Assembly (NCBI RefSeq): GCF_021483235.1
Contig: NZ_JAKEEC010000018.1
Span: forward strand, 1-64,000
Length of the DNA: 64,000 nucleotides
Direction: 5' to 3'
Source: Arthrobacter alkaliphilus
GTDB lineage: Bacteria; Actinomycetota; Actinomycetes; Actinomycetales; Micrococcaceae
The notes under the pieces are model-generated. The model worked only from the letters and a program-made list of their open reading frames with translations. It was not told where the DNA came from and searched no databases. This document shows, piece by piece, positions 1 to 64,000 of the stretch (its first letter is position 1; each line of letters begins with the position of its first letter). A program made the translations under genes and the position numbers.

Positions 1-471
1 TTCGAAGGCCTCCCGGCCCGGATCTGCTGGCTCGGGTACGGGGAACGCCACCAGGCCGGGCTGCTGTTCAACCAGCTCGTCGCCGAAGGCAAAGTCAAAG
101 CCCCCATCGTGATCGGCCGTGACCACCTGGACTCCGGCTCCGTGGCCTCCCCCTACCGGGAAACCGAATCCATGAAAGACGGCTCGGACGCGATCGCCGA
201 CTGGCCCCTGCTGAACGCCCTGACCGCCGCGTCCTCCGGCGCGACCTGGGTCTCCATCCACCACGGCGGCGGCGTCGGCATCGGCCGCTCCATCCACACC
301 GGCCAGGTCTCCGTCGCCGACGGCACCGAACTCGCCGCCCAAAAACTCGAACGCCTCCTCACCAACGACCCCGGCATGGGCGTCATCCGCCACGCCGACG
401 CCGGCTACGACCGCGCCGTCGACGTCGCCCGCGAACGCGGCGTCCGCATCCCCATGAACGAATCACTCTAA
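1..471 (+). CDS. hutU: Urocanate hydratase, C-terminal part
   Basis: The window opens inside this gene. The frame is open from base 1 and stops with TAA at 469-471, leaving the last 156 residues. Urocanase hydrates urocanate to imidazolone propionate, the second step of histidine degradation, in the cytoplasm, using tightly bound NAD+. The fragment carries two hallmark stretches of the family: [18 protein letters not shown] near residue 39 and [17 protein letters not shown] near residue 83. The C-terminus looks intact. The next gene is an ammonia-lyase homologue in the same direction, separated by an imperfect palindrome, so co-transcription is plausible but may be attenuated. The 5' end lies outside the window and cannot be judged. 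Confidence 0.95.
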
Positions 472-478
472 CCAACAC

Positions 479-538
479 ATCGATTGCTCCGTAACCGTCA
501 TTCTGACCCCCCAAAACGACACCTACGGAGCAATCGAT
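479..538. repeat. Imperfect palindrome, copy A of an intergenic repeat
   Basis: The outer 15 bases (479-493) are a perfect inverted match to 524-538. The inner arms continue with mismatches, so about 21 of 26 positions pair on each side of a short centre. The right arm shares CCCAAAACGAC and AGCAATCGAT, at the same spacing, with a second palindrome at 15331-15390. This suggests a dispersed intergenic repeat family. It lies between hutU and the next gene and could act as a transcription terminator or RNA-stabilising hairpin. There is no T-run. Confidence 0.6.
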
Positions 539-556
539 AAGACTTAGGGGACCACA

Positions 557-2011
557 GTGCTTGAAATCGACGGCGTGCGGCTCGCTTTGGCCGACATCGC
601 TCACGTCGCTGCTGGCGGCAAGAGGGTGACCCTCTCGCCGTCGGCAGTTGAGCGGATGACCGCATCCCAGCGGTCCGCTCGCGCAACTGCCTTGAGGCGG
701 CCCGTCTACGGCCGGTCCACCGGCGTCGGCGCCAATCGTTCGGTCGCCTTGGAAGCAGCCGAGAGCGTGCACGGACTGAACCTCCTTCGCAGCCACGCGG
801 TCGACGCCGGCCGGGTGCTTGGGCGGGAAACGGTCCGGGCTATGCTGCTCATCCGGCTGTCCCAGCTGGCTGCCGGTTCGTCGGGGATCAACCCGGCGGT
901 GGCCGAGGCCGTGTTGAACATGCTCAACTCGGACGCCCTGCCCGAGATACGCGAATTCGGCGGCATCGGCACGGCCGACCTGCCTGCCTTGGCGGGAACC
1001 GCCCTCACCCTCCTCGGCGAGCGCAAGACGATGGACGGCGGGCAGGTTCCGGCACCTTTGTCTACGTGGCCGACCGAAGACGCGCTTCCATTCATCAGCT
1101 CGAGCGCCCTCACCATCGCCCAGGCCGTGCTCGCCCACCAGAAGCTCACAACGCTCCTGGATAACCTGACCTCGCTCAGCGCACTGTCCTTCGTGGCAAT
1201 GTCAGGCAATCCCGAAGCGCTGAGTCCTGCCGTCGCCCGGGCGGCGGACTCCCCCGCGATCACGGAGATGGCCGGGGTACTTCGCAGGCTGATCCAGGGC
1301 AGCGGGGAACCTGCCAGGATTCAGGACCCCTATTGTTTGCGCACGCTGCCCCAGGTTCTTGGCTCGGTAGCGGAAGAACTCGACGCGCTCGGGGTCCTCC
1401 TCGAACGCCTGGTAGTGGCCGGGCACGAGAACCCGCTGGTATTCGGGTCCGCGGACGATGGCAGCAGCGACGTTGCCCACCACGGCTTGTTCCAAATGAC
1501 GAGCTTGGCCAGGCGCGTGGATGCCCTCCAATTGGCCATCGGTTCGGCGTGCGCAACGAACCTCCGGAGAATCAGCCTGCTGTGCGATCCCGCCTACACG
1601 GGGCTGCACCGCTTCCTCGCGGCCGACGACGCCGGCCAATCCGGCGTCATGATGCTGGAATACGTGGCCGCCGCTGCAGCAGGCCAGGTCCGGGCTAATG
1701 CCCAGCCTGTGAGCCTTCAAACCGTCGTCCTCTCGTTGGGTGCCGAGGAAGATGCCAGTTTCGCCAGCGTGGCGACCTCGCGTTTGGACTCCACAGCGAA
1801 GGCCTTTGCCACGGTGGTCGGTGTCGAACTCGTCTGCGCCTCAAGGGCCCTCCGGATGCAGGGCCGGCGGCCGGAGGAGTTCGCGAGTTCACAGTTCCAA
1901 AGAGCGTTCGACGCCGGACTGTCGTTACCAGCCGACGTGCAGGACCGGGATCTCCGTGCAGATCTCGAGGCCGCGGTGCGAATGGCGATGCTGCCCGGTT
2001 TCGGAAACTAA
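557..2011 (+). CDS. Aromatic amino acid ammonia-lyase family protein lacking the MIO triad
   Basis: A 484-residue protein of the HAL/PAL fold. GTG start with AGGGG six bases upstream. Recognisable family blocks are Tyr51 in YGRSTGVG (catalytic tyrosine position), the helix block SVHGLNLLRSHAV, QDPYCLRTLPQV at 256-267 (substrate-site Gln, Tyr, Arg), and an EED segment where HAL has QED. The Ala-Ser-Gly triad that cyclises to the MIO electrophile in active lyases is absent. Where HAL reads GSVGASGDLAPLA, this protein reads GGIGTADLPALA (136-147). The usual NGT block after it reads ISSS, so the MIO-interacting Asn is gone too. Next to hutU it could be mistaken for hutH. I infer either a catalytically altered branch or a non-catalytic paralogue. 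The fold is secure and the activity is unknown. Confidence 0.8.
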   Translation: MLEIDGVRLALADIAHVAAGGKRVTLSPSAVERMTASQRSARATALRRPVYGRSTGVGANRSVALEAAESVHGLNLLRSHAVDAGRVLGRETVRAMLLIRLSQLAAGSSGINPAVAEAVLNMLNSDALPEIREFGGIGTADLPALAGTALTLLGERKTMDGGQVPAPLSTWPTEDALPFISSSALTIAQAVLAHQKLTTLLDNLTSLSALSFVAMSGNPEALSPAVARAADSPAITEMAGVLRRLIQGSGEPARIQDPYCLRTLPQVLGSVAEELDALGVLLERLVVAGHENPLVFGSADDGSSDVAHHGLFQMTSLARRVDALQLAIGSACATNLRRISLLCDPAYTGLHRFLAADDAGQSGVMMLEYVAAAAAGQVRANAQPVSLQTVVLSLGAEEDASFASVATSRLDSTAKAFATVVGVELVCASRALRMQGRRPEEFASSQFQRAFDAGLSLPADVQDRDLRADLEAAVRMAMLPGFGN

Positions 2012-2125
2012 GTATGCTTAGCTATGGACTGCCGCGTCGTACGGGCGTAGCTTGGTCTCCAAACACGGCACGCTGGGGAGGTGGGGTGTTTGTCTCGGCA
2101 TCTGGGGTGCCGTCAGGTTTCTTTG

Positions 2126-2983
2126 ATGCGCACCCTTCTTCTCGCCGTTTTTGGCGCATTGGCGTGGTTGTTGTGGCTGGCTGGCACTTCGCAGGCCGCC
2201 GACCTCCTGCCGGCGATCCCTGCTGTTCCGTCGCCTCCGGGTTCGCCCGCTCCGGTTCAACTCCCCGAGCCCATAGCTCCACTCGTCAGCCAGGTCCCGT
2301 CCAGGGTTCCGGCCCCGAGTCAATTGGCGGCAGTTCCCGGGACAGTGGTCGGCCAGATAACAGAAAAGGTCTTGACACCAGTCGTTGGAGTCGTCGACGC
2401 CGTGCCGGGTACAGTCACCGACACGATCGGGAAACTCCCCGCTTTGCCAGTGCCGGCACTGCCGTCGGTGCCAGCCGCGCCGTCGGTGCCGGCAGTACCA
2501 CTGCCCTCCGCGCCAGCCGTACCGGTACCGCCGTCGGTGCCGGCAGTACCACTGCCCTCCGCGCCAGCCGTACCGGTACCGCCGTCGGTTCCAGTGGTGC
2601 CGCCGGTGCCGGTAGTCCCAGTCGTGTCCCGTACCGCGCTTCCCGGCGGACCACGGGTTCCAGCCCCGGACGATCCTGGGCAGATCAGAACGAACACCGA
2701 ATTCATCCCTATCGGGGCGGCCTTCATGCCGCCCGCCGTGGTCGTGACAACGGTTGCGTCTCCGGCCCAGGCCGGGCCGCGGCCTGACGCGCGGGTTCCT
2801 GCGTCAGTGTCGCCACCCGGGGCAGGATCGACGTCGGAGCCGGAAGGCAGCTCCTTCTTTGGAACGGCGGATCTGCCCGAACAGCGTGCGCTGGGACCGC
2901 CGCCGCGCAACGGACCCATCCCCGATCCCGGACAGAGCCCCTCGGCCGAACCCTTCTTCGACCCTGGGTCTTCCCCTGACTGA
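2126..2983 (+). CDS. Secreted Pro/Val-rich repeat protein
   Basis: A 285-residue protein beginning MRTLLLAVFGALAWLLWLAG, a strong signal peptide with likely cleavage after TSQA (about residue 24). The mature chain is dominated by Pro, Val, Ala and Ser in short motifs (PAVPLPSAPAVPVPPSVP). Its C-terminal third is rich in Pro, Gly, Ser and Asp and ends FFDPGSSPD. I chose the ATG at 2126 because the signal peptide begins there; the frame is open upstream to 2081. No enzymatic domain or sortase motif is visible. It is probably an extended, exported wall-associated or spacer protein. Similar low-complexity secreted proteins occur widely in actinobacteria, but I do not recognise a named family. Confidence 0.7.
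   Translation: MRTLLLAVFGALAWLLWLAGTSQAADLLPAIPAVPSPPGSPAPVQLPEPIAPLVSQVPSRVPAPSQLAAVPGTVVGQITEKVLTPVVGVVDAVPGTVTDTIGKLPALPVPALPSVPAAPSVPAVPLPSAPAVPVPPSVPAVPLPSAPAVPVPPSVPVVPPVPVVPVVSRTALPGGPRVPAPDDPGQIRTNTEFIPIGAAFMPPAVVVTTVASPAQAGPRPDARVPASVSPPGAGSTSEPEGSSFFGTADLPEQRALGPPPRNGPIPDPGQSPSAEPFFDPGSSPD
2479..2580 (+). repeat. Perfect tandem duplication, 51-bp unit, two copies
   Basis: 2479-2529 and 2530-2580 are identical base for base, followed by a 9-base partial third copy. The unit encodes 17 residues of the Pro/Val-rich protein and keeps the frame. Exact identity at the DNA level suggests a recent in-frame duplication, so the locus may be length-variable between strains. Confidence 0.95.
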
Positions 2984-3060
2984 TCCGGCCGCTCCTGTCT
3001 TTTGGCAGGCACGAGCAATTGCGCCACACCGCGCAGGATCCGCCTACTCAGGAGAAGACC

Positions 3061-3123
3061 ATGCAGAACTATCAACGAACCATTGGAAATTGGCCCGACC
3101 CCATGCAGAAGGGAGGTAAATAG
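3061..3123 (+). CDS. Possible 20-residue micropeptide
   Basis: ATG at 3061 is preceded by AGGAGA at 3050-3055, a near-ideal ribosome binding site five bases upstream. The frame runs 20 codons (MQNYQRTIGNWPDPMQKGGK) to TAG at 3121-3123. A strong hairpin follows at 3163-3207. It lies downstream of the secreted repeat protein on the same strand, so it may be the last cistron of that transcript. I do not recognise the peptide. It could be a leader, a secreted or modified peptide substrate, or chance. The main support is the Shine-Dalgarno quality plus the terminator-like structure. Confidence 0.4.
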   Translation: MQNYQRTIGNWPDPMQKGGK

Positions 3124-3162
3124 ATAACTTCGCACAAGGCGCTCAGCGCCCATAAGGGAACA

Positions 3163-3207
3163 AGTTCGCCGGCCGCGTAGTCAGTCAGACTGCGCGGCCG
3201 GCGAACT
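3163..3207. terminator. Hairpin between converging units
   Basis: 3163-3177 is a perfect 15-base inverted match to 3193-3207, with a further short self-complementary stretch in the loop. It lies between rightward genes ending by 3123 and the leftward beta-lactamase-fold gene ending at 3233, so it can serve both. There is no clear T-tract. Confidence 0.65.
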
Positions 3208-3232
3208 GATGCCGACCATAGGACACAACCGC

Positions 3233-4246
3233 TTAGAACAAGCCGTTCACCACTGCCTGGGTGAGCTCGTGGAAGATCTCGGTGCGGGCGGGGATATCGC
3301 TCTCGTCCTTGCCTTTGGTGTAGACCACGAAGGCGTAGGAATTGGCCCCGTTGGTGAGGATGCCGGCGTCGTGGAGCTCGTCGTCGAGCAGTCCGTACTT
3401 GTGGAAGACAGTGATTCCGGCCGGCACCGCAGCCGGGATGAGTGATTCGTAGTTTGTGTTCTGCATGTAGGACAACAACTGTGCCGCGTCTTGTTGGTTC
3501 AACAGCTTCCCGTCATAGAGCCCGGCCATGATGCTGGCCATTTCGGTCGGAGTCAGCGTGTTGTTCATGGGGTCATAGCTGACGCCGATCGACTCGGCGT
3601 AGGACTGCAGTTCCGAATAGCCAACCGCGTCCATGATCAAGGACCAGGATTCGTTGTCGCTATCCTTGATCATCTCTTTGATTTGGTATCCGGCCGTGTA
3701 GTCACCCAAGGGATCGTCAAGGGACACAGCTCCCGTTTCGACGAGGTGATAGTAGGCGGCGGCCGCCAGGACTTTTGCGGTGCTTGCCGCTTCGAAGGGC
3801 GCTTGGACCCCGTACTGATGGATTGAGCCGTTGGATAGGTCGATCAGGGTGGCGCCGATCTGGTACTGGCTATTGGCGTCAATGATGGCGTTGATCTCGG
3901 AGTCCAACGAGGTGTCCATGCCAGCCGCCGGCGCAGGCGCCGCGGTATGCGGCGCCGTTTTCGGCGCAGTCGGCACGGTAGGCGGCGCAGTCGGTGCCGC
4001 TGTCGGCGCTGGCGTCATGGTCCGCGCAGCCGCCGTCGGCCGGGCGCTGGCTGCCGCCGGTGCGGTCCGGGAGACGAATGAACGGGCATGCGCAGCCGAG
4101 TAGACCGTTGCCGTCAGCGGCAAGGCCAAAATAGCCGCGGAGGCCAGGAACAAGACCGATCGACGTCGGCGGGGACTCCAGCTGTTCCACCGATTTCGCT
4201 TTCGTCCGGACTTTTGGCCGGGACGACGGGGCTCTTGCTCTTCCAT
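3233..4246 (-). CDS. Membrane-anchored class A beta-lactamase-fold serine hydrolase
   Basis: A 337-residue protein. A basic N-terminus (residues 1-29, many Arg/Lys) precedes one hydrophobic segment (30-50), then an Ala/Pro/Thr-rich linker (60-108) and a catalytic-like domain. The class A motifs are present as STAK (155-158, nucleophile Ser155 and Lys158) and SDNE (196-199). The third motif reads KYG (283-285) instead of KTG. The fold would face the cell exterior and act on penicillin-like or peptidoglycan substrates. Actinobacteria carry many such homologues whose role is cell-wall or esterase activity and not drug resistance. The long linker suggests it reaches into the wall. It is a single transcription unit with only a weak ribosome site visible upstream of the ATG. 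Confidence 0.75.
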   Translation of the reverse strand: MEEQEPRRPGQKSGRKRNRWNSWSPRRRRSVLFLASAAILALPLTATVYSAAHARSFVSRTAPAAASARPTAAARTMTPAPTAAPTAPPTVPTAPKTAPHTAAPAPAAGMDTSLDSEINAIIDANSQYQIGATLIDLSNGSIHQYGVQAPFEAASTAKVLAAAAYYHLVETGAVSLDDPLGDYTAGYQIKEMIKDSDNESWSLIMDAVGYSELQSYAESIGVSYDPMNNTLTPTEMASIMAGLYDGKLLNQQDAAQLLSYMQNTNYESLIPAAVPAGITVFHKYGLLDDELHDAGILTNGANSYAFVVYTKGKDESDIPARTEIFHELTQAVVNGLF

Positions 4247-4344
4247 AATGACCCAACCGTAGCTACCGCAGCTATGTGAGAGCTATGAAGATCCTGTCTG
4301 TAATCCGCGTGTCGTCTGCGTAAAGATCAGGTGTCGCGGATCGG

Positions 4345-4632
4345 TCAGCCCAACACCGTGAATCGGGTCCCGCCCATTTCTCCGGAGAGCATTGGCATTG
4401 CCTCATTGATCGCGGCACGGACGCTCTCCAGCGTCAGCGATTCCTGATGCGCCTCCTCCGATTCCCACAGTTCACAGACAAAGACCGCGTCCGGGGATTC
4501 TTCGTTGACGCCCACCTCATAGAGGAGGCAGCCCGCGTCCCGGAGCTCCGGTTTCGGCCTGAGCAGGATGGCAACGACGGCGTCGCGTTGGCCCGGCTTT
4601 GTGCCGAGGGTCCCTACATTTGCAAAAGTCAT
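4345..4632 (-). CDS. Antibiotic biosynthesis monooxygenase (ABM) domain protein
   Basis: A 95-residue single-domain protein of the ABM/quinol monooxygenase type (dimeric ferredoxin-like fold). Visible family features are the early MTFANVGTLGTKPGQRDAVV strand-helix, the CLLYEVGVNEESPDAVFVCE strand pair, and the ELWESEEAHQESL helix. Members oxidise small quinols or simply bind small hydrophobic ligands; the substrate is not predictable. The frame is open further upstream, but conserved sequence begins at the ATG at 4632, so I start there; no strong ribosome site separates the choices. It lies 28 bases behind the amidotransferase gene in the same direction, so the two are probably co-transcribed. 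Confidence 0.7.
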   Translation of the reverse strand: MTFANVGTLGTKPGQRDAVVAILLRPKPELRDAGCLLYEVGVNEESPDAVFVCELWESEEAHQESLTLESVRAAINEAMPMLSGEMGGTRFTVLG

Positions 4633-4660
4633 GGGCCCATTGTGCTTCATCCCCCAAACG

Positions 4661-5398
4661 CTATTGAGGAACCGCGTAACGGCGAACAAAGTTGCCGAGG
4701 ATCTTCATTGGTTCGGTTGCCGTGATCTTCCGGGCCTCGGCCATGAGATGTTCAGCAGCCTCCGGCGGGAAGTATCCGGCGTGGCGATAGGTGTCTATCC
4801 GTGTCACGAGTCCCTCGGCGTCGAGCTCCGGATGGAATTGAGTGGCATAAAGGTTCTTCTTGATCCGGAACATCTGTACCGGGCAGGCGGCAGAAACAGC
4901 CAACAACACGGCGTTCGCCGGCAGGACCGTGCAGGCTTCCTTATGGCCGGTAAAGGCGACAAAGCGCTCGGACATCCCCTGAAGGAGCGGATCCTGAAGG
5001 CCCTCGGCCGTGAGTTTGATGGTTACCCCGCCGAGTCCTTCGCCGTAGGTCCGGTCAATCACAGCCCCTTGGTGGAGTCCCAACGTTCCGACTCCATAGC
5101 AGGCCCCCAGGAAGGGAAAGTCGGCGGCAACAATCGTGTCCAGCAGCTGCGCGAGTTCCTTCTCCACCCGATGCTGGACCGGACTCTTGTGTTCGGGCGG
5201 GTCACTCGAAGTGAAGGGACTGCCGCCCACAATCACGCCGGAATAGTCGGAGAGCTCAAGTGGTGGCAGGGGTGCCGCCTCCATTCGGATGCGCTGCAGC
5301 TGCTCAGGGGCCAGCCCTCCGAAGCGAAGATACGCCTGGTATTCTTCCTCGGCGGCGGCGTCTTCGGCGCGAGATGCGAGCAGGAGAAACGGCTTCAC
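4661..5398 (-). CDS. Class I glutamine amidotransferase (GMP-synthase-like GATase)
   Basis: A 245-residue stand-alone GATase. The nucleophile elbow is GACYGVG with Cys100, and the catalytic His/Glu pair sits in QFHPEL (His189, Glu191). An oxyanion-strand block VIVGGSP appears near residue 55. Such free-standing domains hydrolyse glutamine or gamma-glutamyl amides and are often annotated as GMP synthase subunit-like, but no synthetase partner is encoded nearby. The gene precedes the ABM-domain gene and is divergent from the ammonium transporter, with 384 bases between them. A nitrogen-metabolism role is suggested by position only. Confidence 0.8.
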   Translation of the reverse strand: MKPFLLLASRAEDAAAEEEYQAYLRFGGLAPEQLQRIRMEAAPLPPLELSDYSGVIVGGSPFTSSDPPEHKSPVQHRVEKELAQLLDTIVAADFPFLGACYGVGTLGLHQGAVIDRTYGEGLGGVTIKLTAEGLQDPLLQGMSERFVAFTGHKEACTVLPANAVLLAVSAACPVQMFRIKKNLYATQFHPELDAEGLVTRIDTYRHAGYFPPEAAEHLMAEARKITATEPMKILGNFVRRYAVPQ

Positions 5399-5782
5399 AG
5401 GCTAAGTGTGCCCCCGGTGCCCGTGACGCGCCAGCGTTCGGCCGAAACATCCCGTCGAGGGCCGTGAGCCGCCGTTCACGCGCAAGAAATGTTTCGGGCT
5501 CCGGCCGCCCGGAACGGTTTCACTTCCATTGGTTCCGGAATCCGCGGAATCACTGGGATCCCCGCCGCTCGCTCCGGCTGGCCACGCATCCGCACCGGGA
5601 CGGCGTTTACATCCCTGAAACATATCTGACATGCGTTCTTCACGCCGGGCCAAGTTATGTAACGTCCCCGCAATTTTTCCTCCCATTGCTTGAAACACGG
5701 AACCGGAAATATTGGGCAAGGGAAGAACGAGGCCAAGGTATGGCGGCCCTGCCAGGGCATTCCGATGAGAAGGGAAACGCAC
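5399..5782. promoter_or_regulatory. Divergent intergenic region, GATase / ammonium transporter
   Basis: This 384-base stretch has no supportable gene. It holds the two divergent promoters. At 5659-5674 the bases GTAAC-(6)-GCAAT resemble one half of a GlnR-type site (GTnAC-n6-GaAAC), and GAAAC follows at 5691-5695. The match is partial and I do not treat it as proven. The amt ribosome site AGAAGGGA lies at its right end. Confidence 0.3.
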
Positions 5783-7105
5783 GTGGATATCACTGCGGAA
5801 AACGTTTGGGTGATGGTGTCGGCGGCACTCGCACTGCTCATGACCCCGGCACTCGGGCTCTTCTACGGCGGTATGACCCGGGCCAAGGCCTCCCTCAACA
5901 TGATCATGATGAGCTTCATCTCCGCGGGAATCGTGGGCGCCGTGTGGATACTGTGGGGCTACTCGATGATCAGCGGCAAGAGTGTCCTGGGGATTTTCGG
6001 TAACCCGTTCAGCAGCTTTGGCTCGGCGGACCTGGTCGGTTCCACCGATCTCATCAAGCTCGGCTTCAGCGCTACGTTCGCCATGGTCACCGTGGCCCTG
6101 ATCAGCGGCGCTATCGCCGACCGGGCCAAATTCACTTCCTGGGTCATTTTCGTTCCCATCTGGATCACCCTGGTCTACTGCCCCTTGGCCTTCATGGTCT
6201 GGGGAGGCGGCCTGCTTAGCCCCGGCGGAGCCATCAGCTCTGTCTTCGGTCAGGTGATCGACTTCGCAGGTGGCACGGTGGTGGAAATCAGCTCCGGCGC
6301 CGCCGCGTTCGTCCTGGCATTGATCCTTGGCAAGCGCCATGGTTTTGGAAAAGACCCGAACCACCGCCCGCACAACCTCCCCTTCATCATGCTCGGCGCC
6401 GGCCTCCTGTGGTTCGGCTGGTTCGGTTTCAACGCAGGCGCTGCGACGACGTCGGCGCAGGCCGGCTTGATCTGGGTCAATACGCTTGTTGCCCCGGCCG
6501 GTGCCATGCTGAGCTGGTTGGTCACCGAGAAGATCCGGCATGGCCACCCCACATCCCTGGGTGCCGCGTCCGGCGTCGTTGCCGGCCTCGTGGCTATTAC
6601 TCCGGCATGCGCCAACGTCGCTCCCGCCGCAGCCCTGGGCCTGGGCCTGGTGGCCGGCGCAGCCTGCGCAGTCTTTGTGGACCTGAAGCACAAGTTCGGT
6701 TTCGATGACTCCCTCGACGTCGTGGGCGTGCACCTTGGTGGCGGGCTGGTCGGCACGCTCGCGCTCGGATTCATCGCACTGCCGGTAAACGGCAAGGGCG
6801 GAGGACTGCTCTACGGAGGCGGGCTCCAGCAACTCGTGGCCCAGATCGTCGCCATTCTCGTCACCCTGGCGGTGTCTGGAATCATGACGGCGATCATCGC
6901 CTTGATCATCCACAAGACCGTTGGCTTCCGGGTCAGCCACGAAGCCGAACTGGCCGGCGTGGACTTGTCCGAGCATGCCGAGACCGCCTACGAGTTCGGC
7001 AGCATGTCCCGGAGCCATTTCAACGCCCTCCCGCACGTTGACTCCCTCCCCCACGTCAACATCCCCGTCTCGGCCCGAGCCGAAAAGCAAGCCGATCCCG
7101 CTTAG
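5783..7105 (+). CDS. amt: Ammonium transporter, Amt/MEP family
   Basis: A 440-residue polytopic membrane protein that conducts ammonium across the cytoplasmic membrane. Family blocks are MTPALGLFYGGMTRAKASLN at the N-terminus, LLWFGWFGFNAGAA in the middle and DDSLDVVGVHLGGGLVGT toward the C-terminus, which contains one of the twin pore histidines. About eleven membrane segments can be followed. I chose GTG at 5783 because AGAAGGGA sits eight bases upstream; an ATG 18 bases earlier is possible. The C-terminal tail (about 50 residues) is cytosolic and slightly longer than minimal Amt proteins. No glnK or glnD follows, unlike the usual amtB-glnK pairing. Confidence 0.93.
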   Translation: MDITAENVWVMVSAALALLMTPALGLFYGGMTRAKASLNMIMMSFISAGIVGAVWILWGYSMISGKSVLGIFGNPFSSFGSADLVGSTDLIKLGFSATFAMVTVALISGAIADRAKFTSWVIFVPIWITLVYCPLAFMVWGGGLLSPGGAISSVFGQVIDFAGGTVVEISSGAAAFVLALILGKRHGFGKDPNHRPHNLPFIMLGAGLLWFGWFGFNAGAATTSAQAGLIWVNTLVAPAGAMLSWLVTEKIRHGHPTSLGAASGVVAGLVAITPACANVAPAAALGLGLVAGAACAVFVDLKHKFGFDDSLDVVGVHLGGGLVGTLALGFIALPVNGKGGGLLYGGGLQQLVAQIVAILVTLAVSGIMTAIIALIIHKTVGFRVSHEAELAGVDLSEHAETAYEFGSMSRSHFNALPHVDSLPHVNIPVSARAEKQADPA

Positions 7106-7152
7106 CGGCGGCAGGCATTTCCGCGGCCGCGAGGGACGCGTACGCTCAATCT

Positions 7153-7476
7153 GTGGATATCGTCGATTTCCTGTCGGACCGTCTGGATGAGGACGAGGCT
7201 GCGGCACGGAAACTCCTCGCTGACCGTTCCCTCTCCGAGGCAGGCAAATGGTACGAGCGCCGTCTTCTCCGGGAATGCGAGTCAAAGCGAAGGCTGCTCA
7301 GCATCGTTGAATCCGCGCGGCAGACAGCCTTGGCCACGATGGTTCGCGGCACGCTTGGGGACGCCCCGCAGTGGATCCCGGAATCGATCGAGTGGACCAC
7401 GAAATCGTTGAATGCGCTCGCGCTGCCGTACTCCGACCATCCGGACTTTGAGCCGGAGTGGCTGGCGGGGACGTAG
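7153..7476 (+). CDS. DUF6221 family protein
   Basis: A 107-residue cytoplasmic protein starting at GTG. It opens MDIVDFLSDRLDEDEAAAR, has a central RECESKRRLL block, and ends with ALPYSDHPDFEPEW. This acid start plus a C-terminal ALPY.DHPD..EW box is the pattern I associate with the actinobacterial family DUF6221. The function is unknown. It stands 47 bases after amt, with no obvious terminator between, so it may be read from the amt transcript. There are no membrane segments or signal peptide. Confidence 0.7.
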   Translation: MDIVDFLSDRLDEDEAAARKLLADRSLSEAGKWYERRLLRECESKRRLLSIVESARQTALATMVRGTLGDAPQWIPESIEWTTKSLNALALPYSDHPDFEPEWLAGT

Positions 7477-7482
7477 CTGTCA

Positions 7483-7515
7483 GTTCACTGTTGGTTTAGC
7501 TGACGGTTCCTTGTG
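7483..7515 (+). promoter_or_regulatory. Three 11-base units resembling a PHO box
   Basis: Upstream of the secreted phosphoesterase gene, three consecutive 11-mers begin GTTCA (7483), GTTTA (7494) and GGTTC (7505). PhoP boxes of Streptomyces are built from 11-base direct repeats starting GTTCA. The first unit matches well and the others only partly. Control by phosphate starvation would suit a secreted phosphatase, but this is an inference. Confidence 0.25.
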
Positions 7516-7554
7516 AGTCGGACCCACGTGTTTCACGGCTCCTAGCTTGGGAGC

Positions 7555-10056
7555 ATGAAAATCAAAACAATCCCGGTCGTCATCGGAACATTGTCTTGTG
7601 TGCTCGTCGGCGGCGCTGCCTTCGCGGCGGTCTCCACGTTCGCCGGCCCCCGCGAGGATGGGACGGCAATCACTTCAATCGGTATGCGTGTCACGCCAAC
7701 CGGACAGCAGACCCAACTCGGAGACCTGCCGCTCAACTCCGCCATCTCCCCCGACGGCAAGCGGCTCGCCGTCACGAACAACGGTCAAGGTACCCAATCC
7801 CTGCAACTCGTTGATCTCGCAGACCACGAGGTAGACCAGACCATCTCGTACAAGTCTCCTGAGTCCCTCTACATGGGCCTCGCATGGAGTCCGGACGGCA
7901 CCAAGCTTTACGCAAGCGCCGCGGCAAACTCCAAGATCCGCACCTACAGCTACGCCGGCGGCCAGCTGGCAGAAGGCGCGCCCATCCAGCTTCCCACTAC
8001 GACGCCCGCGGGCAAGGCACTGAACCTCTTCCCGGCCGGATTGGCGATCACCCCAGATGGGAAGCGCCTGGTCGTCGCAGATCAGCTGGCCGACGCCGTG
8101 TCCGTCGTCGACCTCTCCACAGGAAACGTATCGACGACGCCGGCAGGTCACCGGCCGCTTTCAGTCACAGTTTCCCCGGACGGCACGACGGCGTTCGTCA
8201 CCAATCAGGGCGCATCGGACCTTACGGCGCTGGACATCACAGGCGCCGAACCGAAGGTTTCCCGCACCGTCACGGTTGGCCTCCACCCCAACAAGTCCGT
8301 CCTGTCGAAGGACGGCCGCACCCTTTACGTCGCCAACGGCGACGACGACACCGTCTCGGTTGTCGACACCGCCGCAGGTACAAGCACGAGTCTCAGCGTC
8401 GCTCCTGAAAAGGGCGCACCGGTGGGAACCAATCCCACCGGGCTGGCCTTGGACGAAGCCGGCCACCGCCTTTTCGTGAGCAACTCCGGAAACAACGACG
8501 TCGCCGTCGTCGATCTTGCCCAAAAGGCAGTGGCCGGCGTGGTCCCTGTTGGTTGGTACCCGAGTTCGTTGGCCTTCACCGGCGGGACATTGCATGTCAC
8601 CAACGCGAAGGGGCTCGGCGCCGGGCCCAACAACGGTCCCGGACACCCGAACCCCGAGTCAACCGCTCCGACCAGCGAAAACCAGTACAGCGGCTCGATG
8701 ATCGTCGGCACGCTGAGCAGTTTCAGGGTGCCGGAGGGCGGCCAGCTGCAGAAAGCAACCGAGCAGGTCAAGAACAACAATCGCCCGGACACCGCGGGCG
8801 GCAACATCATTCCGCGCCAACCCGGCCAAGAGAGCCCCATCAAACACGTCATCTACGTGGTCAAGGAAAACCGCACGTACGACCAGGTTCTTGGAAGCCT
8901 TGGCAAGGGCAACGGGGATCCGTCGCTGAACCTCTTCGGCGACGAGTCTGCTCCGAATATGCGGGCCCTGTCCAAGAAGTTCACCACGATTGACAACTTC
9001 TACGCCGACGCCGAAGTCAGCGCCAACGGTTGGAACTGGGTGGCCTCGGCCAACTCGAACCCGTACGCAGAGCAGATGTGGCCGGCCAACTACTCGGGCC
9101 GCAAGGCACCGTATCCGAGTGAAGGGAACGCACCGGAGATCGCCGCGCAGCAACCTGACAACACCTACGTCTGGCAGCGACTCGCCAAGGCCGGAGTCAG
9201 TTTCCGCAACTACGGCTTCTACGTTTCCAACAACGCAGGCGCGTTCAACGCCGCGGACCCTGTCCTGGATGCGCAGACCGACCACAATTACCACGGTTAC
9301 GACCTGAGCTGCCCTGATTCAGCGGGATCGTTCGCACCGCTGAAGCCTGGCTGCGGTACTCCGCGCATCGAAGAGTGGGCCAAGGACTTCCAGGACCACG
9401 TGGCGTCAGGAACCGTTCCGACGGTCCAATTCGTCAGGCTGCCGAATGACCACACCCAGGCAACCCGCGTTGGCGCCCCCACGCCGAAAGCGTACGTCGC
9501 AGACAACGACTACGCGCTGGGCAAACTGGTGGACACCGTGTCCCACTCGTCGGCGTGGAAGGACACCGCCATCTTCGTCACCGAGGATGACGCGCAGAAC
9601 GGACCTGACCACGTGGACGCTCACCGCACCTTGGCGCTCGCCATCAGCCCCTACACCCAGACCGGCAAAGTCGATTCGACGTTCTACAGCACGGCTTCAA
9701 TGGTCCGGACCATCGGCCTCATCGCCGGCATCGGGCCCCTGACACAGTTCGATGCTTTCGCCACTCCGATGAACGCGTCCTTCACGGCGAAGCCCGACAA
9801 CACGCCGTACACCGCGCTCAAACCCAGCTATGACATGACCGCCGTCAACGGGGCAAACGCTCCGATGGCTCCGCAGGTGGCCACGCAGGACACTGCCACC
9901 GAAGACAAGATGGACGAGCAGCTGTTCAATAAGTCCATTTGGCAGTCGGTAAATGGTGCTGACTCGAAGATGCCCGAACCCCAGCACAGCGTGATCGGCT
10001 CCGGTTCCGGTTCCAGTTCCAGCAGCCAGCCTGCTACCAAGGATCCCGACGGCTAG
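7555..10056 (+). CDS. Secreted YncE-type beta-propeller / alkaline-phosphatase-superfamily phosphoesterase
   Basis: An 833-residue exported protein. Residues 1-27 form a signal peptide or anchor (PVVIGTLSCVLVGGAAFAAV). Residues about 50-365 form a seven-bladed YVTN/YncE propeller, with repeated SPDGKRL / VVDL / TLYVANGDDDTVSVVD units. From about 430 a phosphoesterase domain (PF04185 type) begins HVIYVVKENRTYDQVLG, with ENRTYD at the metal/nucleophile region. It later shows VTEDDAQNGPDHVDAHRT, a metal-binding block. The C-terminus has the tail KMPEPQHSVIGSGSG and a Ser-rich end. The expected role is hydrolysis of phosphate esters or phospholipids outside the cell; the substrate is unknown. A larger paralogue lies at 44805-48683 on the other strand. 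Confidence 0.85.
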   Translation: MKIKTIPVVIGTLSCVLVGGAAFAAVSTFAGPREDGTAITSIGMRVTPTGQQTQLGDLPLNSAISPDGKRLAVTNNGQGTQSLQLVDLADHEVDQTISYKSPESLYMGLAWSPDGTKLYASAAANSKIRTYSYAGGQLAEGAPIQLPTTTPAGKALNLFPAGLAITPDGKRLVVADQLADAVSVVDLSTGNVSTTPAGHRPLSVTVSPDGTTAFVTNQGASDLTALDITGAEPKVSRTVTVGLHPNKSVLSKDGRTLYVANGDDDTVSVVDTAAGTSTSLSVAPEKGAPVGTNPTGLALDEAGHRLFVSNSGNNDVAVVDLAQKAVAGVVPVGWYPSSLAFTGGTLHVTNAKGLGAGPNNGPGHPNPESTAPTSENQYSGSMIVGTLSSFRVPEGGQLQKATEQVKNNNRPDTAGGNIIPRQPGQESPIKHVIYVVKENRTYDQVLGSLGKGNGDPSLNLFGDESAPNMRALSKKFTTIDNFYADAEVSANGWNWVASANSNPYAEQMWPANYSGRKAPYPSEGNAPEIAAQQPDNTYVWQRLAKAGVSFRNYGFYVSNNAGAFNAADPVLDAQTDHNYHGYDLSCPDSAGSFAPLKPGCGTPRIEEWAKDFQDHVASGTVPTVQFVRLPNDHTQATRVGAPTPKAYVADNDYALGKLVDTVSHSSAWKDTAIFVTEDDAQNGPDHVDAHRTLALAISPYTQTGKVDSTFYSTASMVRTIGLIAGIGPLTQFDAFATPMNASFTAKPDNTPYTALKPSYDMTAVNGANAPMAPQVATQDTATEDKMDEQLFNKSIWQSVNGADSKMPEPQHSVIGSGSGSSSSSQPATKDPDG

Positions 10057-10074
10057 CCAGATCTTATTTGGCGG

Positions 10075-10103
10075 GGGCGGTCACCAGCATGCGGTGGCCG
10101 CCC
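10075..10103 (+). terminator. Hairpin after the phosphoesterase gene
   Basis: 10075-10085 pairs with 10093-10103 (one mismatch in 11) around a 7-base loop, beginning 18 bases after the phosphoesterase stop. There is a GC-rich stem and no strong T-run. Confidence 0.5.
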
Positions 10104-10273
10104 TTCGCTGTTCCTGCGTTGAACTCGGAAAAAACGGCCACAATTGCCCTGTCAAAGAATTAGTCCAGAACCTATTCTATTGATTGACCGGGTGGATATC
10201 CGGTCCGCCAGGCCGCCGGCACCTGTCGGGAAGCCCATCCCGCTCCGGGGGCCGTCTCAACGAGGAGGCGTCC

Positions 10274-10555
10274 ATGTCAACTCCCGATCTGCCAACCCGG
10301 GGGCCCGCAAGGCCCGGTCCGTATATTGTGGCCGGTGTCCTGCTGGCCATAGCCATTCTGGTTCCGCTGTTCGTCCCGGCGTATTCGATTGATCAGCCGC
10401 GGTTTGCGGGCATGCCGTTCTTCTACTGGTACCAAATGCTCTGGGTTCCGATCACTGCCGGGATGGTCGGCATCTCTTATCGGCTGGTGACCAAGGAAGA
10501 CCGACGCCGGCGCGAGGCCGTGCGTGGCGCGCGCACCGAGGGGGTGGAACAATGA
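10274..10555 (+). CDS. DUF3311 family small membrane protein
   Basis: A 93-residue protein with two membrane segments: about residues 17-37 (GPYIVAGVLLAIAILVPLFV) and 46-67, around the YWYQMLWVP block that marks DUF3311. The start is ATG at 10274, preceded by a strong AGGAGG at 10263-10268. Its stop overlaps the start of the symporter gene (ATGA at 10552). DUF3311 proteins are routinely encoded just before SSS-family symporters of the monocarboxylate type and are thought to be accessory subunits. The tight coupling supports a two-component transporter here. Confidence 0.85.
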   Translation: MSTPDLPTRGPARPGPYIVAGVLLAIAILVPLFVPAYSIDQPRFAGMPFFYWYQMLWVPITAGMVGISYRLVTKEDRRRREAVRGARTEGVEQ

Positions 10556-12249
10556 GCGGCTTCACCGTCCCATTGGCGACCACACCGGATCGGCCCGTCA
10601 ACGGCGTCGCCCTTGCCGTCGTCGTCGTCCTCTTTGTCCTCGTGGCCGTCTTGGGCTTCTTCGCGGCGCGGTGGCGCGCGGGCAAGGAAACCGGCCTGCA
10701 CAGCCTTGATGAGTGGGGGCTCGGTGGACGCGGTTTCGGAACCTGGGTGACGTGGTTCCTCCTAGGCGGGGACCTCTACACGGCCTACACGTTCGTGGCG
10801 GTGCCGGCGGCGATGTGGGCCACTGGTGCCGTGAGCGGTTTCTTCGCGGTCCCGTACACGATTGTGCTCTACCCGATCGTGTTCCTGTTGATGAGCCGTC
10901 TGTGGTCGGTCTCGCACCGGCATGGCTTCGTCACGCCGGCGGACTTCGTGGGCGGGCGTTACGGCAGTAGGGCCCTGACGGTTGCAGTGGCACTCACCGG
11001 CATTGTCGCGACGATGCCTTATATTGCGCTGCAACTGGTTGGCATTAAAGCCGTTCTCACGGTGTTGGGCCTTGGCAGCGCGCAGAATGCGCTGCTCACT
11101 GACTTGCCGCTGATCATCGCATTCGTGGTCCTGGCCGCCTACACCTACACCTCGGGCCTCCGAGCGCCGGCGCTCATCGCCGTCGTGAAGGACCTCCTGA
11201 TCTACCTCGCTGTCATCGTCGCCGTGGTCTACCTGCCGATCAAATTTGGCGGCTGGGACAACATCTTCGGTGCAGCCCAGACAAAGCTGGACGCCGTCAG
11301 CCCCGCCACCGGCAAGCCTGCCGGCGTCTTCATCCCCGGTGCCGCCAGCTACTCGGCATACTGGACACTGGCCCTTGGTTCGGCCATGGCGCTGTTCATG
11401 TACCCGCACTCGGTCACCGGAGTCCTGGCGACGAAGAGCAGGAACACCATCCGCAAGAATGCTGCGGTCCTTCCGCTGTATTCGCTCATGCTCGGGTTCC
11501 TCGCCTTGCTGGGTTACGCGGCCATCTATGCGGGCACCAAGCCGATTGACTTGAACGGTGCCGTCAATCCGCAACTCGTAGTTCCACAGCTGTTCCTGGA
11601 CAACTTCCCCGCGTGGTTTGCAGGGATCGCCTTGGCGGCTATCGCCATCGGCGCGCTGGTCCCGGCCGCCATCATGTCGATCGCAGCCGCCAACCTGTTC
11701 ACCCGCAACATCTACCGCGACCTCATCCGGCCCGACGCCAGCCCGCGGCAGGAAGCGAAAGTCTCCAAGATCGCCTCGCTCGTGGTGAAGTTCGGGGCGC
11801 TGATCTTCGTCATCGCGATGGACCAGTCGGCAGCCATCAATATGCAGCTCCTCGGTGGTATCTGGATCCTGCAGACCTTCCCGGCGATCGTGGCAGGGCT
11901 GTACACCCGCTGGTTCCACCGCTGGGCGCTCTTCGCAGGTTGGGTGGCCGGAATCATCTACGGCACCGTCGCCGCGTACAACGTGGTCAACCCCGTGACG
12001 AAGGCCAATTTTGGCGGTTCGATCGCCGCCATCCCCGGCACCAACGTGCAGGTCTACATCGCGGTGGTGGCGTTCGCGATCAACCTCATCGTTGCTGCCA
12101 TCCTGTCGCTGGTCTTCCGCGCCATGAAACTCCCCGACGGAAAGGACATCACCCGGAACTCGGACTACGGAGCCGACGAGAACGATCCAAAGGTTGCCCA
12201 ACTCCAACGCGAGTACCCGCTGGGCGAATCGGGAGGCAGCAGGCTCTGA
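10552..12249 (+). CDS. Sodium:solute symporter, SSS family (MctP-like)
   Basis: A 565-residue polytopic protein of the sodium/solute symporter family, with about 13 membrane helices. Visible family features are the N-terminal LDEWGLGGRGFGTWVTWFLLGGDLYTAYTF region (an extended G-rich helix 2), PHSVTGVLATKSRNTIRKNA, and PAAIMSIAAANLFTRNIYRDLI. The closest remembered relative is the monocarboxylate uptake protein MctP of rhizobia, which also pairs with a small DUF3311-type subunit. The likely substrates are short monocarboxylates such as lactate, pyruvate or propionate; the sequence does not fix this. It starts inside the DUF3311 stop codon. Confidence 0.85.
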   Translation: MSGFTVPLATTPDRPVNGVALAVVVVLFVLVAVLGFFAARWRAGKETGLHSLDEWGLGGRGFGTWVTWFLLGGDLYTAYTFVAVPAAMWATGAVSGFFAVPYTIVLYPIVFLLMSRLWSVSHRHGFVTPADFVGGRYGSRALTVAVALTGIVATMPYIALQLVGIKAVLTVLGLGSAQNALLTDLPLIIAFVVLAAYTYTSGLRAPALIAVVKDLLIYLAVIVAVVYLPIKFGGWDNIFGAAQTKLDAVSPATGKPAGVFIPGAASYSAYWTLALGSAMALFMYPHSVTGVLATKSRNTIRKNAAVLPLYSLMLGFLALLGYAAIYAGTKPIDLNGAVNPQLVVPQLFLDNFPAWFAGIALAAIAIGALVPAAIMSIAAANLFTRNIYRDLIRPDASPRQEAKVSKIASLVVKFGALIFVIAMDQSAAINMQLLGGIWILQTFPAIVAGLYTRWFHRWALFAGWVAGIIYGTVAAYNVVNPVTKANFGGSIAAIPGTNVQVYIAVVAFAINLIVAAILSLVFRAMKLPDGKDITRNSDYGADENDPKVAQLQREYPLGESGGSRL

Positions 12250-12577
12250 CTGGGTCCGGGAGCAGGAGGCTCGAGCGGTAGCGGCTTGGCCCGCGGCCAC
12301 TTTGTCGCGGGGTTCCCGGGGCGGCGGCGTCGTGCGGCAGCAGCCGCCGATGAGCCCGGACCCGACGGACGTTCGCGTCTGCGGCGCCGGTGGGGGTGCC
12401 GGGTGCGGCTGCAGCGCGCAACCGGCGAGGCGCCGCCGCTGTGTGGAACCGGCGCTGCGCAAAAGGCCAGCATTGCACAGGCCAGCAGCGCCTGCTTCAT
12501 CAACTGCGGCTGTTTCAGCAGCACTTTGGCCGACCACAGCGGATCGTCCAAACGATCCTTCAGCCGCGGTCCTTTGC
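12250..12577. other. Gene-free stretch between convergent genes
   Basis: These 328 bases lie between the symporter (+) and the HNH gene (-). They are very GC-rich and open in several frames, but no frame has both a ribosome site and a recognisable product. A minus-strand frame containing KQALLACAMLAFCAA looks weakly like a signal peptide but then turns into Arg/Pro-rich sequence typical of a shadow frame. Confidence 0.5.
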
Positions 12578-14080
12578 CTAGGCCGGCTGGCGCAGGTCAG
12601 GATGCCGCCCCCAGTACTTTCGGTGGCTCCAGTAGTACAGGTCCACGGTTTCCGGTACCGGGCCGCCGGGCGGGCTTCCGTTCAGGGGTATACCTAATGT
12701 TCCGGGTGTTCCGGGCAGGGGTGGGGCTGTGGAGCGGTAGTGGTGTCCTGTGGGGGTGCGGATTTCGAGGACGTTCCGTGTGCCAATACCCGACTTTGTT
12801 GTCCAGCCGGGGAGTTCTTTGGTGTGGTTGCAGGCTTCGCACAGGCCTGCCCCGTTGTCCAGGCTGGTGGTGCCGCCTTGGTGCCAGGGGATGATGTGGT
12901 CGAAGTGCCTGATGGGCGCGTCGCAGTAGGTGGTGCGGCAGGTATCGTCGCGGGCCTGGATGAAACGCCGCATCCCGGGCGGGAAGAACCGCGCCTTTGA
13001 GTCCGCAGCGAGGAGCTCCCCGGTTTTTGGGGCGGTGAAGAGGCGCCGGAGCCAGACCTTGAAATCCTGCTCCCCCGGCTCGGGCTGGCTGGGTTCTGTC
13101 TGGCCGGGTTCGGCGGTGCCGGGGTTCCCGGTCAGGAGGGTCCTGGCCCAGGCGGCCGGGACGATCCCGTACCCGGTGAGCCGGGCCGGTTCGCTGTCTG
13201 CCTGCAACAGGGTGCGGTCGGTCATGACGAGTTGGACCTCGACCCCGGTGATTCCTGCCGGGGTGCCGGTGACGCGTTCAACCAGGGCATCGGCCATGAC
13301 CTGGCCCCGGGACCGGGTGTCGCCGGTGCTGGCCCGGAGAGTGTCGGCGTGCCGGGACAACGCCGCATGCACCGCCACACCCTGCGCCACGGGAAGCAGG
13401 GCGGTCAGATAGGTCATGGTGTCCGGTGCCGGGCGCAGGCTCACGCACCGTTCCCCGGCAGCACGGGCGGCCCGGTCCGCGACCGAGCGCGGATCCCGCC
13501 GGTACGCCGCGGCCCGGGCCGCGGCGGTGATGGTTTTGTCTCCGGCGCCGTCAAAGATCCCGGTGTCCGCGGCGAGTTCCTCATCGACCGCGGACCGGTC
13601 TTCGGCGGATAGGCAGGCTGTTTCCTTCACCAGCACCGTCGCCCGCCACTCATTCAACCGTCCGGCATTCAGGGCGGCGAGGGTGCGCGGCATCCCCGTG
13701 ACCAGGGCTTTCGCCAAGCCCAGCAGCCGGGACCCGCGGGACGGGGATTCCCGCCGCGCCAAAGCAACCTGCGCCGCCACCCCGCGGCCACGCTCCTCCA
13801 CCGGAACACCCAGATCAGCCTGGGCCCTGCGCTGGACAGTGTCGAACGCCACCGCGATCCTCGCCTGCGCAGCCGCAGCAGCGGACTTCAAATCCTCCAA
13901 AGCACGCAACTGGCTGATCAATTCAGCACTGTCCGAGCCCGGCCTGAATGAAGCAACGGCGCGGGTTAGTTCCTCGAATTTCGCGCCCGTCACTACAGCA
14001 TCCGGCACTGCAGCATCCAGGCCAGCGCAGCCCGAAGGCGTGCCCGTCCCGATCCGCTCGGTTCCCTGAATGCCGTCCAT
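12578..14080 (-). CDS. DUF222 / HNH endonuclease domain protein
   Basis: A 500-residue protein. The N-terminal two-thirds is the helical DUF222 region ([23 protein letters not shown] block; [20 protein letters not shown]). The C-terminal HNH domain shows [13 protein letters not shown], then [12 protein letters not shown], then [10 protein letters not shown], i.e. the two Cys pairs and the His-Asn-His metal finger. I chose the ATG at 14080 because GGGAGA lies seven bases upstream and conserved sequence starts there. These genes occur in many copies in actinobacterial genomes. The biological role is unclear, and mobile-element or DNA-repair roles have both been suggested. A Pro/Gln/Glu-rich insertion ([13 protein letters not shown]) sits just before the nuclease domain. 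Confidence 0.88.
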
Positions 14081-14242
14081 AAGAAAACTCTCCCAGGAGG
14101 CACCGACAAAATAAGGCCGGAGAACCCACACCCGCCAAACAAACCGCAGGACTTTTTTGCGCGACATCCAGGCGCGCTTTCAGCCGGCCAAAATCCTGTC
14201 GCGCCGGCCCACACCGGCTGGACCACGTCGGCACCGGCCGGC

Positions 14243-14349
14243 CCACACCGCCTGGCCCACTCCGACATCGGCCGTGGCCCCAACCGCCCGACACCCGGCG
14301 CACCGCCAGCAACCACACCGCCTGGCCCACTCCGACATCGGCCGTGGCC
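14243..14349. repeat. 37-bp direct repeat, two perfect copies 70 bp apart
   Basis: 14243-14279 and 14313-14349 are identical. A degenerate third copy can be traced just upstream (about 14200-14235). They fill most of the 378-base gap between the divergent HNH and LysR genes (14081-14458), which otherwise holds the promoters of both. The repeat is GC-rich and encodes nothing supportable. It could be a regulator-binding array or a recombination product. Confidence 0.85.
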
Positions 14350-14458
14350 GCCGTCCCGCGCACCGCCCCCCAGCGATCCTCCCATCCATAGGCGTAGGCT
14401 ATCGCTCGTGTCGAGAGACAGCGCAGCCGGAAACTGCCCAGACAGAGGAGCCGAACCG

Positions 14459-15358
14459 TTGGACACGCGCAAACTGAGGTACTTCCTCGCCGTCGTCGAT
14501 CATGACGGGTTCAACCGAGCTGCCGAACATCTCCTTATCGCCCAGCCTTCGCTTTCCCAAACCATCGCAAGCCTCGAGAAGGAACTCGGCGTTCCACTCT
14601 TCCACCGCGTCGGGCGCAGGGCAGTGCTCAGCGAGGCCGGAAGGGAGTTGGTCGGCCCCGCGAGGCTCGTGATGCGGGATCTCGACGCAGCACAATCAGC
14701 TGTCCAGTCGCTAAGGGGAATGCAAAGCGGCCGGCTGGACATCGTCACCATGCCTTCCCCCGGCATCGAGCCGCTGACATCGATGATCGCGGCCTTCACC
14801 AAGGCCCACCCGGCGGTCAGGCTCAACGTCACCGCAGCATTCACGCCGGAAGAGGTGATTGAATCCGTCCGGAACGGCACTAGCGAGATCGGACTGGCAG
14901 GATCCCCGACGCCGATCCTGGTCCCCGGCGTCCAGGTCCTCGAGCTCGAAAAGCAACCCTTGATTCTGATTGTCAACCCGCAGGCCGATACGTTCAAAAC
15001 CAACCAGACGGCCATCCAACGCGAGGACCTCGGGGGCCACCGAATCATCGCCAGCCAGCGCGGCTCCCTGATGCGTTGGCTCGTTGATGATGCCTTGGCG
15101 CACGGCGTCGAAGTGGAGATCGTCGTCGAGGTGGCCCACCGGACCTCCATCCTGCCTCTTGTCCTTGCGGGCGTCGGGCATGCGGTGATGCCGTCGTCGT
15201 GGGCTCCCACGGCGCACAAAGCTGGGCTGCGCACCCTGCTCATCGAACCGGTCAGCCATCTGGACGTCGCAGTGCTCAGCCGCAAGGACAACCTCACCCC
15301 CGCGGCCAGAGCTTTCCTCAAAGTCGCTTCATCCACTGCTGAGACAACGTCGTTTTAG
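14459..15358 (+). CDS. LysR-type transcriptional regulator
   Basis: A 299-residue LTTR. An N-terminal winged helix (LRYFLAVVDHDGFNRAAEHL through SLSQTIASLEKELGVPLFHR, residues 5-50) is followed by a periplasmic-binding-fold effector domain. The start is taken as TTG at 14459 because AGAGGAG ends eight bases before it and the helix begins at once. A GTG at 14408 is in frame but leaves an unconserved extension. It precedes and points toward the tartrate dehydrogenase / dicarboxylate carrier / glycerate kinase operon. It is therefore the probable activator of that operon, with tartrate or a related dicarboxylate as inducer. Its stop codon lies inside a palindromic repeat. Confidence 0.88.
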   Translation: MDTRKLRYFLAVVDHDGFNRAAEHLLIAQPSLSQTIASLEKELGVPLFHRVGRRAVLSEAGRELVGPARLVMRDLDAAQSAVQSLRGMQSGRLDIVTMPSPGIEPLTSMIAAFTKAHPAVRLNVTAAFTPEEVIESVRNGTSEIGLAGSPTPILVPGVQVLELEKQPLILIVNPQADTFKTNQTAIQREDLGGHRIIASQRGSLMRWLVDDALAHGVEVEIVVEVAHRTSILPLVLAGVGHAVMPSSWAPTAHKAGLRTLLIEPVSHLDVAVLSRKDNLTPAARAFLKVASSTAETTSF

Positions 15359-15390
15359 ACGCCCAAAACGACGTTGCCTCAGCAATCGAT
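15331..15390. repeat. Palindrome, copy B of the intergenic repeat
   Basis: 15331-15356 pairs with 15365-15390 (23 of 26 positions) around an 8-base centre. The left arm overlaps the last codons and stop of the LysR gene. The right arm shares CCCAAAACGAC and AGCAATCGAT with the palindrome at 479-538. It may terminate the regulator transcript before the operon promoter. Confidence 0.65.
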
Positions 15391-15399
15391 CCCAGAAAA

Positions 15400-15416
15400 G
15401 ATAGGCGCTACCTATC
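15400..15416. promoter_or_regulatory. Candidate LysR operator
   Basis: GATAGG-(5)-CCTATC is a perfect 6-base inverted repeat 100 bases before the dehydrogenase start and just downstream of the LysR gene. The size and symmetry fit a LysR recognition site. Confidence 0.4.
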
Positions 15417-15518
15417 AGTCGTATCCAAACTAAGTCTTGGACGTCGTCTACCCGCCGCCCGTCTACTTGAAGAGGAAAGCAGTGTGACTCTGCTAACAAA
15501 CTCAACGAGGAGGTAGGC

Positions 15519-16616
15519 ATGAGCGCCACCCAAAAATTCAGCATCGCATCCATCCCCGCGGACGGCGTCGGCAAGGAAGTTGTCTCCGCCGGCCGCCGCG
15601 TCTTGGACGCCCTGGCTGCGAACTCCAACGGGAAGTTCGCCTTCGACTGGACCGAATTCCCTTGGGGGTCCGAATACTATGCCAAGACCGGCATGATGAT
15701 GGATCCCAACGGGCTGGAGGCCCTCAAGGACTTCGACGCTATCTACTTCGGCGCGGTCGGCTGGGAAAACGTCCCGGACCACATCAGCCTCTGGGGCCTG
15801 CGCCTGAACATCACCCAGAACTTCGACCAGTGGGCCAACATCCGCCCGGTCAAGTTCCTCCCCGGCATTCAGTCCCCGCTGCGCAAGGCCGACAATACTG
15901 AACTCGACTGGATTGTGGTCCGCGAAAACAGCGAAGGCGAATACGCCGGCCTCGGCGGCCGCAACCTGAGCGGGCGCGGTCCCGGCAACGAAGTCGCCCT
16001 GCAGACCGCGCTCTTCACGGAGAAGGGCTGCGAGCGCATAATGCGTTTCGCGTTCGATCTCGCCCGGACCCGCACAGTCAAGAAGGTCTCCTCCGTCACC
16101 AAGTCCAACGCGCAACAGTACGGGATGGTCCTCTGGGACGAAACGTTCAAGCGCGTCGCCCTCGACTACCCGGATGTCCAGACCGAAAGCGTCCTGGTGG
16201 ACGCCATGAGCGCCAAGTTCGTCCTCCACCCCGAGGAACTTTCCGTGGTGGTTGCGTCCAACCTGAACGCCGACATCCTCTCCGACCTCGGGTCCGCCCT
16301 CGCGGGCAGCCTCGGCCTCGCCGCGAGCGCCAACCTGAACCCGGAGCGCCGCTTCCCCAGCATGTTCGAGCCAGTCCACGGCTCCGCCCCGGATATTGCC
16401 GGCAAGGGCATCAGCAACCCGATCGGCGCCATCGCCAGCGCCGCCCTCATGCTGGACCACTTCGGGCTCCACGAGGAAGCCCGACTGGTGGAGGCCGCGA
16501 TCGAGCAGGCCACCGGTTCCGGTCACCTGACCCGCGACGTCGGCGGCGAAGCCAACACGAACGACGTCACCGGAGCGATCATCGAGGCCCTCACGCGCAG
16601 CTTCGCAGCCGTCTAA
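15519..16616 (+). CDS. Tartrate / D-malate dehydrogenase family (isopropylmalate dehydrogenase superfamily)
   Basis: A 365-residue beta-decarboxylating dehydrogenase. The family blocks are VRENSEGEYAGLGG (about 131-144), the metal-ligand helix SDLGSALAGSLG, and the NAD-binding loop EPVHGSAPDIAGKG. The ENSEGEYAG form is typical of the TtuC/DmlA branch acting on tartrate or D-malate with Mn2+ and NAD+. TtuC enzymes can convert meso-tartrate to D-glycerate and oxidise L-tartrate and D-malate. That the third gene of the operon is a glycerate kinase favours the tartrate-to-glycerate activity. A strong AGGAGG ribosome site lies at 15509-15514. A hairpin separates it from the carrier gene. Confidence 0.85.
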   Translation: MSATQKFSIASIPADGVGKEVVSAGRRVLDALAANSNGKFAFDWTEFPWGSEYYAKTGMMMDPNGLEALKDFDAIYFGAVGWENVPDHISLWGLRLNITQNFDQWANIRPVKFLPGIQSPLRKADNTELDWIVVRENSEGEYAGLGGRNLSGRGPGNEVALQTALFTEKGCERIMRFAFDLARTRTVKKVSSVTKSNAQQYGMVLWDETFKRVALDYPDVQTESVLVDAMSAKFVLHPEELSVVVASNLNADILSDLGSALAGSLGLAASANLNPERRFPSMFEPVHGSAPDIAGKGISNPIGAIASAALMLDHFGLHEEARLVEAAIEQATGSGHLTRDVGGEANTNDVTGAIIEALTRSFAAV

Positions 16617-16628
16617 CCGCGGAGCGAG

Positions 16629-16662
16629 CGTACGACGGCGGCCGGCTGGCCGCCGTCGTACG
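16629..16662 (+). promoter_or_regulatory. Intercistronic hairpin (15-bp stem)
   Basis: 16629-16643 is a perfect inverted match to 16648-16662 with a 4-base loop, in the gap between the dehydrogenase and carrier genes. There is no T-run, so it is more likely an mRNA-stability or partial attenuation element than a full terminator. Its arm CCGCCGTCGTAC recurs in the hairpin at 26412-26436. Confidence 0.6.
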
Positions 16663-16721
16663 GCCACCACGCACTTCCAAGCCAAACTTCTCCACAGACA
16701 TTCCACAATGAGGTAGGAATC

Positions 16722-18125
16722 ATGGGACACATCAACAAAGCCGACGCAGCACCGGCGCCCAAGGCGCCGGCCCCTAGAAAGCGCTGGTACCGGCAACTGT
16801 ACTTCTGGGTGCTGACCGCCATCCTGATCGGCGTGCTGCTCGGCTGGCTCGCACCGACCGCGGGCATCGCGATGGAACCGATCGGGACCACGTTCGTCAA
16901 TGCGATGAGGATGCTCATCGGCCCGATCGTCTTCCTGACTATCGTTGGCGGGATCGCGAGCGTCGCGGACTTGAAGAGGGTCGGAATGACGGGCCTGAAG
17001 GCCCTCACTTATTTCCAGCTCGGCACTATTTGTGCGCTCGTGTTCGGGCTGGTGGCGATCAACATCTTCCGCCTGGGAGAAGGCGTTAATGCCAACCCCG
17101 GCACCATCAAGACTACTGATGCCGCCGCAAAACTCATCGACGCCGGGGCGCACCAGGAATGGTGGCAGTTCCTGACCAACATCATCCCCACGAGCATCGT
17201 TCAACCCTTCATCGCGGGCGATATTCTCCAGATCATCTTCATCGCGGTCGTCTTCGGCATAGCGTTGAATGCGATGGGCAAGTTCGGCTCCCCTGTGCTT
17301 GACGGCGTGCAGCGGCTCACCGGCGTGATGTTCAAGATCCTGGGCTTCATCATGAAGGCCGCGCCGCTAGGTGCATTCGGCGCCATGGCCTTCGCGGTGG
17401 GCAAGTACGGCGTATCCTCCCTGACCAGCATGGGCGGGCTGATCGCGCTTTTCTACGCCACGTCAATCCTGTTTGTGGTGGTTGTCCTCGGTTCCATCAT
17501 GGCCTTCCTGAAGCTGAACATCTTCACGATGATCAGGCACTTCAAGGAGGAGTACCTGATCATTCTTGGCACGTCCACGGCCGAGCCTGCACTGCCCGGC
17601 CTGATGCGGAAGCTCGAGCACGCCGGCGTGAAGAAGGAGACCGTGGGGCTCGTTGTCCCCACCGGCTACAGCTTCAATCTCGACGGCGCCGCGATCTACC
17701 TTTCCCTGGCCGCCGTATATATCGCCCAGGCCACCAACACCCACTTGAGCATTGGCCAGCAGTTGGGACTCATCGCAGTCATGCTGCTTACGTCCAAGGG
17801 TGCTGCCGGGGTGGCGGGAGGCGGCTTCATCGCCCTCACTGCGACGTTGGCAACCATCGGCACCATTCCTGCCGCAGGCATCATGCTCATTTTCGGCATC
17901 GACAAGTTCATGTCCGAATGCCGCGCCTTGGTCAACTTCACTGGCAACGCCGTCGCTACCCTATTCATTGCATGGTGGGACCACACCCTCGACGCCGATC
18001 GCGTCCGTCGCGTCTTCGCGGGCGAAGTTGTGGAACCTGTCCAAGCGTCGGCTGAAGTCCCCGCTCCCGCCGTCGAGCCTCTTCAGGCCAACGAACGCCG
18101 CCCGGCCTACTCCGAATCCAACTGA
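16722..18125 (+). CDS. Dicarboxylate/cation symporter (DctA-like, DAACS family)
   Basis: A 467-residue polytopic transporter. The DAACS signatures are the HP1 serine-rich block GTSTAEPALPGLMRKLE, the PTGYSFNLDGAAIYL block (substrate and cation site) and the HP2 region LTSKGAAGVAGGGF. It imports C4-dicarboxylates with protons or sodium. Within this operon, tartrate or malate is the probable substrate. The N-terminus has a short Ala/Pro-rich cytosolic extension before helix 1 (about residue 22). The start is ATG at 16722 with GAGGTAGGA upstream. The glycerate kinase gene begins one base after its stop codon. Confidence 0.9.
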   Translation: MGHINKADAAPAPKAPAPRKRWYRQLYFWVLTAILIGVLLGWLAPTAGIAMEPIGTTFVNAMRMLIGPIVFLTIVGGIASVADLKRVGMTGLKALTYFQLGTICALVFGLVAINIFRLGEGVNANPGTIKTTDAAAKLIDAGAHQEWWQFLTNIIPTSIVQPFIAGDILQIIFIAVVFGIALNAMGKFGSPVLDGVQRLTGVMFKILGFIMKAAPLGAFGAMAFAVGKYGVSSLTSMGGLIALFYATSILFVVVVLGSIMAFLKLNIFTMIRHFKEEYLIILGTSTAEPALPGLMRKLEHAGVKKETVGLVVPTGYSFNLDGAAIYLSLAAVYIAQATNTHLSIGQQLGLIAVMLLTSKGAAGVAGGGFIALTATLATIGTIPAAGIMLIFGIDKFMSECRALVNFTGNAVATLFIAWWDHTLDADRVRRVFAGEVVEPVQASAEVPAPAVEPLQANERRPAYSESN

Positions 18126-18126
18126 C

Positions 18127-19254
18127 ATGAACGCAACCCCGAAGACCGTCCTCATCGCGCCCGACAAGTTCAAAGGCAGCCTTACCGCCGCCGAGGTAGC
18201 GGACGCGGTGGCGGCAGGGATCTGTTCCGTCGGAGCAGTTCACTGTGAACTGCTCCCACTAGCGGACGGAGGTGACGGCAGCGTCGACGCCGCCGTCGCC
18301 TCCGGCTTCGCCCGCCACGCTTTGGCGGTCCCGGGACCGACCGGACAGGCCGCGCTAGCGAGCATCGCGTTCGACGGCGTCACTGCTGTTGTGGAGGTGG
18401 CGAACACTTGCGGTTTGGGGCTGTTGCCGGACGGGCGGCTGGCGCCGCTGGATGCGTCGAGCCGCGGCTTTGGCGAGGCTGTTCTCTTTGCCCTGGCGTT
18501 GCGGCCGGCGCGGATCGTGCTGGCTCTTGGCGGGAGCGCCAGCACCGACGGAGGAATGGGCATGCTCACGGCCCTGGGCTTCCGGTTCCTCGACGCCTCC
18601 GGGCGATCCTTGGAGGGAAACGGGCGGAATCTTGGCCTTATCCACACTGTTCTCGGGTCTCCTTTCCCCGGGCTGGACGATACTGAACTGATTGTCGCGA
18701 GCGATGTGCACAACCCGCTCTGCGGGCGGGACGGTGCGCCTGCGGTGTTTGGTCCGCAGAAGGGCGCTTCGGCCCAGGATGTTTCAGCGCTCGACGCCGG
18801 TCTGGCGCACTTTGTCTCCATCCTCGGTTCCAGCGGTTTCGGGGAGGCGGCAGCTCTGGCCGAGTACCCCGGCGCTGGCAGCGCGGGCGGGGTCGGCTTC
18901 GCGTGCCTGTTGCTGGGCGCTTCTCAGGTCTCCGGGGCGGACTACTTTTTGGATCTCCTCGACTTCGACGCCCGGAAGGAAGTATGCGAGCTGGTGGTAA
19001 CCGGCGAGGGCAGCATCGACGAGCAGACCCTGGCTGGAAAGCTGCCAGCCGCCGTCGCGCGCCGCTCGGGCACCCGGCCGATCATCGCCGTCGCGGGCCG
19101 TTCGTTGCTGCCCCGCGAGCGCTGGTCCGAAATGTCGCTCTCGGGGGTTTATGCGCTGGCGGATTACACGGATCTGGATTCGTCGAAGGATCCTGGGTTG
19201 TCGGCGGAGCTGTTGAGGCGGATCGGGCGGGATATTGGAGAGGGACTGGTGTGA
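18127..19254 (+). CDS. Glycerate kinase (tartrate-operon copy)
   Basis: A 375-residue member of the GarK/GlxK glycerate kinase family, which phosphorylates D-glycerate to 2-phosphoglycerate with ATP. It opens [19 protein letters not shown] and contains LADGGDGSVDAAV, LALGGSASTDGGMGML, FGPQKGASAQDV and VVTGEGSIDEQTL, all family blocks. The ATG at 18127 follows the carrier stop by one base, so it is translationally coupled. A paralogue lies in the glyoxylate cluster at 28296. This copy uses more TTG/CTG leucine and GCG codons in places but is otherwise similar in composition. The product would feed the glycerate made from tartrate into glycolysis. Confidence 0.92.
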   Translation: MNATPKTVLIAPDKFKGSLTAAEVADAVAAGICSVGAVHCELLPLADGGDGSVDAAVASGFARHALAVPGPTGQAALASIAFDGVTAVVEVANTCGLGLLPDGRLAPLDASSRGFGEAVLFALALRPARIVLALGGSASTDGGMGMLTALGFRFLDASGRSLEGNGRNLGLIHTVLGSPFPGLDDTELIVASDVHNPLCGRDGAPAVFGPQKGASAQDVSALDAGLAHFVSILGSSGFGEAAALAEYPGAGSAGGVGFACLLLGASQVSGADYFLDLLDFDARKEVCELVVTGEGSIDEQTLAGKLPAAVARRSGTRPIIAVAGRSLLPRERWSEMSLSGVYALADYTDLDSSKDPGLSAELLRRIGRDIGEGLV

Positions 19255-19375
19255 GCGTCGTCGCTCTCGCCCGGCAACCCTCTGCGCGATATATTCGAGG
19301 TGGATCTCGACCTGAGCTACACGACCTTCCGACGGGTAACACCGCCAGCACAAAGCCTGAACGAAGGAGCATCCC

Positions 19376-20272
19376 ATGACTGACGCGAAACCGGTCCTCG
19401 TCGTCGGCGCCACCGGCCAGGTGGGCGGCAAAGTGGTCGACGAACTGCTCGCAAGGGGGAAGAGCGTCCGGGCCTTGGTCCGGCCAAGCTCGGATGCCGG
19501 CAAGCTCGAGGGAAAAGGTGTCGAGATTGCCCGCGGCGACATGCTGGACGTTAATTCCCTCATCTCCGCGATGACGGGGGCCGACGCCGTGATCAGCTCT
19601 GCCGCCGGGTATACCCGCCGCGACAAGCAGGCTTTGGAGATCGACACCGAGGGCAACACCAACCTCGCCATCGCCGCGCACCGGGCCGGCGTCCGGCGGT
19701 TTGTCCTGGTCAGCATCCTCACCGCCGACCAGACGCCGGATGTCCCGCACTTCTGGCACAAGAAGCTCACCGAGGACAAGCTGGAGGCACTTGAGGTTCC
19801 ATTTGTCGCCCTCCGGCCCGGCGCGTTCCTCGACCAGGTCACCCGGATGGGTGGCGACCCGTTCGAGAAGAAGCGCCTCACATGGTTCGGGACCAAGACA
19901 ATCCCGCTGACCTTCGTCCTCACCTCTGACCTCGCCGGATACCTCGCGGCAGCGGTCGATGCGGATGTCGCCAACGGCGAACGTATCGACATCGGCTGGG
20001 ACCGCCCGGTGAGCATGCAGGACATCGCGGACATCGCTTCGACTTTTGCCGGCGGACCTGTCAGTGTGCGGTCGGTCCCTGCCTGGTTTGTCAACGGGCT
20101 AGGCGCGGTGATGGGACCGTTCGTCCCGATGGTCAAGGACATGAGCTCCATGCTCGGCTGGTTCGAGACGGGCAAATACGTCGCGGACACCACGCGCCAA
20201 GCGGAAGTCTTCGGGCCAGTCCCGACGCCGGAAGACGCCGTCGCGCGCTTCGCCCGCAGTTTGGGGCACTAA
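19376..20272 (+). CDS. NAD(P)-binding atypical SDR (NmrA-like)
   Basis: A 298-residue Rossmann protein. The dinucleotide motif GATGQVGG is at 11-18, followed by LVRPSSDAGKLEG, where an Arg after strand 2 suggests NADP(H). There is no YxxxK catalytic pair in the canonical place, which fits the atypical SDR/NmrA-type subfamily that senses redox state or reduces quinones. The C-terminal half holds the substrate lobe and ends DAVARFARSLGH. A good ribosome site (GAAGGAG) precedes ATG 19376. It is monocistronic and converges with the lower-GC gene cluster to its right. The substrate is unknown. Confidence 0.8.
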   Translation: MTDAKPVLVVGATGQVGGKVVDELLARGKSVRALVRPSSDAGKLEGKGVEIARGDMLDVNSLISAMTGADAVISSAAGYTRRDKQALEIDTEGNTNLAIAAHRAGVRRFVLVSILTADQTPDVPHFWHKKLTEDKLEALEVPFVALRPGAFLDQVTRMGGDPFEKKRLTWFGTKTIPLTFVLTSDLAGYLAAAVDADVANGERIDIGWDRPVSMQDIADIASTFAGGPVSVRSVPAWFVNGLGAVMGPFVPMVKDMSSMLGWFETGKYVADTTRQAEVFGPVPTPEDAVARFARSLGH

Positions 20273-20296
20273 GGTCGCGAAAGTCGGACGGCGCAG

Positions 20297-20833
20297 TCAG
20301 TCCTCCGGAACCACGGTCTGCCCCGGGCGAACAAGGTAAGCCTCTAGACCTGGGGCACTCAGCACCGCAGCGACGGCGGCGACCGAACCTCCAACGAAAA
20401 CAGATCTCGCGTAGATGTCGTTCCCGACAAACCAGGCGGCATCGTCCGGTATCCAGTTCATGGCAAGTCGGGTCGGCGGAAAATCGATCGGTTTGAGAGC
20501 AAGCTCAATGCTTCCATTCCTGACATGCATGACCCTCTGCTCGCCAATGGTGATGGTTGGACTCTCGCGTACCTCCTCCAGCAGAGAGTCGTAGCCTTCC
20601 CAGGACAAGAAAGTGAAAGCGGAAGATTGAGTGTGCTCGGCCAAGACTGCGGACAGCCGAAGAGCAACTGAGCTCTCAATGGTGCCTGTCTCCGGTTCGT
20701 AGTATTCGTTCGGATCAGGGTTGGCTGTCGAAACGATCTCACTCCACTGGGTTTCGCTGTCGACGGTCATCGAGCTGCCCGCAATGACCGACCATCGCAG
20801 ACGTCGGCCTTTGGAGGTCCTCACCGGATTCAT
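20297..20833 (-). CDS. Hypothetical protein, possibly 5'-truncated
   Basis: A 178-residue product if the first usable ATG (20833) is used. Blocks such as FLSWEGYDSLL, WIPDDAAWFVGNDIYARSVFVGGS and a C-terminal LEAYLVRPGQ resemble an uncharacterised actinobacterial family of about 200 residues. Conserved-looking sequence (VPHSFPAFARVMNPV) already appears upstream of that ATG, in a frame that stays open but overlaps the end of the ABC permease gene. I see no ATG, GTG or TTG between the permease stop (20890) and 20833. Either the true start lies inside the permease gene or the 5' end was lost at the edge of the transporter cluster. Function unknown. Confidence 0.5.
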   Translation of the reverse strand: MNPVRTSKGRRLRWSVIAGSSMTVDSETQWSEIVSTANPDPNEYYEPETGTIESSVALRLSAVLAEHTQSSAFTFLSWEGYDSLLEEVRESPTITIGEQRVMHVRNGSIELALKPIDFPPTRLAMNWIPDDAAWFVGNDIYARSVFVGGSVAAVAAVLSAPGLEAYLVRPGQTVVPED

Positions 20834-20889
20834 AACGCGGGCAAAGGCGGGAAAGCTGTGGGGTACCAGCCCGGCAAGCGCAGCAGAAG

Positions 20890-22104
20890 CTACAGGTCCC
20901 TCAGCGAAGAATCGGCGTCGAGCCGGGCGAGTCTTGCGACGTGCCCAACGGCGCCCAGGCACAGGAACAAGGGCACGCAGAAGAGTGCTCCGAGCACGAG
21001 CAGCCAGTTGGGCATTGCCCACGCGGCCACCGGCAGGAGGTCGAGCTGCAGGCCGCTGAAGACTGCCGTCCCTACGCTGGAGCAAAGTGTCCCCAGGAGC
21101 GCTCCCGTCAGCCCAATGATGAGGCCAACCGCTGCCAACTCGACCATGTAAACCCCTGCTATCGAGGCCCCTGACCAGCCGATGGCCTTGAGGAGACCCA
21201 CCTCGCGGGCTCTTTGCTTAATCCAGCTGCCACCGACCGACACTCCAACACCGAGGCAGAAAATAACGAGGAAGCCGCCGATCAACCAACTGACCAGGGC
21301 AAGAAGAGCAAACAGGCCTGACAGGGACCGAATTTGGCCAGCGACGCTGTTCACGGAATATCCGAGGGCTCGGACCTGGTTTTGCACATTGACCACTTCG
21401 TCTGCTGAGTCAGCGCGAACAAATGCGCGGGGGTAGGTCAGCGCTTTCGTATTCGGCCGGGCATTGGCGAGCGTTGACTGGACCACCTTACTGGATACGT
21501 AAGCAGCCTGCGCGCCATCGGTACCAGGCGACGAGTTGTCATAGATGCCTGCCACTCGGAGAGACATGGAAACGGGTTCCCCATTACCAGGGCCGATTTC
21601 CCTTGTGTACACAAAGTTCATTTCCTTGCCAAGCAGCTGATCATATTTCTGGCCCTGCCCCTTGTCGGGAAGCAGGATCTGGCCTTCCCCAGGGCCGTCC
21701 GCGGACACTTCTCCCAGCAGTACTTTCGGAGTGATGCCGCTGATGAATGGCGTGCCGATGAATGCACCGGGGTTGTTCGGTGATGGCCAGTTCGCAGGGT
21801 CCTCTATCGCGAGGTCTATTTGTGCCCAACCGGAGGACCCCACCACGTGATCGATTTGGCTGAACCGGGATAATGATTCGTCAGTGATCTCACGAGCTGA
21901 GTCCGGACCTACTGAAGTGACCTCCACATAATTCAGGGCGGAATTGGTGCTGATCTTGTTTGAGTATGAGCTTATTCCGGCCCCTACGATGCTGTCGGCG
22001 AATATGAATACCGCGATGCCAAGACTCATCAGGACCGCGAGTGGCCTCAATTTCGAGAGGGAAAGCCGCACTGACCTGGCAGCAAAGACCCTATTTCTGT
22101 TCAA
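20890..22104 (-). CDS. ABC transporter permease, FtsX/MacB type
   Basis: A 404-residue protein. Its topology is one N-terminal helix (about 25-45), a large extracytoplasmic domain (about 50-255), then three helices at about 260-295, 310-335 and 355-385, the last followed by a short cytosolic tail ending SSLRDL. This is the MacB/LolC/FtsX plan of permeases that do not move substrate through the membrane but drive extracytoplasmic work such as peptide or lipoprotein extrusion. The N-terminus overlaps the ATPase gene by 14 bases. Codon use is less GC-biased than in neighbours (AGA, AAT and TCA codons appear). Partners are the ATPase and the lipoprotein just upstream. Confidence 0.85.
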   Translation of the reverse strand: MNRNRVFAARSVRLSLSKLRPLAVLMSLGIAVFIFADSIVGAGISSYSNKISTNSALNYVEVTSVGPDSAREITDESLSRFSQIDHVVGSSGWAQIDLAIEDPANWPSPNNPGAFIGTPFISGITPKVLLGEVSADGPGEGQILLPDKGQGQKYDQLLGKEMNFVYTREIGPGNGEPVSMSLRVAGIYDNSSPGTDGAQAAYVSSKVVQSTLANARPNTKALTYPRAFVRADSADEVVNVQNQVRALGYSVNSVAGQIRSLSGLFALLALVSWLIGGFLVIFCLGVGVSVGGSWIKQRAREVGLLKAIGWSGASIAGVYMVELAAVGLIIGLTGALLGTLCSSVGTAVFSGLQLDLLPVAAWAMPNWLLVLGALFCVPLFLCLGAVGHVARLARLDADSSLRDL

Positions 22105-22753
22105 GGAGCAACTCCTTCATGGGAAGCTGACGGTGGGCCACCTGCTGGAAGACTTCGTCATGGGAAGCGACCAGGACACCGCACCCGCTGTTGGCGCCCG
22201 TCCTCATGGCGTCCAGGATGACTTCGGTATTTGCCCGGTCAAGACCCGAACTTGGTTCATCCGCCAGTAGTAGTGAAGGCCTGTTGATCAGCGCGCGGCA
22301 AAACGCGACCCGTTGCTGCTGCCCTCCGGAAAGCCTCTTCGCCTGCCGGTCTGCGACCGCGGCCAAGCCGAAGCGTTCCAGCTGCTCTATCATCGCCGCG
22401 CGCGTCGTGGACTCGCGGCTGGCCAGGAGGACGTTTTCCATCGCCGTAAGTTCGGGCAGTAGATTGCTGCTCTGAAACACCATTCCAATCTCTATCGAGC
22501 GGACCAGACTCGCCGTCCGGGGCGATGCGTTGGTTCTGTCGTCACCATCGATCCACACTCTGCCGGTATCGGGGGTTGAGAGGAGTCCGGAGATGTTGAG
22601 GATGGTTGACTTCCCCGAGCCCGACTCACCACGCAGCCAGACGATCTCACCCGCCTCGACATTCATGCTGACGCCGGGAAGGACCAATTGTCGGTTCCCG
22701 CGCTCGTCTGCAAAAGACTTGGTGATGTTCTCAAGGCGCAGTACCGAGGTCAC
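22091..22753 (-). CDS. ABC transporter ATPase, LolD/MacB type
   Basis: A 220-residue nucleotide-binding subunit. Walker A GESGSGKST is at 42-50, the Q-loop FQSSNLLP at 93-100, the signature LSGGQQQR at 141-148 and Walker B LLLADEPSSG at 161-170. It is the short MacB/LolD class that pairs with FtsX-type permeases, here the next gene. It starts at GTG and shares one base with the TAG stop of the lipoprotein gene, so translation is coupled. Together with the permease, the lipoprotein and the small upstream ORFs it looks like one functional export or immunity module. Confidence 0.92.
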   Translation of the reverse strand: MTSVLRLENITKSFADERGNRQLVLPGVSMNVEAGEIVWLRGESGSGKSTILNISGLLSTPDTGRVWIDGDDRTNASPRTASLVRSIEIGMVFQSSNLLPELTAMENVLLASRESTTRAAMIEQLERFGLAAVADRQAKRLSGGQQQRVAFCRALINRPSLLLADEPSSGLDRANTEVILDAMRTGANSGCGVLVASHDEVFQQVAHRQLPMKELLLEQK

Positions 22754-23658
22754 TAGTTCACCCCGAAGTCGTATGCACCGGGGACCGCGATCATTGCGGC
22801 TGAAACCGAGAGGCTACACGGCGACTCCTTGCCTGCTTCCAGCCGATACAAGGAGGGGAATTCCTTGCAGCCTCTCAGTGTCCGGAGTCCCTCGGCCGCC
22901 TTGTCGAAGTCGTTTGATCCAAGTCCGGAGCGGCTTGCGTTCGTCATGGCGGTCAGCGCCCGAAAATAGTTCATGCCGTTTCCATTCGGTGAACTGACGA
23001 GTTGCGGGAGCGCGGACTGCACGGCCGGAAACATTGATCTCACTTCTTCGCTGTTTGAGAAGTACATGGAGTTGGAGAGCGCCATCAGCGCTCCGGAGAG
23101 CAGGTCGTCAACTCCGGGGTCTGCTTCGAACGCCGCCAGCCGCGCCAAGGGGGCATTGGGCTCGAGCTGCACCAGGACCTCCACCAGGTCGATATACCCG
23201 CTGAGATTGGCGATTGTCACGTCTGTCGGAAGCGCTGTCTTTCCCCGCTCGATCACCGGACCGTAGCTCACCCATGACGAGGAACCAGACCGCTTGAGGG
23301 CCACAAGCGCCTTGAGCTGAGTGATGAGATTGGTTTCGGGCTCCCGCAGGACCAGTTCCAGTTCGTCCAGGGTCTGTTCGTTTGCGAGCTCTGAAAATCT
23401 GGTGTCGAGGAGCCTCACGGCAAGATACGTCCCATGGACCGAGCCCGTTTCGGGGGAGGCTGACTCGGGCATCCTTACGAGGCCGTTGATTCCGCGCAGC
23501 TTCGTCAGATCTTCTTTCACGGCGGAGACATCGTTGGCCGTGAGGCCGGGACCTGCATGGCAAGCGGTCAAGCCAAGCAGAGCCAGCCCCAGGGTGGAAA
23601 GACGCCTTGCGTTTCGTAGCCAGTGGCTCCGACCTCCGCGCCCGAGATCATTGGACAC
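22753..23658 (-). CDS. Lipoprotein encoded with the ABC transporter
   Basis: A 301-residue protein if started at GTG 23658, which has AAGGTGA five bases upstream; a GTG 33 bases earlier is possible. The signal peptide LSTLGLALLGLTAC ends in a lipobox with Cys33, so the mature protein is lipid-anchored outside the membrane. The rest is mostly helical: TKLRGINGLVRMP, a Glu/Leu-rich helix near 85-105, and a C-terminus with two Cys (GCKEF and SPCSLS) that could form a disulfide. I do not recognise a family. Its tight coupling to the ATPase suggests it is a substrate-handling, immunity or sensor component of the transporter. Confidence 0.75.
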   Translation of the reverse strand: MSNDLGRGGRSHWLRNARRLSTLGLALLGLTACHAGPGLTANDVSAVKEDLTKLRGINGLVRMPESASPETGSVHGTYLAVRLLDTRFSELANEQTLDELELVLREPETNLITQLKALVALKRSGSSSWVSYGPVIERGKTALPTDVTIANLSGYIDLVEVLVQLEPNAPLARLAAFEADPGVDDLLSGALMALSNSMYFSNSEEVRSMFPAVQSALPQLVSSPNGNGMNYFRALTAMTNASRSGLGSNDFDKAAEGLRTLRGCKEFPSLYRLEAGKESPCSLSVSAAMIAVPGAYDFGVN

Positions 23659-23663
23659 CCAAT

Positions 23664-23885
23664 TCACCTTTTCTGACGGGACCGGAGCCACCGGCTTGTA
23701 ACGTCAGATAGGGCTACGAGGCCAAGCGATAGGGCAAAAGCCAGGGCGATCGTAAGTGCCTCCCGAACTGAATTTCGGCCAGTCCACCAACTGTTGTTCA
23801 CAAGCATCAGAATGATCGTCAAGAGCCCAGCCCTTCCGAAGCGTGACATCCACACCTTTTCGCTTGGACCATTCGAGCTGTCCAT
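23664..23885 (-). CDS. Small two-helix membrane protein
   Basis: A 73-residue protein with two hydrophobic segments (LLTIILMLVNNSW and LTIALAFALSLGLVAL) and a basic C-terminal tail (SRWLRSRQKR). The ATG at 23885 has AGAGG about seven bases upstream, with an in-frame stop just before it, so the start is well fixed. Its end is 6 bases from the chosen lipoprotein start, and it overlaps the alternative one. No family is recognised. Small proteins of this type often act as immunity or accessory subunits in bacteriocin or peptide-export operons. That is inference from context only. Confidence 0.55.
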   Translation of the reverse strand: MDSSNGPSEKVWMSRFGRAGLLTIILMLVNNSWWTGRNSVREALTIALAFALSLGLVALSDVTSRWLRSRQKR

Positions 23886-23942
23886 CCATTACCTCTTCGG
23901 ACCAAGTTGAAGCGAGCAGGGGAATCCACCCAAAGGTGGACA

Positions 23943-24185
23943 TTAGGGTTCGCCCTCTGCAAGGCGATAGGCCGCCAAGGCGTCTCGGCGGGCCCAGGTG
24001 ACAGCAAGGGCAACGTCGAGGGCGAGAACAACGCAAAAGAAGGCAACAAAGATGGGAAATGGCGCGCCAGCGGCAAAGAGGGCGACCACGATGACGATGA
24101 ACAGGACGCAACTGATCCAGTTGTACCGACGCCGGCCCGGAGTCGCTCGTCGAGCCGCCTGAAGTTCAGACAGGTAGTAGAGCAT
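23943..24185 (-). CDS. Small two-helix membrane protein
   Basis: An 80-residue protein. A cytosolic basic start (LYYLSELQAARRATPGRRRY) leads into two adjacent helices (WISCVLFIVIVVALFAAG and PIFVAFFCVVLALDVALAVT) and an acidic end. The ATG at 24185 lies inside the end of the 34-codon ORF that precedes it, so the two could be translationally coupled. Its TAA overlaps an ATG that opens a further 79-codon frame (23943 to 23704), which I do not accept as a gene. No family is recognised. It belongs to the lower-GC transporter cluster. Confidence 0.55.
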   Translation of the reverse strand: MLYYLSELQAARRATPGRRRYNWISCVLFIVIVVALFAAGAPFPIFVAFFCVVLALDVALAVTWARRDALAAYRLAEGEP

Positions 24186-24270
24186 TTTGATCCGCTATCT
24201 CGGCGATGCCAACCGCGAAGGCCGACGTTCCAGCAAGGCCTTTTCGAACAAGCGATACGCGCTTTTCCAT
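24166..24270 (-). CDS. Possible 34-residue peptide at the head of the ABC cluster
   Basis: ATG at 24270 has a GGGGGG tract five bases upstream and opens 34 codons to TGA at 24166-24168. The product starts MEKRVSLVRKGLAGTSAFAV and ends ADQNALLPV: a basic start, a small-residue hydrophobic core and a polar end, like a short precursor or leader peptide. It is the first ORF of the minus-strand run of two small membrane proteins, lipoprotein, ATPase and permease, and its end overlaps the next start by 20 bases. It could be an exported peptide handled by the transporter, a regulatory leader, or chance. No family is recognised. Confidence 0.4.
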   Translation of the reverse strand: MEKRVSLVRKGLAGTSAFAVGIAEIADQNALLPV

Positions 24271-24404
24271 GAATCCCCCCAGTGTCTTCCGTTGTTCGGA
24301 TCCGAGTTCGGAACCGGTACAGGAACCCTAAGGGCGAAAATCGCGTCTCAGTGTTGAAAACGACGAATTAAGTGGTGCCCTCGACCAATCTCAGTGGTCA
24401 AACG

Positions 24405-24443
24405 TGGCAACACGTAGATGGCAACCTGGCAACACGTAGATGG
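24405..24443. repeat. 17-bp perfect direct repeat, 22-bp period
   Basis: TGGCAACACGTAGATGG occurs at 24405-24421 and again at 24427-24443. The pair lies in the 357-base gap (24271-24627) between the minus-strand transporter cluster and the plus-strand hyi gene. Two turns of spacing on one helix face suggests a regulator site. The same gap also holds the IclR-type boxes. Confidence 0.6.
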
Positions 24444-24543
24444 AAACGCAACTCCTCCTTATGCTCAGGCCAACCCCGATTCACCCTCGCTACCTCCACC
24501 CCTCCGAACGCCCCTTGACTCCCACCCCTACCTTCCCTAAACT

Positions 24544-24579
24544 TTTCATAAAGCAGAATCTAAATTCCACAAAGCGGAA
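24544..24579 (+). promoter_or_regulatory. Tandem IclR-type operator boxes before hyi
   Basis: TTCCACAAAGCGGAA at 24565-24579 matches the partly palindromic TTCC-n7-GGAA pattern bound by IclR-family regulators of glyoxylate and allantoin genes. A second copy, TTTCATAAAGCAGAA, lies at 24544-24558, 21 bases earlier. They end 48 bases before the hyi start. No IclR-family gene is in the window. Confidence 0.5.
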
Positions 24580-24627
24580 ACGCCTAGGAAGATAGATCCC
24601 AAGCCCTCCCCCGGAAGGACACCTACG

Positions 24628-25428
24628 ATGACGTACACAGTGAACTGCTCCATCCTCCTGACGGAGCTGCCCCTGCTCGAGCGCCCTGCAGCCGCGAAGG
24701 CTGCCGGTTTTGACGCCGTCGAATTCTGGTGGCCCTTTGAGACTTCCGTACCGTCGGACGCTCAGGTAAGCGAGTTCGAGAACGCCATCAAGGACGCGGG
24801 CGTTCAGCTCACCGGCCTGAACTTCAACGCCGGCAACATGCCCGGCGGCGACCGCGGCCTGGTCTCCTGGCCGGCCCGCTCTTCCGAGTTCCAAGACAAC
24901 ATCGACGTTGTCTCAGGAATCGGCGAGCGCCTCGGCTGCAAGGCGTTCAACGCCCTCTACGGCAACCGTGTGGACGGCGAATCAGCTGAGAACCAGGACG
25001 CCATCGGCGCTGAAAACCTTGCGACGGCGGCAGCCGGGGTGGCGCGCATCGGCGGCACCGTCCTCCTCGAGCCTGTCAGCGGCGCACCCAAGTACCCGCT
25101 CCTCACGGCAGAAGACGCACTCAGGGTCATCGCCCGCGTCAAGGAAGAAACCGGCGTCGACAACGTCAAACTCCTCGCCGACTTCTACCACCTGGCGGTG
25201 AACGGGGACGACGTCGAAGCCGTCATCGAGAACCACGCCAAGGACTTCGGCCACATCCAGATCGCCGACAACCCCGGCCGCGGCGCCCCCGGTACCGGCA
25301 CGCTTCCCCTCGGCGAATGGATCGCCCGCAGCCGCGAACTCGGCTACGAAGGCTACATCGGCCTCGAGTACAAGGAACCGCAGGAAACCGCCTTCAGCTG
25401 GGCCATCCGCGAACGCGCCGCCCGCTAA
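24628..25428 (+). CDS. hyi: Hydroxypyruvate isomerase
   Basis: A 266-residue TIM-barrel enzyme interconverting hydroxypyruvate and tartronate semialdehyde. It opens TYTVNCSILLTELPLLERP and has the typical VEFWWPF strand, LLEPVSGAPKYPL with a metal/catalytic Glu, LLADFYHLAVNGDD, and HIQIADNPGRGAPGTG near the C-terminal active site. It is first in the run hyi-glxR-gcl-kinase-allB, so it belongs to glyoxylate assimilation from allantoin. The ribosome site GGAAGGA precedes the ATG. Two IclR-type boxes lie upstream, so the whole run may be induced by glyoxylate or allantoin. Length and motifs are standard. Confidence 0.93.
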   Translation: MTYTVNCSILLTELPLLERPAAAKAAGFDAVEFWWPFETSVPSDAQVSEFENAIKDAGVQLTGLNFNAGNMPGGDRGLVSWPARSSEFQDNIDVVSGIGERLGCKAFNALYGNRVDGESAENQDAIGAENLATAAAGVARIGGTVLLEPVSGAPKYPLLTAEDALRVIARVKEETGVDNVKLLADFYHLAVNGDDVEAVIENHAKDFGHIQIADNPGRGAPGTGTLPLGEWIARSRELGYEGYIGLEYKEPQETAFSWAIRERAAR

Positions 25429-25491
25429 ACAGCCCGCTAGCCAATTCAGCACACCTGAGCTAAAACACAGACTTTCAGAAAGAGAACCACA

Positions 25492-26370
25492 ATGAGCAAC
25501 GTTGCAGTCATCGGACTCGGAATCATGGGCCTGCCCATGGCCATCAACCTCGTCAAAGCCGGCCACACCGTCACCGGTTTCAACCGCAGCCAGGACAAGA
25601 TCGACAAACTCGTCTCCGAAGGCGGCAAGGGCGCCACGAGCATCGCCGACGCCGTCAAGGACGCCGATGTCGTCATCACCATGGTGCCGGACTCCCCCGA
25701 CGTCGAAGGCGTCGTCAGCGGCGAAGACGGCGTCTTCGCCAACGCGAAGCAGGGCGCGCTCTGGATCGACGCGAGCAGCATCCGCCCGGACGTCGCGGCA
25801 CGCCTCGCGGCAGACGCCAAGGCAGCCGGCATCCGCCCGCTCGACGCCCCGGTTTCCGGCGGTGAGCAGGGCGCGATCGACGCCGTCCTGTCCATCATGG
25901 TCGGCGGCGAGGCAGCAGACTTCGAGGCCGCACAGGACGTCCTCAACGCCGTCGGCAAGACGATCGTCCACGTCGGCCCCTCCGGCTCCGGCCAGACCGT
26001 CAAGGCAGCCAACCAGCTGATCGTCGCGGTCAACATCGAGGTCCTCGGCGAGGCCATCGCCTTCCTTGAGGCCTACGGCGTAGATACCGACGCCGCCCTC
26101 AAGGTGCTCGGCGGCGGCCTGGCCGGGTCCAAGGTCCTCGACCAGAAGGGCCAGAAGATGCTCGACCGCAACTTCGACCCCGGTTTCCGCCTGGCCCTGC
26201 ACCACAAGGACCTCGGCATCGTCACCTCCGCAGCCCGCGAAGCCAACGTGGCCATCCCGCTCGGCGCCGTCGTCGCACAGCTTGTCGCCGCCACTGTCAA
26301 CCAGGGCGACGGCGGACTCGACCACTCGGGACTCTTCAAGCAGGTCCTTCAACTTAGCGGCCGCAAGTAA
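25492..26370 (+). CDS. glxR: 2-hydroxy-3-oxopropionate (tartronate semialdehyde) reductase
   Basis: A 292-residue beta-hydroxyacid dehydrogenase reducing tartronate semialdehyde to D-glycerate with NAD(P)H. The N-terminal Rossmann motif reads [19 protein letters not shown]. The substrate-binding block [11 protein letters not shown] and the catalytic-lysine block GQTVKAANQ are present. A C-terminal helical domain has [15 protein letters not shown]. It lies between hyi and gcl in the same direction, so Gcl product is reduced in the same operon. The ribosome site (AGAAAGAGAA) is modest. Nothing is unusual in length or motif. Confidence 0.93.
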
Positions 26371-26411
26371 AGCCACCGCGCTAAGGCGCGACACCAAGCA
26401 AAACAGGGCAA

Positions 26412-26436
26412 CCGCCGTCGTACTTCACGACGGCGG
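26412..26436 (+). promoter_or_regulatory. Intercistronic hairpin before gcl
   Basis: CCGCCGTCGT at 26412-26421 is a perfect inverted match to 26427-26436 with a 5-base loop. It lies in the 109-base glxR-gcl gap. It shares the arm CCGCCGTCGTAC with the hairpin at 16629-16662 in the tartrate operon. A stability or processing element is likely. Confidence 0.55.
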
Positions 26437-26479
26437 CTCCCTCAGCACACCCCAAAACAGACTTTTCAAGGAGCACACC

Positions 26480-28270
26480 ATGACGAAGATGCGCACTGTT
26501 GACGCAGCCGTCGCCATCTTGGCAAAGGAGGGCGCCACCGAGGCGTTCGGCCTGCCAGGCGCGGCAATCAACCCTTTCTATTCCGCGATGCGGGCCCACG
26601 GCGGCATCCGCCACACCCTGGCCCGCCACGTCGAAGGCGCCAGCCACATGGCTGACGGTTACTCCCGTGCCGCGGACGGCAACATCGGTATCTGCATCGG
26701 TACCTCCGGCCCCGCAGGAACCGACATGATCACGGGCCTGTACGCCGCCTGGGCGGACTCCATCCCCATGCTCTGCATCACGGGCCAGGCTCCGGTCGCC
26801 AAGCTGCACAAGGAAGACTTCCAGGCCGTGGACATCGAGTCCATCGCCGCTCCGGTCACCAAGATGGCCATGACCATCCTGGAGCCGGGCCAGGTTCCCG
26901 GCGCGTTCCAGAAGGCCTTCCAGCTGATGCGCTCCGGCCGTCCCGGCCCGGTCCTGCTGGACCTGCCGTTCGACGTGCAGATGGCCGAGATCGAGTTCGA
27001 CATCGACGCCTACGAGCCGCTCGCCGTCGAAAAGCCCAAGGCCAGCCGCAAGCAGCTGGAAAAGGCACTGGACATGCTCACCGCAGCCGAGCGTCCGCTG
27101 ATCGTCGCCGGTGGCGGCATCATCAACGCCGGCGCTTCCGCGCAGCTGGTTGAACTGGCCGAGATCCTGAACGTTCCGGTCATCCCCACCCTGATGGGCT
27201 GGGGCACCATCCCGGACGACCACAAGCTGATGGCGGGCATGGTCGGCCTCCAAACGAGCCACCGCTACGGCAACGCAACAATGTTGCAGAGCGACTTCGT
27301 GATCGGCATCGGCAACCGCTGGGCCAATCGCCACACCGGCGGCCTGGACACCTACACCGCCGGCCGCAAGTTCGTGCACATCGACATCGAGCCCACGCAG
27401 ATCGGCCGCGTGTTCTCGCCGGACTTCGGCATCGCGTCCGACGCCGGTGCGGCGCTGGACGGGCTGCTGGAGATCGCCCGTGAGCGCAAGGCCGCAGCAG
27501 CCCTGCCGGACTACTCCGCCTGGGTCGCCGAGTGTGTCGCCCGCAAGGGTTCCCTGCAGCGCAAGACCCACTTCGACAATGTGCCCATCAAGCCGCAGCG
27601 CGTGTACGAAGAGATGAACAAGGCGTTCGGCAAGGACACCACCTACGTGTCCACCATCGGCCTGTCGCAGATCGCCGGCGCACAGTTGCTGCATGTTTTC
27701 GGTCCGCGCAAGTGGATCAATGCCGGCCAGGCAGGTCCCCTGGGCTGGACCGCCCCGGCCGCCCTCGGCGTCGTGCGCGGCAAGCCGGACGAGACAGTTG
27801 TTGCGCTGTCCGGTGACTACGACTTCCAGTTCATGATCGAAGAGCTGGCCGTGGGCGCACAGTTCAACCTGCCGTACATCCACGTGGTGGTGAACAACTC
27901 CTACCTGGGCCTCATCCGCCAGTCGCAGCGCGGCTTCAACATGGAACAGAACGTGTCCCTGGCATTCGAGAACATCAACAGCACCAACCTTTCCGCTGAG
28001 ACAGCAGGTTACGGCGTGGACCACGTCAAGGTGTCCGAAGGCCTGGGCTGCAAGGCCATCCGCGTGGAGAACCCGTCCGACCTGCCGGCCGCGTTCGACA
28101 AGGCCAAGGCCTTGATGGGCGAGTTCAAGGTTCCCGTGGTGGTTGAAGTGATCCTGGAAAAGGTCACCAACATCTCCATGGGTGTTGAAATCGACGGCGT
28201 GAACGAGTTCGAAGAACTCGCCGAGCGCGGCGCGGACGCCCCGACGTCGATCATCGCGATGCTGGACTAG
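26480..28270 (+). CDS. gcl: Glyoxylate carboligase (tartronate semialdehyde synthase)
   Basis: A 596-residue ThDP enzyme joining two glyoxylates into tartronate semialdehyde with loss of CO2. The N-terminal domain reads [31 protein letters not shown] and [20 protein letters not shown], almost as in the E. coli enzyme. A central FAD-type domain and a C-terminal ThDP domain ([12 protein letters not shown] with the downstream NNSYLGL) follow. Its GLPGAA loop lacks the catalytic Glu found in other ThDP enzymes, which is normal for Gcl. I chose ATG 26480, preceded by AAGGAG; the upstream open frame is not conserved. The glycerate kinase gene starts 25 bases later. Confidence 0.96.
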
Positions 28271-28295
28271 TAACTGGACTGGGAAGAGGTACGGA

Positions 28296-29519
28296 ATGCG
28301 TGTGGTCATAGCCCCGGACAAGTTCAAGGGATCGCTGTCAGCCCCCGAGGTCGCCAGCCGCTTGAGCGCCGGACTGCGGGCCGGCTTCGCGGCGGGCCAA
28401 GCAGCCAGCCGCCCTGGCGAAGGTTTCGAGGCCACGCTCATTCCAGTGGCCGACGGCGGCGAGGGGACTCTCGACGCCGCTGTCGGCTCCGGCTTCACCC
28501 GCCGGAGCGCCACAGTCACCGGCCCCACGGGCCAGCCGATAACGGCGGAGTTCGCAATCCGCGGCACCGAAGCGGTCATCGAAATGGCCGCGGCCTCCGG
28601 ACTCGCTGTGTTGCCCGGCTTCGGCAACACGGCGCCGAACTCCGAAACGGCCCAGACCTCCACCAGCCTGGGCACCGGCGAACTCATCCGCGCCGCCCTG
28701 GACCTGGGCTGCCGGCACATCATCCTCGGCGTCGGCGGCAGCGCCAACACCGACGGCGGCGCCGGCGTGCTGCAAGGACTGGGTGCGGTCCTCCTTGACG
28801 CGGACGGCAACGAACTCCGTGGCGGGGGCGCGGCCCTGGCCCGCCTGGACCGGATCGACTTCTCCAACTTCGACGTCCGGCTCGAGGCCACCGAGTTCGT
28901 GCTGGCGTCCGACGTCGACAATCCCCTTTTGGGCCGCACCGGCGCCGCCGCGATCTTCGCACCGCAGAAGGGCGCGACGCCGGAGGACGTCGCCACGCTC
29001 GACGCCGCCCTGGCCCGTTTCGTGGACGTCCTCGCCGGAGAGATCGGCCCCGAAGCCCGCGACGCGGCGATCGCTCCGGGCGCAGGTGCGGCAGGCGGAG
29101 TCGGCTACATTGCCATCGCGGCGCTTGGCGCGGCACGCAGGCCGGGCATCGACGTCGTCCTCGAATTCACCGAACTCGAGCAGCGGCTACAGGGCGCGGA
29201 CCTGGTGATCACCGGCGAAGGCAGCCTCGACGAACAAAGCCTGCTCGGCAAGACGCCCATGGGCGTCGCCCGGGCAGCAGCACGTTCCGGGATCCCCGTG
29301 ATAGCGGTCTGCGGCCGCAGCACGCTGGGCCCGGAGCAACTCACGAAATCCGGTTTCGGGTCGGTCCACGCGCTGACCGAACTCGAATCCGATGTAGCGA
29401 AATGTATAGCTGAAGCGGGTCCGCTGCTTGAAGAATTAGGTAGGCACATCGGCGTGCACCTAGCGGAAAAATCCGAATACCCAGCGCGGATCGACACCAA
29501 GGAGGACCTCCATGTCTGA
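28296..29519 (+). CDS. Glycerate kinase (glyoxylate-cluster copy)
   Basis: A 407-residue GarK/GlxK-type kinase making 2-phosphoglycerate from the glycerate formed by GlxR. It opens [19 protein letters not shown] and has [42 protein letters not shown] and [13 protein letters not shown]. It is about 30 residues longer than the tartrate-operon copy at 18127, with extra residues in the first third and at the C-terminus. It sits between gcl and allB, and its last 8 bases overlap the allB start, so the two are translationally coupled. The two kinases look like diverged paralogues, each tied to its own catabolic route. Confidence 0.93.
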
Positions 29520-30873
29520 AGAAACCACCACGGCACACGGCCCGTTTGACCTGGTCATCCGTGGCCGGCGCATCCTCACCACGGCCGGCATCGCCGCCCG
29601 CGAAGTGGGCGTCCGCGGCGGCAAGATCGTGGCCATCGAGCCCCTTGGCAACGGCCTTGAAGGCGCCGAGGTCATCGAACTCTCCGACGACGAAACGCTC
29701 ATTCCCGGCCTCGTGGACACCCACGTCCACGTCAACGAACCCGGCCGCACCGAGTGGGAAGGCTTCGCCTCGGCCACCCGCGCCGCGGCCGCCGGCGGCG
29801 TCACCACCATCATCGACATGCCGCTGAATTCCATCCCGCCCACCACCAACGTGGAGGGCCTCAAGCTCAAGCGCGAAGTCGCTGAGGACCAGGCATTCGT
29901 GGACGTCGGATTCTGGGGCGGCGCCATTCCAGGCAACAAGGCAGACCTCCGTCCGCTCCACGACGAAGGCGTGTTCGGCTTCAAGTGCTTCCTGCTCCAC
30001 TCCGGCGTGGACGAGTTCCCGCATCTCGAAGCGGACGAGATGGAAGAGGACATGGCCGAGCTCAAGTCCTTCGATTCCCTCATGATCGTCCACGCCGAGG
30101 ACTCCCACGCGATCGACCACGCACCCCACCCCGGCGGCGCGCACTACTCCACGTTCTTGGCCTCCCGCCCCCGCGGCGCCGAGAACAAGGCCATCGCCGA
30201 GGTGATCGAGCGGGCCCGCTGGACGGGTGCCCGTGCACACATCCTGCACCTCTCGTCGTCGGACGCCCTGCCGATGATCGCTTCGGCAAAGCGCGACGGC
30301 GTGCACCTCACCGTCGAGACGTGCCCGCACTACCTCACGCTCATGGCCGAGGAAATCCCCGACGGCGCCACGGCCTACAAGTGCTGCCCGCCCATCCGCG
30401 AAGCCTCCAACCGCGAGCTGCTCTGGCAAGGCCTGCAGGACGGCACGATCGACTGCATCGTCTCGGACCACTCGCCGTCGACCCTTGACCTGAAGGACCT
30501 GGAAAACGGCGACTTCGCCGTGGCCTGGGGCGGCGTCTCCTCGCTGCAGCTGGGGCTCTCCCTGATCTGGACCGAGGCGCGACACCGCGGCATTCCGCTC
30601 GAGCAGGTTGTTTCCTGGATGTCGGAGAAGCCGGCGGCACTCGCCCGCCTGCACAACAAGGGCCAGCTCGCCCTGGGCTACGACGCCGACTTCTCCATCT
30701 TTGCCGCGGATGACGCGTTCGTCGTCGACGTCAAGAAGCTCAAGCACAAGAACCCGATCACGCCGTACGACGGCAAGGCGCTCTCCGGCGTCGTACGCAA
30801 GACGTACCTGCGCGGCAACGAGATCGACGGTCGCACGCCCAGCGGCAAGCTGATTCGCCGCGGCGGCGTCTAA
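29512..30873 (+). CDS. allB: Allantoinase
   Basis: A 453-residue amidohydrolase opening the allantoin ring to allantoate. The binuclear metal site is visible: [11 protein letters not shown] (His71, His73), the carboxylated lysine in [13 protein letters not shown] (Lys158), [20 protein letters not shown], and [10 protein letters not shown] with the catalytic Asp. The last two blocks and the downstream [13 protein letters not shown] segment separate it from dihydropyrimidinase and dihydroorotase. A strong AAGGAGG site lies six bases before ATG 29512, within the kinase gene. No allantoate amidohydrolase follows here, so the next steps must be encoded elsewhere. Confidence 0.94.
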
Positions 30874-30881
30874 GGGGCGCC

Positions 30882-31580
30882 ATGGCCGTCAACGTCCACG
30901 CTCCGTACGGAAAGCTGCCCGCGCGGCTCAACCCCTCGCGGCACCAGCCGGCGTCCATGCCGCCTACGCAGTCTGCCCTGCGGCCCGGCCTGCAACCGCG
31001 CGGCCTGGCCATATGGGTGCAGCCTGGCGAAGGCCAGGAGATCGACTCCGAGGTCTGGGCCCGGGCCGCTGAAGCGGTCCTGGCGCGGGCCCGAAAGCTT
31101 GCTCCGGAGGCGGAAGTCCTTGTTTGGCCCGCCGCCGGAGCCGCAACATCCAGCGCTTCGGTGTCTGGCGCGTCCGACGGCGGCACTCCGCCGGAGGCGT
31201 CCGACGCCGGAAACCGCCCCGCTGCGGTCAAGCCGCCTCTCGCAACGGCGGGCCGGCGCAGCAGCGTGGCAGTGGACCTGGCCGCGGACACCGTCCTCCT
31301 GGACGGTGTCCCGGTCAGCTTCACGGCGATGGAACACAGCCTCCTCCGATACCTAGTGCAAAACCTCTCGCGGGCCATCCCACGTGAAGAATTGCAACGC
31401 TTCCTGGAGTCACTTGACTGTCCCGGCGCGGCATTCCGGTCGATCGACGTGTATGTTGGACGCGTCCGGCGCAAGCTGGGCTCGGCCCGCCATGTCATCG
31501 CCACAGTGCGTGGAGGGGGCTACCAATTCGTGCCCGGACCAGGCTGCACAGTCCGCGGACCCGCGGAATACTGCATCTAG
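30882..31580 (+). CDS. Winged-helix DNA-binding protein without receiver domain
   Basis: A 232-residue protein. The C-terminal 100 residues form an OmpR/PhoB-type winged helix: FTAMEHSLLRYLVQNLSRAIPREELQRFL, then RSIDVYVGRVRRKLG (recognition helix) and IATVRGGGYQFVPG (wing). The first 130 residues carry no phospho-acceptor receiver fold. They include a short GLAIWVQPGEGQEID strand-helix and an Ala/Ser/Pro-rich linker. It therefore cannot be a normal response regulator. It follows allB by 8 bases and could regulate the allantoin genes or the peroxiredoxin next to it. The ligand, if any, is unknown. Confidence 0.75.
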   Translation: MAVNVHAPYGKLPARLNPSRHQPASMPPTQSALRPGLQPRGLAIWVQPGEGQEIDSEVWARAAEAVLARARKLAPEAEVLVWPAAGAATSSASVSGASDGGTPPEASDAGNRPAAVKPPLATAGRRSSVAVDLAADTVLLDGVPVSFTAMEHSLLRYLVQNLSRAIPREELQRFLESLDCPGAAFRSIDVYVGRVRRKLGSARHVIATVRGGGYQFVPGPGCTVRGPAEYCI

Positions 31581-31647
31581 GCAGCCCGTTACACCAATAG
31601 ATTGATCGCCGGCCACGGCGGTTGCCCGACTAGTCAAGGATCGCAAG

Positions 31648-32115
31648 ATGACCCAGAAACTCCTCGCCGGAACCCAGGCCCCCGATTTCGCACTGCTCAA
31701 CTCCGAGGGCCAAAAGGTTTCCCTGTCGGACTACCGTGGACGCAACGTCATTGTGTACTTCTACCCGGAAGCTTCCACCCCGGGCTGCACCACCGAGGCC
31801 TGCGACTTCCGTGACAGCTTGTCCAGCCTCCAGGGCTCGGGCTACGAGGTCTTGGGCATTTCCCCGGACGCTCCGGAAAAGATCGCAAGCTTCGTAGACG
31901 AGTACTCCCTCACGTTCCCGCTCCTTTCCGACGAAGACCACGCCGTGGCTTTGGCCTACGGCGCCTGGGGCGAGAAGCTGCGCGACGGTGAAATCGTCGA
32001 AGGCCTGGTCCGCTCCACCGTGGTGCTCGACCCCGAGGGCAAGGTCAAGCTGACCCATTACCAGGTGAAGGCCCAGGGCCACGTCGCAGCGCTCAAGGCC
32101 GAGCTCGGCCTGTAA
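31648..32115 (+). CDS. bcp: Thioredoxin-dependent thiol peroxidase (Bcp-type peroxiredoxin)
   Basis: A 155-residue atypical 2-Cys peroxiredoxin reducing H2O2 and organic hydroperoxides. The peroxidatic Cys lies in YFYPEASTPGCTTEACDFRD, with a second Cys five residues on (the PGCTTEAC form), typical of the Bcp/PrxQ group with an intrahelical disulfide. The AAGGAT ribosome site lies six bases before the ATG. The stop codon is immediately followed by the first copy of a 32-bp periodic repeat array. Length and motifs are standard. Confidence 0.94.
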   Translation: MTQKLLAGTQAPDFALLNSEGQKVSLSDYRGRNVIVYFYPEASTPGCTTEACDFRDSLSSLQGSGYEVLGISPDAPEKIASFVDEYSLTFPLLSDEDHAVALAYGAWGEKLRDGEIVEGLVRSTVVLDPEGKVKLTHYQVKAQGHVAALKAELGL

Positions 32116-32329
32116 CGCCCGGTCACTTATAACGCCTCCCAACCCGACGCCCGGTCACATATAGCGTGGTTTAACCCGACGCCCGGTCAGTTATAGCCCC
32201 GTCTAACCCGACGCCCGGTCACTTCCTTGAGGAAGATGAGCGGGCGTCGGCGCGTCTGGAGAGGGACGCCCGGTCACATAAACCCCCTCCCGGCCAGACG
32301 CCCGGTCACCTATAGCGCCGTTTGGCCCG
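32115..32329. repeat. 32-bp periodic repeat array 1 (six units)
   Basis: The core ACGCCCGGTCA starts at 32115, 32147, 32179, 32211, 32266 and 32298. The spacing is exactly 32 except for one 55-base step. The rest of the unit is also similar (TATAGC, then AACCCG before the next core), so this is a tandem repeat and not a repeat-spacer array. The 55-base step contains an inverted core (32237-32247, one mismatch), so 32211-32247 can fold into a long hairpin that may terminate bcp. The matching array 2 lies at 33516-33629 in the opposite orientation. Confidence 0.9.
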
Positions 32330-32352
32330 ATGCCCACCCAAGCCAACGGCCA

Positions 32353-33465
32353 CTAGCTTCCAGCCCACCGGCCCGAGTTCGCGATCGCCTCTTCCAGCGC
32401 GCCAAGGACAAGTTGCACCGACGCCCTGTTGGCGTTTGGACCCATCATCCCGATCCGCCAAACGGTCGACGAAAACGCACCCGCGCCGGAGCCGATTTCG
32501 ATGCTGAAGTTCTCCAGAAGGTAAGTGCGGACGGCAGCCGAGTCCACGCCGTCGGGCACTTTGACCGTGGTGAGGCTCGGCAATCGTGCGCCCTCCGCGG
32601 CGAACAGTTCGAGACCCATCTTTTCCAGGCCATCGCGCAACTCGGCGCCGGCGGCGCGGTGCCGCTCCTGGACATTGTCCAGCCCCTCGGCCAGAATGCG
32701 GTCAAGTCCGGCCTCGAGCCCGGCGATCATGGCCACGGGCGCGGTGTAGTGATACGTGCGGCTGCCGCTCGCCGCGCCGACGTAGCCGCCCAGGAGGCCG
32801 ATATCCAGATACCACGAACGCGGCTCCTTGACGCGCCGCTCGAAGGCGCGATCCGACACCGTGAACGGTGACAGCCCGGGAGGCACACCGAGGCACTTCT
32901 GCGTGCACGCATATCCGACGTCGATCCCCCACTCATCGGCCGACAGTTCCAGGCCGCCGATTGACGTCACTGCGTCCACGATCAGCAGCGCGTCCCCCTT
33001 GCCGGCGCCCAGGGGTGCGACGTCGGACAGCACACCCGTGGAGGTCTCGGCGTGGACCGCGGCAATCACCTTGGGATGCGGATGGGCGGCGAGGACGCGC
33101 TCCGCATCGACGGGTTGGCCCCATTCGTGCTCGACGCGGACCACAGTCGCCCCGCAGCGGCGCGCGATCTCGCACATGCGCTCTCCGAACAATCCGTTGA
33201 CAGCGATCACTGCCACGTCGCCGTCGGACACCGTATTCACAAAGGCAGCCTCCATGCCGCCGGAACCCGTGGCGCTCAACGGTAGGGTCCGGGCGTTCCG
33301 GGTCCCCCACACTTTCCGGAGCCCGGCGCAGACCCGGTCGAGTCGCTCTATGAACACAGGATCCAGGTGGCCGATCACCGGATATGCCAGCGCTGCCGTG
33401 ACTTCCGGATAGCAATTGCTCGGACCCGGCCCGAAAAGATACCGGGAAGTCAGGACCTCTGGCAT
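32353..33465 (-). CDS. Class V aminotransferase, ureidoglycine/alanine-glyoxylate type
   Basis: A 370-residue PLP enzyme of the AGT/SPT fold (class V). Blocks are FGPGPSNCYPEV, the PLP-phosphate loop TGSGGMEAA, HAETSTGVLSD, VDAVTSIGGLEL (PLP-ring Asp164) and TQKCLGVPPGLS with Schiff-base Lys190. The same family includes alanine-glyoxylate and (S)-ureidoglycine-glyoxylate aminotransferase (PucG). In this allantoin setting the PucG role is a reasonable guess. I start at ATG 33465 because AAAGGAG lies seven bases upstream; an ATG ten codons earlier is possible. The gene is on the opposite strand to its neighbours and is flanked on both sides by inverted 32-bp repeat arrays. Confidence 0.85.
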   Translation of the reverse strand: MPEVLTSRYLFGPGPSNCYPEVTAALAYPVIGHLDPVFIERLDRVCAGLRKVWGTRNARTLPLSATGSGGMEAAFVNTVSDGDVAVIAVNGLFGERMCEIARRCGATVVRVEHEWGQPVDAERVLAAHPHPKVIAAVHAETSTGVLSDVAPLGAGKGDALLIVDAVTSIGGLELSADEWGIDVGYACTQKCLGVPPGLSPFTVSDRAFERRVKEPRSWYLDIGLLGGYVGAASGSRTYHYTAPVAMIAGLEAGLDRILAEGLDNVQERHRAAGAELRDGLEKMGLELFAAEGARLPSLTTVKVPDGVDSAAVRTYLLENFSIEIGSGAGAFSSTVWRIGMMGPNANRASVQLVLGALEEAIANSGRWAGS

Positions 33466-33515
33466 GGCGCAACTCCTTTGGCTCGTTGCTGACATTGTCC
33501 ACCCGACGGCTCATG

Positions 33516-33629
33516 TGAGCGAGCGTCCCGGGAAACACCGCCAAAGGTGACCGGGCGTCCCGGGGAACACCCCCAAAGGTGACCGGGCGTCCCGGGGAAC
33601 ACCCCCAAAGGTGACCGCGCGTTCCAAGG
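33516..33629. repeat. 32-bp periodic repeat array 2 (four units, inverted relative to array 1)
   Basis: The core TGACCGGGCGT, the reverse complement of the array 1 core, occurs at 33548 and 33580. Variants TGAGCGAGCGT (33516) and TGACCGCGCGT (33612) occupy the outer positions. The spacing is exactly 32 throughout. The two middle units are identical over the full 32 bases. The array lies in the promoter region of the aminotransferase gene (33466-33832 gap). Confidence 0.9.
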
Positions 33630-33695
33630 ACGGCAGCGAGCGGAGGGCCGGGATGCGGTATTCTCTTGACACCGTGGCGGTCATTCGATTTCACT

Positions 33696-33732
33696 ATTAC
33701 GTATGCTGAAATAACAGTTCCATGATGTGGAA
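33696..33732 (+). promoter_or_regulatory. IclR-type operator box before uraD
   Basis: TTCCATGATGTGGAA at 33718-33732 fits the same TTCC-n7-GGAA pattern as the box before hyi. A weaker second element (ATTACGTATGCTGAA, 33696-33710) lies 22 bases upstream, giving the same tandem layout. It lies about 100 bases before uraD. The common layout suggests one IclR/AllR-like regulator for both operons. Confidence 0.45.
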
Positions 33733-33832
33733 GACTCGCGAACAAAGACAACGAGTCCATCCGGCAGGAATCGCCGGAGTTCCGCATAGCCAACACCATG
33801 GATGCCAGCACTCGCACGAGGAATGAACAAGC

Positions 33833-34363
33833 ATGCAGCTTGACGTATTCAACAGCGTGGACCGTCCGGACGCCATCGACGTCCTCCGCCCATGCCTCGA
33901 CATCCAGCGTTGGGTGGAGCACATCGCGGATGCGCGCCCATTCAACAGTCTGGACTCCTTGATCGATTTCGCCCGGGAAACGGCCGAGCCGTTCACATCG
34001 GACGAAGTAGCCGCCGCGATGGCCCACCACCCCCGGATCGGCGAACGGCCCAAGGCGCAGACCACCGAGGCCGCGATGTCCCGCTCGGAACAAGCCGGCG
34101 TCGACCCCGGCGACGAGGACGTCGTAACAGCATTGGCCGAAGGCAACCGTCAATACGAGGCCAAATTCGGCCGCGTCTTCCTTATCCGCGCAGCAGGACG
34201 GTCGGCCAAGGACATCCTGGCCTCCCTCCGGGAACGGTTGACCCATACCGCGGAAGAAGAAGACGTCATCGTGGCCGGACAATTGCGCGAAATCGCACTG
34301 CTGCGCCTTGCCGGCGTGGTCAGCGAAAACAGCGCGAGCAGCGAAGGAGTACCCAGCAAATGA
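33833..34363 (+). CDS. uraD: 2-oxo-4-hydroxy-4-carboxy-5-ureidoimidazoline (OHCU) decarboxylase
   Basis: A 176-residue helical enzyme that decarboxylates OHCU to S-allantoin, the last step of urate ring opening. Family blocks are HHPRIGERPK with the catalytic His (65-66), and the later YEAKFGRVFLIRAAGRSAKDIL segment lining the active site. A GAGGAA ribosome site precedes the ATG. The stop overlaps the uraH start (ATGA at 34360). The two act in sequence after urate oxidase, but no urate oxidase gene is present here, although it often neighbours this pair. Confidence 0.93.
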   Translation: MQLDVFNSVDRPDAIDVLRPCLDIQRWVEHIADARPFNSLDSLIDFARETAEPFTSDEVAAAMAHHPRIGERPKAQTTEAAMSRSEQAGVDPGDEDVVTALAEGNRQYEAKFGRVFLIRAAGRSAKDILASLRERLTHTAEEEDVIVAGQLREIALLRLAGVVSENSASSEGVPSK

Positions 34364-34701
34364 GTGTTTCCCAGATCACCACCCACATCCTGGACACCGG
34401 TTCCGGGCGCCCGGCGTCCGGTGTCGCCGTCGTGCTCTCTGTGCGCGACGGCGACACTTGGCGGCGCGTGGCAAGCGGCACCACCGATGCGGACGGCCGG
34501 ATCAAGGACCTGGGTCCCGAGAGGGTCGAGGGCGGCAGTTACCGCCTGAACTTCGCGACCGGCCCGTATTACAAGGCCCAGGGCGTGGACACCTTTTTCC
34601 CGGAAGTGGACCTGAGCTTTACGGTGTCCGACGCCGGCGAGCACTACCACGTGCCGCTCCTGCTGAGCCCTTTCGCCTTCTCGACGTATCGAGGAAGTTA
34701 G
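34360..34701 (+). CDS. uraH: 5-hydroxyisourate hydrolase (transthyretin-related)
   Basis: A 113-residue transthyretin-like enzyme hydrolysing 5-hydroxyisourate to OHCU. It has the N-terminal signature ITTHILDTGSGRPASGV, the central RVEGGSYRLNF and the C-terminal tetrapeptide YRGS that marks catalytic members and not hormone-binding transthyretins. A His in ITTHIL and one in HYHVPLLLSPF complete the site. It starts four bases inside the uraD gene. Its TAG stop overlaps the TAA stop of the convergent SDR gene by two bases (34699-34700), so there is no room for a terminator between them. Confidence 0.95.
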   Translation: MSVSQITTHILDTGSGRPASGVAVVLSVRDGDTWRRVASGTTDADGRIKDLGPERVEGGSYRLNFATGPYYKAQGVDTFFPEVDLSFTVSDAGEHYHVPLLLSPFAFSTYRGS

Positions 34702-35480
34702 TCGATCGGGGTGACGTACGCTCCGGAAATTCCGCCATCAACCATGAAGGTCGACGCGGTGATGAACGAGGCGTCGTCGCTCGCAAGGAAGGCCACCGAC
34801 GCGGCCAGTTCCTCGGGCTCGGCGAAGCGTCCCAAGGGCACATGGACCAAGCGGCGCGCTGCCCGCTCCGGATCGGAGGCGAAGAGTTCCTTCAGCAACG
34901 GGGTGTTAACCGGTCCGGGGCACAAGGCGTTGATCCGGACACCCTTGCGGGCGAATTCGACGCCGAGCTCGCGGGTCATTGCCAGCACGCCGCCTTTGGA
35001 AGCGCTGTAGGAGATCTGCGATGTCGCCGCGCCCATCACGGCCACAAAAGACGCGGTGTTGATAATCGAGCCTTTGCCCTGCTCCAACATGTACGGCAGC
35101 GCGTATTTGCAGCAGTAATAGACACTGGTCAGGTTCACCTCCTGGACCCGGCGCCAGGCGTCGATTCCGGTGTCGAGGATCGAGGCATCGTCCGGAGGCG
35201 AAATGCCCGCGTTGTTGAACGCGATATCCACGCTGCCGTAGTGGCTCTTGGCGGCGGCGAAGAGGTCGATGACTTCCTGCTCGTCCGTGACGTTGACCTT
35301 CACGAAGATGCCATCAACGGCGGCCGCTGCTGCTTCTCCGGCTGCGGGATCGATATCGGCGATGACCACGTTGGCACCCTCCGAGGCGAAACGCTTGGCC
35401 GTGGCCAAGCCGATCCCGCTGCCACCGCCGGTGATGACGGCGGTGCGGTCCTTGAGGCGGTTTGAAATGAATTCGGTCAT
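34698..35480 (-). CDS. Short-chain dehydrogenase/reductase in the gamma-glutamylation operon
   Basis: A 260-residue classical SDR. The cofactor motif ITGGGSGIG is at about 15-23, the acid after strand 2 is IADID (NAD-type), NNAG is at about 91-94, and the catalytic triad includes the serine-containing segment near ATSQ followed by YSASK. The start is ATG 35480 with AAGGAGAG upstream. It is the last gene of the minus-strand operon permease-GntR-ligase-hydrolase-aldehyde dehydrogenase-SDR. An alcohol-oxidising SDR in place of an amine oxidase suggests the glutamylated substrate has a hydroxyl group. Substrate assignment is inference. Confidence 0.85.
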   Translation of the reverse strand: MTEFISNRLKDRTAVITGGGSGIGLATAKRFASEGANVVIADIDPAAGEAAAAAVDGIFVKVNVTDEQEVIDLFAAAKSHYGSVDIAFNNAGISPPDDASILDTGIDAWRRVQEVNLTSVYYCCKYALPYMLEQGKGSIINTASFVAVMGAATSQISYSASKGGVLAMTRELGVEFARKGVRINALCPGPVNTPLLKELFASDPERAARRLVHVPLGRFAEPEELAASVAFLASDDASFITASTFMVDGGISGAYVTPID

Positions 35481-35521
35481 GGTGATCTCTCCTTGAATGA
35501 TGGGGTTCAAAGTCGGTGGGT

Positions 35522-36886
35522 TCAGTGCGCGATAAAGACGTTTTTTACTTCGCTGAAGGAATCGAGCGCGTCCGGACCCAGCTCGCGGCCGAGGCCCGAT
35601 TGCTTGAAGCCGCCGAACGGCGTCGAATACCGGACTGAAGAGTGCGAGTTCACCGAGAGGTTTCCGGCATCCACTCCACGGGCCACGCGCAAGGCCCGGC
35701 CGATGTCTTGTGTCCAGATGGATCCGGAGAGTCCGTATTCGGTGTCGTTGGCGATCCGCACCGCGTCCGCCTCGTCGTTGAAAGGTACGACGACGACCAC
35801 GGGTCCGAAGATCTCTTCCCGCACTGCGCGGTCGTCGAAGGAATCGGGAGCCAGGACGGTGGGCGGGAACCAGAATCCCGGCCCTTCGGGCACCTCGCCC
35901 TGGAAGGCTATGGGCGCTCCCGAGGGCACAAAGCCCGCAACGGTTTCCCTTTGCCGGGCGGAAATCAGCGGCCCCATGACCGTACTTTCGTCCGTCGGGT
36001 CGCCGACTTTGACGGCCCGGACCGCGGGTTCCAGTAGTTCCAAAAAGCTGTCGTAGGCCGATTTTTCGACGAGGATCCGGGACCTGGCACAGCAGTCCTG
36101 GCCGGCGTTGTCGAACGCGCCACCGGGAGCGGCAGCAGCAGCGGCCTGAAGGTCGGCGTCGGCGAACACGATGTTCGCGCTCTTGCCACCCAACTCGAGC
36201 GTCACGCGCTTCACTTGTTCGGCACAACCGGCCATGATCTGCTTGCCGACCTGGGTGGACCCGGTGAAGACGACCTTTCGCACCGCCGGGTGGGTAACGA
36301 AGCGTTCCCCCACTACGGAACCCTTCCCCGGGATGATCGTCAGCACGCCGTCGGGCAGTCCGGCCTCGCGGGCGAGCTCACCCAGCCTTATCGCGGTCAG
36401 CGGCGTAATTTCCGCAGGCTTGAGCACCACGGTGTTGCCTGCCGCAAGCGCCGGAGCGAATCCCCACGCCGCGATCGGCATGGGAAAGTTCCACGGCACA
36501 ATGACGCCTACCACGCCGAGTGGCTCGTGGAACGTCACATCGAGGCCGCCGGCAACGGGGATCTGCCGCCCGAAGTGCCGCTCGGGAGCCGCCGAGTAGT
36601 AATTGATGACGTCGCGTGCATTGCCTGCTTCCCAGCGGGCGTTGCCGATCGTGTGTCCCGCATTGCGGACTTCCAGTTGCGCGAGGTTTTCGAGGTCGGC
36701 GTCGACGGCGGCAGCGAACCGGCGCAAGAGGAGCGCCCGGTCCGACGGCGACACCTTCCGCCAGGTCTCAAAGGCAGCAGCCGCGCGGGCAATCAGGGTG
36801 TCGGTCTCGGCGAGGGATGCCAGTTCAACAGTTTCAAGGAACTCCTCGGTGGCCGGATTGATAATGTCAAAAGTCGTGGCGGTCAC
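35522..36886 (-). CDS. Aldehyde dehydrogenase (NAD(P)-dependent)
   Basis: A 454-residue ALDH. It has VPWNFPMPIAAWGFAPALAAGN with the cofactor-binding Trp/Asn, ELGGKSANIV with general-base Glu231, and GQDCCARSR with the catalytic Cys265. The C-terminal block is SVRYSTPFGGFKQSGLGRELG. It starts at GTG 36886 with AAAGGAG six bases upstream, and the GTG overlaps the stop of the hydrolase gene. In the operon it would oxidise a gamma-glutamyl aldehyde to the acid, as PuuC does for putrescine. It is about 40 residues shorter than PuuC-type enzymes but lacks no catalytic element. Confidence 0.92.
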   Translation of the reverse strand: MTATTFDIINPATEEFLETVELASLAETDTLIARAAAAFETWRKVSPSDRALLLRRFAAAVDADLENLAQLEVRNAGHTIGNARWEAGNARDVINYYSAAPERHFGRQIPVAGGLDVTFHEPLGVVGVIVPWNFPMPIAAWGFAPALAAGNTVVLKPAEITPLTAIRLGELAREAGLPDGVLTIIPGKGSVVGERFVTHPAVRKVVFTGSTQVGKQIMAGCAEQVKRVTLELGGKSANIVFADADLQAAAAAAPGGAFDNAGQDCCARSRILVEKSAYDSFLELLEPAVRAVKVGDPTDESTVMGPLISARQRETVAGFVPSGAPIAFQGEVPEGPGFWFPPTVLAPDSFDDRAVREEIFGPVVVVVPFNDEADAVRIANDTEYGLSGSIWTQDIGRALRVARGVDAGNLSVNSHSSVRYSTPFGGFKQSGLGRELGPDALDSFSEVKNVFIAH

Positions 36887-37683
36887 GCCCAGCTCCTTTC
36901 TGTGGGTTTGAAGTCCATGGAGGCATTGCGGCGCTCAGCGTGGGGTTCACCGTCACGGTACCTTCTGGCGGCCTCAACGAATCCTTCGAAGAGGCGCAAG
37001 TCGGAACGATTTTGTTCCGGATGAAATTGAACGCCCAACGCCCAGCTTCCTCGGGTCGACTCGACTGCTTCGATCGTGCCGTCCGCTGCCCGCGCGGTGA
37101 CGCAAAGGCCTTCGGCAACCCGGTCCAGGATCTGGTGGTGATAGACGGGCGCGGATGCTCTTTCGCCTAGAAGCTCAGCGCTGATGCTGCCCGGTTCGGT
37201 GCGGAACTCCACCTCGCCGTAAACTCCCGGAGCGGGTTGGTAGTCCGCCTCGGGCAGCACATCCGGCACATGCTGGATGAGGTTTCCGCCCAAGGCCACG
37301 TTCAGGATTTGCGCGCCGCGGCAGATTGCGAAGAGCGGAACCCCTTTCTCCAATGCAGCCAGCGTCAAAGCGATGTCGTGCTTATCCCGGGCGGGCTGGC
37401 TGCGGGTGGTCGGGTGGGGCTCGGCGTCGTAATTTCCGGGATCGACGTCGGCTCCTCCCACCACGATCAAGCCATCCACGAGGTCAAGGACGGAGGTATC
37501 GGTGCCGATGGGCGGCAGCAGGAGCGGGGTGCCGCCTGCTGCCACTACGGCTTCCAAATATGTTGCCGGCAGCACCGCCGCCCCCGCGTCCCAAACCCCC
37601 CACTTCGCGTTTTGGAGGTAGGTGGTCAAGGCGATCCTCGGCCGACGGTCCGGACTTGGCGCCGGATTCCCATTTCGAGCCAT
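36883..37683 (-). CDS. Gamma-glutamyl amide hydrolase (peptidase C26, PuuD-like)
   Basis: A 266-residue class I glutamine amidotransferase-like hydrolase that cleaves gamma-glutamyl amides. The nucleophile elbow is FAICRGAQILNVALGG (Cys121) and the His/Glu pair lies in GVQFHPEQ (His221, Glu223). VVGGADVDPGNY near 75 is typical of the PuuD group. It lies between the glutamine-synthetase-like ligase and the aldehyde dehydrogenase, so it should release glutamate in the last step of the pathway. The end overlaps the aldehyde dehydrogenase start by four bases. It is listed by family and not as puuD because the substrate is uncertain. Confidence 0.9.
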   Translation of the reverse strand: MARNGNPAPSPDRRPRIALTTYLQNAKWGVWDAGAAVLPATYLEAVVAAGGTPLLLPPIGTDTSVLDLVDGLIVVGGADVDPGNYDAEPHPTTRSQPARDKHDIALTLAALEKGVPLFAICRGAQILNVALGGNLIQHVPDVLPEADYQPAPGVYGEVEFRTEPGSISAELLGERASAPVYHHQILDRVAEGLCVTARAADGTIEAVESTRGSWALGVQFHPEQNRSDLRLFEGFVEAARRYRDGEPHAERRNASMDFKPTERSWA

Positions 37684-37688
37684 CGTCC

Positions 37689-39101
37689 CTACAGCCTTTC
37701 GAAACCGCGGCGGAGCTCCCAGTCCGTGATGGCGGACTCAAAAGCTGCCAGTTCGACGTCGGCGTAGTTCACGTAGTGCCGCACCACGTCCTCGCCGAAA
37801 ACTTCCTTGGCGATCACGGAGTTGGCGAACAGATCCCGCGCTTCCCGCATGGTCGTCGGCACGGTAGGAGCGCCGGAAGTGTAGGCATTGCCGGTTGTCG
37901 CAGGTTCGAGCTCGAGCTCATTTTCGATTCCGTACAGCCCTCCGGCGAGCATGGCCGACAACGCCAAATACGGGTTCACGTCGCCACCCGGCAGCCGGTT
38001 TTCCAGCCGCGCGCTTTGACCGTGCCCCACGAGGCGCACCGAGCATGTGCGGTTGTCGAGGCCCCAGGCCACCGCGGTGGGGGCGAAAGAGCCTTTGACG
38101 AACCGCTTGTAGGAGTTGATGTTGGGAGCGTAAAAGAGCGTGAATTCCCGCATCGTGGCCAGCACGCCGGCGATGAAGTGATCGTAGGTCTTGGTGCGGG
38201 CGCCGGTGGCGTCGTCCCAGAAAACCAGTTGGTCATCGAGTCCGCGAAGGGACAAGTGGATGTGGCAGGAATTGCCCTCCCGCTGGTTGGGCTTTGCCAT
38301 GAACGTGATGGATTGGCCCAGCTCGTGCGCGATGTCCTTGGCCGCGGTCTTGTAGACGGAATGGTTGTCCGCCGTGGTGACTACTTCGTCGTACTTGAAC
38401 GCGATCTCGTGCTGGCCGAGGTTGCACTCGCCCTTGGCCGATTCGACAGTCATGCCGGCTCGGTACATCTCGTTCCGGATCCGGCGGAGCAGGGGCTCCA
38501 CGCGGCCGGAGCCCAGGAGCGAGTAGTCCACGTTGTATTGGTTGGCGGGAGTGAGGTTCTTGTAGTCCAGGTCCCACGCTTGCTCGTAGGAGTCGTTGTA
38601 GACCACGAACTCGAGCTCGGTTCCGGCAAGTGCCTTCCAACCGCGCTCGGCTGCCTTGGCCGTTTGGCGCTTGAGCATGGCCCGGGGCGAAACGGAGACC
38701 GGCGTGCCATCGGTCGTAGACAGATCGCACTGGATCAGCACACTCCCCTCGCGATAGGGAAGGATGCGGATCGTGTCCAGGTCCAGGTCGAAGAGCATGT
38801 CTCCGTAACCCTTTTCCCACGAGGAAATGTCGTAGCCATCCACGGTGTTCATTTCGGTGTCCACGGCGAGGAGGTAGTTGCAGCCCTCTGTGCCATGTTC
38901 CAGGACGGAATCCAGGAAGAATTGCGCGTGGAAGAGCTTGCCCTGCAACCTGCCCTGCATGTCGGTGAAGCCAAGAATGACGGTGTCTATGGAGCCATTG
39001 CCAATCTGCGCTTTGAGCTGCTCGACGCTGAGCATACGGTCATTGCGCGGGTGGACGGTGGTGGATATCTCATTCGGATTGTCGTTCATTGTCACGCTCA
39101 T
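37689..39101 (-). CDS. Glutamine synthetase-like gamma-glutamyl-amine ligase
   Basis: A 470-residue GS-fold enzyme of the GlnA3/GlnA4/PuuA group, which attaches glutamate to amines instead of ammonia. It has the N-terminal GFTDMQGRLQGK block, metal-site segments ALAGTELEFVVYN and GECNLGQHEIAFKY, the ATP block GNSCHIHLSLRG and the C-terminal NRTCSVRLVGHG (glutamate binding). No adenylylation-site loop of GlnA1 is obvious. It overlaps the GntR gene stop by four bases and precedes the C26 hydrolase. PuuA makes gamma-glutamylputrescine and GlnA4 makes gamma-glutamylethanolamide. The rest of the operon favours an amino alcohol. Confidence 0.88.
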   Translation of the reverse strand: MSVTMNDNPNEISTTVHPRNDRMLSVEQLKAQIGNGSIDTVILGFTDMQGRLQGKLFHAQFFLDSVLEHGTEGCNYLLAVDTEMNTVDGYDISSWEKGYGDMLFDLDLDTIRILPYREGSVLIQCDLSTTDGTPVSVSPRAMLKRQTAKAAERGWKALAGTELEFVVYNDSYEQAWDLDYKNLTPANQYNVDYSLLGSGRVEPLLRRIRNEMYRAGMTVESAKGECNLGQHEIAFKYDEVVTTADNHSVYKTAAKDIAHELGQSITFMAKPNQREGNSCHIHLSLRGLDDQLVFWDDATGARTKTYDHFIAGVLATMREFTLFYAPNINSYKRFVKGSFAPTAVAWGLDNRTCSVRLVGHGQSARLENRLPGGDVNPYLALSAMLAGGLYGIENELELEPATTGNAYTSGAPTVPTTMREARDLFANSVIAKEVFGEDVVRHYVNYADVELAAFESAITDWELRRGFERL

Positions 39102-39832
39102 TTCAGTAGTCCCTTGAGTAGTGCGGCAGTGGCCTCGCAGTGCAATTCCATGACGCTTCGGGCTGCTGCAGGCTCGCCGTCGAGGATGGCCTGCACTATC
39201 AATCGATGTTCTTGGTTTGAATGTTCGATATTCCGTTGCAGAAAGGGGATTTCCGCGAGGAATTCATGGATCTTTGTCTGAATGGTGGTGCTGGCTTTAC
39301 TGAGTTCCGAGGACCCCGCGACGGCGGAGAAGGCCAGGTGGAGGCGGGCATCCGCTTGCCTGTACTCCACCGGTGAACCCGCGTTTTCAACTTCAGCCAA
39401 GGAATCAGTGAGGAGCCGGCGCTGATCCTCGCTCAGCCGCATCGAGGCCGCCCGCTGGCAGGCACCAGGTTCAATCACCGAGCGGAAGATGAGGATGTCG
39501 CTCATTTCCTCCTGGCGGTCCTTGTTGCCGGGACGCTCCGGCGGCCGTGCGTTGCCGACCGGCTCCACGATGGTTCCGCCGCCCCTCCCCCGGACGGTCG
39601 TGACGAAGCCCGCCGCACGCAGCGCGCTGATCGCTTCCCGCAACGTCGCCCGGGAGACCTGCATACGCTCTGCCAGATCCCGCTCGGGCGGGAGCCGTTC
39701 GCCGGTCTTGAAGATCCCCAACTGTATTGCCGATCCCAGGTGCTCGACGCAAGACTCGAAGGCCATGTGTCCGCGCGCCGGAAGCAAGACCGCCTCCAGC
39801 AGGGGCGATTCCATCGGTTCGGCAAACAACAT
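39098..39832 (-). CDS. GntR family regulator, FCD domain
   Basis: A 244-residue regulator. The N-terminal winged helix is GIFKTGERLPPERDLAERMQ through VSRATLREAISALRAAGFV (about 40-75), with the RGRGGGT wing. The C-terminal FCD effector domain has FRSVIEPGACQRAA, YRQADARLHLAF and the metal-site HSNQEHRLIVQAI. It is the second gene of the operon, just upstream of the ligase. The palindrome TGGTCTGA-CT-TCAGACCA before the operon (41519-41536) is of the kind FCD regulators bind, so autoregulation is likely. The effector is probably the amine or a glutamylated intermediate. Confidence 0.88.
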   Translation of the reverse strand: MLFAEPMESPLLEAVLLPARGHMAFESCVEHLGSAIQLGIFKTGERLPPERDLAERMQVSRATLREAISALRAAGFVTTVRGRGGGTIVEPVGNARPPERPGNKDRQEEMSDILIFRSVIEPGACQRAASMRLSEDQRRLLTDSLAEVENAGSPVEYRQADARLHLAFSAVAGSSELSKASTTIQTKIHEFLAEIPFLQRNIEHSNQEHRLIVQAILDGEPAAARSVMELHCEATAALLKGLLK

Positions 39833-39891
39833 TGGGAGCCTTCCTTGTTGGGAGGCCGCCGGCGGGGAACCGCCGGCGGCCCGCGAGTGTG

Positions 39892-41436
39892 CTAATTGAG
39901 CAGCTTATCCGCGTCAATCGTCAGGTGCTCCTGCTCGGCACTCGACATGAACGTCCGGCGCCCCGTGGTGTACCAAAGAACGGTCGCAAGAAGGAAGACG
40001 ACCACGACGGCGACTGGCGCGTAGTTGAAGGTGTCGATGGTGATATCCGCGACCGGCGGAAGGACGAACAGAATCACGATGATGGCGACCCACACAATCG
40101 CCGTCCAGTTGATGATAGGACTCCATTTCCCGAGGTGCCATGGACCGGGCACGAAGTTCTCGTTGAGCCTGCGGAGCAACACCGGGGTGATGTACGCGAT
40201 GTAGAGGCCGATGACGGCGACGCTCGTCACTGCGAAATACGCGGTTGTGTTGAACAGGGCGGGTGAGGCGAGCACGATCGCGCAGCCAACGCAGAGCCAA
40301 ATGGAATTGGTGGGCGTGCCGCTCCGGGCGTTGACTTTCGCCCAGATGCGGGAGCCCGGCAATGCATTGTCGCGGGAGAAAGCGTACGTCATGCGCGAAT
40401 TTGCCGTCACGGACGCCATGCCGCAGAAGAACTGTGCTCCCACCACGATGGCGAGGAGGAACTTCGCCACGTCGGGGTTGCCCAGTGCATCCAGGAAGAT
40501 CTGGGCCGGGGGCAATCCGGTGGCCGTGGCGCCAAGCGCGGTGAGGCCTTCCTCTGAACCGTCCGGTATGGCCGCGACGAGTGAGTAGAGCAGGATCCAG
40601 CCGCCAATGATTGAGATGACCACGCTCATGACGATCCCCTTCGGGGCCGCGATGGCTGCATTCTTGGTCTCTTCTGCAACGTGGGCCGAAGCGTCGTAGC
40701 CCGTATAGGTGTACTGCGACATCAGCAGGCCCATGAGGAAGACGTACGGCCCGAAAGTGAAGCCGGTTTCGTTGTGCCACGCCGTCATCGTCCAGTCGAA
40801 GGACTGGTGCCGGGTAGGCATGATCCACAGGGCAGCCACGATGATCGCGACGCCCACGATGTGCCACCACGCGGAGACATTGGACAGGAAACTGACAATC
40901 TTGACGCCGAAACTGTTGAGCAGGGCGTGGATGACCATCAGCACGACGAACAATGCGAAGGTAGCGCCAGCGGTGGGCTCGACGCCGAAAGTCAGTGCCG
41001 CGAAGGCCATCATCGTGGTGGCGCAGCCAAAGTCGATCGCGGCCGTGACAGCCACTTCACCGAGGAAGTTGAACCAGCCGACATACCAGGCCCAGGCCCT
41101 CTTATTGCGTTTTGCCAGCCTGCCGGCCCAGAAATACAAACCGCCGGCCGTGGGGTACCGGGAGCAAACCTCGGCCATGGAAAGGGCGACGGTCAGAACC
41201 AGGAGTCCGACGATGGGCCAACCGAGGTTGATGGCGGCCGGGCCGCCGGACTTGAGCGCGATGCTGAAGGAGGTGATGCAGCCAGCCAAGATCGAAATGA
41301 TGGAAAAGGAGACTGCGAAGTTGGAGAAGCCGGACATGCCGCGGTGCAGCTCTTGCTTGTAGCCAAGCTCGGCGAGGGCCGCAGCATCTGCGTCTTGCAC
41401 AGCCTGCACCTCAGCTGCCGTAGAACGATCACTCAT
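39892..41436 (-). CDS. APC superfamily amine/amino acid permease
   Basis: A 514-residue transporter with about 12-13 helices. It opens with a cytosolic stretch (AELGYKQELHRGMSGFSNFAV) followed by FSIISILAGCITSF, the unwound first helix of the APC fold. MAEVCSRYPTAGGLYFWAGRLA and TGYDASAHVAEETKNAAIAAPKG are typical of the GABA/choline-type amino acid transporter branch. It is the first gene of the minus-strand operon that ends with the SDR, so it is expected to import the amine substrate. A GntR-type palindrome lies about 80 bases upstream of the ATG. Confidence 0.9.
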   Translation of the reverse strand: MSDRSTAAEVQAVQDADAAALAELGYKQELHRGMSGFSNFAVSFSIISILAGCITSFSIALKSGGPAAINLGWPIVGLLVLTVALSMAEVCSRYPTAGGLYFWAGRLAKRNKRAWAWYVGWFNFLGEVAVTAAIDFGCATTMMAFAALTFGVEPTAGATFALFVVLMVIHALLNSFGVKIVSFLSNVSAWWHIVGVAIIVAALWIMPTRHQSFDWTMTAWHNETGFTFGPYVFLMGLLMSQYTYTGYDASAHVAEETKNAAIAAPKGIVMSVVISIIGGWILLYSLVAAIPDGSEEGLTALGATATGLPPAQIFLDALGNPDVAKFLLAIVVGAQFFCGMASVTANSRMTYAFSRDNALPGSRIWAKVNARSGTPTNSIWLCVGCAIVLASPALFNTTAYFAVTSVAVIGLYIAYITPVLLRRLNENFVPGPWHLGKWSPIINWTAIVWVAIIVILFVLPPVADITIDTFNYAPVAVVVVFLLATVLWYTTGRRTFMSSAEQEHLTIDADKLLN

Positions 41437-41518
41437 GATTATTCTCTTTCTAAACGGACGGGGGAACGGGCCGGCACCGTTCGCATCGATAGTGACCTAC
41501 TTCACATACGGCTGTCAA

Positions 41519-41536
41519 TGGTCTGACTTCAGACCA
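41519..41536. promoter_or_regulatory. Candidate GntR/FCD operator
   Basis: TGGTCTGA-CT-TCAGACCA is a perfect 8-base inverted repeat with a 2-base centre. It lies in the divergent promoter region between the permease (-) and the small membrane protein (+). TGGT...ACCA sites are characteristic of FadR-type GntR regulators, one of which is encoded in the permease operon. Confidence 0.55.
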
Positions 41537-41571
41537 CAAAACTATTTCTTCGAAACGGTAGGCTGGAAGAC

Positions 41572-41883
41572 ATGGTTTCTGAGGACAGCGCCCCCGAGCG
41601 CCGCGACATCACGGTCCGCCGCGCGCCGAAGTTCGTTCCGTTCATGGCATTGGGCGGGATCCTCGGCATCATCGTCGCAGCGTTCGTGGCGTACGGGATC
41701 CCCGGCGACGAGAGTTTTGACACCGGGGCAGTCTTCGGATTCTTCCTCGTGTCATTCGCCGCAGGCGGAGTGCTGCTCGGTGCCATCGCGGCCCTCATCC
41801 TCGACAAGCTCAGCGTGCGGCGCACCCGGCGTGCCGTCGTCGAGGCCATTCCGAGCCCCACAGAGGACGACGCCGAGGCATAG
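41572..41883 (+). CDS. Small membrane protein next to purF
   Basis: A 103-residue protein. A basic cytosolic start (RRDITVRRAPKFVPF) leads into two helices, about 24-43 (FMALGGILGIIVAAFVAYGI) and 53-78 (GAVFGFFLVSFAAGGVLLGAIAALIL), then an acidic tail. No enzymatic motif is visible. The gene lies 62 bases upstream of purF in the same direction, an arrangement I associate with actinobacteria. It may share the purine operon promoter, but its role is unknown. Confidence 0.7.
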   Translation: MVSEDSAPERRDITVRRAPKFVPFMALGGILGIIVAAFVAYGIPGDESFDTGAVFGFFLVSFAAGGVLLGAIAALILDKLSVRRTRRAVVEAIPSPTEDDAEA

Positions 41884-41945
41884 GATCCCGGTCACAATGC
41901 CGCGTGGGGGAAGGTACCACGCCAACATCATGCGACAATTGACCA

Positions 41946-43565
41946 GTGGCACGTGGCGACGGAAAACTTTCTCATGATCTTCTCCCCGACGAAAAAGGAC
42001 CTCAGGATGCTTGTGGCGTCTTCGGGGTCTGGGCTCCGGGCGAAGAAGTAGCAAAACTTACCTATTACGGGCTGTATGCGTTGCAGCACCGCGGACAGGA
42101 ATCGGCTGGTATTGCTACCAGTGACGGCAAGCGGATCAATGTCTACAAGGACATGGGCCTCGTGTCCCAGGTCTTCGACGAGACAACGCTGAATACCCTC
42201 ACCGGGCACCTCGCCGTCGGCCACTGCCGCTATTCCACCACCGGAGCGAGCCACTGGGCGAACGCGCAGCCCACCCTCGGCGCAACCGCCACCGGAACTG
42301 TTGCCCTCGCGCACAACGGCAACCTGACCAACACTGCCGAGCTGCGGGAGATGATCCTCGGACTCAACGGCGGTCAGCTGACCGGAGAAATGAAGCAAGG
42401 CAACACCTCGGACACCGCCTTGGTTACCGCGCTCCTCGAGGGCGAAGAGGGCAAGACCCTCGAACAGACTGCGCTCGAGTTGCTTCCCAAGATCCGTGGC
42501 GGCTTCTGCTTCGTGTTCATGGATGAAGGAACCCTGTACGCCGCGCGCGACACCTTCGGCATCCGTCCGCTGTGCCTTGGCCGCCTCGAACGCGGTTGGG
42601 TTGTTGCCTCGGAACAGTCCGCCCTGGCCACTGTCGGCGCGAGCTTCATCCGCGAGATCGAGCCCGGCGAGTTCATCGCCATCGACGAGAACGGCGTCCG
42701 TTCCCAGCGTTTCGCCGAAGCGACGCCGGCCGGTTGCGTTTTCGAATACGTCTACCTTGCGCGCCCGGATGCTTCGATTGCCGGCCGCTCCGTGTACGAA
42801 TCACGTGTGGAGATGGGCCGCCAGTTGGCCCGCGAAAACACCCAGGTAGCGGACATCGTCATCCCGGTCCCCGAATCCGGAACCCCGGCGGCGGTCGGCT
42901 ACGCCGAAGAATCCGGGATCCCGTTCGCCCACGGCTTCGTCAAAAACTCCTACGTGGGCCGCACGTTCATCCAGCCCTCGCAGACCCTGCGCCAGCTCGG
43001 CATCCGGCTCAAGCTCAACGCCCTCGAGTCCGTCATCCGCGGCAAGCGCGTAGTGGTGGTGGACGACTCGATCGTCCGCGGCAACACCCAGCGCGCCATC
43101 GTCCGGATGCTCCGCGAGGCCGGGGCCGCGGCCGTCCACGTCAAGATCTCCTCCCCGCCGGTCCAGTGGCCCTGCTTCTACGGCATCGACTTCGCCTCCC
43201 GCGCCGAACTGATTGCCAACGGCGCCACCATCGAGGAAATCTCCCAGGCCATCGGAGCAGATTCGCTGGCCTACATTTCCGAAGACGGCATGATCGGCGC
43301 CACCCAGCAGCCGCGCGAACGCCTTTGTACTGCCTGCTTCACCGGCAAGTACCCCATCGCACTTCCGGGTTCGAACAAACTGGGCAAGAACCTCCTGGAG
43401 CGCACCGACCTCGGCGGGCTGCCGACGTCGGACACCTCCGCCGAAGCCGCGACCGCGGACTCGGACGATCCCGCCAACAAGCCCGGAGCCACGGGTTGCG
43501 ACCCGGGACCCGACGCCGAGTTTGAGAACCTGCTGACTGACGCCGATAAGAAAGAGTCTGTATGA
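41946..43565 (+). CDS. purF: Amidophosphoribosyltransferase
   Basis: A 539-residue enzyme for the first committed purine step (PRPP plus glutamine to phosphoribosylamine). The N-terminal Ntn amidotransferase domain has DACGVFGVW, where Cys23 becomes the N-terminal nucleophile after propeptide removal, and GLYALQHRGQESAGI. The C-terminal phosphoribosyltransferase domain has RVVVVDDSIVRGNT, the PRPP loop. The start is GTG 41946; I see no clear ribosome site before it. About 55 C-terminal residues rich in Ser, Ala and Asp extend past the catalytic core. Its end overlaps purM by four bases. Confidence 0.96.
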   Translation: MARGDGKLSHDLLPDEKGPQDACGVFGVWAPGEEVAKLTYYGLYALQHRGQESAGIATSDGKRINVYKDMGLVSQVFDETTLNTLTGHLAVGHCRYSTTGASHWANAQPTLGATATGTVALAHNGNLTNTAELREMILGLNGGQLTGEMKQGNTSDTALVTALLEGEEGKTLEQTALELLPKIRGGFCFVFMDEGTLYAARDTFGIRPLCLGRLERGWVVASEQSALATVGASFIREIEPGEFIAIDENGVRSQRFAEATPAGCVFEYVYLARPDASIAGRSVYESRVEMGRQLARENTQVADIVIPVPESGTPAAVGYAEESGIPFAHGFVKNSYVGRTFIQPSQTLRQLGIRLKLNALESVIRGKRVVVVDDSIVRGNTQRAIVRMLREAGAAAVHVKISSPPVQWPCFYGIDFASRAELIANGATIEEISQAIGADSLAYISEDGMIGATQQPRERLCTACFTGKYPIALPGSNKLGKNLLERTDLGGLPTSDTSAEAATADSDDPANKPGATGCDPGPDAEFENLLTDADKKESV

Positions 43566-44722
43566 CCTCCGCATCCTCCGCCGCCGAGAACACCACCGGC
43601 ATCACCTACGCGTCCGCCGGCGTTGATGTCGAAGCGGGCGACCGTGCCGTGGAACTCATGAAGGACGCCGTCAAGGCGACCCACAACAGCTCGGTCCTCG
43701 GCGGCGTCGGCGGCTTCGCCGGACTGTACGACGTCTCCAAGCTGGTTGCCTTCAAGAAGCCGCTGCTGGCCACGTCCACGGACGGCGTGGGCACCAAGGT
43801 GGCGATCGCCCAGGCCATGGACATCCACGACACCATCGGCTTCGACCTGGTGGGCATGGTGGTGGACGACATCGTGGTGGTCGGTGCAGAGCCGCTCTTC
43901 ATGACCGACTACATCGCGTGCGGCAAGGTTGTCCCCGAGCGTATCGCCGACATTGTCCGCGGCATCGCGGCGGCTTGCTCCGTGGCCGGCACCGCCCTGG
44001 TGGGTGGCGAAACCGCTGAGCACCCCGGCTTGCTGGGTGAGCACGAGTACGACGTCGCCGGTGCTGCTACCGGTGTTGTCGAAGCCGACGCCCTGCTCGG
44101 ACCGGACCGGGTCCGTGCCGGCGACGTCGTGATCGGCATGGCTTCCTCCGGCCTGCACTCCAACGGCTATTCGTTGGTCCGCCGCGTGATCAACCACGCC
44201 GGTTGGGCCCTGGACCGCCAGGTTTCCGAGCTCGGCCGTACCCTCGGGGAAGAGCTGCTGGAGCCCACCCGCGTCTACGCGGCTGACTGCCTGGACCTCG
44301 CCCGCGCCTTCCCGGTCAGCGGCCTGGCTTCGGCGCCCGGCGCGGTGCACGGATTCAGCCACGTCACCGGCGGCGGCCTGGCGGCAAACCTGGCCCGTGT
44401 CCTGCCGCAGGGCCTCGTGGCCACGGTTGACCGCGCCACGTGGGAACTTCCCGCCATCTTCAAACTGGTCTCCGAGCTCGGCAACGTGCCGCTGGCCGAC
44501 CTTGAGCGCACGCTCAACCTCGGTGTCGGCATGGTGGCCATCGTGTCCCCCGAAATCGCCGACGCAGCCGTGGCCCGCCTCAACGAGCGCGGACTGCCGT
44601 CATGGGTCATGGGTACCGTCGAGGCGGACTCGGACTCCATCATCAAGAGCGGCCCGGACTACGTCCAGGGCGCCAAGGGCGTCGACGGCGGCGCCGTCCG
44701 CCTGGTGAACGCTTACGCGTAA
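43562..44722 (+). CDS. purM: Phosphoribosylformylglycinamidine cyclo-ligase (AIR synthase)
   Basis: A 386-residue ATP-dependent enzyme closing the imidazole ring to give AIR. Family blocks are TSTDGVGTKVAIAQAM, DLVGMVVDDIVVVGAEPLFMTDYIACGK, LVGGETAEHPG, and HGFSHVTGGGLAANLARVLP. The ATGA overlap with purF indicates coupled translation of two steps in one pathway. A strong bidirectional terminator follows 22 bases after the stop. Nothing is unusual apart from a short N-terminal Ser/Ala stretch. Confidence 0.97.
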   Translation: MTSASSAAENTTGITYASAGVDVEAGDRAVELMKDAVKATHNSSVLGGVGGFAGLYDVSKLVAFKKPLLATSTDGVGTKVAIAQAMDIHDTIGFDLVGMVVDDIVVVGAEPLFMTDYIACGKVVPERIADIVRGIAAACSVAGTALVGGETAEHPGLLGEHEYDVAGAATGVVEADALLGPDRVRAGDVVIGMASSGLHSNGYSLVRRVINHAGWALDRQVSELGRTLGEELLEPTRVYAADCLDLARAFPVSGLASAPGAVHGFSHVTGGGLAANLARVLPQGLVATVDRATWELPAIFKLVSELGNVPLADLERTLNLGVGMVAIVSPEIADAAVARLNERGLPSWVMGTVEADSDSIIKSGPDYVQGAKGVDGGAVRLVNAYA

Positions 44723-44744
44723 GGGTTCCTAGCGCCAAAGAAGG

Positions 44745-44789
44745 AAGCCCCGGCAAGTCCAGCCATGACTGGACTTGCCGGGGCTTTTT
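44745..44789. terminator. Bidirectional terminator after purM
   Basis: 44745-44762 pairs perfectly with 44769-44786 around a 6-base loop, and TTT follows directly (five Ts at 44785-44789). It lies between purM (+) and the large phosphoesterase gene (-) and can serve both. Confidence 0.9.
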
Positions 44790-44804
44790 GCTGGGTCCGG
44801 TCAG

Positions 44805-47800
44805 CTAGCCGTCGGCGTCAACGGTTTGCAGCGCACCGAAGAGGTTGTGCTGCGGCGCCGGCATCTCGCTGTCCTGGCCACGGACGGCCTTCCAGAGTTC
44901 CCGGTTCAGCTTGTCCGGATCGGCTTGGTCCGGGTGCCCGGACATCTCCTCTTCGGTCATGACCAATGAGCGGTTGACCGCGGGAGTCAGCGGCGGGCTG
45001 CTCATGGTCACCGGAGCTGCCGAGGCCGGCGCCTGGGCGCCGGGCGTTTGCGAGCCGGGAGCCGCCGTCGTGCTGGCTGCCCCTGCGGGCGCAGCATAGG
45101 CGACCGAAATCGGGTAGGACCCAACCTTGATCGGTGCTCCTGCGGCCCCTGTCGCCGTGTTGATCGGAATCAACTGGCCTGTCCCCGCGGATGTCGCGTA
45201 GACCGTGGTGTCGTCAGCGCCGAGGGCGACGGCCGTCAGCGCCTGGCCGGTCGTGAACGCGGGCTTGGCGGTCTCCGTGGCGACGTCGATCGGCGTCACG
45301 GTGTTCCCACCTGTATCGGCAACATAGAGCGTTGCACCATCACGCGACAGCAGCACATTGAACGGCGTCGAGCCTGCCGGGATCGGCTTGCGGGCCGCGC
45401 CGCTCGTGAGATCTATCGGCGTGACGTCGTTGGATCCCATGTTTGAGACAAAGGCGGTTTTGCCGTCGGCGGTCACGGCAACGCCAAAGGGCTGCTGACC
45501 TGCGGCAATCGGCGCCTTGGCCGTCCGGGCCGCGGTGTCCACCAAGGACACGCTGTTGCCGTTCTTGTTCGCCACCACCAAGGTGGAACCGTCTGGAGTG
45601 ATGCCCAGATTTTCCGGGCCGGCTCCTACTGCGATCTTCGCTCCAGCAACGCCGGTGGCGACGTCAACCGGTTGGACCGCGTTGTCGGAATAGTCGGCGA
45701 CCCACAGCGTTTTGCTGTTGGGGCTGACAGCAAGCCCCGCCGGCACCTTGCCGGTAGGGATCGTTGCAATGACGGCGTCGGAGGCTACATCGATCTCGGT
45801 GACGGAATTCGAGTTCTGGTTGGCGACAAAGGCCTTCGTCTTGTCCGGGCTCGTGACCACCATGCCAGGCCCTGCGCCCACCGGGATCTCGGCAAGGGAC
45901 TTTCCGGTGCTCAGGTCCACCGCCGAAACCGTGTTGCTGGAGAAATTCGCGACAAAGGCCTGCGGGATAGTAGCCACCCGCGGGTCCGGAATCACGGTTG
46001 CGACGGTGGCCTGCTGGGTTCCCGTCATGCGGCCGTCGATCGGGTAGTCAGCCTTGACGGTGAGCAGTTGCTGGCCCTGTGCGGCGTTCGCGGGGACATC
46101 GACTTTCCAGGACACGGTTGCCGAGGCTCCGGCAGCGATAGTGCCAAGAGGAGTAGCCGACGACGGCGTGACGTTCCAGCCCGCGGGCGCGCTCAGGGAG
46201 GCCGTGGCGCCCTTCAGCTCGGTGTTCGCGCTGTTGGTGACCTTGCCGGTGACGGTCACCTGCGTGCCAGGCTTGAGAACCGTGCTGGCCATGCTGGCCG
46301 AGACAGCCGGGGCGGCGACGGCGTCGTAGGCTGCGAAGTTGGGCTTGTTGGAGAACGAGTAGATCATGGGCAAAGCCGCGGCATCGTACTGGGACATCGG
46401 GGCAACGCCGAGGAAGAGTTCCATGGTGCGGAGCATCGAAACTTGGCTGTAGAAGTGGGAATCCACAATGCCGGTCTGGGTGTAGGGGCTAATGACCTCG
46501 GCTACTGTCCGGTGAGCGTCCACGTGGTCCGGACCGCCTTGGGCGTCATCCTCCACCACGAAGATCGCCGTCGATTTCCAAAACTGGGAGTGGGAAACCT
46601 CGTCGACAATCTTGCCCAAGGCAAGGTCGTTGTCAGCCACGAGTTGCTTGGCCGTGCCACCGCCGGCCGTGTGGTCGCGGGGAAGGTCGATGAACTGCAT
46701 GGCCGGAAGGTTGTCGTTGGCCTTGTACTGCTGGAATTCCTGGTCCCACAGATCAAACCGGTGCTGGTCGCTCACGCCCATGTCGAACCACGGGAAGTTG
46801 TGCGCAGTGTTGGCATCCAAGAGCGGATCGTGGGCGCAGAAGGAGCCTGCCGCACACTTCACGGTCTCGTTGGAGGCGATACTCCCGGCAGGGACAACGA
46901 ACTGGCCGTAATTGCGGAACGGGATTTTGTTCTGGGCAAGCTTGTCCCACAGGTAGGCGTGCGCGGAGTCCGGTCCGGCCGCCGCGACATCGGGGTGGTA
47001 GCCCTCAGAGTCGTACTGGGAGCCGTTGCCCGCGTAGCCTTGGGCCGTTCCGGTCTCGTTGTAAGGGTTGGAGCTGGCCTGCGTGGCCCACTGCCAGCCG
47101 TTCTGGCTCACCTCGCCGTTGGCGTAGAAATTGTCCAGCGTGACGAACTGGTCGGCCAGCTTGTGGTGGTTGGGTGTGACATCCTTGCCGAAGATGGCCA
47201 GTGAGGGATCGCCGTTGCCTTTGCCCATGTCGCCGAACACTTGGTCATAGGTGCGGTTCTCCTTGACCACGTAGATCACGTGGTTGATGGGGGAATCCTC
47301 ACCGGGGCGCCGGGGGACAATCGTCTTTTGCTCGTCCTGGTTCTGGTTGTTGTCGCCTTGGTCTCCCTCATCGCTGCCTCGCTGGCCGCCGTCGTGCGAC
47401 TTATCGAAACCGTTGTTTGAACGCACTTGCTGGGTGTACGTGTCCAGTTGCTTCGCGTCCGGAGTATCAACGATTGAGACGTAGCCTTTGAGCTGGCCCT
47501 CGATGTACGGGTGGTTGTTGGAGTTGCTCGGGTCAGTGCCCTTGTTGGGTCCTGTCCCAAGACCCTTCGCACTGGTCACGAGCAGCTTCTTGCCGTCCTG
47601 GCTCGACTGCACTCCGGTGGGGTACCACCCGGTGGGGATCAAACCCTTGATCTTGCCGAAATTCTCCTGTGAGGACAGATCAACCACCGAAACGTCGTTG
47701 TTGCCTCCGCCGGTGACGTACATCGTCTTGGCATCAGGCGACAGGGCAAGATTGGTTGGCTGGGTCCCCGACGGCGCGCCCTTGTATGGTGCGAGCGGGA

Positions 47801-48683
47801 TGGTGGCGGTCACTTTGTTCTGGGCCGGATCAATGAGCGAAACAGTGTCACTGTCGCCATTGGAAGCGAAGATTCGGTGGCCCACTTTGTCCACTACCAA
47901 GGAGTTAGGGTGCGTGCCAACGGTGATCTCCGGTTTGGGAGCCAGCGCCAGGCCGTCAACGGCAAACACGCTGAGGGTGTTACCGCCCTGATTGCTGACG
48001 TAGGCGGTATGCCCGTCCTCGGACAGAACCACGCCGTATGGGTATGAACCCACGGCAGCCTGTTTGGTTTGTCCCGTAGCTACATCCACGGCGATGAGCT
48101 GACGGGACAGCTGTCCGGTGGCGTAAACGGTCTTGTCATCCTGCGAGACGGCAACGGTCTGCGGGTAGCTCCCGGCGGGCAGCTTGAGCGATCGGTTGAC
48201 GGAAAGCTTCTGAGCGGAGGCGTCCCAGTCCAGGACAAGGATGGCGTTCTTGTTCGCCGTAGCCAGGAAGACCTGTTTGCCATCGTGGCTGAAAGCAAGT
48301 CCCGGCGCAACGCCCTGGGGCACTGCACTGTTGGAATTGTCGAGTTCCAGCTCCTGGAGGACGTCGCCGTCCTTGACCTCGATCACCTGGACCGTCTGCT
48401 TGTTGTTTGCGTTCTTGACGATATTCGGGACCAGCAAGGCTTTCCCGTCGGGCGACAGGACGGCGTTCGCAGGGAAGAACCCTGCGGCCTTCTGCTGACC
48501 TGCCGGAGTTACCTTCCACCCGGCAGGGGTGAATGCCGTGCCATCGCCCTGGGGGCCTGCATGCTGGTTGAGGGCGATTCCGGCAACCGCGGCGCCGCCG
48601 CCGATGACCAGTGCCGCAGCCGTCGCAACGGCTACAACGGGCCGTCGCCAGACGGATGCTCTTCGATCTTTTGGATTGACCAT
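44805..48683 (-). CDS. Giant secreted propeller / phosphoesterase / NEW3 / propeller protein
   Basis: A 1292-residue exported protein. A signal peptide or anchor (about 16-42) is followed by a YVTN/YncE propeller (about 50-400), an Asp/Gln/Asn-rich linker (about 440-460) and a PF04185-type phosphoesterase domain. The latter starts HVIYVVKENRTYDQVFG (about 467) and later has VVEDDAQGGPDHVDAHRT. Next come a NEW3-like immunoglobulin domain (about 800-890: LKPGTQVTVTGKVTNSAN), a second YVTN propeller (about 900-1200) and a tail with EMPAPQHNLFG. The tail matches the end of the 833-residue paralogue at 7555. The NEW3-propeller block therefore looks inserted between the esterase domain and its tail. 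I start at ATG 48683, where the signal-peptide region begins. Substrate unknown. Confidence 0.85.
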   Translation of the reverse strand: MVNPKDRRASVWRRPVVAVATAAALVIGGGAAVAGIALNQHAGPQGDGTAFTPAGWKVTPAGQQKAAGFFPANAVLSPDGKALLVPNIVKNANNKQTVQVIEVKDGDVLQELELDNSNSAVPQGVAPGLAFSHDGKQVFLATANKNAILVLDWDASAQKLSVNRSLKLPAGSYPQTVAVSQDDKTVYATGQLSRQLIAVDVATGQTKQAAVGSYPYGVVLSEDGHTAYVSNQGGNTLSVFAVDGLALAPKPEITVGTHPNSLVVDKVGHRIFASNGDSDTVSLIDPAQNKVTATIPLAPYKGAPSGTQPTNLALSPDAKTMYVTGGGNNDVSVVDLSSQENFGKIKGLIPTGWYPTGVQSSQDGKKLLVTSAKGLGTGPNKGTDPSNSNNHPYIEGQLKGYVSIVDTPDAKQLDTYTQQVRSNNGFDKSHDGGQRGSDEGDQGDNNQNQDEQKTIVPRRPGEDSPINHVIYVVKENRTYDQVFGDMGKGNGDPSLAIFGKDVTPNHHKLADQFVTLDNFYANGEVSQNGWQWATQASSNPYNETGTAQGYAGNGSQYDSEGYHPDVAAAGPDSAHAYLWDKLAQNKIPFRNYGQFVVPAGSIASNETVKCAAGSFCAHDPLLDANTAHNFPWFDMGVSDQHRFDLWDQEFQQYKANDNLPAMQFIDLPRDHTAGGGTAKQLVADNDLALGKIVDEVSHSQFWKSTAIFVVEDDAQGGPDHVDAHRTVAEVISPYTQTGIVDSHFYSQVSMLRTMELFLGVAPMSQYDAAALPMIYSFSNKPNFAAYDAVAAPAVSASMASTVLKPGTQVTVTGKVTNSANTELKGATASLSAPAGWNVTPSSATPLGTIAAGASATVSWKVDVPANAAQGQQLLTVKADYPIDGRMTGTQQATVATVIPDPRVATIPQAFVANFSSNTVSAVDLSTGKSLAEIPVGAGPGMVVTSPDKTKAFVANQNSNSVTEIDVASDAVIATIPTGKVPAGLAVSPNSKTLWVADYSDNAVQPVDVATGVAGAKIAVGAGPENLGITPDGSTLVVANKNGNSVSLVDTAARTAKAPIAAGQQPFGVAVTADGKTAFVSNMGSNDVTPIDLTSGAARKPIPAGSTPFNVLLSRDGATLYVADTGGNTVTPIDVATETAKPAFTTGQALTAVALGADDTTVYATSAGTGQLIPINTATGAAGAPIKVGSYPISVAYAAPAGAASTTAAPGSQTPGAQAPASAAPVTMSSPPLTPAVNRSLVMTEEEMSGHPDQADPDKLNRELWKAVRGQDSEMPAPQHNLFGALQTVDADG

Positions 48684-48814
48684 GTTGGGGTCCTGTCTTT
48701 CTGGATGGATGATCCAGCGCTGGAGGTTTGGGCCGACGTCGGCGCACCTCCAATGCTCACGATCCGACTGTGCCCTCCGGGGAATAGTCGAATCAAGGCA
48801 GAACGGCAGATGTA

Positions 48815-48915
48815 TATACAAGTTTAGAAAATATTTGCTTAGGGAACCTACGGTTCATCTTCAGGACGCCTTAATTACGCCCAACACCGCGAGACCGTGC
48901 GCCGAAACTTGTATA
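48815..48915. promoter_or_regulatory. Pair of inverted 11-mers in an AT-rich promoter region
   Basis: TATACAAGTTT at 48815-48825 is the exact reverse complement of 48905-48915, with 79 bases between. The surrounding 309-base gap (48684-48992) is markedly more AT-rich than its neighbours. It is upstream of the giant phosphoesterase gene and holds its promoter. The pair may be two sites for one regulator, possibly looping. Confidence 0.35.
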
Positions 48916-48942
48916 ATCAAGTCAATTCGATTTAACGCAAAA

Positions 48943-48985
48943 GAGTGCCCACCCAACGACCGTTCTGGCCATTGGGTGGGCACTC
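48943..48985 (-). terminator. Terminator after the VOC gene
   Basis: 48943-48956 is a perfect 14-base inverted match to 48972-48985. On the minus strand it begins 8 bases after the VOC gene stop and is followed by TTTTGC, a short T-run. Confidence 0.85.
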
Positions 48986-48992
48986 GATTTCT

Positions 48993-49778
48993 TTAGGAGC
49001 TTTCGCCAGCCATCACACTGAAGGCTGCTCCGGCAGGATCGCCGAGCACTGCCATGCGGCCAACACCGGGGACATCGAAGGCAGGTGCGAAGACCTGGGC
49101 GCCGAGTTCCACGGCCTTCGCGACGGACTCGTCCACGTCGGAGACATTGAAATAGGTCATCCAGAACGGCGGCATGCCCTCCACGGGCTGCTTCATGGCG
49201 CCGGCCACTGACTTGCCGTCCACCACGAGCTGGGTGTACTCCTGCAGATCGCCGGCCGCAGCCGTCTCGCTGGAGCATCCCGTCACGGATTCGTAGAAGG
49301 CAACGGCCTTCGGGACGTCGTTTGTCTGAAGTTCGTTCCAGACCACTGTTCCCGGTTCATTGACCAACCCGGCGCCATGGTGGTTTCCGGCCTCCCAGAA
49401 GCCAATCTGCGCACCCGTCGGATCGGCGGCGAAGAACATCCGGCCGCTCCCGTTGGGGACGCTGTCCGGCGGAAAGAGGATGGTGCCCCCGGCCGCCGTC
49501 GCGCGCTCGGCGGCCTCATCAACCGAATCGACGGCGAGATAGTTGGCCCAGTATGACGGCATCCCGGCCGCAGCCATGTCCGGCATCTGCTGCATCATGC
49601 CCGCTACGTAGCGGTCCTGCAGCTTCGCCATGTAGTAGGTGCCGCCGTTGCCGGCGTCCATCGCGTCGAGTTCCCAGCCGAACAGATCACCGTAGAAGGC
49701 CTTGGAAGCCTCAATGTCCGACGACGACAGGTCCACCCAGCACGGGGTTCCCTGCTTATAGCTATCAACCTGCGGCAT
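48993..49778 (-). CDS. Two-domain VOC (glyoxalase/bleomycin-resistance fold) protein
   Basis: A 261-residue protein made of two vicinal-oxygen-chelate modules: residues about 8-130 (PCWVDLSSSDIEASKAFYGDLFGWE ... ADPTGAQIGFWE) and about 140-258 (VWNELQTNDVPKAVAFYESVTG ... GDPAGAAFSVMAG). Tandem VOC proteins of this length are common in actinobacteria and are usually annotated as hydroxylase or glyoxalase-like. The metal-ligand positions seem only partly conserved, so binding or a non-metal role is possible. It is a single gene with its own terminator. No substrate can be predicted. Confidence 0.85.
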   Translation of the reverse strand: MPQVDSYKQGTPCWVDLSSSDIEASKAFYGDLFGWELDAMDAGNGGTYYMAKLQDRYVAGMMQQMPDMAAAGMPSYWANYLAVDSVDEAAERATAAGGTILFPPDSVPNGSGRMFFAADPTGAQIGFWEAGNHHGAGLVNEPGTVVWNELQTNDVPKAVAFYESVTGCSSETAAAGDLQEYTQLVVDGKSVAGAMKQPVEGMPPFWMTYFNVSDVDESVAKAVELGAQVFAPAFDVPGVGRMAVLGDPAGAAFSVMAGESS

Positions 49779-49808
49779 TGCTATCCCTTCGTTGAAGTTG
49801 GCTCAAGC

Positions 49809-50789
49809 TTATGCGTGGACAGTCCGGCCGGTGAAGGCGACCAGGCGTTCCAGGCTCGATGCCGTCTCTGCGACTTCCCGGGCCGGAGCAAAGCTCCCGC
49901 TGGCGCGGACCTGCTCGCTGATGGTGTTCTGCGCGAGGACCTCGACATAGTCGGTGAGCTCGTCAGCCACCGTCACCTCAAGGCCCAGGGCCTTGGAGAG
50001 GTCCCAAGCGTGGACCAGGAACTCGAGGTTGAGGATCGAGGCGACCATGGTGGCCGGCAATTCGGCGAAGCCCATGTCGATGGTGCCCTCAAGGCCGCGG
50101 CGGTAGAAGGCTTCCAGGGTCGGCTGGGCAAGGTCGGCGATGCGCACCTCAGGGGACTTGCCGGCGTCGTCAGCCACTTCGGCGCCCAGGGCCTTGGCGA
50201 TGACGGCAATCGATCCGGCGAGGTGGTCAAGCAATTGCGAGATGTTGAAGTCGGCGCAGGGAGTCTGGGTCTGCGCATCGGCTTCGGTGACGTTCGCCAG
50301 CACACGCTGAAGGATGGCAAGCGTGGCGTCCGCGGACGTGAGTTCATTGAGATCGGCGGGGGCTGCCGCCCATTCATCGGCACCGGCGTCGCCCGTGGCG
50401 GCCTCGGCGATGAGGCGGTCGAGGTAGTGGTCCCAGCCCTCAGCGTGGGCAGCGACGGCTTCCGGCGTGGGCAGGCCTTCGTGCACAAGGCGCACCGAGG
50501 TGCCGCCGTCGGCAGGTTCAAGCGTGATGGCGACGGTGGAGACGTTGTCCGCCGGGGCCTCGGGCTGCTCCCAGCCCCACGTGAAGACGACGCGCTTGCC
50601 CGGCTCGATTTCGGTGAACTTGCCGGCCGCGTGGTGCCCCGGGGTGATGGTCCAGCGGTACTCGCCGCCGACCTTCAGGTCGACGCGGGCGGCAACGGCC
50701 TGCCAGCGGCGGAGGCGTTCAGGTTGGGTGATGAGTTCGAACGCCTGGTCGACGTTGAGGGGAAGAAGGACGGTCTTGTCGTAGATCAA
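49809..50789 (-). CDS. SRPBCC (AHSA1) domain fused to TIGR03086-type mycothiol-related domain
   Basis: A 326-residue fusion. Residues about 1-135 form an AHSA1/START-like SRPBCC domain (LNVDQAFELITQPERLRRWQ, GGEYRWTITPGHHAAGKFTEIEPGKRVVFTW). Residues about 150-325 form a four-helix maleylpyruvate-isomerase-like domain of the TIGR03086 family (TPCADFNISQLLDHLAGS, FLVHAWDLSKALG). The latter is found mainly in mycothiol-producing actinobacteria. Its stop and start codons place it directly behind an ArsR-type regulator (four-base overlap). That is the usual pairing for AHSA1 proteins, so regulation by that repressor is likely. The ligand is unknown. Confidence 0.85.
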   Translation of the reverse strand: MIYDKTVLLPLNVDQAFELITQPERLRRWQAVAARVDLKVGGEYRWTITPGHHAAGKFTEIEPGKRVVFTWGWEQPEAPADNVSTVAITLEPADGGTSVRLVHEGLPTPEAVAAHAEGWDHYLDRLIAEAATGDAGADEWAAAPADLNELTSADATLAILQRVLANVTEADAQTQTPCADFNISQLLDHLAGSIAVIAKALGAEVADDAGKSPEVRIADLAQPTLEAFYRRGLEGTIDMGFAELPATMVASILNLEFLVHAWDLSKALGLEVTVADELTDYVEVLAQNTISEQVRASGSFAPAREVAETASSLERLVAFTGRTVHA

Positions 50790-51115
50790 GGTGATTCCTC
50801 GGTTGTTTGAAGGCGGTCGGTGGTGAAGTTTTGTGCGTCAGCGAGGAGCATGTCCAGCTCAGCGGTCCAGAACTGCTCAAAAAGCATTCGGAGATTTCTC
50901 ATGCCGCCGCTATCCAAGCGGTAGTAGCGGTTGCGTCCCTCTTTGCGGGCCACAACAAGGCCTACCTGCTCCAGCAATAACAAGTGCTGCGAGACGGCGG
51001 ATCTGCTCACCGTAAATTCGCCAGCCAGCTCGGTCACGGTGCGCTCGCCCGCCGCAAGCAGGTGCAACAGACGCCGCCTATTCGGCTCCGCGGCGACTTC
51101 CAGTGGGTCGAGCAT
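50786..51115 (-). CDS. ArsR-family winged-helix repressor
   Basis: A 109-residue regulator. The helix-turn-helix reads NRRRLLHLLAAGERTVTELA then FTVSRSAVSQHLLLLEQVGLV, with the wing VARKEGRNRYYRL. The CxC metal-site motif of ArsR/SmtB is absent (there are no Cys), so it is likely a non-metal sensor of the type paired with AHSA1 proteins. I start at ATG 51115, three bases from a perfect palindrome. An upstream GTG would place the palindrome inside the coding region. No ribosome site fits before the ATG, so a leaderless transcript is possible. Confidence 0.88.
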   Translation of the reverse strand: MLDPLEVAAEPNRRRLLHLLAAGERTVTELAGEFTVSRSAVSQHLLLLEQVGLVVARKEGRNRYYRLDSGGMRNLRMLFEQFWTAELDMLLADAQNFTTDRLQTTEESP

Positions 51116-51118
51116 GAT

Positions 51119-51146
51119 TAATACGTTAGTGACCACTAACGTATTA
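51119..51146. promoter_or_regulatory. 28-bp perfect palindrome, ArsR-type operator
   Basis: TAATACGTTAGTG at 51119-51131 is the exact reverse complement of 51134-51146, with AC between. It is AT-rich in a GC-rich setting and abuts the repressor start, so binding would block the repressor-SRPBCC promoter directly. It may also influence the divergent RpiR gene. Confidence 0.8.
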
Positions 51147-51220
51147 AGTCAACACCGCCGTGCGACGATTGTGGTCCAGGGTTGCGACCCTCAAGGTTCC
51201 CGGCTCAGAGAAGAAATTTG

Positions 51221-52078
51221 GTGGCACAAGTGACAATCGCCGAACGCACCCGCGCCAAACTCGGCGAGATGAAGCCAAGCGAAGCAAAGGCCGCACGCGC
51301 ACTGCTGGCCACCTACCCCCTCGCCGGCCTTGAGACGGCAGCCGAATTTGCCGCGCGCGCAAAGGTCAGCGCCCCCACCATCCTGCGCTTCGCCTTCCGC
51401 CTTGGGTTCGACAGTTATCCGGCATTCCAAAAGGCCCTCATGCGCGAAGTCCACGAAGAGATGGGCTCCCCCTTGCGCCGGATTGCGGAGGCGCCGGAGC
51501 CGTCCACCGGGAGCAGCAGCGTTGCAGGAGCTGCGGCCAATTTCCAGAGTGTCCTGAGCAGCACCTTTCAGGCCTTGCCGGAGGCCGAGCTTTCCCGCGC
51601 GGCGTCGATGCTTGGCGACCCCCGGCTGCAACTTCACTTGATGGGCGGCAGGTTCAGTGGCGTCCTCGCGTCCTACCTCGCAGCCCACCTGACAATGGTC
51701 CGCAAGGGCGTGCGGATGGTGCCGTCCAGCGGTCCCGGGCGAACGTCCGCACTCCTGGACATGGGCCGGCATGATGTCCTGGTCGCCTTCGATTACCGCC
51801 GTTACGACGCCGGCATAGTCCAGTTTGCAACGCGGGCCAGCACGCAAGGGGCCCACGTAATCCTCTTCACCGACCCTTGGATGTCTCCGGCCGCCGAGGT
51901 GGCCGAGGTGGTGATTCCAAGCCGCGTGGAGTCACCCAGCCCCTTCGACTCAATGGTTCCCGCCTTGGCCGTCGTCGAAACCCTGATCGCCTCCGTGACG
52001 GAGCGGCTCGGGTCCAGCGCACGCGAACGGCTTGCGGCGATCGAGGAAATAAAAATTCCAAACTCTGTCTCGTCTTGA
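51221..52078 (+). CDS. MurR/RpiR family transcriptional regulator
   Basis: A 285-residue regulator. The N-terminal HTH (AEFAARAKVSAPTILRFAFRLGFDSYPAFQKAL) is the RpiR pattern. The C-terminal SIS domain (LQLHLMGGRFSGVLASYLAAHL, LVAFDYRRYDAGIVQFATRA, VILFTDPWMSP) would sense a small ligand. I start at GTG 51221, with AGAGAAG about nine bases upstream; TTG 51218 is equally close. It precedes the M20 amidohydrolase gene by 20 bases. RpiR members in such settings control amino-acid or amino-sugar uptake, so it may regulate the acyl-amino-acid locus. Confidence 0.85.
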   Translation: MAQVTIAERTRAKLGEMKPSEAKAARALLATYPLAGLETAAEFAARAKVSAPTILRFAFRLGFDSYPAFQKALMREVHEEMGSPLRRIAEAPEPSTGSSSVAGAAANFQSVLSSTFQALPEAELSRAASMLGDPRLQLHLMGGRFSGVLASYLAAHLTMVRKGVRMVPSSGPGRTSALLDMGRHDVLVAFDYRRYDAGIVQFATRASTQGAHVILFTDPWMSPAAEVAEVVIPSRVESPSPFDSMVPALAVVETLIASVTERLGSSARERLAAIEEIKIPNSVSS

Positions 52079-52098
52079 ATTTCTGTTATGAATTTAAC

Positions 52099-53328
52099 AT
52101 GACGTACTCCTTGCACGAATCGCCTCCTGCACCGGCTTCAACGGCATGGACGGCGCGGAAGCTCTTCGATGCCCTGCTCGCCGAACTAGATAAGGAACTG
52201 CCCTCCGCCGTCCACCTACGCCACCGCCTGCACCGGAGTCCTTGCCTGTCCGGGGACGAGTCGGTAGCCGCAACGATGCTCGCGGCGGAATTGGACGTCG
52301 ACGTCGAGCCTGTAGCGCAAACCGGCTTCGTCACGAGAATCGGGCCCACCGATGGTCCGGGAATCGGAATCCGCACGGAACTGGACGCCCTGCCTATCCG
52401 GGAGGCAACCGGCGTTGCCTGGGCTTCGGACAGCCTGGCCATGCACGCATGCGGGCACGATGTCCACCAAGCGGCCCTTGTTGCCCTCACGCGCGCGGCA
52501 TCCAGGGTGGACCTTCCAGTGGCACTTGTTCCGATCGCCCAGCCCAGGGAGGAAGTCAACCCCTCGGGGGCGAAGGACGCAGTCAGCGAAGGCATCTTGG
52601 AAAAGTTCGGAGTGGAGGCCATCCTTGCCGTGCACGTTCATCCCGGGATTCCGGCCGGTTCGATCACGACGGGAAGCGGGCCCATCAACGCAGCCGATGA
52701 CGAGTTCGAGGTTGTTATCAGCGGTCGTGGCGGACACGGAGCCTATCCCCATGCTGCGATCGATCCTGTCCCGGTAGCCGCGCGTACTGCGCTTGCTCTG
52801 TATGACCTCCTGCGGCTCAATATCAGTCCTGTGAACACAGCCACCCTGACCATCGGGGAATTGCATGTGGGATCCGCGCCCAATGTCATCGCCGAATCGG
52901 CTGTCCTGCGCGGAACCCTGCGGACAATGGACAAGTCCGATCGGGAACGCATGCATGCCGGCATCACGACGATGGCGGAGCATATTGCCGAAGCTTCCGG
53001 AGCCGAAGCGGCCGTGACGATAATTCAGGGCGTACCGGTCCTGGAGAACGACGCCAAGCTGGCGTCCCATGCCGACACGTGGCTAAATGCCGCCGGCCTG
53101 TCGATCGTCGAACCCCTTCGCAGCTGCGGAGCCGATGATTTTTCCTTCTTCACCGAACAGGTTCCCGGGCTGATGGCCTTCCTCGGCGTCGACTGCGTCG
53201 TCGACGGGCACCAGCCGTCCCTGCATTCAGCTGATTTCCTCCCGCCGGACTCGGCCGTGGGAGCAGCCGCAAGGGCTTTGGCGGCCATGTACGTCGGGGC
53301 GGCCGAAAGTCTCGGCGCGGTGCGATAG
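52099..53328 (+). CDS. M20-family amidohydrolase (N-acyl amino acid / carboxypeptidase type)
   Basis: A 409-residue metallohydrolase. Metal-site blocks are IRTELDALPIREATG, HACGHDVHQAAL and the general-base region QPREEVNPSGAKDAV. Dimerisation-domain GRGGHGAYPHAAIDPV and the C-terminal CGADDFSFF plus QPSLHSADF (last His ligand) follow. This is the M20D pattern seen in N-acyl-amino-acid amidohydrolases and indole-acetyl-amino-acid hydrolases. No ribosome site precedes ATG 52099, and a TATGAA sequence lies eight to thirteen bases upstream, compatible with a leaderless mRNA. It likely cooperates with the amino-acid ABC transporter to the right. Confidence 0.87.
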   Translation: MTYSLHESPPAPASTAWTARKLFDALLAELDKELPSAVHLRHRLHRSPCLSGDESVAATMLAAELDVDVEPVAQTGFVTRIGPTDGPGIGIRTELDALPIREATGVAWASDSLAMHACGHDVHQAALVALTRAASRVDLPVALVPIAQPREEVNPSGAKDAVSEGILEKFGVEAILAVHVHPGIPAGSITTGSGPINAADDEFEVVISGRGGHGAYPHAAIDPVPVAARTALALYDLLRLNISPVNTATLTIGELHVGSAPNVIAESAVLRGTLRTMDKSDRERMHAGITTMAEHIAEASGAEAAVTIIQGVPVLENDAKLASHADTWLNAAGLSIVEPLRSCGADDFSFFTEQVPGLMAFLGVDCVVDGHQPSLHSADFLPPDSAVGAAARALAAMYVGAAESLGAVR

Positions 53329-53352
53329 GGGCCCGATCCGGGCGGAAGCGCA

Positions 53353-53393
53353 AGAAGCGGCCGGCGGTTTGAGGGAAACCGCCGGCCGCTTCT
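53353..53393. terminator. Bidirectional terminator, M20 gene / ABC operon
   Basis: 53353-53370 is a perfect 18-base inverted match to 53376-53393 with a 5-base loop, between convergent genes ending at 53328 (+) and 53420 (-). A T-rich stretch follows on the plus strand. Confidence 0.85.
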
Positions 53394-53419
53394 CGCTTCT
53401 TCAGGGGTTCAGGCCCTGC

Positions 53420-54223
53420 CTAGAGCACCGCGGACAGAAAGGCCCGGGTCCGTTCATGCTCCGGGTTGTTAATGACCCGCTCCGCGGGACCGTCCTCAAT
53501 GATCCGGCCGTCGTGCATGAACACCACACGGTCGGCCACGTCGCGCGCGAAGCCCATTTCGTGCGTCACCACGATCATGGTCATTCCGCTCCTCGCGAGG
53601 TCCTTCATGACGCGCAACACCTCCCCCACCAACTCCGGGTCCAGCGCCGACGTCGGCTCATCGAAGAGCATGAGTTTCGGCTGCATGCACAACGCCCTGG
53701 CAATCGCCACGCGCTGCTGCTGGCCGCCCGAGAGGTGGCGCGGGTAAGCTTTCGCCTTGTCTTGCAGTCCTACCTTCTCGAGAAGTTCCACCGCCCGACG
53801 CCGGACCTCCTCCTTGCGCTGTTTGAGCACCCTGAGCGGTGCTTCCATGAGGTTTTCCAGGACCGTCATGTGTGGAAACAGGTTGAAGTGCTGGAAGACC
53901 ATCCCGATGTCGGTCCGGTCGGCGCATATTTCGTTGTGGGACTGTTCGTGGAGCTTGGTGCCTTTGAGCCGGTAGCCGACAACCCTGTCACCTACCCAAA
54001 GCAACCCGCCGTCGATCTTTTCCAAATGGTTCACGCAGCGCAGGAAGGTGCTCTTGCCGGAGCCGGAAGCCCCGATCAGGCAGACCACTTCGCCGCTTTC
54101 GACCGTCAGGTCGATGCCCTTGAGGACTTCATTGTTCCCGAAGCTCTTGCGGACGCCTTCTGCCCGGACCAGCGGCATCGTTGCCTGTGCTGAACGCGCC
54201 GGTTTCATCGTTTCCGTGGTCAT
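53420..54223 (-). CDS. Polar amino acid ABC transporter ATPase
   Basis: A 267-residue nucleotide-binding subunit of the HisP/GlnQ type. Walker A is GASGSGKST, the Q-loop [16 protein letters not shown], the signature [15 protein letters not shown] and Walker [17 protein letters not shown], with the H-loop [10 protein letters not shown]. It starts at ATG 54223, overlapping the permease stop by four bases. It is the last gene of the minus-strand operon deacylase-binding protein-permease-ATPase. The family transports polar amino acids. The neighbouring deacylase points to an N-acylated amino acid or an ectoine-like compound. Confidence 0.95.
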
Positions 54224-55158
54224 GATGACTTGCCCTTTCCTTTGGCCAGCGGGGAGTGGACCCTGAAGAATTTCGCCGCCCGCTCCAATGCCGTGGGCGG
54301 CACGGAACGTGAAGATCCCCGGGAGAAGCGACGTTCCAGGTAGCCCTGGCCAATGGTGAAGACGGTGGTGACGATGATGTACCAAAGGCTGGCCACGATG
54401 AGCAGGGGTATGACCTGGAGGTTCTTGGAATAGATGATCTGTGCGGAATACAGCAGGTCGGGGACGGCCAGCACGCTCACCAACGAGGTGGTCTTCAGCA
54501 TGCCGATGAACTCGTTGCCCGTGGGCGGGATGATGACCCGCATGGCCTGGGGAAGTACTACCCGGGTCAACGTCAGGATCCGCGGCATGCCCAGGGCGCC
54601 CGCGGCCTCGGTTTGACCGTGGTCGATGGACTGGATCCCGGCCCGCACGATCTCCGACATGTACGCCGCCTCGTTCAGGCCCAGGCCCAGGATCGCGGCC
54701 GTCAACGGCGTGATGAGCTGGTTGGCGTCCAGGTTGACGCCGGGGATGCCGAAGCTGATCTCCGGATACAGCGCGGAAAGGTTGAACCAGACCAGCAACT
54801 GGACCAGCACAGGCGTGCCGCGGAAGATCGTTACGTAACCGCCCGCGAAAGCGCTCGCCACGGGATTGGGCGAGAGCTGCATCACCGCCAGGAGCACGCC
54901 GAGGCCGATGCCCACGGCCATGCACACCACGGTCAGGAACAACGTGATGCCGATGCCGTTGACGATCGTGACGTCGCGGAAATACCTGGCTACCTTGTCC
55001 CAGCCGAAACGGGGGTTTGTCACAGCGGAGACCACCAGGAGGAGGATGATCGCTGTCAGGCCCAGCCCGGCCAGCCAGCGCCACGGGTGCCGGGCCGGGA
55101 CCACGGTGAAGTTCCCTGAGCCAACCCGGGCCGGTGCATAAGCGTCTATTCGGTTCAT
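54220..55158 (-). CDS. Polar amino acid ABC transporter permease
   Basis: A 312-residue HisM/GlnP-type permease. The pattern is an N-terminal cytosolic stretch, a first helix ([18 protein letters not shown]), then the conserved core [35 protein letters not shown], and the EAA loop [23 protein letters not shown]. The C-terminal tail is basic ([11 protein letters not shown]) and overlaps the ATPase start. Only one permease gene is present, so it would act as a homodimer. It starts in the last bases of the binding-protein gene (55155-55158). Confidence 0.94.
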
Positions 55159-56090
55159 TTGGCACCGCTGGCGTCGACGGCGTCCGGGGCAACGGCCACG
55201 GACTGGGGCAGACCGTACTTCGCGTTGATCGACTTGTAGGTCTCGCTGGTCATGAGGGACTTCACCGCGGCAACCACCGCCGGCGTCAACGGCGACCCCT
55301 TGGCCATGGCCATGCCCACCGGGGTGGGGTTGAAGGATTCATCGCTGGCAAGCTGGAACGCGCCGCCGGAAAGCTTGCTCGCGTAGCCCATCCCGATGAG
55401 GCCGGACAAAATGCTGTCCACCCGGCCGGACGCCAGTGCCGTATTGGCCTCGTCCTGCGTGGGAAAGAGTTGGATATCGATGGCGGGTTTGCCCGCGTCC
55501 GTGCACTTCTTGGAGAACGCTGGCAGTGTCTCGATGCCCTGGGTGGTGCCCTTCTCCCCGCCGACCTTGGTGCCGCAGAGAGTCATCGGGTCGACGTTCA
55601 GCTTCTTGGGGTTGCCCGCCTTGACGGCGAGGCCGGAGCCGCTGAGCTGGTAGATGGCGAAGTCGGCGTTCTTCTTCCGCTCGGAGGTTACGTTGAAAGC
55701 CGAAATCCCGATGTCGTACTTATGGGAGGCCAAACCCGGCAGGATGGTGTCGAAGGTAGCCGGCACCATTTCAACCTTCACGCCCAGAGTCTCGCCCAGG
55801 GCCTTGGCCAGATCGGCGTCCAGGCCGATCACCGTCTTGTTGTCCGGGGCGTAGGACTCGAACGGCGGATAGGTGGGGTCGGTGCCGACGGTCAGGACAC
55901 CTTTGGCCTTCACGTCGGCCGGGAGCAGATCAGCGGCGGCCTTGTTGAGCTGCGCGACGGCGACGTCGGCGCTCGGCGTGGCGTTCGCCGCCTGCTTGGC
56001 CTCATCGACGGAAGCGGTGCTGCAAGCGGACAGTCCGAGGGCAGCAACCAGGAGCAGGGTGCTGCTTGTGATGACGCTAGGACGGGACAT
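55155..56090 (-). CDS. Amino acid ABC transporter substrate-binding lipoprotein
   Basis: A 311-residue lipoprotein. The signal peptide [17 protein letters not shown] ends in a lipobox. The mature protein is a bacterial extracellular solute-binding family 3 domain: [40 protein letters not shown] and [20 protein letters not shown]. The binding pocket would hold the alpha-amino/carboxyl group of an amino acid or its acyl derivative. It starts at ATG 56090, inside the end of the deacylase gene (14-base overlap), so the deacylase and transporter are one operon. Confidence 0.93.
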
Positions 56091-57138
56091 GATTGCCTTT
56101 CGGTGGGATGGTTCCATGGTCAACGGCGATGTTGACCAGGGTGGTGCCGACATTGACGAGGGTTGGATGCCGCACGATCGCGACCACCCCGTCCATGGGT
56201 GCGAAGAAGTCTTTTGAGGGCCGGTCGAGCTCTTCCACGGAATGGACCCGGGCCACGAGATCACCTGCCATGACCTGCTGGCCAAGTTCCACCACCGGTT
56301 CGAACAGCCCCGCCATGCTGGAATGGACCGGAGACTGCGCGGTGAGTTGAATCCACCGCGTCGGAGCTTCGGCGTTGGACTGGCTTCCGGCCCCGGAAGC
56401 GACGGAGGCGGCCGCATCCTTGAGCACACCCCAATGTCCAAGAAGGGAGCGAAGTCCGCTTCTGGCCCTGTTGAGGATCTGCAAGGAGACAGTTCCCCGG
56501 CCGCCAAGTTCGGTGGAGATCATGGGAACACCGGCCCGATCCGCGGCTCCGCTGATGGAACCCGCTTTCAGCATGGGCTTGACCACCACGGAATACGGGA
56601 CATTGAATGCCGCGACCGCCGCCGTTTTCGCAGCCCATAGTTCCGGCGTCGGTCCCTGATAGACGAAGGCCGAGGGAACATACTCGGAGGCGATGCCGCC
56701 CGAGTGGATGTCCATGACGAAGTCCGCCATGGGGATGAGTTCTTCGGCCACAATCGAGGCGATCTGCTCGGTTGGCCCTCCGTCGGCGCGGCCGGGGAGC
56801 GCCCGGTTCAGGTTGGCCCGGTCGACGGTTGAAACGCGCCTTCCTTCCCGCACGGCAGAGATGTTCAGGGCCGGCAGGATGATCAATCTCCCGGTCACTT
56901 CGTCCGGGTTCAGCGAGCGGATGAGCTCCTGCAAGAGGATCTGGCCTTCATATTCGTCGCCGTGCGTACCCGCGATCAGGAGCACCGTGGGGCCGTCTCC
57001 ACCACTGAGGACCGCGATCGGCGAGGGGATGACGGCGGCGTCATTCTCGTTGTCCGAGTGTTCAATCTCCAAGTAGCCCAACTGCCTGCCGACGGCGGCG
57101 AAGTCTATGCCGGGAATACGTGGAATGTGCATGCTCAT
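56077..57138 (-). CDS. Succinylglutamate desuccinylase/aspartoacylase family deacylase (DoeB-like)
   Basis: A 353-residue zinc deacylase of the AstE/AspA group. The zinc site begins IAGTHGDEYEGQIL (His59, Glu62), followed by PALNISAVREGRR, DRANLNRALPGR and MDIHSGGIAS with the third ligand. The layout, including the HSGG block and the barrel-sandwich C-terminal domain (MDGVVAIVRHPTLVNVGTTL), resembles DoeB. DoeB removes acetate from N-acetyl-diaminobutyrate in ectoine breakdown. No DoeA-type ectoine hydrolase is in the window, so another N-acyl amino acid is possible. I chose ATG 57138. It is the first gene of the ABC operon, divergent from a GntR gene. Confidence 0.85.
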   Translation of the reverse strand: MSMHIPRIPGIDFAAVGRQLGYLEIEHSDNENDAAVIPSPIAVLSGGDGPTVLLIAGTHGDEYEGQILLQELIRSLNPDEVTGRLIILPALNISAVREGRRVSTVDRANLNRALPGRADGGPTEQIASIVAEELIPMADFVMDIHSGGIASEYVPSAFVYQGPTPELWAAKTAAVAAFNVPYSVVVKPMLKAGSISGAADRAGVPMISTELGGRGTVSLQILNRARSGLRSLLGHWGVLKDAAASVASGAGSQSNAEAPTRWIQLTAQSPVHSSMAGLFEPVVELGQQVMAGDLVARVHSVEELDRPSKDFFAPMDGVVAIVRHPTLVNVGTTLVNIAVDHGTIPPKGNHVPS

Positions 57139-57168
57139 CTGGCAACTTTCGTTGGGGTTGGTAGAATT

Positions 57169-57192
57169 GGATTCACTGTATACAGTGAATCC
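57169..57192. promoter_or_regulatory. 24-bp perfect palindrome, GntR-type operator
   Basis: GGATTCACTGTA (57169-57180) is exactly mirrored by 57181-57192, giving a central TGTATACA. It lies in the divergent gap between the deacylase-ABC operon and the GntR gene, where a FCD-type regulator would control both. Twelve perfect base pairs are unlikely by chance at this position. Confidence 0.8.
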
Positions 57193-57252
57193 TGTGATGT
57201 AAAGCACGTAGGATTGAAACCGGTTTTGATAACAATGAGGGGGATGAAGCGG

Positions 57253-57879
57253 ATGAGCACGCAAGTTGCCAAGGGGACCCGGCCGCTGAGCGAGCGCGTC
57301 TACGACAGGATCAGCAATGAGATTGTCACCGGCGTGGTTGAGCCTGGCGCTCCCCTGGTCCAGGAACAGCTAGCGGAAGAATACGGCGTTTCCCGGACGC
57401 CGGTCCGCGACGCCCTGAACCGCTTGGTCCACGAAGGACTTGCCACCTTGGTGCCCGGCGCCGGCTATTTCGCGACCACGCTGACCCGCTCGGCGGTCGA
57501 GGAAGTCTATGAGGTGCGCAAAGCCCTCGAGACCATGGCCATCAGGCAGTGCGGGGCCAAGTACACGCCCCTTCAGCTCGCACGGCTTGAGCTGCTCATC
57601 GCCGAAGGTGCGGAAAGCGCCGACTCAGACGAACTCTTTATCGCCACGAAGGCGTTCCATTTGGGCCTTGCGGCGCCGGCGTCCAACGGTTTCTTGCTGA
57701 AAACGCTCGAATCTGTCTGGGACAACCCCGTCCAACGGCTCATTAGCCGCTCCTATCCACTGGACGATGCCAAGCTTGAGCGTGTGGCAAACGATCACCG
57801 AAGGATCCTCGCCGCCGCCCGCGCCGGCGACCTCGAGACACTAATCCCGTTGCTGGATTTGTGCCACCAGAAGGACTGA
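57253..57879 (+). CDS. GntR family regulator, FCD domain
   Basis: A 208-residue regulator. The winged helix spans LSERVYDRISNEIVTGVVEPG through YGVSRTPVRDALNRLVHEGLA. The C-terminal FCD domain is compact (VYEVRKALETMAIRQCG, IATKAFHLGLAAPASNGFLL, ANDHRRILAAARAGD). Three ATGs lie close together; GGGGGA placed eight bases before 57253 favours that one. It is divergent from the DoeB-like deacylase operon with a perfect palindrome between, so it is the likely repressor of that operon. The effector is probably the imported acyl-amino acid. Confidence 0.88.
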   Translation: MSTQVAKGTRPLSERVYDRISNEIVTGVVEPGAPLVQEQLAEEYGVSRTPVRDALNRLVHEGLATLVPGAGYFATTLTRSAVEEVYEVRKALETMAIRQCGAKYTPLQLARLELLIAEGAESADSDELFIATKAFHLGLAAPASNGFLLKTLESVWDNPVQRLISRSYPLDDAKLERVANDHRRILAAARAGDLETLIPLLDLCHQKD

Positions 57880-57907
57880 GCGGGAAAACGAGAAAAAGCG
57901 CACGAAA

Positions 57908-57949
57908 AAAGCCCGCAGGGCACGCCAAACATGGCGCCCTGCGGGCTTT
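57908..57949. terminator. Bidirectional terminator, GntR / DUF3073
   Basis: 57908-57921 pairs perfectly with 57936-57949, flanked by an A-run on the left and a T-rich stretch on the right. It serves both the GntR gene (+) and the DUF3073 gene (-). Confidence 0.85.
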
Positions 57950-58042
57950 GTCGTTTTGGGAGGCATCCGGGGATGCCACATGACTTTATGTACGACGGCG
58001 GTACGCAACTCGATGCCGAAAGGCACCTGATTGTTGCTACAG

Positions 58043-58276
58043 CTATCCGATACGGCGGGAGTCTACCTCGTCGTCATCGTCTTCCAAGTCCTGTGCGTAC
58101 TTGTCCTCGTAAGCCGAGTAGTCCGGCTCCGGCGGGTCATCCGCGAATCGGCTCGTCGCACGACTTGATGGCCCGGTCAGCTCGCGCTGAAGGGCCGAAT
58201 AGTCGGTGTTCGGGGAGTAGTACTTAATGTCCCGAGCCTGCTTGGTAGCTTTTGCCTTTTGACGGCCGCGCCCCAT
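58043..58276 (-). CDS. DUF3073 family protein
   Basis: A 77-residue acidic protein starting MGRGRQKAKATKQARDIKYY, the hallmark of DUF3073, with a tail of Asp/Glu (DLEDDDDEVDSRRIG). I start at ATG 58276, where GGGGGTCAC lies just upstream. The family is restricted to actinobacteria and has no assigned function. The basic head and acidic tail suggest nucleic-acid or ribosome association, which is inference. It is monocistronic, with a shared terminator to its left. Confidence 0.9.
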   Translation of the reverse strand: MGRGRQKAKATKQARDIKYYSPNTDYSALQRELTGPSSRATSRFADDPPEPDYSAYEDKYAQDLEDDDDEVDSRRIG

Positions 58277-58519
58277 GGCGTGACCCCCTTTTGTACTTGG
58301 ACCGGAGGTGGTCACCTTGGCGATCGGTGAGGCCCCGGAATGTTTGGTCAATTTGTCGTATGTCTAGATTACATGCTTTCCGGAGCGGCTGCTTGCCACG
58401 ACCGTCCTGAAAGCGCCGTCACGGTTACACCCGGGCGCTTCTCCGCCCATCGGCATGAAAAACTTGGGTAGAGTCGCCCTAAACATCGGGCCGCACGCAT
58501 GAAAGGCGCTAACTCAGAC

Positions 58520-59089
58520 ATGGGCCAGGACAACTACCACCTTCCCTCCGGAAAAGGCTCGTCCCTGCGGAGCGCCCTGGACGCCATGACGCGGTACCGG
58601 CTCATTATTGGCGGCGTCATCCTGGCAGTGCTGATCCTCATCGGCCTGGCCATCTGGTTCCTCGTCGGAGCGCTGGCCGACCACCCGGCGGCCGCTCCCG
58701 CCCCCGCGCCGGCCGCGTCCACCAGCCGGGGCCCCCTCCCGGCGGAGGTGGAGGCCAAGGATTACCAATTGGGCGATTGCTTCGCCGATTTCGACTCCAA
58801 TGCCGCCAAATCCATGGTGGTGGACTGCACCACGGCCCATTCGGCCCAGCTTGGCGCCATCTTCCGGTACAAGTCCGACGACACCTTTCCGGGCACCGCC
58901 GCGCTACGTGACAAAGGCCGCGAAATCTGCCGAGGCGTGATCTTCAACGAGGCCTCCACCAAGTACGCACTCCTGCAGCAGAACGTGTACCCGAGCGCCT
59001 CGAGCTGGGGCAACGGCGACCGTCGCGTGGACTGCTTCATCGTGGTGAACTCGGGAAACACGCTCAAGGAATCCGTGCTGCAGAAGTAG
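58520..59089 (+). CDS. Membrane-anchored septum-formation-like protein
   Basis: A 189-residue protein. A cytosolic start (about 25 residues) and one membrane helix (LIIGGVILAVLILIGLAIWFLVGA minus ends) lead into an Ala/Pro linker and an extracytoplasmic domain with Cys in LGDCFADF, VVDCTTAHSAQ, EICRGV and RVDCFIVV. The DCF / VDCxxxHxxQ pattern matches the Septum_form family. It would sit in the membrane with the Cys domain outside, probably two disulfides. I chose ATG 58520, but ATG 58499 is possible. Its stop abuts the ClpB stop with no spacer. Confidence 0.75.
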   Translation: MGQDNYHLPSGKGSSLRSALDAMTRYRLIIGGVILAVLILIGLAIWFLVGALADHPAAAPAPAPAASTSRGPLPAEVEAKDYQLGDCFADFDSNAAKSMVVDCTTAHSAQLGAIFRYKSDDTFPGTAALRDKGREICRGVIFNEASTKYALLQQNVYPSASSWGNGDRRVDCFIVVNSGNTLKESVLQK

Positions 59090-61759
59090 CTACTCCTTTC
59101 GCCTGACTATCAGGCCGCTGCCCGCCAGCACGCCGCCGTCGGGACTCGCCAAAGCCTCGAGGCCCTCGATGGTTAGTTCGTCGACGTCGGTGGCGGTGTC
59201 CACGAGCACCGTGTCACCGTCCGTGATCTGTCCGGCGAGGATCTCCTTGGCCAGGCGGTCGCCGATCTCCCGCTGGACCAGTCGCCGCAACGGACGGGCG
59301 CCGTAAGCGGGATCGTAACCGGACATCGCGAGCCAGGCCCGGGCGCCGTCACTGACCTCCAGGGTGAGCCGGCGGTCGTGCAGCCGCTTGGCGAGCTCGT
59401 CCACGTGCAGCTCGACGATCTTGGCGAGTTCGTCCACGCTGAGCGGATCAAACAGGACGATCTCATCGAGCCGGTTGAGGAACTCGGGCTTGAAGGAGGC
59501 GTTGACCACGGCCATGACGGCGTTTCGCTTCGCCGTGGCGTCCAGGGTCGGATCCACGAGGAACTGGCTGCCGTGGTTCGACGTCAGCACCAGGATGGTG
59601 TTCCGGAAGTCCACGGTGCGGCCTTGCCCGTCGGTGAGGCGGCCGTCGTCGAGTACTTGCAGGAGGATGTCGAACACTTCGGGGTGGGCCTTCTCCACCT
59701 CGTCGAGCAGGATCACGGAGTACGGGCGACGGCGGACCGCTTCGGTGAGCTGGCCGCCTTCCTCATAGCCCACGTATCCGGGAGGGGCGCCGACCAGCCG
59801 GGCCACGGAGTGCTTCTCCCCGTATTCGGACATGTCGATCCGCACCATGGCACGTTCGTCGTCGAACAGGAAGTCGGCGAGGGCCTTCGCGAGCTCGGTT
59901 TTGCCAACGCCTGTGGGTCCCAGGAAGAGGAACGAACCTGTGGGGCGGTTCGGGTCGCTGATGCCCGCACGGGCACGTCGGACGGCGTCCGAAACCGCGG
60001 CCACGGCCTTGGACTGACCGATCAGCCGTTTGCCGAGCTCGGCTTCCATGTGCAGCAGTTTCTGGGATTCGCCCTGCAGCATGCGGCCGGCGGGGATCCC
60101 GGTCCAGGCGGAGATGACCTCGGCGATATCGTCCGCGGTGACTTCTTCCGCGACCATCAGCTCGGGTTTTCCTTCACCCCCGGTTCCCCGGGCGGATTCT
60201 TCCGCGGCGGCCGCACTGAGCTCGCGCTCCAAGGCGGGCAATTCGCCGTAAAGGATGCGGGAGGCGGCTTCGAGATCGCCCTCGCGCTGGTACTTCTCGG
60301 CAGCGGAACGCAACTCATCGATCTTCGCTTTGAGGTCACCGACGCGGTTCAGGCCAGCCTTCTCGGCTTCCCAACGGGCATTCAGCGCGGCGAGGGCCTC
60401 CTGCTTGTCCGCTTTGTCTGCGCGAAGCGCGGCGAGGCGTTCCACGGAGGCTGCGTCAGTCTCGTGGGCGAGGGCCAGTTCCTCCATGGTGAGACGGTCC
60501 ACGATCCGGCGAAGCTGGTCGATTTCCTCAGGAGCCGAGTCGATTTCCATGCGCAGGCGGGAAGCGGCCTCGTCCACGAGGTCGATCGCCTTGTCCGGCA
60601 ACTGGCGGCCAGAGATGTAGCGGTTGGAGAGCGTGGCCGCGGCCACCAGGGCGGAGTCCGCGATGGCCACCTTGTGGTGGGCCTCGTAGCGTTCCTTGAG
60701 GCCGCGGAGGATGCCGATGGTGTCTTCCACGCTCGGCTCGCCCACAAAGACCTGTTGGAAGCGGCGTTCCAGGGCAGGATCCTTTTCGATGTTCTCGCGG
60801 TACTCGTCCAGGGTGGTGGCACCGATGAGCCGCAACTCACCCCGGGCCAGCATGGGCTTGAGCATATTGCCTGCGTCCATGGCACTGTCACCTGTGGCAC
60901 CGGCGCCCACCACCGTGTGGATTTCGTCGATGAAGGTAACAATCTGTCCGTTGGAGTTTTTGATCTCCTCCAGCACGGCCTTGAGCCGTTCCTCGAATTC
61001 GCCGCGGTATTTCGCGCCGGCCACCATGGATGCGAGGTCCAGCGCTATCAGGGTCTTGCCCCGCAGGCTTTCCGGGACGTCGCCGGCCACAATGCGCTGG
61101 GCCAGCCCTTCGACCACTGCCGTCTTGCCGACGCCGGGTTCACCGATGAGTACGGGGTTGTTCTTGGTCCGGCGGCTCAGGACCTGGACCACCCGCCGGA
61201 TCTCGCTGTCCCGCCCGATCACGGGATCCAGCTTGCCGGAGCGCGCAACGGCCGTGAGGTCGGTGCCGTATTTCTCCAGCGCCTGGAAAGTATTTTCCGG
61301 GTCTTGGGAGGTGACCTTCCGGTCGCCGCGGACACCCGGCAAGGCGGCGAGGAGCGCTTCGTGGGAGGCGCCGGCGTCGCGCAATAACTTCCCTACGGCG
61401 TCGCTACCGGCAGAAAGGCCCAAAAGGAGATGCTCGGTGGATACAAAGGAATCGCCGAGTTTCTCGGCCTCGTTCTGGGCGGCCTGGATGGCCTGCATGG
61501 ATGGACGGGAAAGCTGCGCTTGCTGGACAGAGCTGCCCGACGACGACGGCAGGGCCTTGATGGCGGAACTCGCCTGTACGCTCACGGCATCCGGGTCCGC
61601 TCCAGTGGCGCGCAAAAGGGCCACGGCGACGCCCTCGCGCTGGTCCATGAGCGCCTTGAGCAGATGGGCCGGTTCGAGTTGCGGATTTCCGGCGGTGGAG
61701 GCGTTCATGGCCGCCGCGGAAAGAGCCTCTTGGCTCTTGGTGGTGAATTTGACGTCCAT
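59090..61759 (-). CDS. clpB: ATP-dependent disaggregase ClpB
   Basis: An 889-residue Hsp100 chaperone that rescues aggregated proteins with DnaK. It has an N-terminal Clp repeat domain ([22 protein letters not shown]), AAA-1 ([25 protein letters not shown], Arg-finger block ALERRFQQV), a coiled-coil M-domain (about 400-530), and AAA-2 ([34 protein letters not shown] pore loop). A C-terminal small domain follows. The GAGGAG ribosome site precedes ATG 61759. Upstream is a HAIR palindrome, so it is probably part of the HspR heat-shock regulon as in other actinobacteria. Length and motifs are standard. Confidence 0.97.
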
Positions 61760-61793
61760 GGAAGAGCTCCTCTCGGGACCGTGTGCTTGTGTC

Positions 61794-61820
61794 AAAGTTG
61801 AGTCTACTATGCTCAACTTT
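61794..61820. promoter_or_regulatory. HAIR-type HspR operator before clpB
   Basis: AAAGTTGAG at 61794-61802 is perfectly mirrored by CTCAACTTT at 61812-61820. Its core TTGAGT-n7-GCTCAA differs from the HAIR consensus (CTTGAGT-n7-ACTCAAG) at few positions. It lies 35 bases upstream of the clpB start. Confidence 0.8.
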
Positions 61821-61908
61821 ACGTGTGCGGCTTCCCTGCTCCATGTTTGCCCACGGCGAAACCGCTGTCCAGACCCTTGGTCCCACTCTGGATAAAGCGC
61901 CGTACGAT

Positions 61909-62382
61909 ATGCACATGGCACCCTTCACAGTCACTCGCAATGCACTGGTTCCGGCCGCGGCCGCCGACATTTTCCCCCTCGTCAACAACTTCCACGAGTG
62001 GACCAAGTGGTCTCCGTGGGAAGGCGTCGACCCCAAGATGAACCGCACCTATTCAGGCAACGAATCCGGCGTGGGAGCAAAGTACGCCTGGAGTGGCAAT
62101 AACAAGGCCGGCAGCGGCACCATGGAAATCGTCGGCTCGGAGGAGCCCCGCAAGATCGATATCCGCCTTGAGTTCACCCGGCCGATGAAGGCAGTCAACC
62201 CCACCGAATTCACGTTTGTGCCCGAAGGGAACGGCACCCGCGTGACCTGGACCATGACCGGCGAGAACAAGGGCCTCGGCAAAATCTTCGCTTTGTTCAT
62301 GAACATGGACAAGCTTGTGGGCCGCGACTTCGAAAAGGGCTTGGGCGCACTCTCCGCGGCGGCCACCCAAAAGGCCTCCTAG
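61909..62382 (+). CDS. SRPBCC family protein
   Basis: A 157-residue polyketide-cyclase-type SRPBCC protein. It has VTRNALVPAAAADIFPLVNNFHEWTKWSPWEG at its start (typical early helix plus WSPWE), a middle YSGNESGVGAKYAWSG, and a C-terminal long helix FALFMNMDKLVGRDFEKGLG. The fold binds a hydrophobic ligand, and no enzyme activity can be assigned. Two ATGs are close together (61909 and 61915), and neither has a strong ribosome site. It is divergent from clpB, and the HAIR site lies between them, so heat-shock control is possible. Confidence 0.8.
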   Translation: MHMAPFTVTRNALVPAAAADIFPLVNNFHEWTKWSPWEGVDPKMNRTYSGNESGVGAKYAWSGNNKAGSGTMEIVGSEEPRKIDIRLEFTRPMKAVNPTEFTFVPEGNGTRVTWTMTGENKGLGKIFALFMNMDKLVGRDFEKGLGALSAAATQKAS

Positions 62383-62396
62383 AGCACCACCGGGTC

Positions 62397-63266
62397 ATGG
62401 CCGTCTACGTCGATCCGCCGCTGTGGCCAGCGCACGGGACCGTGTTTTCCCACCTCGTCTCGGACACTTCGCTGGAGGAACTGCATGCCTTCGCGGAAGC
62501 CACAGGGATACCCGGGCGTGCCTTCGACGGCGACCACTACGACGTCCCGGAACGCAGGTACCAGGATCTGCTGTCCGCAGGCGCCATCCCCGTGGAAGCG
62601 CGCATTCTTGTGCGGAAACTGATTGCGAGCGGCTTGCGGATTCCCGCCCGCCAACGCAGCAAGGCGCTCACGGTACCCTTGCTCGAGCGCTGGAATTCGA
62701 CACTTCCGGGACATGAGGAGCTGGGTTTTGAGCTCCTCGAACGCTGGGGCGAGGACCACCGGAAGTATCACAGCCGCACGCATTTGCTGTCGGTCCTGGA
62801 AGCCTTGGACCTCCTCAGCGAACCCGCCCAGCCTGCGCGGCCGGTAACGCTGGCCGCCTGGTTCCATGACGCCGTCTACGAAGGAATCGCCGGGCAGGAC
62901 GAAGAGCAATCGGCCCGGCTGGCCGAGGACCGGCTTGCCGCCGCGGGTCTTCCCGGGGCGGTGATCGACGAAGTTGCCCGGCTAGTCAGGCTGACGTCCA
63001 CCCACAGCCCCGAGCCGGGCGATCACGCCGGAGCCCTCTTGTGCGACGCCGATCTTTCCATCCTCGGTGCGGAACCAGCGGCTTACGCCCGGTACCTTGA
63101 TGCGGTCCGCAAGGACTACGCCCATGTCAGCGATGCCGCCTTCGCAGCCGGCAGGGCGGCCGTCGTTCGGCGATTGCTCGCCCTGGACCCGCTTTTCCAC
63201 AGCGAACGCGCGAAAGGCCTGTGGCTGGAAGCTGCCCGGCGCAACCTGGCGGCCGAACTGTCATGA
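62397..63266 (+). CDS. DUF4031 fused to an HD-type domain
   Basis: A 289-residue fusion. Residues about 1-85 are DUF4031 (AVYVDPPLWPAHGTVFSHLVSD, AFDGDHYDVPERRY), normally a stand-alone protein of about 90 residues. Residues about 95-289 resemble an HD metal-dependent phosphohydrolase: HRKYHSRTHLLSV, WFHDAVYEG with the HD pair, STHSPEPGDHAG and LLCDADLSILG. HD-like proteins of this shape act on nucleotides or tRNA-related substrates; the substrate is unknown. It starts 15 bases after the SRPBCC gene, and its stop overlaps the ComB-family start (ATGA), so the three genes may form one transcript. Confidence 0.8.
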   Translation: MAVYVDPPLWPAHGTVFSHLVSDTSLEELHAFAEATGIPGRAFDGDHYDVPERRYQDLLSAGAIPVEARILVRKLIASGLRIPARQRSKALTVPLLERWNSTLPGHEELGFELLERWGEDHRKYHSRTHLLSVLEALDLLSEPAQPARPVTLAAWFHDAVYEGIAGQDEEQSARLAEDRLAAAGLPGAVIDEVARLVRLTSTHSPEPGDHAGALLCDADLSILGAEPAAYARYLDAVRKDYAHVSDAAFAAGRAAVVRRLLALDPLFHSERAKGLWLEAARRNLAAELS

Positions 63267-64000
63267 CCCTGGCGGGGAGGGCGCAGCGGCAGCTTCCGTT
63301 CACCGTGAGGTTTGAGTGGGGGCTCGACGGCGCCCGCGCCGTTACGTCCGGAGCGGACCTCGCCGTCGTGGTGGACGTCCTCTCCTTCACCACCTGCGTC
63401 AGTATCGCCGTCGATCGTGGTGCCACGGTGTTCCCGTACCCGTGGAACGACGCCGGGGCCGAAGATTTCGCCGCCCGCCATGATGCCCGGCTGGCCGGTC
63501 CGCGCGGTGCCGGCGGACTGAGCCTCTCGCCGTCGAGCTTGCGGGCCGCGCAGACGCTGGAGCGCGTCGTGCTGCCTTCGCCCGATGGCTCTTCAATCTC
63601 CTTTGAGCTCGCCCGGGACGTCCCGCTCGTCGCGGCCGTGTCGCTCCGCAACGCAGCCGCCACCGCGGATTGGGTCGCGGCCGAACTCCCCCCGGATGCG
63701 GTGGTGGCGGTGATCGCGGCCGGCGAGCTCTGGCCCGGCGGTTCGCTCCGCCCCGCCGTCGAGGATCAGATCGGAGCCGGCGCATTCATCGCCGGGCTCG
63801 CCGCGGCAGGGCGGGGCGGCTTCACCGCGGAAGACGGCAGGGAAGGTTTCGCGCCGGAGGCTGATGCCGCGATGGCCGTATTCAACGCCGCAGAGCCCCG
63901 GCTCGCCGATGCGCTCCGAGGCTGCTCCAGCGGGCGGGAGTTAATCGACGCAGGCTACGCCGATGACGTCGAGATCGCCGCCGAACTCGACGCCGGCACA
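63263..64000 (+). CDS. ComB-family 2-phosphosulfolactate phosphatase-like protein, 3' end beyond the window
   Basis: The frame opens at ATG 63263 inside the HD gene stop and stays open to base 64000, giving 246 residues so far. The ComB-type blocks are RFEWGLDGARAV, DLAVVVDVLSFTTCVSIA (metal/nucleophile strand), the central SLRNAAATADWV, VIAAGELWPGG and VEDQIGAGAFIAGL. ComB hydrolyses 2-phosphosulfolactate in coenzyme M synthesis in archaea. In actinobacteria the role of this family is not clear, since coenzyme M is not made. The gene is probably nearly complete, as family members are about 240-260 residues. Confidence 0.8.
   Translation, partial: MTLAGRAQRQLPFTVRFEWGLDGARAVTSGADLAVVVDVLSFTTCVSIAVDRGATVFPYPWNDAGAEDFAARHDARLAGPRGAGGLSLSPSSLRAAQTLERVVLPSPDGSSISFELARDVPLVAAVSLRNAAATADWVAAELPPDAVVAVIAAGELWPGGSLRPAVEDQIGAGAFIAGLAAAGRGGFTAEDGREGFAPEADAAMAVFNAAEPRLADALRGCSSGRELIDAGYADDVEIAAELDAGT

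Follow-up and report, generated by a model that had tools for sequence, protein, structure and literature searches.

Gene organization and base composition of the locus

The window, the whole stretch of 64,000 nucleotides of Arthrobacter alkaliphilus that was analysed, contains a run of seven minus-strand ORFs between positions 20297 and 24270, and the gene inventory drawn up in the earlier note was confirmed. The features are given below.

20297..20833, minus strand: probable N-terminally truncated remnant of a protein of ~217 aa (217-aa homologue in L163)
20890..22104, minus strand: FtsX/MacB-type permease (PF02687)
22091..22753, minus strand: ABC ATPase, MacB/LolD-like (PF00005; nucleotide-binding motifs intact by eye)
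22753..23658, minus strand: lipoprotein, short 301-aa form (GTG start; LTAC lipobox by eye)
23664..23885, minus strand: TMb, 73-aa membrane protein, putative immunity partner of SEC182 on the basis of its neighbours in relatives, orphan here
23889..23909, minus strand: SEC182 remnant, the last six codons (QLGPKR) and stop, colinear with L064 8279-8299
23943..24185, minus strand: TMa, 80-aa membrane protein, putative immunity protein, orphan here (two helices by eye)
24166..24270, minus strand: 34-codon ORF, a toxin-like stub as aligned to the L064 precursor
24271..24401, minus strand: conserved upstream (promoter/leader) segment, common to related cassettes

According to the coordinates, the 34-codon ORF overlaps TMa by 20 bp, TMa and TMb are separated by 57 bp and TMb and the lipoprotein gene by 5 bp, while the lipoprotein gene overlaps that of the ATPase by 1 bp and the ATPase gene that of the permease by 14 bp. 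The GC content of 20297-24270 is 59.2% versus 63.8% for the window, and 1.8% of the overlapping segments of the same size are as low. The lower-GC island that had been proposed is thus real but modest: of the two stretches put forward in its support, 21901-21960 (50% GC) belongs to the lowest 3.3% of 60-mers, whereas 23701-23760 (58% GC) is ordinary, 24% of the 60-mers being as low. No Rfam family was found within 19000-26000 and no tRNA within the window, and promoter and terminator scans stayed near chance level. The segment upstream of the run is identical to that of relative G301 at 126 of 130 aligned bases and lies inside a block of 83% identity common to the window and L064 (Arthrobacter Hiyo8); there is a second copy in G301, and further copies occur in L054, L055, L058, L059 and L060. 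Genes of relatives were called with a simple ORF caller and tblastn, and a hydropathy scan aided the visual assignment of membrane helices and signal peptides.

The 34-codon ORF and its full-length counterparts

The 34-codon ORF had been described as having a strong ribosome site, and both the ORF and a GGGGGG just 5' of its ATG are indeed present; what changes is the nature of the gene. The ORF matches a secreted precursor of L064 up to around codon 19, after which ~240 bp are missing, out of frame. Judged by this alignment, it is the 5' remnant of a gene for a larger secreted precursor rather than a peptide gene, and hence would provide no peptide for export by the transporter. With the 34 residues as query and a limit of E 1, 38 of 295 genomes gave matches, mostly inside longer frames and with a best E of 0.01 outside the own genome, and these were taken as chance. 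The scar is shared by G301, in which 12 further bases are lost, shortening the hydrophobic core, and 9 of 73 aligned bases are changed. In both genomes the frame remains open and ends inside TMa, after 34 codons in the window and 30 in G301; the stubs of G444 and G436 count 54 and 55 codons and overlap TMa by 16 bp. The substitutions between the window and G301 are more frequent in the stub (9/73) than in TMa (13/243; Fisher p 0.06), TMb (15/222; p 0.14) and the promoter segment (4/130; p 0.015), but this excess proves neither decay nor constraint.

In relatives the full-length counterpart is often around 290-340 aa long and ends in a conserved, Cys-containing tail; the five precursors inspected start signal-peptide-like (by eye) and share the C-terminal Cys pattern. 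Neither the pre-toxin segment, the conserved tail nor TMa reached the cut-off of any Pfam or NCBIfam family, and the three precursors scanned contained no Pfam LXG domain. The YPVVADP segment of the precursor also occurs in Streptomyces and Clavibacter, there followed by other C-termini, as in polymorphic toxins. A 126-residue tail query matched 18 plasmid records with alignments that ended at query residue 40-82, and in the five records that were opened the C-termini differ. The pre-tail segment was also found joined to other C-termini, one of them DUF4258-like and adjoining a DUF2283 gene, and another, in the window's own genome, ends in a DUF2599-like part; both assignments, DUF4258 and DUF2599, fall short of the Pfam cut-offs. 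Nine proteins with another C-terminus were inspected for a downstream gene: in five the next ORF, at no more than 50 bp, is membrane-like (by eye), in one such an ORF lies at ~380 bp, the DUF2283 gene follows in one, and nothing close was called in two.

The small membrane proteins and their proposed lost partners

The description of TMa and TMb as two tiny two-helix membrane proteins stands as far as the ORFs of 80 and 73 aa are concerned; the two helices were recognized by eye, the hydropathy scan giving for each protein a single segment, merged or the strongest. A search of 206 genomes of the genus, made with a joined query and with at most eight candidates scored per genome, recovered 10 complete precursor tails, all of them beside TMa. 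Within the fetched rows of this search 39 TMa copies could be read (one at a contig edge): 10 are preceded at 9-37 bp by a complete tail and 29 are not, the latter having a trace or remnant (2), a start stub (4: the window, G301, G436 and G444, each with an open TMa) or nothing recognized (23) upstream. The earlier note had proposed to check whether a short ORF always precedes these genes; in 23 of the copies none was recognized. The survey starts from TMa and is in that sense not independent, so that by itself it cannot reveal tails that lack TMa. The frequent solitary occurrence of TMa could mean that it has another function. TMa shows an omega of 0.26-0.41, and in some relatives it is itself damaged: a deletion reaches into TMa in G443, its start is gone in G300, and in G344 and G419 the stub continues into a broken TM119.

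A second scar precedes TMb. Positions 8279-8299 of L064 form the end of SEC182, a second secreted protein, the remainder of which is deleted in the window. SEC182, or at least 25 of its residues, lies upstream of TMb in four of the seven genomes with a TMb match (G365, G300, G436 and G360); the omega of TMb, 0.39-0.60, is weak evidence of constraint. As read from these alignments, two secreted-protein genes are reduced to the 34-codon stub and a six-codon tail, while the downstream TMa and TMb are open. An intact toxin gene is absent from the window, which holds only the start stub with ~19 homologous codons and the six-codon tail.

The lipoprotein-ATPase-permease operon

The absence of a recognized family for the lipoprotein, noted before, was confirmed against Pfam, NCBIfam and PADLOC. 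Its structural model is helical but of low confidence (mean pLDDT 51, pTM 0.47), the best fold-search match of this model, PrgX at E 0.076, did not reach the limit of E 0.001, and the match of its profile to designed armadillo repeats, in which none of the stretches passes on its own, was taken as helical-repeat similarity only. The 13 loci of the genus comprise 3 short forms, 9 long forms (>500 aa) and 1 damaged long form; the idea that the long form is a tandem duplication of one domain was dropped as the halves do not match (best E 0.067). Plasmids gave no match to the protein; of 295 genomes in a family sample 2 matched, the window's own and G147 (21%), and the latter was discarded, no transporter having been called next to its gene within the stretch inspected.

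The LolD/MacB-type ATPase and FtsX-type permease of the earlier note proved correct at the level of superfamilies. The ATPase scores 112.7 bits with ABC_tran, above the Pfam cut-off, and the permease 35.4 bits with PF02687 versus a gathering score of 25.5. At the level of specific families the scores fall short: the ATPase reaches 157 bits with LolD TIGR02211 (cut-off 307.75), 148.3 with TIGR03608 (cut-off 254.85), 127, as ATPase alone, with MacB NF007826 (cut-off 966), and a value far below the cut-off with TIGR02982, and the permease 23.7 bits with MacB_PCD (cut-off 27). None of the genes of the run matched a MacA model in Pfam or NCBIfam. Thus, the transporter missed the curated cut-offs for lipoprotein release, MacB and lactococcin 972, and membership of one of these characterized families, which the earlier note would have counted against its proposal, was not observed. 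The nearest solved sequence of the permease is YtrF (E 4.9e-5 over 119 residues). A PADLOC mad3 match of the ATPase reflects general ABC similarity.

All three genes are open and under purifying selection, with omega values of 0.065-0.093 for the permease, 0.09-0.16 for the ATPase (both with the closer relatives) and 0.23-0.30 for the lipoprotein; these are pairwise estimates that average over the whole divergence and are compatible with a recent loss of function. A second ATPase match in L065 (omega 0.63) was excluded from these values as a paralogue. Broken copies occur in relatives, of the permease in G365 and of the lipoprotein and ATPase in G399. The transporter loci were taken from 13 of 14 genomes, G282 being dropped for its 27% permease match. 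In five of these loci the same fetched stretch includes TMa, which in G301 lies on a different contig, and one locus includes a complete precursor tail; the transporter is therefore independent of this gene pair.

SEC160 and the variable site

Directly upstream of the long lipoprotein gene, 9 of the 13 loci carry SEC160, a secreted protein of ~154 aa that is absent from the window; the nine include a shortened and damaged copy in G399, while a remnant in G358 and a weak match in G187 (E 0.0097) were not counted. No other gene of the set is as conserved as SEC160, whose undamaged copies give omega values of 0.02-0.08 where these could be estimated. Such conservation is unlike that of a diversifying toxin, and the transporter may thus be unconnected with toxins. 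The SEC160 model consists of strands only (mean pLDDT 38.7, low confidence). No Pfam family matched at E 5 or less, and on this ground SEC160 was rejected as a plain lactococcin 972. It was not found on plasmids, nor in 396 genomes drawn from the phylum, a sample that held no known positive; the same alignment matched 12 of 206 genomes of the genus. In the window, L056 and L064 the short-form lipoprotein follows TMb or another ABC set in the place of SEC160, which suggests an exchange of partners.

A third scar lies at the stop of the permease gene, where window positions 20889 and 20888 correspond to L060 positions 11472 and 11206, the window having ~265 bp fewer; judged by this pair alone, an insertion in L060 may also account for the difference. 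ORF 20297..20833 is probably N-terminally truncated. The fetched stretches of L061, L062, L063 and L065, all with the operon, gave no TIM match, and the TIM site of the 10 relatives read holds varied genes instead of the operon. The adjacency of NmrA and TIM was abandoned as a test for an empty site, as relatives with both have them on different contigs or far apart.

Interpretation

We consider the run best explained as a resident transporter operon to which orphan immunity genes and the relics of toxin genes have been joined, and assign this reading, in which the functions are predicted, a probability of about 0.65. The lost proteins would have been exported through the Sec pathway to act as antibacterial toxins on the membranes of close relatives; TMa and TMb would block them from within the membrane, so that the strain would resist toxins that it no longer makes. 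In what is the least certain step, the MacB-type transporter and the surface lipoprotein might clear secreted toxins or handle a secreted protein at the envelope. In kind this agrees with the peptide export/immunity module suggested earlier: the small membrane proteins of relatives accompany secreted proteins of toxin-like character, and the site varies. The exported short peptide is given up.

Some known systems use MacB-like transporters for peptides, and together with the strong ribosome site and the overlap with TMa this could be taken to mean that the 34-codon ORF encodes a bacteriocin or signal peptide exported by the transporter, with the membrane proteins as immunity. We regard this as very improbable, considering that the homology of the ORF is confined to the beginning of a larger precursor, the rest lying past an out-of-frame deletion, that the hydrophobic core has lost 12 bases in G301, and that of the 13 transporter loci five include TMa and one a complete tail. 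The stub might also persist as a short leader ORF whose translation serves no purpose but the coupling of ribosomes to TMa; TMa's own ribosome site looks weak after the deletion and the frame runs openly into TMa in the window and G301, with the 16-bp overlaps of G444 and G436 as parallels, but the ambiguous substitution excess lends no decision and we consider it unlikely. Such a leader is compatible with orphan immunity.

A real contender, if somewhat short of even odds, is that the operon belongs with SEC160 in an envelope-maintenance or secreted-protein system, the toxin-like cassettes being unrelated arrivals at the same variable site. The position of the highly conserved SEC160 in 9 of 13 loci, the operons away from the TIM gene and the 10 TIM sites without an operon all point in this direction, whereas the exchange of partners suggested by the short lipoprotein forms of the window, L056 and L064 argues against it. 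That the whole island is dead or dying DNA could be argued from the three scars in the window, the broken transporter genes of G365 and G399 and the broken TMa or TM119 copies of G443, G300, G344 and G419, but the open transporter genes and the omega values of these (0.065-0.30) and of TMa make it distinctly unlikely. Orphan immunity beside a resident operon remains the preferred reading. A wider proposal, which is tentative and against which we would sooner bet, holds that Arthrobacter possesses an undescribed system with the very conserved SEC160, the surface lipoprotein and a MacB-type transporter as core, next to which Sec-dependent polymorphic toxins of a new family and two-helix membrane immunity proteins are exchanged, many strains, among them that of the window, keeping only the immunity as an inherited shield. 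Should the toxin/immunity reading be right, soil actinobacteria would harbor a genus-wide set of secreted toxin-like precursors and matched membrane partner genes outside the curated families searched, and the series of complete pair, stub with partner and partner alone would be a natural one for studying immunity kept after loss of the weapon. In addition, the locus cautions that a short ORF next to a transporter, even one preceded by a good ribosome site, can be the scar of a deletion and no peptide gene.

Comparison with known systems

Lactococcin_972 is the family name of the lactococcin 972 bacteriocins. Like at their loci, a Sec-type small protein (SEC160 in the relatives, strand-rich in its low-confidence model) adjoins a MacB-like ABC transporter. 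A system of this kind, with a family bacteriocin and a TIGR03608 ATPase, was not recovered: SEC160 is without Pfam family and missing here, the ATPase is under the TIGR03608 cut-off, and there is an extra lipoprotein. With the MacB, YtrF and LolCDE exporters the operon shares the ATPase, the FtsX-type permease and a sub-threshold MacB-like extracellular domain, YtrF being nearest among solved sequences. It differs in missing the LolD, DevA and MacB cut-offs, in the absence of a MacA match and in having a family-less helical lipoprotein as partner; the LolD score places it outside LolCDE, and the MacB score and the lack of a MacA partner outside MacAB.

The immunity protein TsaI is a membrane protein. 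TspA, the toxin paired with TsaI (PMC7456083, PMC9484751), and EsxX (PMC12744356) are membrane-depolarising toxins of type VII secretion. The precursor and TMa would resemble these in that a membrane-acting toxin is neutralised by an immunity protein; unlike them, the precursors are without LXG in the three scanned and have Sec-type starts by eye. Polymorphic toxin systems (PMC3482391) differ in that the pre-toxin segment, the tail and TMa here reach no Pfam or NCBIfam cut-off, the toxin-like parts are gone from the window and the toxicity is putative. What is shared is the architecture of a common N-terminal secreted part, an exchangeable C-terminal part and a small gene directly downstream, and in the relatives both the shared N-terminal part with differing C-terminal parts and the dedicated downstream gene were found.

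Gene content and composition of the island

The gene inventory that an earlier note had named for the minus strand between 20297 and 24270 was confirmed. In order of transcription it reads:

24166-24270, minus strand: 34-codon ORF (the stub)
following it, minus strand: membrane proteins TMa (80 aa) and TMb (73 aa), lipoprotein, ABC ATPase, FtsX-type permease
20297-20833, minus strand: last ORF

Pfam identified the ATPase as ABC_tran (112.7 bits) and the permease as FtsX (35.4 bits); neither Pfam nor NCBIfam gave a hit at E <=0.1 for the 34-aa ORF, TMb, the lipoprotein or the last ORF, and TMa had sub-threshold matches only. Assignment of the ATPase as a LolD, MacB or lactococcin-972 ABC protein was rejected, the curated scores being against all three. 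The genome resembles Arthrobacter: the five lipoprotein relatives in the named genome collection were all from that genus.

The GC content of the island is 59.2% versus 63.8% window-wide, and 1.8% of the same-size overlapping windows were as low. Of two patches singled out earlier for low GC, one is indeed unusual (lowest 3.3%) and the other is ordinary. Two glycerate-kinase-like genes (by eye; 18127-19254 and 28296-29519), in the same orientation and around 9 kb apart, flank the island.

Truncated genes within the run

Arthrobacter sp. Hiyo8 (L002 and L064 mark one place) has a 100-aa secreted protein followed by the 80-aa TMa. The window aligns to this locus in two DNA blocks (24497-24215 with L064 4294-4575, 83%; 24185-23944 with L064 4847-5088, 78%), whose placement implies that around 240 bases are absent from the window and that the frame was lost. 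The 34-codon ORF had been put forward as a possible peptide gene, a view that is hardly tenable, as its homology to the secreted protein stops near codon 19, ahead of this out-of-frame loss. The scar is common to the nearest relative, G301 (92% across the scar stretch), where the ORF has 30 codons and an extra 12-base loss within the hydrophobic core. The two genomes differ at 9 of 73 aligned bases in the stub, 4 of 130 in the promoter, 13 of 243 in TMa and 15 of 222 in TMb; tested against the promoter, the stub's excess is significant (p 0.015); tested against the two membrane genes it is not (TMa, p 0.06; TMb, p 0.14). Stubs that begin at the same ATG occur elsewhere. Two of them precede an open TMa (G436, 55 codons; G444, 54 codons), and that of G443 continues into the remaining end of a deleted TMa. 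Others read into the frame of TM119, a 119-aa membrane protein, which is open in a second G301 copy and broken in G344 and G419.

A second scar precedes TMb. In L064 this position is occupied by SEC182, a secreted protein of 182 aa, of which the final six codons and the stop are found in the window at 23909-23889, colinear with L064 8279-8299. Of the seven genomes with TMb matches, four (G365, G300, G436, G360) have SEC182 upstream of TMb, complete or as a piece of 25 residues or more. A third scar directly follows the permease stop, where the comparison with locus L060 shows a jump of around 265 bases into a gene with a 217-aa relative in L163. This makes it probable that the ORF at 20297-20833 is what remains of a truncated gene, an insertion in L060 being the alternative for this pair alone.

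Distribution of the precursor and TMa

A joined query of the four cassette proteins gave matches in 36 of 206 genus genomes. The complete precursor tail was found in 10 stretches, each with an adjoining TMa. When 39 TMa copies were examined, the window's own included, a tail of the type CIxLAPAPIGAMAFRYTGGYC was located 9-37 bp upstream in 10. Within the remaining 29, a start stub was present in four (the window, G301, one of the two G436 copies and G444), a short trace in one (L108) and a 27-residue remnant in one (G439). Upstream of the other 23, one of them at a contig edge, no precursor trace was recognised; the G300 copy within this group has lost its own start. Among the ten precursors, five (L125, L128, L130, L131, L132) measure around 290-340 aa from a plausible start and resemble signal peptides at the N-terminus. 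The open frame of L126 and of L127 includes the tail but lacks a signal peptide; L064 and L124 are shortened internally, and of L129 only a degenerate end is left.

On plasmids, the tail query recovered 18 records (14 Streptomyces, 3 Clavibacter and 1 Arthrobacter), all of which match its first part only, the segment around WAxDAxG...YPVVADP. The C-termini differ among the five plasmid proteins examined. That of Clavibacter capsici has a DUF4258-like end (E 4.5e-4, below the Pfam cut-off; the record carries the DUF4258 name) with a DUF2283 gene next downstream; behind each of the other four, a membrane-like ORF (73-120 aa) lies within 50 bp, and two of these ORFs carry no annotation. Matches were also obtained in 5 of the 198 genomes of a phylum sample, and four of the five were examined. 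One of the five is the window's own genome, which encodes a further, 319-aa precursor of this secreted family (G000:C13:6315-7274, L159:1816-2775) whose differing C-terminus is DUF2599-like (E 0.0011, below cut-off) and behind which the gene caller placed no small gene nearby. Polymorphic toxins (PMC3482391) show this combination of a common segment with varying C-termini; the searched portion of that text makes no mention of DUF4258 or DUF2599.

Transporter operon and genomic site

The permease was recovered in 14 of 206 genus genomes, of which the remote G282 (27% match) was left out. In 9 of the 13 loci counted, SEC160, a secreted protein of ~154 aa, is directly upstream of the lipoprotein. 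G301 has both, each at the end of a different contig. SEC160 is missing from the window, G300 and G365, whose lipoprotein has ~300 aa instead of >500 aa. In G399, SEC160 is shortened internally and a deletion fuses lipoprotein and ATPase (L061:6274-7287, the lipoprotein joined to the ATPase end), and the permease of G365 (L064:10083-11296) is broken into two frames; in such relatives the operon is decaying.

Pairwise omega values (table) make clear that the transporter set is constrained, with moderate constraint on TMa and weak constraint on TMb. SEC160 is so strongly conserved that a stable partner is more plausible than a diversifying toxin.

Pairwise omega by protein
SEC160: 0.02-0.08 among undamaged copies that gave a value; 0.26 against the shortened copy of G399; L063 and L065 without estimate
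Permease: 0.065-0.093 with closer relatives; 0.25 with the far L065
ATPase: 0.09-0.16 with closer relatives; 0.18 with the far L065; L062 without estimate
Lipoprotein: 0.23-0.30; L063 and L065 without estimate
TMa: 0.26-0.41
TMb: 0.39-0.60

Just downstream of the permease, L054 (11374-11999) and L061 (4370-4995) carry a gene pair that looks VapBC-like by eye, with a PIN-domain-like toxin and an antitoxin-like partner. L056 (4685-8395) and L064 (5665-7677) have, between the cassettes, a second ABC set that the window lacks; it consists of an ATPase and membrane proteins, one of them ABC-2-like below cut-off.

The run sits upstream of a TIM-barrel gene (Pfam PF01261). A joined query gave matches in 40 of the 59 relatives searched, and the stretch upstream of the TIM gene was examined in ten. 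None of these has the transporter operon there and the first upstream gene called is different in each, and the site is therefore variable. Further upstream, two genes are common to G472 and G422 and at least one to G382 and G434. The G435 site has a TM119 relative (L154:1382-1660), with no other gene of the system called.

Proposed mechanism and relation to known systems

The lost proteins were most likely Sec-secreted antibacterial toxins, with TMa and TMb as their putative membrane immunity proteins, which the window strain would have retained after toxin loss. The transporter and lipoprotein could take part in self-protection, a weaker proposal given that the ATPase fails the LolD, MacB and lactococcin-972 scores and that SEC160 is so well conserved.

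Curated families above cut-off are lacking for the precursor and its tail, for TMa and TMb, and for SEC160 and the lipoprotein. The titles and abstract openings of the literature on Arthrobacter bacteriocins and immunity, polymorphic toxins, lactococcin 972/MacB, orphan immunity, DUF4258/DUF2283 and VVADP contained no description of the system, which is not proof of absence as many subscription journals are outside this coverage. For the proposed mechanism, type VII secretion offers parallels in the TspA/TsaI pair (PMC7456083, PMC9484751) and EsxX (PMC12744356).
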